From assembly GCF_022809355.1 (NCBI RefSeq), contig NZ_JAKZMM010000047.1, positions 1 through 32,489 on the forward strand: 32,489 nt of DNA. Reading direction: 5' to 3'. The notes below the pieces were generated by a model. The model saw only the letters and a program-made list of their open reading frames with translations, did not search any database and was not told the origin of the DNA. Every line of letters starts with the position of its first letter. Positions within the stretch are counted from its first letter, which is position 1. This DNA comes from Parabacteroides faecalis (GTDB lineage: Bacteria; Bacteroidota; Bacteroidia; Bacteroidales; Tannerellaceae). Positions 1-32,489 of this stretch are shown piece by piece. The translations under genes were made by a program, and so were the position numbers.

Positions 1-110
1 GATGGTGGCTACATATTGATGTTGTGCTGTTGCTTTTTACTGAAAGCTGCTACTAACGACTCATAAATCTACCCTTAATCGTGTATTGGATGATAGTTGC
101 GGATTTTAGG
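1..110. repeat. 110-bp terminal inverted repeat, left copy (probable IS end)
   Basis: Bases 1-110 are identical, without mismatch, to the reverse complement of bases 32380-32489. The inner boundary is sharp: identity ends at GGATTTTAGG, next to the 3' end of a truncated gene. Read outward from the gene, the repeat begins CCTAAAATCC, a form that would suit the tip of a DDE-type insertion sequence (the IS1380 family is one candidate, from memory). No transposase can be recognised in so short a piece. The bases flanking the two copies differ, so the copies are not the two sides of one simple insertion. An assembly-graph overlap at a repeat would look the same. Confidence 0.85.
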
Positions 111-1518
111 TCAATTGCTTTAATGTCTGCACAAAATTAGAAGAGACTGCATAAGCACCTTGTCCCTGCAAAGACAATCTTTTCGAAGCATATTCTGAGT
201 TACTTTCAACAGCTACATCTGTCAAATACAACCTTTGCTCAGAAGCCCAAGTCTTATAAAAAAGTGTTTTCTCCAACAAAGCTATATACTTCTCTGCTAC
301 CAGATAATTGCCACATATAATATTCGTTTCCACCAACCTCTGAAGTAATCTAACATTTCCGTTTGTACTTGTCACAAAACCTTCAAAAGCAAATTTTTGA
401 GCCGAAGCAATATCCCCAACCTGATAACAAATATCAGAACAAATTAAAGCCGACATTAAAGAATTATCCCATGTAGCCAATAATGTTTTAACCCCATCTT
501 GCGGATAAGAAAACATCTTATCTCCTAATTCACCTCGACAGGCCAAAGCCAAATTTAAGACATTCAAAGTTTGTACTGAGGCCAGATCATTTCTAAATGT
601 CTTTATAATTTGTTTCCACTGATGATTTCGCAAATACCAATCACGTTCATAAGTGTATAGTTGTATCTTACTCTGCATTCTTGGAACGAAATAAAAACAC
701 ATGCCTAACCAAACAGCAGAAAGAAATATACTCCATTTGAGGGGAAAATTCTTCTTCTGCAACCAATAGCTTCCTAATAGGGAAAAAAGATAAAATCCCC
801 ATATATAATATAACCAATTAACTCCTTCTGAAAATTCATAATATGCATCTGGCAAAACAATTTGTTCAACATCACCAGTCCAATGCATAAGTAAAGAAAT
901 TATTACCCAACCCAAACAACTTACCAGATATATAATCGTGATCAGAAGAGAGTACTTTAGAGACTTTGTATTTAAAACCCACTCTAAGACTACTAAACCT
1001 AACACAAACAAAAAATAGACAGAGCCTCCCAACAAATAGAGTATTGATAAAAGGGAAACACCCAATAACCAGCGATATCGTATAGAAAAAAATTTCAAAT
1101 AGATTTGCCAACCTATCAAACACATCAATAGAGCTATAGTTCCCGCCAAACGATAAGACAACGATGTGTGTAATATCAAAAGCCCTGTGACAGGTAATAA
1201 AGAAATGAAATTTACCCAAAGTTTCTGTTTCCCGGAAAAATGAGATAACAAATTACCTCCAATCCACCCAATTCCGACTAACAACATAGACGTCAGGAAT
1301 GCTCCACCTCCTGTTAACAAATAGAATTGTTGCAAAAAACCAGCTATATAAGAAGCTGTTCCTCCAGGAACAAAGATCGTATCCCTAGCATATTGCTCTG
1401 TCAACAAAAACAGCTGTTGTTGTTCTTGATAGAAAAAGAAATAGGCATACTGATATTGCAAGAATATCCCTATCAGTACAAATATAATTCCCCAATATAT
1501 GAGACTCTTCCGCCACAT
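106..1518 (-). CDS. Polytopic membrane protein, DUF6057-like, C-terminus probably cut
   Basis: This is a 470-residue protein of unknown function. The first 300 residues form about nine or ten hydrophobic membrane segments. The remaining soluble part is alpha-helical and TPR-like (for example VAEKYIALLEKTLFYKTW near residue 420). It resembles the Bacteroidetes DUF6057 family. From memory, relatives continue well beyond this point, and here the reading frame stops two codons after entering the terminal repeat, so I think the C-terminus has been lost. An in-frame TTG lies at 1530, but the ATG at 1518 (MWRKSLIYW) is the better start. It follows the ECF sigma gene by 73 bases and is probably co-transcribed with it. 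The family assignment is moderate and no enzymatic function can be proposed. Confidence 0.7.
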   Translation of the reverse strand: MWRKSLIYWGIIFVLIGIFLQYQYAYFFFYQEQQQLFLLTEQYARDTIFVPGGTASYIAGFLQQFYLLTGGGAFLTSMLLVGIGWIGGNLLSHFSGKQKLWVNFISLLPVTGLLILHTSLSYRLAGTIALLMCLIGWQIYLKFFSIRYRWLLGVSLLSILYLLGGSVYFLFVLGLVVLEWVLNTKSLKYSLLITIIYLVSCLGWVIISLLMHWTGDVEQIVLPDAYYEFSEGVNWLYYIWGFYLFSLLGSYWLQKKNFPLKWSIFLSAVWLGMCFYFVPRMQSKIQLYTYERDWYLRNHQWKQIIKTFRNDLASVQTLNVLNLALACRGELGDKMFSYPQDGVKTLLATWDNSLMSALICSDICYQVGDIASAQKFAFEGFVTSTNGNVRLLQRLVETNIICGNYLVAEKYIALLEKTLFYKTWASEQRLYLTDVAVESNSEYASKRLSLQGQGAYAVSSNFVQTLKQLT

Positions 1519-1591
1519 TTTGTTCTTCAATTATATGCTTACTATATAAGACGCCTATATATTTCGTATCCCCCAAAGACCTAGTTTTATC

Positions 1592-2134
1592 CTATAGATA
1601 CTTTTCATCCAAGAACTTTCTGATTTTCTTCAATGCTATTGTAATCTGGTTCTCTACAGTCTTTTCTGAAATATTCATATTTTCGGCAAGCTCCTTATTG
1701 CTTAACAAATCATATCTGCTTTTAGAAAAAATTTCACGACAACGCTCTGGCAATAAAGAAACAGCTTCTTCCAATAGATTAGATAACTCCTGTACCTCAA
1801 GAAGAGAAAAGACATCATCTTGAGCAGCATCAAAATCAGGTATCTCTTCCAAATATGCCTGGTCTTTTTTAGAGCGAAAATAAGAAGCTACCTTATTTCT
1901 GGCAGCCTGAAATAAATAAGCTTTTAGACTTGTCTGGATATCCAGATGTTTTCTATTTTCCCACAACGAAGTAAAGATATCCAGAACAAGTTCCTCTGCA
2001 ATTTCCGGATTATGTATAAAATACTGAATAAAAGTCTTTAACGGCTCTGCATAGGAATAGAATAAACGTTTGAAAGCTTTTTGATCACTTTCTTTTAACA
2101 AATCTAACAATATATTGTCTCCATCTTTCCCCAT
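1592..2134 (-). CDS. ECF-type RNA polymerase sigma factor (no adjacent anti-sigma)
   Basis: This 180-residue sigma-70 family protein has only regions 2 and 4, as in extracytoplasmic-function sigma factors. Region 2 spans about residues 21-88 (FKRLFYSYAEPLKTFI, AEELVLDIFTSLWENR). Region 4 spans about 116-174, with LLPERCREIF leading into the helix-turn-helix NKELAENMNISEKTVENQ. It would direct RNA polymerase to a specific promoter set. In Bacteroidetes such genes usually sit next to a FecR anti-sigma and a SusC gene. Here the next gene downstream is the DUF6057-like membrane protein, which may play the controlling role (inference). A good housekeeping promoter lies upstream at 2192-2221. Confidence 0.9.
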   Translation of the reverse strand: MGKDGDNILLDLLKESDQKAFKRLFYSYAEPLKTFIQYFIHNPEIAEELVLDIFTSLWENRKHLDIQTSLKAYLFQAARNKVASYFRSKKDQAYLEEIPDFDAAQDDVFSLLEVQELSNLLEEAVSLLPERCREIFSKSRYDLLSNKELAENMNISEKTVENQITIALKKIRKFLDEKYL

Positions 2135-2191
2135 TTGTCCCGTAAAGTTATTTTACACATTCTTCAAAAAACCTATTAAAAGAAAATCGCA

Positions 2192-2221
2192 CAAATATAG
2201 ATATTAATTTGATATCACAAG
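2192..2221 (-). promoter_or_regulatory. Promoter of the ECF sigma gene
   Basis: On the minus strand CTTG (2221-2218) is followed after 18 bases by TATATTTG (2199-2192), a perfect match to the Bacteroides -7 element TAnnTTTG with an acceptable -33 element. The start codon is 58 bases downstream. The rest of the 98-base gap between the kinase and the sigma gene holds nothing else that I recognise. Confidence 0.6.
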
Positions 2222-2232
2222 TCTATATAATG

Positions 2233-3750
2233 TCAGAACACACCTAATAACTGTGTTAGTTGTCGGAAACGAGGTAATATCTTTTCCTGATAAAACAAAG
2301 CCGTTTCTTCTTGAGGCTGATACCGTCTTTCTACTTGGTGAAGTTGAGATATAGGTTGATAATCTAGCCAAAGTCCGGTTCCTTTCAACGCCAATGCTGC
2401 CGCACCTAAAGAAGCTGCTTCCTGATCAATATTAGTCTTGACAATAGGTAAATGATATATATCTGCAAACAATTGCATCCAAAACGGACTTTTGGCACCA
2501 CCACCAACAATCAACATATCTCGTGTAACCGGAGAATAGGATTGTAGTAAATCCAAAGCAACCCGTAAATTCAAAGCGATACCTTCCATGGCAGCTCGGA
2601 TCAAATCCGCCCTTGTATGCCCTAACTGCAAACCGGCAAAAGCTCCACAAATAAAAGGAGACGGTTCCAACATCGAACCACCAGCCAAACTCGGATTAAA
2701 ACAAACACCATTCGAACCCGGAACAGAAGTGGCTGCCAGTTTATCCATTTGCACATAAGCATTCACCCCAGTCTCTTTCTCGTGTTGCAATAAATCCATA
2801 CACAATGTATCCCGTACCCAACGATAGCTGTTTCCCGCCGAGAAAATACATGTAGCCGACGTATATAACCCAGGGATAAGATGGGCAAAAACATACGGTT
2901 TACGCTGGAAATCCAAAATTGGCTTATCGCCAATCAAAGCAATCCATGCCGAACTACCTAATGACGTATAAACCTCACCAGACCTAATACCACCGGCACC
3001 TAATGCCATACAAGAATTATCCACTCCTCCAGCCATAACTTGCGTAGCCGGATTTAAACCCGTTTCACGAGCAGCTTCTTCTGTCAAAGTTCCAATTACC
3101 GCATCCGCAGGTAAGATTTCAGGGAAGAGTGAAGCATCCAACCCTGCCGCCTGTATATAATCTGCGTCATATTGCCAGGTATGCAAATTAAAGACACCGC
3201 TTCCGGATGCATAAGAAGCATCTGTACAGAGTCGGCCCGTAAACCGATAATTACAATAATCTTTCGTTCCGATTACCTGATGAATCTTCGCAAACATTTC
3301 CGGTTCATGATTCCGATACCACATGATCTTAAAGACAGAATAGCAGGCTGGAGGGAAACCATTACCGGTATGTTCATACCAAGTCTGATAATCAATCCGG
3401 GTAAAAAAATCTTCTGCTTCCTGTGTAGCTCGCTGATCTGACCAGATGGGAGTTGTTTTCCGGAGTAATCGTCCGTCTTTCCCTATTGGAACTACCCCTA
3501 AGCTGTGACCGGAGATTGCTAAAGAAACAATTTCTTCCGATGGAATTGAGGATTGTTTCAACAATTGACGAGTGGAACATACCACCGCATCCCACCAGTC
3601 TTCCGGTGCTTGCTCCTGCCAGTCTTTTTGCGGGAAACAAGTGGAATAAGGGATGAATACAGAAGACAAAATATTCCCGGAAACAGAAAACAGGGAGGCT
3701 TTGATACCTCCCGTTCCCAAATCATATGCAATCACTTTCGGTTCTTTCAT
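2233..3750 (-). CDS. FGGY-family carbohydrate kinase, xylulokinase-like
   Basis: This cytoplasmic kinase of 505 residues would phosphorylate a sugar or sugar alcohol with ATP. Numbered from the ATG at 3750, the N-terminal phosphate loop is YDLGTGG (9-15), the sugar-binding segment IWSDQRA (102-108), the presumed catalytic base D244 in GGVDNSCM, and the ATP-binding C-terminal half carries IVGGGAKSPFWMQ and EAASLGAAALA. The length is normal for the family. The start overlaps the aldolase stop as ATGA, which implies translational coupling. A second ATG two codons upstream (3756) is possible. It is the last gene of the IclR-led operon. The substrate cannot be read from sequence: xylulokinase-like is a fold-level label, and the neighbouring DeoC-type aldolase suggests a deoxy or keto sugar. 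Confidence 0.88.
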   Translation of the reverse strand: MKEPKVIAYDLGTGGIKASLFSVSGNILSSVFIPYSTCFPQKDWQEQAPEDWWDAVVCSTRQLLKQSSIPSEEIVSLAISGHSLGVVPIGKDGRLLRKTTPIWSDQRATQEAEDFFTRIDYQTWYEHTGNGFPPACYSVFKIMWYRNHEPEMFAKIHQVIGTKDYCNYRFTGRLCTDASYASGSGVFNLHTWQYDADYIQAAGLDASLFPEILPADAVIGTLTEEAARETGLNPATQVMAGGVDNSCMALGAGGIRSGEVYTSLGSSAWIALIGDKPILDFQRKPYVFAHLIPGLYTSATCIFSAGNSYRWVRDTLCMDLLQHEKETGVNAYVQMDKLAATSVPGSNGVCFNPSLAGGSMLEPSPFICGAFAGLQLGHTRADLIRAAMEGIALNLRVALDLLQSYSPVTRDMLIVGGGAKSPFWMQLFADIYHLPIVKTNIDQEAASLGAAALALKGTGLWLDYQPISQLHQVERRYQPQEETALFYQEKILPRFRQLTQLLGVF

Positions 3751-4424
3751 ACCCATCCACGTTCTTCGGCTTCTTGCATAATATGAAGCGCAGATTTATA
3801 TCCAATACCAAAACGGGAAACACCCATATCTCGCATCTTCAGTAATGTATCCAGTGAACGAACACCTCCAGCAACCTTCAACGGTATCGTATCACCAACC
3901 GCAGCCTTAATAACTTCAATATGGTGTTCGGTAGTCGCTCCTGCCCAACCGGTTCCGGTCTTGGCAAACGAAGCACCGGCATCCCGAATGATCCGTGCTG
4001 CCGTAGCAATTTCCTCATCTGTCAACAAGACTACTTCCATAATGACCTTCAAAGGTAACGGACTTACAACAGCTTTTATCTGCTCAATTTCAGCTTTTAC
4101 TTCTTCTAGAAAGCCTGATTTGAGTTTACCGATATTCAATACCATGTCTATTTCATCGCATCCCTTTTCTTTTAACTGCTTAGCCTCAAATAATTTTGTT
4201 TCCAAAGTTTCTCCACCAGAAGGGAAACCAACAATTCCACCAATTCTCAAATTCGGAATTTCTTTCCGATAAGGGAAAATCCGATCCAGCATACTCGGCA
4301 TGGAAAAGATACAGATAAAAGGATATTTCCGTGTTGCCTGTAATATGTCTTCTATTTCATCCCAGGTTGATTCCGCCCGAACGGCACTAATATCAATCAT
4401 GGAAGCAATTTCTTTTATCGTCAT
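3747..4424 (-). CDS. deoC: Deoxyribose-phosphate aldolase family (DeoC-type) lysine aldolase
   Basis: This class I aldolase of 225 residues has a TIM barrel and the DERA catalytic set. The Schiff-base lysine is K155 in FAKTGTGW, the second lysine is K183 in PLKVAGGVRS, and the acid is D93 in EIDMVLNIGKLKSG. The classical enzyme splits 2-deoxyribose 5-phosphate into acetaldehyde and glyceraldehyde 3-phosphate. The segment FAKTGTGW differs slightly from the common FVKTSTG form, so another substrate is possible. It sits between the GH2 gene (18-base gap) and the FGGY kinase (4-base overlap). The kinase would supply the phosphorylated substrate and the operon's iron-type alcohol dehydrogenase could reduce the released aldehyde. 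That scheme is inference; the family assignment is firm. Confidence 0.88.
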   Translation of the reverse strand: MTIKEIASMIDISAVRAESTWDEIEDILQATRKYPFICIFSMPSMLDRIFPYRKEIPNLRIGGIVGFPSGGETLETKLFEAKQLKEKGCDEIDMVLNIGKLKSGFLEEVKAEIEQIKAVVSPLPLKVIMEVVLLTDEEIATAARIIRDAGASFAKTGTGWAGATTEHHIEVIKAAVGDTIPLKVAGGVRSLDTLLKMRDMGVSRFGIGYKSALHIMQEAEERGWV

Positions 4425-4442
4425 ACTTATTTCTCCTTTCTT

Positions 4443-6980
4443 TTATTTCACTTCAATTTCTATCGAAGCAGATTCCAATCCGGCTCCGCTTACTTGTACC
4501 TGGATCTTTCCTGTAGCTCCTTTCTTTCCTCGAACTATTGCCAATGCCAGTCCGTTGAACGACTCCCGTTCTGCACTTTGGAACGGAGTGAATGATGTCG
4601 GATCACCATTATCCGTAGCTACCAATTCACCACAACCTGTTACTTCTACTTTCAACGGTAAGCAGGCAATCGGAACTTTTCGCCCGGATGCATCCACGAT
4701 CGTTGCAGTTACGAATGCCAATTCGTCTTCACTACCTATTATCGAAGCATGATCTACCGACAATTGAATCTTCTTAGCCTCTCCGGTTGTCTGGATTTCA
4801 TCTTTCGCCCATTCTTTTCCATCTTTATAAGCAATAACTTTTACACTTCCCGGCTGATATACAACACTGTCCCATACCAATCGGAAATCCTTGCCTTCTT
4901 CTTTCGCTTTACGTCCATAACTCTTGCCGTTGACAAACAATTCGGCTTCCGTTCCGGAGGTATAAACATGTACTGGAATAATCTGTCCTTCACGACCAGC
5001 CCAGTTCCAATGCGGCAGAATATGTGCCATCGGGAAATCCGGACGCCAATGCGACTGGTACAGATAATAACGGTCTTTCGGGAATCCGGCTAAATCGACT
5101 ATACCGAAATAACTACTCCGCGAAGGCGGTTGCGTACGAGCCAATTCTGCCAACTGTTTTTCCAGTTCGGCTCGTTTCGACGGATCAGTCCGGAAGTTCA
5201 GCAGGTTGGTATTGTCTGAATTAAACGGAGTCGGCTCGCCCAGATAATCAAAACCTGTCCAAACGTATTCGCCCAATAAATGCGGATAACGGTAATTGGT
5301 AGCAAATTGAGTATCCGGATTACAACCCCAACCTGGAGCATCTACATCATAAGAAGTAATCTGGAAATCCTTACGGATCGTATCTCCTTGGAAATAGACT
5401 CCACGTGTACTCAAACAAGAAGATGTTTCCGTACCGATCGTCGGCATGTTCTTATAACGTTCATCCTGATCCCATTTAGCCTGTTCGTAGAAGAAGTAAT
5501 TGACACCCATCACGTCTAATGCCATACTGGCTCCTGAAGCCCGTCCTCCATTCGGATCATTATATCCATTTGTTACCGGACGAGTCTTGTCTAATTCCTT
5601 GACGATTTCGACCAAGTGGCGTGTCATTTCCACATTCTGCTGTTCCAATACTTCATTTCCAATCGACCAGAAAACAACGGAAGGATGGTTCCAGTCACGA
5701 CGTACCAAGGCTTCCAAGTCTTTCTCGTGCCATTCTTCATACAATTTATTATAGTCCCATTCCCGTTTACCATGAGCCCAAGCATCGAAGGCCTCATCCA
5801 TAATCAACATACCGGTTTTGTCTGCCAAATCCAATAATTCCGGAGCAGGAGGATTATGCGACGTACGGATTGAGTTACAGCCCATCTCCCGCATAATACG
5901 AAATTGGCGTTCCAACGCACTCCGGTTGAAAGCTGCTCCCAATGCACCCAAGTCGTGATGGTTACAAACACCTTTGATCTCTACCCGGCGACCATTCAAG
6001 AAAAAGCCTTCGCGCGAAACGCTAATTTCACGTACGCCAAACGGAGTATAGTAACGGTCTGTTTCCTGTCCATCAACTTGTACGGTCACACAAGCCATAT
6101 AACGATTAGGTGATTCGATGTCCCAACGCTTACAATCGTCCATTCGTTTTTGCAGATTAATCTTTCCTGCCGACATCGCCTTCAAAGGTAAAGTCTGGTC
6201 GTCGAAGCGAAGAACTCGCTTACCCAGACAATCCAACGAGTCCAGTTCATAAACAGAAGTCTTTACTACAGCTTTCGCATCCTCATTCATATGATTTTCC
6301 ACTTCCACCGTCAAATGTAGATCAGCCGTTCTGTCCGTCAGGTTCGTAGCCTCTATCTTGGTTCCCCAATGACGGACATGCACTTGCCCTGTCTTCACCA
6401 ACCAGACATGACGATAAATACCAGCTCCCGGATACCAACGCGAATCCCACTTCTCCGTATCTGTCCGCACTGCCAACAGGTTTTCTTTCCCCACTTGGAT
6501 AAACGGAGTTAAATCCAAACGGAACGAGTTATAACCATACGGCCATGTTCCTACATACTCTCCATTCAGCCAAACCTGGGTATTTGCCATCACTCCATCG
6601 AAATCCACATAAAAACGTTTTCCTTGATCGGCCTCATCTACTGTAAAGGTTTTCCGATACCAACCGATTCCCTGAAACGGAAGACGGCCCGTATTTCCCG
6701 CCAAATCCATCCGGAACGGTCCTTTAATAGCAAAATCATGAGGGACATCCAAGGTTTCCCAGTCCGAATCATCCGTTGCAGGCTCAAACATCCCGGCAGG
6801 TTCATCTACACGCGTTCCATCTGCCTGCAAGCCATACCGGATGAAACGCCAGTCATCGTCAAGCGAAACCACATCGGCCTGCCCCGATCGTTTAATGGAG
6901 CCTTCCTCTATCCTATTGTCTCCACAAGCGAGACATAAGAGCAAGGCCGCCAAACTTCCTAATAATTGGGTTACTTTCAT
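4443..6980 (-). CDS. GH2 beta-galactosidase-like lipoprotein with DUF4982
   Basis: This exported glycosidase has 845 residues. The N-terminus is a lipoprotein signal ending in the lipobox LCLAC, with C19 as the lipidation site. The order is the GH2 sugar-binding sandwich (about 40-200, with GIGWYRKTF and WYPGAGIYRHVWL), an immunoglobulin-like domain (200-320) and the TIM barrel (320-600). The acid/base is E443 in SIGNEV and the nucleophile E518 in IGTETS. Then come a DUF4982-type domain (about 650-740) and a C-terminal Ig-like domain. Both catalytic glutamates are intact. Beta-galactosidase is the usual annotation for this architecture, but GH2 also includes other activities. It lies inside the IclR-led operon, 30 bases after the HzsA-related gene, so its product sugar may feed the kinase/aldolase. 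Confidence 0.92.
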   Translation of the reverse strand: MKVTQLLGSLAALLLCLACGDNRIEEGSIKRSGQADVVSLDDDWRFIRYGLQADGTRVDEPAGMFEPATDDSDWETLDVPHDFAIKGPFRMDLAGNTGRLPFQGIGWYRKTFTVDEADQGKRFYVDFDGVMANTQVWLNGEYVGTWPYGYNSFRLDLTPFIQVGKENLLAVRTDTEKWDSRWYPGAGIYRHVWLVKTGQVHVRHWGTKIEATNLTDRTADLHLTVEVENHMNEDAKAVVKTSVYELDSLDCLGKRVLRFDDQTLPLKAMSAGKINLQKRMDDCKRWDIESPNRYMACVTVQVDGQETDRYYTPFGVREISVSREGFFLNGRRVEIKGVCNHHDLGALGAAFNRSALERQFRIMREMGCNSIRTSHNPPAPELLDLADKTGMLIMDEAFDAWAHGKREWDYNKLYEEWHEKDLEALVRRDWNHPSVVFWSIGNEVLEQQNVEMTRHLVEIVKELDKTRPVTNGYNDPNGGRASGASMALDVMGVNYFFYEQAKWDQDERYKNMPTIGTETSSCLSTRGVYFQGDTIRKDFQITSYDVDAPGWGCNPDTQFATNYRYPHLLGEYVWTGFDYLGEPTPFNSDNTNLLNFRTDPSKRAELEKQLAELARTQPPSRSSYFGIVDLAGFPKDRYYLYQSHWRPDFPMAHILPHWNWAGREGQIIPVHVYTSGTEAELFVNGKSYGRKAKEEGKDFRLVWDSVVYQPGSVKVIAYKDGKEWAKDEIQTTGEAKKIQLSVDHASIIGSEDELAFVTATIVDASGRKVPIACLPLKVEVTGCGELVATDNGDPTSFTPFQSAERESFNGLALAIVRGKKGATGKIQVQVSGAGLESASIEIEVK

Positions 6981-7010
6981 TCTCTTAATATGATACTTAA
7001 ATCAATTCAC

Positions 7011-9389
7011 TTATTTCGGATCATAATACTTATCACCTTCAGCAATACTACAATTGCTCTTCAAATTTTCCTCCAAGCGAACAGCATACTTACGTAATTG
7101 CCCCTGATGTTTCTCACAAGGGATTAGATCTTTCTCAATATCACCGCGCGGCGTTTCCTTTAAACGCTTGCGTCCTTCTTTCAAGATAGATACTGCTTTC
7201 TTATATTTTTCCTTATCATTCCTGATTACATCCAGACAAGGACTTTCCTCCGGACGGTCGAATGAGATCTGAGCCGGTTGAGTACGTGTCCAACTATTCA
7301 GCCGACCGAAATCAAGGCCTGTCAATTCAGAAAGTTGTTTCACTTCCTCATCTGTCAACGGACAACGTCCTGCCCAATGATCACTGAATGATGATTCATA
7401 TACCGGATAATATACTCCGTTCAAATCCATCCACGTATAAAGAATTTCCTTTTCTTTCTGTGATAGACGAATACTTCCGTGATCTCCATCGATAATTTCG
7501 GTCAACTTACTGGCATGGCTTCCCCAAGAATAGGCTTGCTGAATTGCAGCAGGTCCGCCACCAACCAAATGAACAGCTTTCGATACGTACAAATTAATAT
7601 ACGCAGCGTTGAAGAACGGATTCTTATCACGCGCCAAAACCAACTTCTTCCGATTATTACGATCGAAATCGTGGCACTTCATGCAATGTTTGTCGAGAAT
7701 CGGCTGTACTTCTTCCATAAAGGAGAATTTATGTGGTTCCTCACCCATCCAAGGCTGTAACTTGTTGGGTTTACGATTCAGAGCTATCGGACGCTGGCCG
7801 CCCATAGGGACCGTTGCCAAACGGTCTTCATGACAACCAATACAACCATTTACCTCGCCCGGCATCAAAGAAACACCGCTACGCATAGACTGGATCATTT
7901 TCTTATCCTTATCGAGTAATTGGAAATAAACATGCTTACCCGCCGGAACCATAAAACTGGCAGAACCATCTTCTTCTACCGGTACTTCTCCTAAGATTTG
8001 CTTATTCTCGAAGCTATGCCAATTCATACCCGGAGCTTGTTCGCCTTCGCCAAACCAACCGCGTACTGTCCATGTCCTTTTCTCCGGAGATTCAACCACA
8101 CGCAAATATTTCACACTACCAGGCTTCACTCCCGCCATGTGCGTTCCCTCATATACATTCTCCACGTAAAACTGACCTTCTTCAGCGGTGAAGTTACGCA
8201 TCATTGGAATTGAAACCGGTTTCTGGCGCGCCTCTACCAACATCGGATCAAATAAACTCTGGTTTCCTTCCAACAGCAGCTCTTCCGTTCCGTCACGATT
8301 CACATAATAAATTCCCGATTTAGCATCTGTAATGTTCCATCCGCCCGGTTTCACCCAAATTGTTCGAGATACCAAGAAGTTATTTTCATCCAACGGGAAA
8401 GGATCTTCATAGAAGGTACCCACTCCTTTGAAAGAATCCAAGTTTCCGTTTCCTACCCACTTCGCTGATTCCTTTGGCCAAATATCCACCAAAGCTGCTT
8501 CATTATCCACTCCTTTTCGCCGATCAATAATGGCCATCGCACCCCAAGGCCGTTCGTGACAAGAAGTGAATGTACATACAACCAAGTCTGAATTCGGGAT
8601 CTGTCGCCCATCAATCACACCACCCGGTGAAGCAGTATTGTTTCCATAATAGATAGCATGCTTCGTTCCATCCGGATTCACGACCCATAATCCTTGCGCA
8701 TCGCCGAAGTTACGGTCCACATATTCCCAACGATCGTATAAGACACGACCATCACTCAACAACGAGGCATGACCTTCAAACAAGGTACTCACACCTATCT
8801 GTGTAATATTCGCTCCATCCGCTTCCATCCGGAATAGATTTCCCATGATATGACGGTTACACATACAGTATTTAGGCTGACGGGTAGAAGTAAAGATAAT
8901 ATTCCCATCCGGTAAATAAATCGGATCAATATCCGACACCCCTTCCGCAAACGTCAATTGCCGCAAACCCGAACCATCTATGTTCATTTCATACAAATGA
9001 TAAGAATCCTTTGGATGCTGACGCATTGAAAATAAAACCTTCTGTCCGTCGAACGAGATTTCCGGATCACGCACAACGCCTTCAGTTGTTTCTATCAATG
9101 TTCGGATTTTACCCGAATCCACATCATATACACGCATCGCTCCACCTGGAGCAAAACTCGCCTCATTAATCTCACCCGGCTGAAATAAAGTTGCCGTATT
9201 GTGATGATCAGGAGCATACTGCTCACGTTCGATATACAGGATTTGTTTTCCCTTCAAGGCTTCACGTGCCTTTTGTGAAAGGACAATCTGCTTGGCCGGC
9301 AATCCATTGGAAAAAGTCTGTGCCATAACGGGAAAAACGCCCGACGCACATACCGCCAAACAACACGATAAGAATAACGAATGTTTCAT
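7011..9389 (-). CDS. HzsA-related periplasmic di-heme beta-propeller protein
   Basis: This is a 792-residue exported protein with a signal peptide (about 1-24, cleavage after VMA). Residues 45-390 hold TolB/PD40-like propeller repeats (for example DPEISFDGQKVLFSM, DGNIIFTSTRQ). A C-terminal part has two CxxCH heme c sites, C516-H520 (CIGCH) and C569-H573 (CMKCH). A CMCNRH cluster at 175-180 may bind metal. It resembles proteins annotated as related to the alpha subunit of hydrazine synthase, which are common in Planctomycetes and found in Bacteroidetes. Hydrazine synthesis is not implied here. Its place between an alcohol dehydrogenase (10-base gap) and a GH2 glycosidase suggests a redox step on a carbohydrate in the periplasm (inference). 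Heme attachment would require cytochrome c maturation. The reaction is unknown. Confidence 0.75.
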   Translation of the reverse strand: MKHSLFLSCCLAVCASGVFPVMAQTFSNGLPAKQIVLSQKAREALKGKQILYIEREQYAPDHHNTATLFQPGEINEASFAPGGAMRVYDVDSGKIRTLIETTEGVVRDPEISFDGQKVLFSMRQHPKDSYHLYEMNIDGSGLRQLTFAEGVSDIDPIYLPDGNIIFTSTRQPKYCMCNRHIMGNLFRMEADGANITQIGVSTLFEGHASLLSDGRVLYDRWEYVDRNFGDAQGLWVVNPDGTKHAIYYGNNTASPGGVIDGRQIPNSDLVVCTFTSCHERPWGAMAIIDRRKGVDNEAALVDIWPKESAKWVGNGNLDSFKGVGTFYEDPFPLDENNFLVSRTIWVKPGGWNITDAKSGIYYVNRDGTEELLLEGNQSLFDPMLVEARQKPVSIPMMRNFTAEEGQFYVENVYEGTHMAGVKPGSVKYLRVVESPEKRTWTVRGWFGEGEQAPGMNWHSFENKQILGEVPVEEDGSASFMVPAGKHVYFQLLDKDKKMIQSMRSGVSLMPGEVNGCIGCHEDRLATVPMGGQRPIALNRKPNKLQPWMGEEPHKFSFMEEVQPILDKHCMKCHDFDRNNRKKLVLARDKNPFFNAAYINLYVSKAVHLVGGGPAAIQQAYSWGSHASKLTEIIDGDHGSIRLSQKEKEILYTWMDLNGVYYPVYESSFSDHWAGRCPLTDEEVKQLSELTGLDFGRLNSWTRTQPAQISFDRPEESPCLDVIRNDKEKYKKAVSILKEGRKRLKETPRGDIEKDLIPCEKHQGQLRKYAVRLEENLKSNCSIAEGDKYYDPK

Positions 9390-9399
9390 GGTAGTTCTC

Positions 9400-10593
9400 C
9401 TATAATACTTTATTCAATACTTCGATAATATCTTCTTGTGAAACCGGAGGATTACAAGCCAAATAGCCGTCACTACCAAAGCTTATCTTCACCACTTGCT
9501 GTACGATCAAGGGTATATCCGGATTCTTCACCTGCATATCTGTCAATGACAATGGCGTACCAATCCGCTTCAAGAACGCCTTGAAACTTGTTATACTTTC
9601 ACGAATCACTTCTTCCTGACTTTTTCCATCCGGGCAGATTCCCATCACATGCGTGGCAAAACGGAAATAAATATCTTTCTTCCGAGGATACATTACTTCC
9701 ATCCAAGCGGGCATCAATATCGCCAAAGAGGCTCCATGAGGAACCTTATACAAAGCGGTCAAAACATGGCCGACCTGATGAATCGGAGTCCAGGCATCTC
9801 CCGGAGAAGCCCAGCCATTGATTGCACAAGTAGCAGCCCACTGCAAATGAGAACGAGCTGATATATTCTTCGGATCGGCTAATACCTTATCTATATTATC
9901 CATAACCGTCCGCATTACTCCTTCCTGGAAATAATGCTGCAAATCACTGTCATCTTCTCCATTCAGATAAATTTCCAACACATGTGAAATTGTATCGGCT
10001 GCCGCACACGCTGTCTGGAACGGAGGTAACGAAACTGTCAATTCCGGATCAATAATGGAAGTCTTCGGATAAAGACAAGGAGCCCAAATATACGATTTCT
10101 CCTGTAATGCCCGATTACTTACTACCGCGCATAAATTCATCTCACTACCAGTAGCCGGCAAAGTAGGAATCATCATGGTTGGCAACGATTTCTCCGGTGG
10201 AATTGCGGATACGACACTATGCCGACTATACACCATCTGCCATAAATCACCCTTATAATAGACTCCGGCAGCAATTGCTTTCGCTGCATCCATGGCACTT
10301 CCACCACCTACGCCAATCACCAAATCGATCCCTTGTTTACGACATAAGTCCACACCGGCAGCAACCACCGTAATTTCCGGATTTTCTTCTATCTCATAAA
10401 AAGGATAAACCGACAATCCTTCTTTCGTCAATAATTCTTCTATCCGTTCCAACAAAGGCTTTAGAAATGACAATTCCTTATAAGAGACCAAACAAACCTT
10501 AGTTCCTAATTTTTTGGCTTCTTCACCACAACGGCTGACTTCTCCGGCTCCAAATATCACACGTACCGGATTATAATACTCAAAGTTTTTCAT
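9400..10593 (-). CDS. Iron-containing (type III) alcohol dehydrogenase
   Basis: This cytoplasmic NAD(P)H-dependent aldehyde/alcohol oxidoreductase has 397 residues from the ATG at 10593. The coenzyme loop is GVGGGSAMDAAK (about 94-105). The metal ligands of the family are all present: D200 and H204 (ADTISHVLE), H272 (HQVGH) and H286 (VPHGAS). The opening NPVRVIFGAG is close to the YqhD/BDH-type butanol dehydrogenases, and the fold is shared with lactaldehyde reductase FucO. An in-frame ATG at 10605 adds four residues, but starting at MKNFEYYNP matches the usual family start. It lies 29 bases after the IclR gene and 10 before the HzsA-related gene. In this operon it most plausibly reduces an aldehyde made by the DeoC-type aldolase (inference). 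Confidence 0.9.
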   Translation of the reverse strand: MKNFEYYNPVRVIFGAGEVSRCGEEAKKLGTKVCLVSYKELSFLKPLLERIEELLTKEGLSVYPFYEIEENPEITVVAAGVDLCRKQGIDLVIGVGGGSAMDAAKAIAAGVYYKGDLWQMVYSRHSVVSAIPPEKSLPTMMIPTLPATGSEMNLCAVVSNRALQEKSYIWAPCLYPKTSIIDPELTVSLPPFQTACAAADTISHVLEIYLNGEDDSDLQHYFQEGVMRTVMDNIDKVLADPKNISARSHLQWAATCAINGWASPGDAWTPIHQVGHVLTALYKVPHGASLAILMPAWMEVMYPRKKDIYFRFATHVMGICPDGKSQEEVIRESITSFKAFLKRIGTPLSLTDMQVKNPDIPLIVQQVVKISFGSDGYLACNPPVSQEDIIEVLNKVL

Positions 10594-10622
10594 CTTGACA
10601 TACATTTATTCTTATTCTACAT

Positions 10623-11417
10623 TTATTCGGCATATCCCAATTTCAAAGAGATCAAATCAGATGCTTCCTGCAATTTTCTAGCCACTTCCGGAAAATCTTC
10701 TTTCCGTAAACGCCCTGAAGGGCCAGATGTCCATAATGCAGCAATCAACATACCAAACTGATTAAAGATTGGCGTCGCTACGCAATGTACACCAGCCATC
10801 TCTTCTTCCTGATCCAAAGCATAACCCAAAGACCGCACTTCTTCTATTTCCCGCAACATTGCTTCCTTTGAAGCAATCGTCCGTTCATTATACACTTGAA
10901 AATCGATCGAATCAAGTAATTGTTCTTGTAATATCTTGTTCTTTGTATAAGCCAAGAATATTTTACCCGGTGCCGAAGAATGCAGGTTGAAACTATTTCC
11001 CGAACGAAGTAAGAAAGTAAAATTATGAGAACCGATCACCTGTTCTAATAGGACAACCCGGTTATTCATCAAAATACCTAACATAACGCTTTCTTTAATT
11101 TCATCCCGTAAAGCCTGCATGACAGGAAGTGACAGTTCCACCAGATTGGCTTCACCCAAAGCCTTCAATCCCAAGCATAACAACTTCTTCGTTAGATGAT
11201 ACCTCGCATTTGTTTCATTCTTACTCACATATCCCATCTGTTGTAAAGAACCTAACAAACGATACACGGTTGTCTTCGACAAACCCATAGCTTGCGTAAT
11301 CTCAAGCATAGTAATTCCTTCCGGATAATGAGTCATTATCTCCAACATATCAAAACCTTTTTTCAACATCGGAATTGCATAGTTGAATTCAGCTGCAGAG
11401 TTATTCTCACCATTCAT
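10623..11417 (-). CDS. IclR-family transcriptional regulator, operon leader
   Basis: This regulator has 264 residues from the ATG at 11417. The winged helix-turn-helix spans about 14-75 (GITMLEITQAMGLSKTTVYRLL), followed by the IclR effector-binding domain (about 85-264, with the typical LHSSAPGKIFLAY). The frame is open up to a TTG at 11459, but that codon lies inside the -7 promoter element TATATTTG at 11464-11457, so the ATG is the real start. It is the first gene of a run of six genes separated by -4 to about 30 bases, which makes it a likely local repressor or activator of the whole operon. The 40-bp palindrome at 11548-11587 is a candidate operator. IclR ligands are often sugar acids or other central intermediates; the ligand here is unknown. 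Confidence 0.92.
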   Translation of the reverse strand: MNGENNSAAEFNYAIPMLKKGFDMLEIMTHYPEGITMLEITQAMGLSKTTVYRLLGSLQQMGYVSKNETNARYHLTKKLLCLGLKALGEANLVELSLPVMQALRDEIKESVMLGILMNNRVVLLEQVIGSHNFTFLLRSGNSFNLHSSAPGKIFLAYTKNKILQEQLLDSIDFQVYNERTIASKEAMLREIEEVRSLGYALDQEEEMAGVHCVATPIFNQFGMLIAALWTSGPSGRLRKEDFPEVARKLQEASDLISLKLGYAE

Positions 11418-11456
11418 GATACTAGTTTCAAATATGAATACATGGTTTATTATCCG

Positions 11457-11464
11457 CAAATATA
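11457..11464 (-). promoter_or_regulatory. -7 promoter element of the IclR-led operon
   Basis: TATATTTG on the minus strand matches the Bacteroides -7 consensus TAnnTTTG exactly and lies 39 bases before the chosen ATG. I see no convincing TTTG -33 element at the expected distance, which suits an activator-dependent or weak promoter. Confidence 0.5.
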
Positions 11465-11547
11465 GGAAATATTCGATATAAATTAAGATATATACAACTT
11501 TTAACCATTAAAATAAGATAAGAAAATAAATGTTTCCCCCAATAAAC

Positions 11548-11587
11548 TAGAATACCTCATTCTAGCAAGCTAGAACAAGGTATTCTA
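11548..11587. promoter_or_regulatory. 40-bp imperfect palindrome, candidate IclR operator
   Basis: The two 20-base halves are reverse complements apart from two adjacent mismatches (positions 11-12 against 29-30) and the central AA. The outer arms are TAGAATACCT and AGGTATTCTA; the inner arms are TTCTAGC and GCTAGAA. The motif TTCTAG/CTAGAA therefore appears in both outer and inner parts, as expected if two dimers bound side by side. It lies about 100 bases upstream of the -7 element of the IclR operon and 69 bases after the susD stop codon. No T-run follows on the minus strand, so a terminator is less likely but not excluded. Confidence 0.5.
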
Positions 11588-11655
11588 AGTTACACTATCC
11601 ATTCTATAAGACTAGACGAGACAGTCATAAAAAAACCCAATATCCATATTTTAAT

Positions 11656-13503
11656 TCACCACCCAGGATTTTGTACTAAATTGTGATTCACTGTAACATC
11701 TACATTATTAATCGGATGCAAATATTGCTTTCTACTAAATACAAATGGACGACCAACTAAATGGATATCTTTATAAAATTCTTCATTTGTTGCCCCCACA
11801 GAATTAAGTCCTCTCATCCCATCTGCATCAGGTCTAAAAAAATCTTCTGCTTTTTTCCAACGCTTCAAATCATACAACCAATGTCCCTCAAAAATAAATT
11901 CAATCATCCTTTCTCGATGAATAATTTCAATCAACTTTTCACCTGTGGCATTTCCAAAAGCTGTATTAAAATCTGGAATTCCTGCTTTCTTTCTAATTGC
12001 ATTAAAATAATCTAAAGCTTTTCCATCTAACTTTCCTGTATATTCAGCATAACTTTCCACATAATTTAAATATAATTCTGCCAAACGAATAATCGGATAA
12101 GGATAAGTTTCTATACTAAAGGTTGTATTAGTTGCTTTATTATCTGGATGTATACCTTTTTTCACTGCATAACCAGAATACAAATGATCTGAATTTAAAT
12201 TTTTACAACCATTTTTCTCTCCATACTTCATATACAAAGTTACTGTATCACTATTAATTTCATACTGACCTCTATCAAAACCTATACAAGCATAAAAACG
12301 TGGTTCTCTATTTCTATGCAACTGAATCGTAGAATCTCCATCTGCTATTTTAAAGCGATTTTCCCAATCAAAATCAGGATCATCTTCCGCTGGTATACCT
12401 TTTTTTGAATAAAACATTTCTACAGCTCGCAATGTTGGACCATACCCTCCATATGGAGGCATTGCTCCATCTCGAAATCCATTTTGAGTAGTAACCGTCT
12501 GATAATATATATCAGCAATACCCTCTTTTGTGCCACTATATCCCCATAACAATTCTTTATTCCACTTATCCAACATGGTATAACGAGTATTGGCTACTGC
12601 CTGATCAAAATCACTTAAAGATCTTTCACTTTTATATTGATAAAGACCATATCCTTCTCCCTCAGCCATATCTATTGCTTTTTGGGTTTCCTCCATAGCT
12701 TTTTTCCATTTTTCTTTATCGAACGACTGACTAATCAAAGGCTCTCCATCCTTATTCTTAAAGTCCGCATAAAATTCACTATTCCCATTAAATAATGGAC
12801 TTGCTGCAAATAAATACATACGCGATTTTAAAGCCTGGGCAGCTATTTTAGTAGCTCGACCATAATCAGCTGAAGATACTGTGGTAGGAAGGTCTTGCAT
12901 GGCTTCATCAAACCATGTTGCAATTTGTTCCACACAAGCATCATATGGACTACGCTTCAAATAAAAATCATCGCCACTTCCATTTAAAGGAATTTCTTCT
13001 TTAACCAAACAGACTGGTCCATAATTTTGCAAGATAAGATAATGGAAATATGCAATTAGAAATCTCACCTCAGCTTTCCATATTCTTTTCCGTTCATCAA
13101 ACTGCCCTTGAGGCATACTAACAGGAACAACATTATCTATACGATTTAGAAATGTATAACACTGCCGTATACCTTGATATAAATTACGCCAATAATCTAT
13201 TACAGGATCTGTTGTACTATACAACCCTTGTTGCATTCTCAAGTTAGGCCAATAAGTAAGAGCAAAATGATAAGATCCAACAAATTCATCCGAAGTTAAC
13301 CATGAATAATTACTATTCTTATAATCCAAAAAATTAGGAATATACCCATAGCAACTATACACAAAAGCTTCTGCAGTATTCTCATTTTTAAATGCATCAT
13401 CTAATGTTGCCGTATCATCTGGAACAATATCCAAATAACTACAACTTGCAGATCCTAATAACAACACAAAACATGTTACTATATTTAATATTATTTTTTT
13501 CAT
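11656..13503 (-). CDS. SusD/RagB-family outer-membrane glycan-binding lipoprotein
   Basis: This surface lipoprotein has 615 residues. The lipobox LGSASC puts the lipidated cysteine at C21. The N-terminal SusD-like region is TPR-rich (ENTAEAFVYSCYGYIPNFLDY; WKAEVRFLIAYFHYLILQNYGPVCLV) and the C-terminal SusD_RagB domain includes YPYPIIRLAELYLNYVESYAE and IHRERMIEFIFEGHWLYDLKRW. Such proteins cap the SusC barrel and deliver oligosaccharides to it. The gene starts 20 bases after susC ends, forming the usual pair. Like susC it is visibly AT-richer than the IclR operon downstream. The glycan cannot be told from sequence; neighbouring glycosidases suggest a rhamnose-containing polymer. Confidence 0.95.
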   Translation of the reverse strand: MKKIILNIVTCFVLLLGSASCSYLDIVPDDTATLDDAFKNENTAEAFVYSCYGYIPNFLDYKNSNYSWLTSDEFVGSYHFALTYWPNLRMQQGLYSTTDPVIDYWRNLYQGIRQCYTFLNRIDNVVPVSMPQGQFDERKRIWKAEVRFLIAYFHYLILQNYGPVCLVKEEIPLNGSGDDFYLKRSPYDACVEQIATWFDEAMQDLPTTVSSADYGRATKIAAQALKSRMYLFAASPLFNGNSEFYADFKNKDGEPLISQSFDKEKWKKAMEETQKAIDMAEGEGYGLYQYKSERSLSDFDQAVANTRYTMLDKWNKELLWGYSGTKEGIADIYYQTVTTQNGFRDGAMPPYGGYGPTLRAVEMFYSKKGIPAEDDPDFDWENRFKIADGDSTIQLHRNREPRFYACIGFDRGQYEINSDTVTLYMKYGEKNGCKNLNSDHLYSGYAVKKGIHPDNKATNTTFSIETYPYPIIRLAELYLNYVESYAEYTGKLDGKALDYFNAIRKKAGIPDFNTAFGNATGEKLIEIIHRERMIEFIFEGHWLYDLKRWKKAEDFFRPDADGMRGLNSVGATNEEFYKDIHLVGRPFVFSRKQYLHPINNVDVTVNHNLVQNPGW

Positions 13504-13523
13504 GATGTACGATTAATAAACTA

Positions 13524-16500
13524 TTAAAAATTCATTTGTAAACCAATTGTACCTACTCTCAAATTCGGATATTTCATACCATTTCCGCTACCTAACTCCG
13601 GATCCCAGTAATTAAATGGTGAAAATGTCAATAAATTTTCCCCTGAAATAAATAAACGCATCCACTTATATGAATAACCTATTTCTGCACTCTTTAAACG
13701 TAAAAAAGCACCATTCTTTAACCAAAAAGTAGATGTCTGATAATTATTATGAGTACTAGTATTTACCATCATCCTAGGATAACTTGCATTAGGATTTTCC
13801 GGAGTCCAATAATCATCTGCTATAAATTGGAATAAAGTAGATTGATTGGAGTCAAACGGATGAATATTTTCCATCATAATACTTGTATTAGCAACCCCTT
13901 GGAAAAATACAGAAAAATCCCAATTTTTATATTGAATTGATCCTCCAAAACCATACACTATTTCAGGAACAGTTGGTTTGCCTATAATTTTCCTATCATT
14001 TCCATCTATCTTATTATCTCCATTCAAATCTGCATACTTAATATCTCCCACTGAATATGAGGAAAAAGTCTGTTCTGGGCTATTAGCTATATCTTCTTCA
14101 TCTTTAAAATATCCAATAGCGACCAAACCCGTATAACAATTTAAAGGTTTACCTATTTCTGTTCGATATTTCTCATTCTCTGGATATATCGGTTCATCTC
14201 TTTCTAGCAATTTATTTGCTGCATAAGTAAAATTTGCTTTTGCACTAACTGTTAAATCTTTATTAATAGATTTACTATAATCAATTGAAAAATCGACACC
14301 TCGATTTTTTACTTTACCTAAATTAGCATACGGACTTAATCCTCCTGTTATTCCTGTTTCAGCAGGAATCATCCTACGTTGCATAAAAATATCACTACGT
14401 TTTTCTTGGAAATAATCAGCTGTAATATTCAAAGAATTAAATAAATTCAAATCAAAACCGACATTGGTCTTAACTCCTTTTTCCCACTTTGCTCCATCTG
14501 CTCCATATTTCGTTATTAAGGCACCACTCATAGATGTCTGCCAATTACTTCCAAAAGTATATCCTTTTCCAGATAAATTCACAAAAGTTAGATATGGAAA
14601 ACGTGGATCTGTAAAAGAATTACCAACTAATCCCAAAGATCCTCGAATTTTTAAATTTGTAACAACATCAGTTAATGGTTTAAAGAATTTTTCGTTAGAA
14701 ATATTATAACCTAAAGCTACAGATGGGAAAAATCCAAATCGATGACCATCTTGAAAATTCTCACTTCCATTATAACCAAAATTAGCTTCTACCAAATAGC
14801 GATTATCATATCCATAAGTAACTCGACCCGCAAATCCTTGATTTCTTGTAGAAAGTGTTGCATAATAATCGCCTGGATTATTAACATTATACTCCCTTTG
14901 CAAGTACACAATCATAGCACCAACGTCATGTACTTCATTAAATGTCCGAGCATAATCTAGTGATGCTTGAATATTTAAATAACGATCTCCACCATTACTA
15001 GTACTAGTACTTAATGCTGTCTGCCCTTTAGTTAAAGCACGATACGTATAATCATAATCTCCATTTTCATTCTGTTCATAACTATCAACTGTATAATAAT
15101 AAGGAGTAAAACTCCGTACTACATTTGTTGTTGACCAATTTTTATATGAAATCTGCCCTTTTATTCTAAGACCAGGGGTTATAAATTTTAGATCTTGATC
15201 AATATCAAAACTTGTAATCACAGTTGACTCATCTCTATCTGAATAACCAGAAACCATTCTAGCATACGGATTATTATATCCATTTACACCACCAATACTC
15301 ATTGGACCACCTTCCACATTCCCAAATAACGTATGATCTTCTCCATTTCTGGCAGGAATAAATGGCATAAATAAAGTCGGAGGAGCCCAAAATATAGAAT
15401 TATAGAGTTCTGAAGTTCCTATCGATGTTCCAGCATAATTTAGGATCTGAGAATTAATACGTAAAGTCACCTTCGTTGTATTCGTTAATTGTGCGCCAAT
15501 ATTACCTTGAAAAGAGACTCTGAATTGATTAATATTATTATCAAATTTATTCAACGGATCACTTTTCAACATACCATTATCATTATTCAGACTAGCACTT
15601 AAAAAATAAGTGACTTTTTTCATTCCTCCACTTACATTCAGATTTGCACTTTGTGTTGTTGTAAAATCACGAAATAGGTAGTCATACCAATCCACATTAG
15701 GAAATACATATGGATTTAAACCCTTCTTCGTTCCTTCTATTTTTTCCTGACTAAAACGAGGCGTGGCATCTGGGGTACGTGTTAACAATGCAAAATTATA
15801 AGCATTCATATAGTCGACTCCATCCGCTAATTCTACAACTTGTGTTGGTGCCGTAAACGAATTCTGAACTCTTACATTAATCGTAGCACGTTCATTTTCT
15901 CGTCCATTACGGGTTGTCACCAGCATAACACCATTTGCCCCTCGAGCTCCATAAAGAGCAGTCGCTGTTGCATCTTTTAAAACAGAAAAATTCTCAATTA
16001 CTTCAGGAGAAAGAGCATTCAAATCTCCTGTAGATGCTTCTACACCATCAATAAAAATCAATGGAGAAGTAGGACCTGCAAATGTAGAAACGCCTCGTAT
16101 CCAGAAATTAGCTCCATCAGCACCAGGTTCTCCACTTCGTTGAACTGCCACAACACCAGCGATACGTCCTGCAAAAGAATTGCTCAAAGAGGAAGAAGGG
16201 ACCTTTAATTCCTTAGGTTTTACAGTCTGGACAGAACCAACAACACTTGCTTTTTTCTGTGTTCCATACCCAACAACTACCAACTCATCTAATGCTTCCG
16301 AGTCTTCTTTCAACGATATTGATAACTTTGTCTGATTACCAACTTTTATCTCTTGACTTGCAAACCCGATATAAGAAATAACCAATGTTGCATCTTTATC
16401 CACATCCAAAGAGAACTTACCGTCCATATCTGTAATGGTTCCACTCGTTGTGCCCTTTACCATGATATTTGCTCCAATCACGGGCATTCCGGTCGGATCC

Positions 16501-16910
16501 AACACAACACCTGTAACCGTATTCTTTTTCTGTTGTACAACAGCTACAACGGGAGCGACTTCTGTCATTTCCTTCCGCTTTGAAAGAAGTATCTGCCGAT
16601 CATTGATGGTATACATAACATCTGTATTCTTGAATAACTGTTCCAAGATACTTTCCACCCGTTGATCTTTCAGATTAACAGATACTTTTCTATTTACATC
16701 AATCGTTTCATCTAAATAGAAAATGATAAATTCGCTATGTTGTTCGATATAATCAAATACTTCCTTGACGGATTGATCTTGAACGGAGATCGTGAAGGTC
16801 GTTTTTTGTGAATAACTTTCTGTTGCAAAACCTGCCTCCACTCCAAGTATTAGACATAATGTACTTAGCTTCAATGCTCTAAATATTTTTGGTTTTAAAT
16901 AGATATTCAT
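13524..16910 (-). CDS. SusC/RagA TonB-dependent transporter with STN signalling domain
   Basis: This outer-membrane importer has 1128 residues. After a signal peptide (about 1-30) comes a secretin/TonB N-terminal (STN) domain (about 57-110, SVKEVFDYIEQHSEFIIFYL). A carboxypeptidase-like beta-sandwich follows (about 130-203, TVTGVVLDPTGMPVIGANI), then the SusC signature ELVVVGYGTQKKASVVGSV (209-227), the plug (to about 345) and a 22-strand barrel ending in aromatic F1128. The STN domain is the part that contacts FecR, so this transporter both imports a glycan and reports its presence to the FecR/ECF pair just upstream. A 123-base leader separates it from fecR. It carries a strong hairpin and the predicted antisense RNA described separately. 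Confidence 0.96.
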   Translation of the reverse strand: MNIYLKPKIFRALKLSTLCLILGVEAGFATESYSQKTTFTISVQDQSVKEVFDYIEQHSEFIIFYLDETIDVNRKVSVNLKDQRVESILEQLFKNTDVMYTINDRQILLSKRKEMTEVAPVVAVVQQKKNTVTGVVLDPTGMPVIGANIMVKGTTSGTITDMDGKFSLDVDKDATLVISYIGFASQEIKVGNQTKLSISLKEDSEALDELVVVGYGTQKKASVVGSVQTVKPKELKVPSSSLSNSFAGRIAGVVAVQRSGEPGADGANFWIRGVSTFAGPTSPLIFIDGVEASTGDLNALSPEVIENFSVLKDATATALYGARGANGVMLVTTRNGRENERATINVRVQNSFTAPTQVVELADGVDYMNAYNFALLTRTPDATPRFSQEKIEGTKKGLNPYVFPNVDWYDYLFRDFTTTQSANLNVSGGMKKVTYFLSASLNNDNGMLKSDPLNKFDNNINQFRVSFQGNIGAQLTNTTKVTLRINSQILNYAGTSIGTSELYNSIFWAPPTLFMPFIPARNGEDHTLFGNVEGGPMSIGGVNGYNNPYARMVSGYSDRDESTVITSFDIDQDLKFITPGLRIKGQISYKNWSTTNVVRSFTPYYYTVDSYEQNENGDYDYTYRALTKGQTALSTSTSNGGDRYLNIQASLDYARTFNEVHDVGAMIVYLQREYNVNNPGDYYATLSTRNQGFAGRVTYGYDNRYLVEANFGYNGSENFQDGHRFGFFPSVALGYNISNEKFFKPLTDVVTNLKIRGSLGLVGNSFTDPRFPYLTFVNLSGKGYTFGSNWQTSMSGALITKYGADGAKWEKGVKTNVGFDLNLFNSLNITADYFQEKRSDIFMQRRMIPAETGITGGLSPYANLGKVKNRGVDFSIDYSKSINKDLTVSAKANFTYAANKLLERDEPIYPENEKYRTEIGKPLNCYTGLVAIGYFKDEEDIANSPEQTFSSYSVGDIKYADLNGDNKIDGNDRKIIGKPTVPEIVYGFGGSIQYKNWDFSVFFQGVANTSIMMENIHPFDSNQSTLFQFIADDYWTPENPNASYPRMMVNTSTHNNYQTSTFWLKNGAFLRLKSAEIGYSYKWMRLFISGENLLTFSPFNYWDPELGSGNGMKYPNLRVGTIGLQMNF

Positions 16911-16917
16911 ATCTTTG
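16888..16917 (+). promoter_or_regulatory. Plus-strand promoter across the susC start codon
   Basis: On the plus strand TTTG (16888-16891) is followed by 18 bases and then TATCTTTG (16910-16917), an exact match to the Bacteroides -33/-7 arrangement. It overlaps the susC ATG (16908-16910) and points away from susC into its leader. It would start a transcript near 16923 that ends at the hairpin with T-run at 16964-17002. Confidence 0.6.
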
Positions 16918-16922
16918 TATTG

Positions 16923-17002
16923 ATTTTACAGTTAATACTTTTATTAGCGTAAATGTTTCTTCGGGCCGATCAATATGGGGGTATTGTTCGGCCTACTTTT
17001 TT
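16923..17002 (+). ncRNA. Predicted cis-antisense sRNA of the susC leader (DonS-like)
   Basis: An antisense RNA of about 80 nt is predicted from a consensus plus-strand promoter (16888-16917) and a Rho-independent terminator (hairpin 16964-16993, six T at 16997-17002). It is wholly complementary to the fecR-susC leader, running from just before the susC start codon towards fecR. The position, orientation and size match the cis-encoded PUL sRNAs of Bacteroides exemplified by DonS in B. fragilis, which repress their susC homologue. Base pairing would cover the susC translation initiation region or its upstream leader. The 5' end is estimated from the -7 box. It would be the only plus-strand gene in the window. 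Confidence 0.62.
16964..17002 (+). terminator. Intrinsic terminator on the plus strand (antisense to susC leader)
   Basis: The arms GGCCGATCAATA and TATTGTTCGGCC pair over 12 positions with a single internal mismatch around a six-base G-rich loop. CCTAC is then followed by TTTTTT on the plus strand. On the minus strand the same hairpin lacks a T-run, so it should not stop the fecR-susC transcript but could form in the susC leader. Confidence 0.7.
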
Positions 17003-17033
17003 GGTATTAGATTGTTCTTATTTCATAAGCATT

Positions 17034-18236
17034 TCAATTTAAAGGTTCATACTTAATAATTATTTGTTCATGATCATGTTCTACTTTAATTGGAGCCGCT
17101 TTGGATAAATTCTCCAAAACATCGTCTACTTGTTCTGTCAAATCCAATTTACCACTGCAGTTTAAAGCTCCTACTTTTTCATCACACACAATGGATACTG
17201 CATAATAGCGAGACAAACGCTTGAAAAGAACAGATAATTGTTGACCAGCAAATTGATAATACCCGTTTTTCCAAGAGATATAATCTGTGGCATCCACCTC
17301 TTTTATGGAAGTTTCTTCCGTTTGTTTATCATATTCATATAATTCGTTTGGAGCCAATACTTCTGCCGTATGTGCCTGCGACTGTACTTCCACCTTTCCA
17401 TTTACCAAGACAACCTGTTGCTGATTGTCTTCAGGATAAGCACAAACATTGAAACTGGTTCCTAATACTCGAACTGACATTTGTCCTGTCTTTACATAAA
17501 ATGGTTTGTCAGGATTCCGTGTTACCTCCAAATAAACTTCGCCATCCACATAGATTTCTCTTTTATCTCCTTTAAATAAATGTGGATATACAACTTTAGT
17601 CGATGAATTAACCCAAAGCTTTGTTCCATCTGATAAGGTTAAAAAAGAACGTTTTCCTGCCGGAACAATCAACTTATTCAATTGGACTTCATCTTCGTTC
17701 TTATGCTGGACGGATTGCTTCCGTATACTTTCTGAATTGACGCGTACTTCACCTTTTTCATCATAAGAAATTTGACTTTCCGCTTCGGATATCAATACTT
17801 TCTCCTCATTCGAGAAGACTAACTGAACTTCATCCTGTTCCTTTTCCGCCGGTAGATCTGCAATGATCGTTTGATAATCAATTTCTTTTTCCGGTAATAA
17901 ATAAGGTATTGTCAAGGCTAGAACGAGAATAGCCGCAACAGCTGCCGCCACACCATACCAGAATAACTGGAATCGTTTCTTTTGCTGATTTTCCCGTTGA
18001 ATCTTATTCCAAAGGTCCGATACTTCCGATGCCGGAAGAAGTGGACGACTTACATCTTGCCGGAAACGGTTCATGAGCATACGAGCCATCCGTATTTCTT
18101 TTGCCAACGACAAATCTGTCCGTTCCAAATCCAACCAAAAAAAACGTGTTTCTTCCGTTGGATGCAATTCGGAATGGATGAAGAAGTCATCATTCAACAA
18201 TTGTTCTGCTGTATATCCGGTATAGTTCTTATTCAT
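17034..18236 (-). CDS. FecR-family anti-sigma factor
   Basis: This inner-membrane anti-sigma regulator has 400 residues. An N-terminal cytoplasmic region (1-88) would hold the sigma factor, followed by a single membrane span at about 91-113 (LFWYGVAAAVAAILVLALTI). The periplasmic FecR domain spans about 190-290 (VPAGKRSFLTLSDGTKLWVN, GEVYLEVTRNPDKPFYVKT, VRVLGTSFNV). A C-terminal DUF4974-type domain lies at about 330-396 and would receive the signal from the STN domain of SusC. It lies 68 bases after the ECF sigma gene and 123 bases before susC, the standard order of a transport-sensing PUL operon. All expected domains are present. Confidence 0.95.
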   Translation of the reverse strand: MNKNYTGYTAEQLLNDDFFIHSELHPTEETRFFWLDLERTDLSLAKEIRMARMLMNRFRQDVSRPLLPASEVSDLWNKIQRENQQKKRFQLFWYGVAAAVAAILVLALTIPYLLPEKEIDYQTIIADLPAEKEQDEVQLVFSNEEKVLISEAESQISYDEKGEVRVNSESIRKQSVQHKNEDEVQLNKLIVPAGKRSFLTLSDGTKLWVNSSTKVVYPHLFKGDKREIYVDGEVYLEVTRNPDKPFYVKTGQMSVRVLGTSFNVCAYPEDNQQQVVLVNGKVEVQSQAHTAEVLAPNELYEYDKQTEETSIKEVDATDYISWKNGYYQFAGQQLSVLFKRLSRYYAVSIVCDEKVGALNCSGKLDLTEQVDDVLENLSKAAPIKVEHDHEQIIIKYEPLN

Positions 18237-18304
18237 TTTTTATCCTGCTTTGTCTATAAGAGTAAGAGACCGGATTTTTATACTCAACAAAAAGGAACTT
18301 TTTT

Positions 18305-18889
18305 TCAAAAATCAATAAAAAATTTTTCCAGACAAACAAAACACAGAAATAAGAACAAATCTCCGCACGCTTCGCGTATTTTTTTCAGGGAACGCTGAAT
18401 CAAGTTTTGGGCCGACTGATAATTCAAATCCATCAATCGGCATATATCTTCCATAGGTAACTCTTGGACAAAACGGTAATACATAATTTCTTTCTGACGA
18501 GGTGTCAGAACTGAAAGCATCTTTTGTACCTGATGAGTTTCATTATGCAAGGATTCGTCTTCAATAAATTGGTCTTCCACACTCATTTCTGCAAGGAAAG
18601 GAATCTCTTCTTCTATGGAATCATACTTCTGGCTACGCAGTAAACTCCTACAAATATTATGTTTCAAGGAAACCAGCAAGTAGGTTTTAACTTGACAGGA
18701 TACCTCTAAATGGCTCCGATTGGCATACAGATAGACAAATAGATCCTGAATACAGTCTTTCACCAGCTCTGTATCCAAAGTAAAGCACAGCCCATATTGA
18801 TACAGGTCTTGTACGTATTCTTCGTAAAGACTAGCATAAGCCTTATCATCACCTGCCATAAACCGATTCCACTTTTCTATAGGCTCCAT
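18305..18889 (-). CDS. ECF sigma factor of the SusC/FecR system
   Basis: This 194-residue extracytoplasmic-function sigma factor has region 2 at about 18-85 (YASLYEEYVQDLYQYGL, VKDCIQDLFVYLYANR) and region 4 at about 122-173 (LTPRQKEIMYYRFVQEL; helix-turn-helix MEDICRLMDLNYQSAQNLIQ). It should be held by the FecR protein encoded next and, when released, drive susC/susD. The last 18 residues (DLFLFLCFVCLEKFFIDF) are strikingly hydrophobic for a soluble sigma factor and may take part in membrane or FecR contact. That role is inference. A clear housekeeping promoter lies at 18924-18954. Confidence 0.93.
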   Translation of the reverse strand: MEPIEKWNRFMAGDDKAYASLYEEYVQDLYQYGLCFTLDTELVKDCIQDLFVYLYANRSHLEVSCQVKTYLLVSLKHNICRSLLRSQKYDSIEEEIPFLAEMSVEDQFIEDESLHNETHQVQKMLSVLTPRQKEIMYYRFVQELPMEDICRLMDLNYQSAQNLIQRSLKKIREACGDLFLFLCFVCLEKFFIDF

Positions 18890-18923
18890 GTTTGCATTCC
18901 TATATTCTTTGAGTATTTATTTG

Positions 18924-18954
18924 CAAAAATAGATATATTTTCCTAAAAAACAAC
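18924..18954 (-). promoter_or_regulatory. Promoter of the sigma-fecR-susCD operon
   Basis: On the minus strand GTTG (18954-18951) is followed by 19 bases and TATTTTTG (18931-18924), an exact fit to the Bacteroides -7 element. It lies 34 bases before the ECF sigma start codon. Confidence 0.6.
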
Positions 18955-19218
18955 TTAATCAACAGATTCCTGCCCTTCATATCTACTCTAATCTTACATA
19001 TCTCAAAAGAAAACAAGGGTTCACACACTCCCCTATTTCATTCATATACAAGTATTTGCCTTGAATAGTGTGAAAGATAGTAAAAAAATATTTCAGAACA
19101 GGATATGACATATCTGAAGATGACACCAGTTATTACTTTTTTCTTTCATGTTGAAATGTCAAAGAACTCACCTCTATACAATAGGAAACTCATAAAAAAC
19201 ATACGATATATTATTTGA
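18955..19218. other. Non-coding stretch without a recognised element
   Basis: This is the AT-rich part of the 537-base gap between the ECF sigma gene and the GH43-like gene. Both strands lack a plausible gene. The pair TTCACAC (19020-19026) and GTGTGAA echoes the half-sites of the 22-bp array next to it, but the spacing is long. Otherwise I see nothing here. Confidence 0.4.
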
Positions 19219-19306
19219 TTCACTAATGTGAATTAAATAAATCACCTATATGAATTAATTGAATCACAGTTATGAATTGATTAATTCACATTAGTGAATT
19301 AATTAG
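19219..19306. repeat. Four tandem 22-bp repeats, candidate operator array
   Basis: Four consecutive units of exactly 22 bases occupy 19219-19240, 19241-19262, 19263-19284 and 19285-19306. The first and last contain the perfect dyad TTCAC-N4-GTGAA. The middle two have the weaker form ATCAC-N4-ATGAA. All then continue AATTxATTxA or a close variant. Because 22 bases is two helical turns, a protein bound to each unit would lie on one face of the DNA. The array is 265 bases upstream of the ECF sigma promoter. Its first and last units are also inverted copies of each other, so 19219-19303 could fold as one long hairpin. Confidence 0.75.
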
Positions 19307-19349
19307 TTTGTTAAGAATAAATGAAGAAAAGACAGGACTAAAACAGTAA

Positions 19350-19407
19350 AAACAAAAAAGTCATGCCTTATTTCCTTCCGTATTCTGAAAGGAATAAAGC
19401 ATGACTT
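19350..19407 (-). terminator. Rho-independent terminator of the GH43-like gene
   Basis: On the minus strand the arms AAGTCATGCTTTATTCC and GGAAATAAGGCATGACTT pair with a few internal mismatches or bulges around a short loop. They are followed by TTTTTTGTTTTTA. The hairpin begins 20 bases after the stop codon. It is the cleanest terminator in the window. Confidence 0.88.
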
Positions 19408-19426
19408 CAATATGCTTTCAATGAAT

Positions 19427-20467
19427 TTATTCTGTTTCGTCGGGTAAATAGAATTCAAAATCGGCATCATGATCGCAGGTCAATGTGCCGTCTTTGAAAA
19501 CCAACTGAGCCACTTGGATAGACGAACGGCGTAAGTCGTATGGCAAAACGCCGTTTTCACCCAGAGGCGCCTCGTTATGACTGGTTCGTCCCGGATGCGT
19601 GAAATAAAAGATATAAGCCCGATGATTGGTAACAACCACATCGGCATGAGCACCACTGGGTGTATCTTCCGGTCTCGAACTTGCTTCTCCTAAAATCAAG
19701 CCTTGTTTTTCCCATTTATCCAAGTCTTTGGAACGATAGATGCGAAGACCTTTCCATTCATCCGTCAACATCCAGAAGTATCCACGGAAACGAAATACCT
19801 TAGGCCCTTCGTGAGCATCACCGTCGATAACTACCTTCGAAGCCGACCAGTCATGCAAATTCTTGCTTTCCGCCATCAAGGTATGCGATCCTGCCGCTTC
19901 ATCCTTGTACCACATACGCCAACGACCATCCGGCTTCTGATAAACCGTTGCATCGATCACCGAATTGGACGATAATTTCAACGGACCTACACATTTCCAA
20001 TCCCACAAATTACGACTGGTATAATGTACAATCTGCTTGTCTCCGCCCCAATGACTACGAACACCACGGATGTAAGCCACAAACATGTGGTATTCACCAT
20101 CCCAATAAACCACTTCAGGAGCCCAGAATGTATTATGACCTTCTTCGAATTCCAAATCTAATGTTCCCCGATACACCCAGGTTTGTCCATGATCTGTCGA
20201 TTCGGCCACACCAATTTTCGTTCCATAACAATACGCTACATCCGGCGCATCCAAGTTTGCCCGGCGCTGGGTATATAACATCCACCAGCTTTTGGCTTCC
20301 TGATTCCAAACAACTACCGGATCGGCCGCACCATCTGTTACCGGATCACGATACAAAGGAGCTGGAGCTTTATGAACTATATCTTGTGCAAACAGCGGAA
20401 AACCACATACCCATGCCAACAAGACATACAAACCGATACGCAATAAGGTAAAACTTTTCATTTTCAT
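19427..20467 (-). CDS. Secreted GH43-like five-bladed beta-propeller glycosidase
   Basis: This exported protein has 346 residues and a signal peptide (about 1-27, ending PLFA). The rest is a five-bladed propeller of the GH43/GH32-like superfamily with blade repeats such as SWWMLYTQRR, EYHMFVAYIRG, RWRMWYKDEA and YFWMLTDEW. Three acidic residues fall where a GH43-type triad is expected: D49 (GAADPVV), D172 (SVIDATVY) and E220 (DAHEGPKVF). The exact family and bond cleaved (for example arabinofuranosidase, xylosidase or galactosidase) cannot be settled by eye. It follows rsgA but is separated from it by a hairpin at 20508-20567 and ends in a strong terminator, so it may be a single-gene unit that belongs functionally to the PUL. 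Confidence 0.82.
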   Translation of the reverse strand: MKMKSFTLLRIGLYVLLAWVCGFPLFAQDIVHKAPAPLYRDPVTDGAADPVVVWNQEAKSWWMLYTQRRANLDAPDVAYCYGTKIGVAESTDHGQTWVYRGTLDLEFEEGHNTFWAPEVVYWDGEYHMFVAYIRGVRSHWGGDKQIVHYTSRNLWDWKCVGPLKLSSNSVIDATVYQKPDGRWRMWYKDEAAGSHTLMAESKNLHDWSASKVVIDGDAHEGPKVFRFRGYFWMLTDEWKGLRIYRSKDLDKWEKQGLILGEASSRPEDTPSGAHADVVVTNHRAYIFYFTHPGRTSHNEAPLGENGVLPYDLRRSSIQVAQLVFKDGTLTCDHDADFEFYLPDETE

Positions 20468-20507
20468 TGTCTATTAAAGATCCTATACTTTGATGAGGGT
20501 TATTTCT

Positions 20508-20567
20508 AAAACTCCCGAATTCCGATTTTAAAGTTCATGACTTTTGAAAACGAAACTCGGGAGTTTT
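20508..20567 (-). terminator. Hairpin after rsgA, probable terminator
   Basis: Perfect 11-base arms AAAACTCCCGA and TCGGGAGTTTT are separated by about 38 bases, which contain a smaller hairpin (AAAGT/ACTTT around TCATG). On the minus strand the 3' arm ends in GTTTTAG, a short T-run, 24 bases after the rsgA stop. The long loop makes it less certain as an intrinsic terminator. Confidence 0.5.
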
Positions 20568-20590
20568 ATAAGCTAAAGAAAGAATACAAC

Positions 20591-21523
20591 TTAATATTCT
20601 TCCCTATATTTACTTTCTTCTTTATCTTCTAAGATACTCAAATAACTTTTATAGCGCGATTCGCTAATATAATGTTCCTCGACAGCCTGTAATACCGCAC
20701 AACCCGGTTCATGACGGTGCGTACAATTGTTAAACTTACATCCGGCAGAGATCTTGAATATTTCAGGGAAATAATGCGAAATCTCCGCATCTTCCATATC
20801 AATGGTTCCAAACCCTTTGATACCCGGCGTATCAATCAGATAACCACCTTCGGGCAATGCCACCATTTCCGAAAAGGTCGTTGTATGCATGCCTTTATTG
20901 TGATACTCAGAAATATCACCCGTACGCAAACTTACGCCCGGAATCAGTTTATTGATAATTGTAGATTTACCTACACCCGAATGACCGGAAAGCAAAGTAA
21001 TCTTATCTTTCAGATCCGCTCTTAATCCATCCAATCCTTCTTCGGTCTTGGCACATAAAGTCGTACACGGATAACCGATAGTCGTATATAAATGAATCAA
21101 GCCCTGCATGTATTCCCAGTCTTCTCCTTTATACCGGTCAATCTTATTGAACACCAGTTTAACCGGGACCCGATAAGCTTCGGCTGTTGCCAGAAAACGA
21201 TCAATAAAAACAGTCGTGGTAATCGGGTAATTGACCGTTACGATCAGCATCGCCTGGTCTACATTGGCAGCAATGATATGCGCCTGTTTAGACAAATTCG
21301 ATGCACGGCGAATAATATAGTTCTTCCGTTCTTCAATCTGACAGATAAACGCCGTACCTTCACGGTTTTCTTCTATTTCAACCCGGTCACCAACAGCCAC
21401 CGGATTGGTAGTCCGAATACCTTTCAGACGGAAATTACCTTTGATCTTACTCTCAACATATCTTCCGTCTTCCGTATAAACGGTATACCAACTACCCGTA
21501 TTTTTAATTACCAAACCTTTCAT
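20591..21523 (-). CDS. rsgA: Ribosome small-subunit-dependent GTPase A
   Basis: This 310-residue circularly permuted GTPase acts in late 30S subunit maturation. After an OB-fold (about 1-65) the G motifs appear in permuted order: NKID (126-129), the P-loop GHSGVGKS (180-187) and DTPG (231-234). The C-terminal zinc site is C262, C267, H269 and C275 ([15 protein letters not shown]). The length and all motifs are normal. Its ATG shares one base with the frr stop codon (TAATG), so the two are translationally coupled. Confidence 0.97.
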
Positions 21524-22086
21524 TAAACTGTCATTATTTCTTTTTCTTTGGCAATATACAGTTCATCTACTTTCTTGATAAACTTATCATGAACTTTCTG
21601 AACTTCTGCCTCTGCATCTTTTTCCACATCTTCAGGAACACCGTCTGTCTTGATGCTCTTCTTCAAAGCTTCAATAGCATCACGACGGGCGTTACGGATA
21701 CTGATTTTCGCCGTTTCCGTTTCCTGCTTAGATTGCTTTGCCAACTGGCGACGACGTTCTTCAGTCAATGGAGGAATACCCAAACGAATGATTTCACCAT
21801 TGTTTTCCGGAGTAATACCAACTTCAGAGTTCAAGATCGCCTTTTCGATTTCCTTGATCAAGTTCTTTTCCCACGGTGTAATGACGATTGTCTTCGCATC
21901 CGGAGTATTGATGGAAGCAACATTACTTAACGGAGCCATACTGCCATAATAAGGAACACGAATTCCATCCAGAATTTTCGGATTCGCCTTTCCTGCGCGG
22001 ATACGAGCCAACTGTTCATCCAAATAAAGGATAGCAGATTCCATTTTCTCTTCTGCTTCTTTCACAAACTTCTTTGTATCAACCAT
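21523..22086 (-). CDS. frr: Ribosome recycling factor
   Basis: This 187-residue protein, with EF-G, splits post-termination ribosomes. Typical segments are [47 protein letters not shown] and [16 protein letters not shown]. The long helical bundle ends in [15 protein letters not shown]. The frame is open to 22119, but [15 protein letters not shown] from the ATG at 22086 is the normal family start. Its own promoter lies at 22212-22244, giving a leader of about 120 bases. It overlaps rsgA by one base. Confidence 0.97.
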
Positions 22087-22211
22087 ATCTATACCAATTT
22101 TATTCGTTTTTATTATCAAGATTAATTTTCTTCCTTGTTTTTTCTTCTGCCAACCAGCTCCGTTTTTCTTTCATCCTAAAGCCAGTTATCTTTTGATTTT
22201 TTAATTATAAA

Positions 22212-22244
22212 CAAAGGTAATGAAAAGAATTTAAACTTTGCAAG
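22212..22244 (-). promoter_or_regulatory. Promoter of frr-rsgA
   Basis: On the minus strand CTTG (22244-22241) is followed by 21 bases and TACCTTTG (22219-22212), an exact TAnnTTTG match. The remaining 22245-22322 contains only a 13-base palindrome (22280-22292, ATGTTA-G-TAACAT) of unknown meaning. Confidence 0.6.
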
Positions 22245-22322
22245 CCGCAAGTCCTTTTTTGAGGCCTGTTTATTTCAGAATGTTAGTAACATCCAACTCT
22301 TTGTCCTATAACCGAAAATCCC

Positions 22323-22349
22323 ATGCCACAAAGACTACTCTTGTGGCAT
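22323..22349 (-). terminator. Hairpin overlapping the 3' end of the MFS gene
   Basis: A perfect nine-base stem, ATGCCACAA with TTGTGGCAT, spans a nine-base loop that includes the stop codon region of the permease gene. On the minus strand it is followed by GGGATTTTC, only a weak T-run. It probably limits read-through from pyrH and the permease into frr. Confidence 0.5.
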
Positions 22350-23510
22350 ATCAGGATGTTTCTTAAAATAACCGGACAAATAAGTCAGATACAAGGCTCC
22401 TACACCCAGTATGATCAGCGATCCGGCCTGCGAATCAATCCAATCGGAAACAATTCCCATCGGCAAAACGAACAAAGCACCGCCACACAGTCCTGTAATC
22501 ATCAATCCGGATACTTCATTCTTCTTGTCAAAGAAAGCATTCAGCACTTTAGATATCAAGATGGAAAAGATATTTGCATTACCAACACCCAAAACTAGCA
22601 GTACTACATACAATTGTTCTAATGTGAAGGCAAACGACAAACCGATTAAAGCAAACAGCAATTCCAAAACGCTCCAACGAAAAAAGCGGTCCGGCGCCAT
22701 ATACTGTAAGGCAACTGCACCGATCAGGCATCCAACCGTTCTGGAAAGGAAATAGATACTACCAGCCATACTGGCATCTGCAACCGTAAAGCCCAAGCGT
22801 TCGATAAAGAGTTTGGGGGCTGTCAAATTAATTCCCACATCGATTCCTACGTGGCAGACGATACCAATCCAGACCAAACGAATCAATGGCTTACTCAATA
22901 GTTTCCCATAACTTTTCAGAGAATCACTTTCTGAATAATCATCCAGTTCTTCAATGGATGTAAATCCCAGACCAATGATAGAGACAAGGGTAATCAACAT
23001 AAAAACCGGATATAATTCACGCCATTCATTCATGGTCAGCGCAGCCCAACTGGCTATTAACGGAGCCAGGAAGGAAGCTATACCTTTGATAAATTGCCCT
23101 AAGGAAAGAGAACTTGCCAAATGTCTTTCAGACACGACATTCGACACCAATGGATTTAATGAAACTTGTAAAAGGACATTGCCAATACCCAATAACGAAA
23201 ATGAAATCAGCATCATGACAAACTCATAACGCAACAAGGGAATGAGCAAGGAAACTGTCGTAATAAACAAACTCAACAACACGGTTTTCCGTCGTCCGAT
23301 ATAGTTCATCAGAATTCCTGCCGGTATCGAAAACAACAGAAACCATAAAAAGACCATTGCCGGACACAAATTGGCCATTGTGTCCGACAATTCAAAGTCA
23401 ACTTTCACGTGATTAGCCGCAACTCCTACCAGATCCACAAATCCCATTACAAAGAAAGACAACATAACAGGGATAAGTATCAACGAGGAATGCGTCCTAT
23501 TTCTTTTCAT
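22335..23510 (-). CDS. MFS permease, FucP/GluP-like sugar transporter
   Basis: This 391-residue inner-membrane transporter has about 12 hydrophobic segments. The first half carries FFVMGFVDLVGVAANHVK, then IPAGILMNYIGRRKTVLL between helices 2 and 3, a major-facilitator loop motif. Its closest pattern is the fucose/glucose/galactose proton symporter group, so import of a monosaccharide is the best guess. It begins 24 bases after pyrH and ends in a hairpin before the frr promoter, so it sits inside an otherwise housekeeping cluster. The sugar is unknown; released rhamnose, fucose or galactose from the PUL would make sense (inference). Confidence 0.85.
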   Translation of the reverse strand: MKRNRTHSSLILIPVMLSFFVMGFVDLVGVAANHVKVDFELSDTMANLCPAMVFLWFLLFSIPAGILMNYIGRRKTVLLSLFITTVSLLIPLLRYEFVMMLISFSLLGIGNVLLQVSLNPLVSNVVSERHLASSLSLGQFIKGIASFLAPLIASWAALTMNEWRELYPVFMLITLVSIIGLGFTSIEELDDYSESDSLKSYGKLLSKPLIRLVWIGIVCHVGIDVGINLTAPKLFIERLGFTVADASMAGSIYFLSRTVGCLIGAVALQYMAPDRFFRWSVLELLFALIGLSFAFTLEQLYVVLLVLGVGNANIFSILISKVLNAFFDKKNEVSGLMITGLCGGALFVLPMGIVSDWIDSQAGSLIILGVGALYLTYLSGYFKKHPDMPQE

Positions 23511-23534
23511 AAAAACGTATCAGGAAAAGTATCT

Positions 23535-24245
23535 TTAATTATGCACATACGTACCGATGTCTTCGCCATCCATCACTTTCTTCAGGTTTCCGTTCTTGTC
23601 CATGTTAAAGACAATAATAGGTAAATTATTTTCTTTGCACATGGTCGTTGCCGTCAAGTCCATCACTTTCAGACCACGTGTATAGATTTCGTCATAGGTA
23701 ATATCAGAGAACTTCACAGCCGTCGGATCTTTCTCGGGATCTGCCGTATAAATACCATCTACACGTGTTCCCTTCAACATCACATCTGCTTCAATCTCTA
23801 TACCGCGCAGCGAAGAACCTGTATCAGTCGTAAAGAATGGATTACCGGTTCCACCCGACATGATGACTACATAACCTTGTTCCAACAGTTCGATAGCCCG
23901 CCACTTGTTGTAGAATTCACCGATCGGTTCCATACGAATAGCTGTCAGCACCTTGGCCTTCACACCTAAAGCCGTCAACGCTGAGCTCAAGGCCAAACTA
24001 TTGATAACCGTAGCCAGCATTCCCATCTGATCACCTTTCACCCGGTCGAATCCTTTGGATGCGCCACTTAAGCCACGGAAAATATTACCTCCACCGATAA
24101 CGATACCAATCTGAACGCCCATTTCAGCTATTTCCTTGATCTGTTCAGCATATTCGTTTAAGCGTACTTCATCAATACCATATTGTTTGCTACCCATGAG
24201 CGATTCACCGCTCAACTTCAAAAGAATCCGTTTATACTTAGCCAT
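23535..24245 (-). CDS. pyrH: UMP kinase
   Basis: This 236-residue amino-acid-kinase-fold enzyme converts UMP to UDP in pyrimidine nucleotide synthesis. Motifs are LLKLSGESL near the N-terminus, IGGGNIFRG, GDQMGMLATVINSLALS, GGTGNPFFTTDTGS and GTRVDGIYTADPEKDP. The frame is open to 24329, but the standard start MAKYKRILLKLSG is at 24245 and a -7 promoter element lies upstream of it at 24281-24274, inside the extended frame. Length and motifs are complete. Confidence 0.97.
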   Translation of the reverse strand: MAKYKRILLKLSGESLMGSKQYGIDEVRLNEYAEQIKEIAEMGVQIGIVIGGGNIFRGLSGASKGFDRVKGDQMGMLATVINSLALSSALTALGVKAKVLTAIRMEPIGEFYNKWRAIELLEQGYVVIMSGGTGNPFFTTDTGSSLRGIEIEADVMLKGTRVDGIYTADPEKDPTAVKFSDITYDEIYTRGLKVMDLTATTMCKENNLPIIVFNMDKNGNLKKVMDGEDIGTYVHN

Positions 24246-24273
24246 AAACACATTTGATTTTATTGGTTTCCGA

Positions 24274-24281
24274 CAAATGTA
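24274..24281 (-). promoter_or_regulatory. -7 promoter element of pyrH
   Basis: TACATTTG on the minus strand fits TAnnTTTG and lies 28 bases before the ATG. No clear -33 TTTG is visible. It confirms the short pyrH start. Confidence 0.45.
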
Positions 24282-24410
24282 CGAATATTTATTCAGTTCT
24301 GACGACTTTTCCATAGGATTCACCCACAAATGAGTTCAATACTTCCTGAACAAAGCTTTTCCTAACTCAATCAACAAGAAGCAGAAAACGCTATTCCACG
24401 TGACACATAA

Positions 24411-24516
24411 GCGCAACACTGCGTCGGGAGTCAACGTAAGGTTGCGTCGGGTCTTAACACAACATTGCGTCGAGTGTCAGCGCAACGCTACGCTAATACC
24501 CGACGCAATACTACGT
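24411..24516. repeat. 23-bp GC-rich intergenic repeat array with an inverted copy
   Basis: Three units of exactly 23 bases lie at 24411-24433, 24434-24456 and 24457-24479, each with TGCGTCGGG or TGCGTCGAG at the same offset after a CAACA-like lead. A decayed fourth unit follows (24480-24502), then an inverted copy of the core, CCCGACGCAAT, within 24499-24516. The inverted copy can pair with any of the direct copies, giving alternative stems such as TTGCGTCGAG with CCCGACGCAA. The array lies 11 bases after the GH78 stop codon and 130 bases before the pyrH promoter element. It stands out as GC-rich and rich in CGTCGGG. It could act as a termination or RNA-stability element, or be a small extragenic repeat family. 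Confidence 0.7.
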
Positions 24517-24527
24517 TTCTCCCTCAA

Positions 24528-25622
24528 CTATCGGGAACATTCTATCTGATAACTACCCGACTCTAATTCCAAAACTTCTTTGCCTTGCGATGGCTGACCA
24601 TTTACACAAACAGATTCAGCCGGGAATGGCAGAGCAACGGATGCCGAAGCACCAACCGGTATTTGCACATCCAATACGAAAGAAGCCTCTTTCTTTTCCC
24701 ATCTGACCTTCAACAAACCATAAGGTGTATCTTTGGATGCCTGAACCCACGAAATATCATTTACCACCTGAGGTTTAATCCAGATATGCTTGTAGCCCGG
24801 CTTACTTTCATCCGGCATGATTCCAGCTAATGCCTGATAGAACCAGGCACCAATTCCATTATAACAATTATGAATATGGCTACGTTCTCCATTCCAATGC
24901 TCCCAAGTAGTAGTTGCCCCGTTATCCAACATATACAAATAACCCGGATAATCTCGTTTCTTCAGCATCTGATACATCCATTCGGCCAGACCATTCTTAA
25001 CGGCCCATTCGGTTAATACCGGAATGCCAACCAAACCTGTTGCCAGATGTCCCTGGAAACGGTTAGCCGTCACTTCATACAAAGTCTTCAGGACTGTCTC
25101 CTTCAGGTTGTCCGGTGTGACTCCAGCCAACATCGGATACACTAAATCAATTTGTGTCCCGCTGGCATAAGTATTTCCTTTCGCATCATAGAAAGTCTCC
25201 TGTATCCGTTTCGTCAGCGCATCATACTTTGCTTTATAACCACGACTATCATCCGCTTTATTCAGCAAAGAAGCAATTTTACTCATGGTCTGGTAACAAA
25301 CCGCAATATAACAGTTATCTACTAAATCAACAGACAACGGATTTGTCTGATCAATACCAACCGGCGTTGCCCAATCACCCAAATACCAGTTTCTATAAGA
25401 AGTATCCGGCCACTTCTTCAACAAACCATCTACAGTATAATGAGCCACATATTCCAACCATTGCTGCATATACGGATAATAACGGTCCAATAATCTCCGG
25501 TCTCCATAGTTCAGATAGGTCTGCCAGGAAGCCGTAATAATAAAACCCACCAGAACGGACCACCACCCGCTGCATACGGATTCGGAGCTGTATGAGGCAG
25601 ACTTCCGTCTTCCCGCATACAA
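24528..25622 (-). CDS. GH78 alpha-L-rhamnosidase, C-terminal part (frameshifted)
   Basis: This is the second half of the GH78 gene that begins at 27187. Only from about residue 26 of this frame (GFIITASWQTYLNYG, base 25548 downward) does it read as rhamnosidase; the first 25 codons are out-of-frame sequence. It carries the rest of the (alpha/alpha)6 catalytic barrel, including the conserved E of TTTWEHWNGERSH that corresponds to the proposed general base region, and the C-terminal beta-sandwich. Joined with the N-terminal part by one extra base, the protein would be about 886 residues, normal for GH78. Without correction this half is probably not translated, or only by reinitiation. Confidence 0.8.
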   Translation of the reverse strand: MYAGRRKSASYSSESVCSGWWSVLVGFIITASWQTYLNYGDRRLLDRYYPYMQQWLEYVAHYTVDGLLKKWPDTSYRNWYLGDWATPVGIDQTNPLSVDLVDNCYIAVCYQTMSKIASLLNKADDSRGYKAKYDALTKRIQETFYDAKGNTYASGTQIDLVYPMLAGVTPDNLKETVLKTLYEVTANRFQGHLATGLVGIPVLTEWAVKNGLAEWMYQMLKKRDYPGYLYMLDNGATTTWEHWNGERSHIHNCYNGIGAWFYQALAGIMPDESKPGYKHIWIKPQVVNDISWVQASKDTPYGLLKVRWEKKEASFVLDVQIPVGASASVALPFPAESVCVNGQPSQGKEVLELESGSYQIECSR

Positions 25623-27187
25623 TCAGCCCATGACTGCATCCAGTTCATATACAAAGGACTGAGGTTAAACATGGTCTGCACCGTAGGAGTTGAAGCATTA
25701 CCGTCTCCACCATAACCCAATCGTTCAATTTGCGGACAATCTACCATATATCCACCCAATGTCAGACAGCGCAAGGTATAGTGAATCATATCATGAATGG
25801 CATTCAAATCCTTATCCGAACAAGCGAAGAATGATTCCCCACTATAATTGGTATGTACTAATGAAGCCGTAATTGCCGACAAAGCCGGAGCTTCTTTCAG
25901 ATTCGTCAGTTTCAGATAACGATAGGCATGATAATTGAATTTATTGGAAAAGACTTCAGCCGAATCAGCACCGGAAGCTATATAATAATCTTCGTACAAA
26001 TGATCCCGGAATTCCCCTTTATCATCCAGGAAGTCACAATAACTGATCCGTATTTTCTGTCCTTTCTCTAATGGAGGAAACTGTATTTTCGTCCAGCCTG
26101 TCAGATTTGTCCCCAAATCATAAATCCAGGCTGAATCACCGGATGCTTTACAGGTGAGCGGATGTAAATGTTCTCGTATGCCATTCAGTTCAGCCATCTG
26201 AGGAGAAACCTTATGTAAAGGAATATCGGCCAAGACTGCTGCATTCCAATCAACGGAATTCAGTATCTTCCTATCCAAAGCAGGCAATACTCGATCAGCC
26301 GAGATTTCTTCTCCTCCAAACTGCCAAGGCCGCCACGTACCCGTAGAAGCATAACCACTTTCACGCGTTTTCCAAGTAGAATCTGTAATCAAGCTCGTTC
26401 TCCACTCACCATTTTCAAACTCTTCCAACTGAGCTCGAACAAACGGACCACCATTCACTACGCCCGGAAGTCCATCCTGATACCAACCTTTCCCTAACCA
26501 AAGAACGAAATCATTCTCTCCTTTCTCCAATAAACCAGTTACATCATACGTAACACTCAAAGACCGCTTATCAAATTGAGATACAGCCGGAGTCAAAACA
26601 GCGTCACCAACCTTCTTCCCATTCAGATAAACTTCGTGATACCCTAAAGAATTAACATGCAAGAAAGCCTTTGTTCCTTTTTGATTCCACTGAAAATGTT
26701 TCCAAAGTAAAGGCGACTGCGGTTTCCCTGAAAGCGTATCACTTCCAATATAAGAAGCTTTCCAGTCAGACGGATGTAATAATCCAATACCAAAACAAGC
26801 CGTCTCACTCCAGTCGGAAGCCTTATCATTGCCATCCCAAACACGAACCTTCCAGTAAACAAACTCCTTTGAAGCTAATTCATTTCCCTGATACAAAACC
26901 CAGGCAGATTCCGGGCTTTCAACTTTACCGGAATTCCACAAATCAGCCTTCTCTTCTGTCAATAAATCTTCATCAGTTGCTACCAGAATCTGATAAGCCG
27001 ACTGACAAAGGCCATTATCTTTCGCTTCAAGCTGCCAGCTCAAATACGGTTTCGTATGATCAATCGCCAAAGGATTAATCAACTTCTCACACTGTAACTC
27101 CTTCACAATTAAAGTCGGATGGGAAGAACAGGCACCCAACACGGTTAAAAGGAATATACTTACCCAATAAATAATCGAAGTCTTCAT
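25511..27187 (-). CDS. GH78 alpha-L-rhamnosidase, N-terminal part (frameshifted)
   Basis: This lipoprotein has the lipobox VLGAC and C20. It would remove terminal alpha-L-rhamnose from glycans. Domain order is a fibronectin-like N-terminal domain (25-135), rhamnosidase N and beta-sandwich domains (about 140-445), then the start of the catalytic barrel. The acidic cluster of GH78 is present: D483, E488 and D495 (VDCPQIERLGYGGD). The family reading ends at GGGPFWW (541-547), after which the frame leaves the family consensus and stops eleven codons later. The next in-family residues, GFIITASW, are in another frame, one missing G away at 25546-25548. It lies 35 bases after the GH106-like gene in one operon. 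Confidence 0.85.
   Translation of the reverse strand: MKTSIIYWVSIFLLTVLGACSSHPTLIVKELQCEKLINPLAIDHTKPYLSWQLEAKDNGLCQSAYQILVATDEDLLTEEKADLWNSGKVESPESAWVLYQGNELASKEFVYWKVRVWDGNDKASDWSETACFGIGLLHPSDWKASYIGSDTLSGKPQSPLLWKHFQWNQKGTKAFLHVNSLGYHEVYLNGKKVGDAVLTPAVSQFDKRSLSVTYDVTGLLEKGENDFVLWLGKGWYQDGLPGVVNGGPFVRAQLEEFENGEWRTSLITDSTWKTRESGYASTGTWRPWQFGGEEISADRVLPALDRKILNSVDWNAAVLADIPLHKVSPQMAELNGIREHLHPLTCKASGDSAWIYDLGTNLTGWTKIQFPPLEKGQKIRISYCDFLDDKGEFRDHLYEDYYIASGADSAEVFSNKFNYHAYRYLKLTNLKEAPALSAITASLVHTNYSGESFFACSDKDLNAIHDMIHYTLRCLTLGGYMVDCPQIERLGYGGDGNASTPTVQTMFNLSPLYMNWMQSWADCMREDGSLPHTAPNPYAAGGGPFWWVLLLRLPGRPI
25546..25548 (-). other. Frameshift point in a G run of the GH78 gene
   Basis: The coding strand reads TTCTGGTGGGTTTTATT. 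Insertion of one G, making TGGTGGGGTTTT, restores PFWWGFIITASW, the pattern expected for the family. The lesion is therefore a single missing G in a short homopolymer. A sequencing or assembly error and a genuine mutation look identical here. Confidence 0.8.
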
Positions 27188-27222
27188 TATTAGATATTAA
27201 ATTTATAAGTCCAAGACGTTCA

Positions 27223-30030
27223 TTACTCAACCACATCAAAATCTTCCATCAAACCATAGTCACACATTTGATATTCATTTCCAGGTATCTGCTGTTTGAT
27301 ATTTTTCCAATGCCAAGGAGAAGCAAGTCCTGGTACAGGATTATTGTAATGCGGACCTAATAAATTCTTATGACTACCGATGACTCGTACTTCAACAATA
27401 TTCTTTCCTTGCTTTAATAAGGAAGTAATATCCAGCCTATAAGGATCAAAAGCAATAATTCCGGCCTTGACTTCATTTACATACACCTCTGCCACTGTTC
27501 CCTTCCAAGCATTTAACTGTACTGTATAAGATCTGTTTATATCATCTATACTATACTCTTTTGTATAAGATACTTCCCACGAATAGAAAGGTTGCTTCTG
27601 CTCTTTCCAACTTCCCAATGTCAGTTTCTCAACAGGCGTTGTTATACTCCATCCCTTCTTTTCCGGTACAACAGAAAAATCGCCTATCACATATAAAGGT
27701 TCTATCTCGGCATAAATACTCATTGGACTCACACTCATCTCAATCGTATTGATACCTTGTTTTACTTTATCACCAATAGAATAAACTCCAAATGAACGAT
27801 CCAACCACCATGCTCCTGGAGTAGCAGATAATGTTTCTCCATTTATTTTTACCTTAAATATTTCCGGACGTTCGGCAACTAATTTCATCGTTGAATAATC
27901 AAATTTATCTTTTACTGTAAAATGATAGGAAGTTGTAAATCCCCCTGTAGTAAAAGTATCCCGATCCAATATATTCCGCTTGTATTGAACAGATGTGTTC
28001 CATGGATTCCCATTGACAAAACCATATTCCCGAAAAGTAGCATCGGCTGCTTGAGCAAAGTAAACATTCTTAATTGTCTTTCCTTTAATTGTTACATCGC
28101 AGAAATCTATCGTCAAAGCATTTTCCCGCAATCTCTTTATCTGCAGATCGCCTTCTGGTATCAACCTGGTATTACCCGCTAACACAGGCTCTTTTTCATA
28201 GCCATTCAATGTCTTATGACTACAATAAAGCAATAAACTACCAGCAGGTTCCAATTCAAAATGCACAGACAGATTTTCTTCTTTCTGATCTACCGGGTAT
28301 TCATATATTTTCCCCTGCATAGCATCCAATTTAAGAACAGATTTACCTTTCAATAAAACTGTTCCTCGAGTAACTTCATTCATGGAAGAATTTACCAAGA
28401 ATAATAATTCTCCATCTGCAAATTCACGTCTTTGATGATATAAATCACCTCCCGTAAATGTGAACAGACAATCTTTATTCTCAAAATACTTCTGTATGAT
28501 CTCTTTGGTTAAGGTGGGAACAGAAATTACAGACTGAGCCGACAGTAATTCTGATAATTTAGAATCTTTAGCACCATCCAACCGGTTGGGAGCAGAAAAA
28601 CAGATTAATTTGCCACTTTTTTCCACAAACTTCCGTAACAAATCAAATGTTGGTTTATTCAAAGTTTCCATCATCGGAGGTAAAACTACCACAGAATAAG
28701 AGGCCTGACCAATAACAAATTTTCCATCCTCTACAGTTCCATGATCTTTGATAATATTTTCAGACCCCAAATCATATTCAACCTGATTCTTTTCTAAGTC
28801 TGTTACAAAAGACTGAAAGGCCTGACCAATTTCCATTAACTTCGGACTACTCTTTGTATGTGAATAATAGCTCCATAAAGTGGAATTCGGCTCTATGACT
28901 AAAATTTGATTATTCTGCTTTCCTTTACTTAAAGCTAATGAAAGACGAGCATAATAGTCATTCTGATTAAATAGCATATCAATTGCCGGAACCTGATGCC
29001 AGGCATACATAGCCATATTATCCGGTCCATCATTCATATACGGCCACCCATGTTCCCAATAATGACCAGTCCATTTCAGATTATTCTGTTCACAATACTG
29101 ATGAAACGGTTTTGACCAACGATCGATAAACAGTTGCAGCAATGTTTCCATATAATTATGACGGACTTCTTTCCAGTTTCCGACTTCCTCTTCTAACAAA
29201 GGCAATAAAGGTTTTAAATCATATCCCCACTTTTGCTTAAATACAGAAAACAGATCCGGAGTCCATCGCAAACCACCCGATGTCTGGATATTTGGTTCAT
29301 CCGAAAAGATACCGGGAAGTGTTTTACCAAAGTCCTCTTTAGCAATCTTTTCATATCCTTTCATGGTTACTTCCAAGAACTTTTCAGTTACACCTTTCAC
29401 CATCACATCCACATACGAATAACCTCCATACCAGTCAGAACGACCATAATAAGTTTTCTTATATAAATAATATTCACCCTCGGTATTTCTATAAGAAGAA
29501 ATTTTATTGGTGATATCTATCCAGTTCTCTCCCTCTTTTTTCAGACAAATAAAATAATCCGCTGTATTCTCAGGCAAAACATTTACTTTTTCTAAAGCTA
29601 AGCCTTGTCCCTGATTATAAGATTCCGGCATTTCTTCCGGGACATGTCCTCCGGCAAAACCGCTCGGATATGAATTTTCATCATAGATCCATACTTTAAT
29701 ATCCTTTTCCTTAGCATAATCAATGGCATGTTTATACAACGAATACCATTCATCAGACATATATTCCGTAATCAAACCGGGACGAGGATGTACAAAAAGG
29801 CCACCAAAACCGGCATCCTTCAATTCCTGAATAGTCCTTTCGACTTCAGCATTTGTCACTTTACTATTCCACACAGCCAATGGAGCTGTCCGATAATCGG
29901 ACGAAGGATTCGTAAAACCAGCTTCCAGATCTTTAAATGAATCTTTTGATTTGGAAGGATTTCCCTGACAATTAGTCAAGAAAAACAAAGTTGAAAAGCT
30001 CGCAATTATAATAGATAACAACTTTCTCAT
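27223..30030 (-). CDS. GH106-like glycoside hydrolase lipoprotein, putative rhamnosidase
   Basis: This exported lipoprotein of 935 residues has lipobox LTNC with C21. The N-terminal catalytic barrel carries blocks typical of the large Bacteroidetes family that includes GH106 alpha-L-rhamnosidases: DYRTAPLAVWN (45-55), FVHPRPGLITEY (79-90), IYDENSYPSGFAGG (115-128) and GIFSDEPN (240-247). The middle region contains a beta-rich and glutamine-amidotransferase-like segment, and the end (about 840-910) is a jelly-roll sugar-binding domain. It is shorter than the well-known GH106 enzymes of about 1100 residues, so the exact activity is open. It is flanked at 27 and 35 bases by two GH78 genes, which supports action on rhamnose-containing glycans. 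Confidence 0.78.
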   Translation of the reverse strand: MRKLLSIIIASFSTLFFLTNCQGNPSKSKDSFKDLEAGFTNPSSDYRTAPLAVWNSKVTNAEVERTIQELKDAGFGGLFVHPRPGLITEYMSDEWYSLYKHAIDYAKEKDIKVWIYDENSYPSGFAGGHVPEEMPESYNQGQGLALEKVNVLPENTADYFICLKKEGENWIDITNKISSYRNTEGEYYLYKKTYYGRSDWYGGYSYVDVMVKGVTEKFLEVTMKGYEKIAKEDFGKTLPGIFSDEPNIQTSGGLRWTPDLFSVFKQKWGYDLKPLLPLLEEEVGNWKEVRHNYMETLLQLFIDRWSKPFHQYCEQNNLKWTGHYWEHGWPYMNDGPDNMAMYAWHQVPAIDMLFNQNDYYARLSLALSKGKQNNQILVIEPNSTLWSYYSHTKSSPKLMEIGQAFQSFVTDLEKNQVEYDLGSENIIKDHGTVEDGKFVIGQASYSVVVLPPMMETLNKPTFDLLRKFVEKSGKLICFSAPNRLDGAKDSKLSELLSAQSVISVPTLTKEIIQKYFENKDCLFTFTGGDLYHQRREFADGELLFLVNSSMNEVTRGTVLLKGKSVLKLDAMQGKIYEYPVDQKEENLSVHFELEPAGSLLLYCSHKTLNGYEKEPVLAGNTRLIPEGDLQIKRLRENALTIDFCDVTIKGKTIKNVYFAQAADATFREYGFVNGNPWNTSVQYKRNILDRDTFTTGGFTTSYHFTVKDKFDYSTMKLVAERPEIFKVKINGETLSATPGAWWLDRSFGVYSIGDKVKQGINTIEMSVSPMSIYAEIEPLYVIGDFSVVPEKKGWSITTPVEKLTLGSWKEQKQPFYSWEVSYTKEYSIDDINRSYTVQLNAWKGTVAEVYVNEVKAGIIAFDPYRLDITSLLKQGKNIVEVRVIGSHKNLLGPHYNNPVPGLASPWHWKNIKQQIPGNEYQMCDYGLMEDFDVVE

Positions 30031-30057
30031 ATAACTTATTCCTTACATAATCCCAAC

Positions 30058-32379
30058 TCACTTCCTCACTTCAAATCCATAAATTCCAGAACCTACGGTG
30101 ACAACTGTATAACCTTTTTCCTGACGAATAGTAACTGAGGCAAGATCTTTTACAGCTATCCCACTTTCAGTGATTTGATCAACCTGTGTTGTTGGTAAAT
30201 AGACAGATGCAGAACTATTGGCAGGGACTTCTACCCGAATAGTGAATTTTTCATCTGTTTCTTTCCAATCTGAGACAATCGTTCCATAAGGAGATTCATA
30301 GGACGTGCGGGCACTTCGAACATCACCTACCGGAGACGGCTTGATAACAATATGTTTAAATGCAACAGAAGTCTCATCTTGACGGATACCACCTAAACCA
30401 CTGAAAAGCCATTCCATCAAGTGTCCTAACATAAAGTGATTATTGGAAACAAAGCCATAGGCTTGCCAAGATTCGGTTAATGCCGTAGCTCCATGGGCTA
30501 ATTGCCAACCATATCCCGGAGTATCGTATTTACTGTTCATATCATAAATGATATCGGATGCGCCTCCAGCTTCCAAAGCACGCAAAACATAACGATAACC
30601 AACATCGCCTGCTGTCAACGCATTGTTTCTTGAACGTATATCTTTTACCAGATTATCATATACCTGCTGATGATTTTCTGGTGTCGTCAGTCCCATATAT
30701 AAAGCAACAGCATTAGCAGCCTGACTGTTCCGGTCATATTGTTTTGTTTCCGGATTCCAGAATGTTTTGTTGAATGCCGTCTTAATTGCTGCCGCCAGAT
30801 TCTTATACTTCTCAACATCGGCTTTCTTTCCTAACAGATCTGCCATTTTTTGCATCAAACAAACATCATAATAATAGATGGCCGTAGCAGTAACTCCATT
30901 GGATGTCAACTGAGAAACGCTCGGGGCATTAGGGCCAATGTCAAACCAATCGCCCAAACCATAGGCAACAATATGATCTTTTGCCTGCGAAGACAAGTAT
31001 TCTATATAGCGTTGCATATCCGGATAATATTCCGCAATCAACCGGCTATCACCATACCACTGGTAAATATACCACGGACTGATGATAAACGAACTGCCCC
31101 ATTCCGGTGTATCCTTAAAACCACCTTCAAACTCCACTAACTCCGGAGCAATCGTCGGGACCATACCATTCTTAGCCTGTGTAGAACGCATGTCATTCAT
31201 CATCTTCTCATACATCCGAGCCAGATTATACCGATATTGTACCGAATATTGCATCAAATGGGCTTGTTCCAACCAACCTAACTTTTCTCGATGCGGACAG
31301 TCTGTCAATACACTGGCCATATTGCTTCGAATAGCCCAGTCTATTAACTCATACGTCTGATTAAATAAGGGTTTAGAACAATGGAATGTTCCAACTTCCG
31401 GAGCCGAGTTACAGGTATGTAATCCTTTTAAATCCAAAATAACCGGTAAAGATTCCGGATTATCCTGTCCGGCAGGAACTGCTCCTTCAATTTCCACATA
31501 GCGGAAACCATAATACGTAAACTGGGGTTGCCAACAAACCTTTTCATTTCCTTTCGTGGTATAAGCAAACCAGAAAGGAGCTCCTGATGCACTCTGATTA
31601 ACGGTACTGTCCGGATTTAACAGTTCGGCCGGATAAAACTTCACTTGCTGTTTTCCTTTAGATTGCATAGACAGATGAATCACACCCGAAAAGTTTTGTC
31701 CCAGGTCATATACCCATTTCCCTTTCTGATTCTTGAAAAGACGAACGGTAGGAATACTGTCTCTTACGGTCAATGGAGCAGAAGCTTGCGCCAAAAGCTG
31801 GGTATTCCAGCCCGTATTCAATGCATCTTTCCAGTTCTTATCATTAAATCCGGGTTTTGTCCATCCGGGTTGTTCCCGATTGGCATCATAATCTTCTCCC
31901 CCATAAATACTACTATATGTAATCGGGCTCTCGGTTACTTTCCAAGATTTGTCCGTCACAATGGCTTCTATACTTCCATCCATATATTCCAGACGGATAT
32001 TCATCAGCAAACGAGGAGCCCCATATGATGTAATCAGCTTAAAATAACGTTCACGCGGCACATTGAAGAAACCGTTTCCCAACATCACACCTACGGCATT
32101 CTTTCCTGTATGAAGTTGCTGGGTAATATCAAAAGGAACATACAAAGCACACCGGTCATATTTTGTCCAACCCGGATCCAAGAAGTGGTTTCCTACTTTC
32201 TCTCCATTCAGGAACATATCAAAATGCCCTAAACCTGAGACATAGGCTATGGCCCGTTTCAAGGGTTTCTTTACATCAAATTCTTTACGGAACTGAGGCA
32301 AAGCATACATACCTATCTTTTGATCAGGCCGGAACTTACGATCCACTTCGCCCAGTCCATGTACACCCGTTGTAATAAT
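30058..32379 (-). CDS. GH78 alpha-L-rhamnosidase, N-terminus missing
   Basis: At least 773 residues of a GH78 enzyme remain. The rhamnosidase N domain (FDMFLNGEKVGNHFLDPGW, GVMLGNGFFNVPRERYFK) is followed by the concanavalin-like domain, the (alpha/alpha)6 barrel with TDCPHREKLGWLEQAH and ALTESWQAYGFVSNNHFMLG, and the C-terminal sandwich. Signal peptide and the first domain are absent. Family sequence stops exactly at the terminal repeat (32380), and the open frame continues into it only to a GTG at 32409, behind an in-frame stop. I judge about 100-200 residues to be cut off. If the repeat is an IS end, the gene is disrupted; if it is an assembly edge, the rest lies on another contig. It is the first visible gene of the three-glycosidase operon. 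Confidence 0.88.
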   Translation of the reverse strand: MITTGVHGLGEVDRKFRPDQKIGMYALPQFRKEFDVKKPLKRAIAYVSGLGHFDMFLNGEKVGNHFLDPGWTKYDRCALYVPFDITQQLHTGKNAVGVMLGNGFFNVPRERYFKLITSYGAPRLLMNIRLEYMDGSIEAIVTDKSWKVTESPITYSSIYGGEDYDANREQPGWTKPGFNDKNWKDALNTGWNTQLLAQASAPLTVRDSIPTVRLFKNQKGKWVYDLGQNFSGVIHLSMQSKGKQQVKFYPAELLNPDSTVNQSASGAPFWFAYTTKGNEKVCWQPQFTYYGFRYVEIEGAVPAGQDNPESLPVILDLKGLHTCNSAPEVGTFHCSKPLFNQTYELIDWAIRSNMASVLTDCPHREKLGWLEQAHLMQYSVQYRYNLARMYEKMMNDMRSTQAKNGMVPTIAPELVEFEGGFKDTPEWGSSFIISPWYIYQWYGDSRLIAEYYPDMQRYIEYLSSQAKDHIVAYGLGDWFDIGPNAPSVSQLTSNGVTATAIYYYDVCLMQKMADLLGKKADVEKYKNLAAAIKTAFNKTFWNPETKQYDRNSQAANAVALYMGLTTPENHQQVYDNLVKDIRSRNNALTAGDVGYRYVLRALEAGGASDIIYDMNSKYDTPGYGWQLAHGATALTESWQAYGFVSNNHFMLGHLMEWLFSGLGGIRQDETSVAFKHIVIKPSPVGDVRSARTSYESPYGTIVSDWKETDEKFTIRVEVPANSSASVYLPTTQVDQITESGIAVKDLASVTIRQEKGYTVVTVGSGIYGFEVRK

Positions 32380-32489
32380 CCTAAAATCCGCAACTATCAT
32401 CCAATACACGATTAAGGGTAGATTTATGAGTCGTTAGTAGCAGCTTTCAGTAAAAAGCAACAGCACAACATCAATATGTAGCCACCATC
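32380..32489. repeat. 110-bp terminal inverted repeat, right copy (probable IS end)
   Basis: This is the exact reverse complement of bases 1-110. On the plus strand it opens with CCTAAAATCC directly after the broken GH78 coding sequence. Translating either strand gives only short open stretches and no recognisable transposase. Both copies present the same end of the repeat towards the interior of the window. Confidence 0.85.

Follow-up and report, generated by a model that had tools for sequence, protein, structure and literature searches.

A predicted DonS-like antisense RNA gene opposite the leader of a susC homologue in Parabacteroides faecalis

In this work, we asked whether the short interval between a fecR gene and a susC homologue of Parabacteroides faecalis carries, on the opposite strand, a gene for a small antisense RNA. 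The window is the whole stretch of DNA analysed, 32,489 nt long, and the minus-strand gene order at this locus is ECF sigma factor (18305-18889), FecR anti-sigma factor (17034-18236), susC homologue (13524-16910) and susD homologue (11656-13503), all assigned by Pfam. The susC homologue, the presumed target, encodes 1128 aa with STN, carboxypeptidase-regulatory and plug domains (Pfam) and a match to TIGR04056. DonS and other PUL-associated cis-antisense RNAs of Bacteroides were reportedly described by Cao et al. 2016 and Ryan et al. 2020, 2024. The DonS family comprises cis-antisense RNAs of 78-128 nt that lower susC homologues, and 52% of the cis-antisense candidates of B. thetaiotaomicron are said to have the canonical sigma-ABfr promoter (excerpts of PMC7366714). 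In the latter species, 32 PUL-associated antisense RNAs are annotated, both negative and positive correlations between antisense RNA and PUL were seen, and the function of such RNAs is said to need characterisation (excerpts of PMC10994844). For B. fragilis, antisense RNAs are reported for 15 PULs, according to a citing paper (excerpts of PMC9723704). The results below make it highly probable that the P. faecalis locus is a DonS-like, PUL-associated cis-antisense small RNA gene with a predicted product.

The predicted gene begins with a housekeeping-type -7 box, TATCTTTG (TAnnTTTG), at 16910-16917 on the plus strand. This box shares one base with the susC start codon (16910-16908, minus strand), its first T pairing with the A of the ATG. 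The 5' end of the antisense RNA was placed at 16921-16925 from the position of the box, and thus its extent (16921-17002, plus strand, about 78-82 nt) is a predicted one. Folding gives a 5' hairpin of 12 pairs at 16925-16953 and a predicted Rho-independent terminator at the 3' end of the RNA, with a stem-loop at 16963-16994 (-17.9 kcal/mol; 13 pairs, interrupted by one internal mismatch), which is followed by AC and a U-run of six T at 16997-17002. For the plus-strand 83-mer, the folding energy is -25.2 kcal/mol (z = -4.65), and none of 200 shuffles was equally good. Box, 5' hairpin and terminator follow one another in this order between FecR and susC, and the predicted RNA sits opposite the 5' leader of the susC homologue. 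A putative sense promoter of susC, AAC-N14-GCTTATG, lies at 17024-17047 on the minus strand and overlaps the fecR stop codon. It faces the box, so the predicted RNA would span the greater part of the susC 5' UTR: with a susC transcription start that we infer at 17014-17019, about 80 of the roughly 105 nt up to the ATG. The first-pass annotation had foreseen a hairpin with TTTTTT about 80 nt downstream of the promoter, which was borne out, and mentioned neither the 5' hairpin nor the facing motif (17047-17024).

The junctions downstream of FecR genes in other Parabacteroides genomes were compared. The genus sample consisted of the 120 best-scoring listed FecR_C (PF16344) junctions and is not a random draw; the own genome was excluded and four entries near contig ends were skipped. 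Three junctions had no ORF (L120, L138, L190), leaving 117, in 50 of which the box stands at the same register (+7) to the ATG of the next gene, while any other offset occurred at most four times. In this and the order, phylum and other-genus samples, the gene after FecR is the longest open frame and was not in each case confirmed as SusC. The first in-frame ATG was taken as the start, so some starts are misassigned (by eye L052, L055, L069, L233, L238, L102 and L164). An antisense terminator 60-130 nt upstream was predicted in 47/50 boxed leaders compared with 13/67 box-less leaders (p=4e-17), and in 26/29 compared with 9/44 (p=3e-9) when one leader was kept for each of 73 clusters. This range was at first 60-125 nt, which gives 42/50 and 13/67 (p=1.4e-12), and was widened after hits were seen at 126-128 nt. 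Terminators on the sense strand were found in 2/50 boxed and 6/67 box-less leaders, and the box sequence CAAAnnTATG in none of 86 non-susC ORF starts of related loci. Thus, of the plus-strand promoter claimed earlier over the susC start, the -7 box stands and its register recurs. The 'consensus' -33 element, a TTTG at 16888-16891 (plus strand) with an 18-nt spacer, is unsupported and probably not functional. In the 50 boxed leaders of other genomes TTTG never occurs at 18 nt, and it occurs 19-23 nt upstream of the box in only five, so there is no -33 conservation and the TTTG is probably a chance match.

A smaller set of 29 FecR-homologue junctions from the genus, which includes the window and leaves out L066, whose fecR runs off the contig, gives the same picture. 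TAnnTTTG ends exactly 7 nt upstream of the susC ATG in 15 of them, an antisense terminator ends 84-101 nt upstream of the ATG in 14 of these 15, and 3 of the 14 box-less junctions have a terminator at 60-130 nt. Among 28 neighbours compared, SusC identity does not rise above about 46% (some 460 residues aligned). By score, the best SusC matches are L058 (46%) and L059 (43%), both of which retain box and terminator. Counting against the antisense gene, the first ATG carries no box in the eight FecR-closest junctions (L049-L056; SusC 39-44%), two of which have ambiguous starts. The layout of the family members is more alike than their sequence. Within the own genome, 30 of 40 SusC matches were considered; box and terminator were present at 5/11 adjoining FecR (two of the five need a downstream ATG as start) and at 1/18 others, one being startless. 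Two susC genes with box and terminator, L232 (own genome, C4:45552-48542) and L033, have their nearest FecR more than 3 kb upstream with other sequence between; an insertion has possibly split the FecR-susC pair there. Because the same promoter-terminator layout recurs at many related genes, the predicted RNA of some 80 nt is very probably a genuine regulator of sugar uptake and belongs to a type already known from Bacteroides.

Of the 105 leaders in the genus sample that exceed 60 nt, 60 contain the heptamer GCYTATG, with or without a box, compared with three copies in 69 kb of coding DNA further downstream; the motif was, however, found post hoc in the same leaders in which it was then counted. 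AAC ends 13-15 nt before GCYTATG in 22 of 61 copies. In 27 boxed leaders, GCYTATG is located upstream of the point where the antisense terminator ends, at a distance of 33 +/- 7.5 nt, and its position correlates with that of the terminator end (r=0.80), a value that is favoured by the search, which covered only the sequence upstream of the terminator. We infer that AAC-N14-GCTTATG is the putative ECF promoter of susC. In the accessible parts of the literature searched, no published description of a GCYTATG-type ECF promoter was found. We hypothesize that sigma-ABfr, the housekeeping factor, would recognise the -7 box fused to the start codon of susC, and that the product, about 80 nt long, would form two stem-loops, of which the second is the terminator. 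This RNA would be complementary to most of the susC 5' UTR, and its 3' end would lie some 20 nt downstream of the proposed promoter of susC. As long as FecR/ECF signalling is off, it would anneal to leaky susC leader transcripts, and the pairing would hide an A-rich region needed by Bacteroidota ribosomes or make the duplex a target for cleavage. Once the ECF factor is on, vigorous transcription of susC would cross the antisense promoter and titrate the RNA, which would give a sharp on-switch. Transcription in this strain, the start sites, repression and the split between pairing and interference are conjectural parts of the scheme. The positive correlations between antisense RNA and PUL seen in B. 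thetaiotaomicron weigh against it. For a PUL antisense RNA of B. fragilis, repression is said to have been validated by over-expression.

The antisense gene could also work by transcriptional interference alone, with convergent promoters and no role for RNA pairing. The promoter-like motifs do stand face to face, with the antisense promoter in the path of susC transcription; the two RNA stem-loops would, however, be unneeded, and repression by one B. fragilis PUL antisense RNA is stated as validated (excerpts of PMC10994844), so that we consider interference alone unlikely. Less credible, and in our judgement improbable, is that the terminator is merely an insulator, which stops stray susC antisense transcripts before they reach fecR-ECF, the short RNA being a by-product. 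The position of the terminator, which varies with that of the sense motif close to the end of fecR (with the search bias given above, n=27), and the terminators without a box in 13/67 leaders agree with such a role, but the fixed register of the box and the structured 5' part are left unexplained by it.

The structure of the 5' part separates the antisense RNA gene from a reading in which box and hairpin are features of the sense strand. In that reading, the hairpin is a 5' UTR hairpin or attenuator of susC, and CAAAnnTATG is a translation-start context. Any inverted repeat folds on both strands, and the minus-strand leader (136 nt) itself has a z of -3.75. The 5' region between box and terminator was not selected for structure; its mean z is -2.73 in 47 boxed leaders compared with -0.05 in 54 leaders with neither feature, and z is below -2 in 66% of the boxed and 13% of the control leaders, the control regions being fixed at 48 nt and the test regions variable in length. 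The terminators were picked on the antisense strand, so the strand asymmetries of terminator and whole RNA are biased, and the 5' part alone is free of this bias. In 44/47 leaders and 27/29 clusters, its antisense form is more stable than its sense form, and the 54 control leaders show no strand bias (29 vs 24, not significant). An alignment of the 5' regions (A2) was too divergent for a pair count, and therefore the strand asymmetry of G-U pairs was used instead, with 138 in antisense compared with 32 in sense. In the homologous terminator stem (15 sequences), both sides changed in 10/14 pairs, with 33 cells compared with 10.2 in shuffles; of the five covariation measures, the number of further pair types alone fell short of significance (21 vs 18.7; 54/500). 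The RNAs of five relatives fold at z -3.1 to -5.8. Together, the 5' structure, the antisense-strand bias and the terminator covariation point to selection on an antisense RNA. A sense origin is further opposed by the U-run on the antisense side, by the rarity of sense terminators and by CAAAnnTATG, which is absent from the other starts and tied to the antisense terminator; we regard it as very improbable. As far as sequence comparison can tell, the box register, the terminator, the structured 5' part with its antisense bias and the facing sense motif are all supported, and the discrete, terminated antisense RNA of DonS-like geometry and length proposed in the first-pass annotation is favoured, within both Parabacteroides and Bacteroides, by the tests of register, co-occurrence, structure, strand and covariation.

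A generic sigma-70/terminator scan found neither promoter nor terminator here, with five promoter-like sites compared with 5.9 in shuffled sequence. Such a scan misses the promoter because it is built for E. coli-type hexamers, the wrong type for the phylum, and misses the terminator probably because the internal mismatch defeats its simple model of a stem. Chance AT-rich matches combined with transcriptional noise would accord with that shuffled rate and with the caution that much bacterial antisense RNA may be noise (excerpts of PMC7366714), but this explanation has a negligible probability, being contradicted by the box register test, the box-terminator co-occurrence, the 86 other starts, the 5' structure, the strand bias and the covariation. 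Rfam gave no match at gathering score in the window or in 12 related loci, and nothing relevant at a permissive threshold (E<=10) for 16800-17200. The leader DNA matched itself and 23 weak short segments in its own 4.3-Mb genome. Across the genus, matches came from 2 of 38 genomes, namely itself and one 51-bp match over the fecR end and the sense motif; no plasmid match was found.

Beyond the genus, the association was followed in one Bacteroides genome, probably that of B. fragilis NCTC 9343, the species in which the DonS family was discovered. There, 13/22 analysable junctions are boxed, and a terminator is present in 12/13 boxed compared with 1/9 box-less junctions; the GCYTATG heptamer occurs in just 7/22. 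Two further genomes of the same genus gave 4/4 vs 0/24 and 6/6 vs 1/10. S. detergens (25 of 49 matches used) gave 6/8 vs 7/17 (p=0.12). The junctions left out of these four genomes were 3/25, 2/30, 0/16 and 0/25, respectively; four duplicates among the fetched regions were set aside, and loci L287, L289, L291, L293 and L295 of genome G302 lie outside the analysis. By eye, five of the seven box-less terminator junctions of S. detergens have a shifted box, e.g. CAAATGTA. These leaders (L290, L292, L345, L333, L338) hold either CAAATGTA, which includes the ATG, or CAAAnGTAATG, and represent a putative variant of the ATG-welded promoter. A Bacteroidales sample of 23 junctions gave 7/9 vs 5/14 for the strict box (p=0.06) and 11/14 vs 1/9 for TAnnTTT (p=0.0025). 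Five of 28 were out, three with no ORF (L199, L214, L226) and two with long gaps (L209, L215), the latter two having neither box nor in-range terminator. A phylum sample of 29 junctions gave 4/4 vs 10/25 for the strict box (p=0.04) and 6/9 vs 8/20 for a relaxed one (p=0.18), and the box-terminator statistics across the wider phylum are weak.

A SusC search in named genomes gave 12 related loci, seven of which match from near the N-terminus. Six of these have a resolved start and all six retain box and terminator: five Sphingobacterium loci with near-identical leaders, and P. bouchesdurhonensis, whose junction is probably the same as L059. The seventh (L018) and L012 have no ATG, and the remaining four of the 12 have no box at the conserved place, L017 among them with a weak terminator. 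The ECF-FecR-susC-susD order was confirmed for L010. A wider hypothesis, to which we would give roughly even chances, is that a phylum-wide switch of SusC importers exists from Bacteroides to Sphingobacterium, in which an ATG-fused -7 box makes a two-hairpin antisense RNA ending just short of a facing ECF-type promoter, and the winner of two convergent polymerases decides induction.

The predicted RNA is like the DonS and PUL cis-antisense RNAs in lying opposite the leader of the susC homologue of a PUL, and its 78-82 nt fall within 78-128 nt (excerpts of PMC7366714). Of a sigma-ABfr promoter (-7 TAnnTTTG; TTTG near -33), the -7 box is present and recurs, and the TTTG, here 18 nt from the box, is present and not conserved. 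It differs in belonging to another genus, and the likeness is to DonS by description only, this RNA being predicted from sequence. FopS of B. thetaiotaomicron repress susC translation near the start codon and have a single-stranded 5' seed (R1) and many targets (excerpts of PMC11697453). Like FopS/GibS, the RNA predicted here is short and terminated; unlike them, its 5' part is the hairpin 16925-16953 and not an unstructured seed, it lies opposite its presumed target, and it has no Rfam match, although Rfam may lack a FopS model. The ATG-welded box, the two-hairpin layout and the facing sense motif were not found in the descriptions of PUL antisense RNAs as far as these were accessible, and Cao et al. 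2016 may already report the box. Nor did we recognise a description of this layout, or of such RNAs in Parabacteroides, in the accessible parts of PMC7366714, PMC10994844, PMC11697453, PMC9723704, PMC10861873 and PMC12596196. PUL-associated antisense RNAs are a known kind, and what is added here is a Parabacteroides example and a sharper anatomical rule. From DNA alone, the rule is CAAAnnTATG at the susC start with an antisense terminator 60-130 nt upstream, often facing GCYTATG; it predicts candidates and gives exact positions to mutate. It brings Parabacteroides within the range of such RNAs and, on the strength of five related loci, Sphingobacterium as well, and the sense motif suggests the sites of the largely unmapped ECF promoters in these operons.

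Elsewhere in the window, a second ECF sigma factor (1592-2134, minus strand) has neither FecR nor susC beside it within the window. A 792-aa protein at 7011-9389 (minus strand), amid sugar-degradation genes, matches the middle domain of the hydrazine synthase alpha subunit. Two overlapping minus-strand ORFs (24528-25622 and 25511-27187) make up one alpha-L-rhamnosidase in two parts with the 6-hairpin domain divided, which suggests a frameshifted gene or an assembly error.
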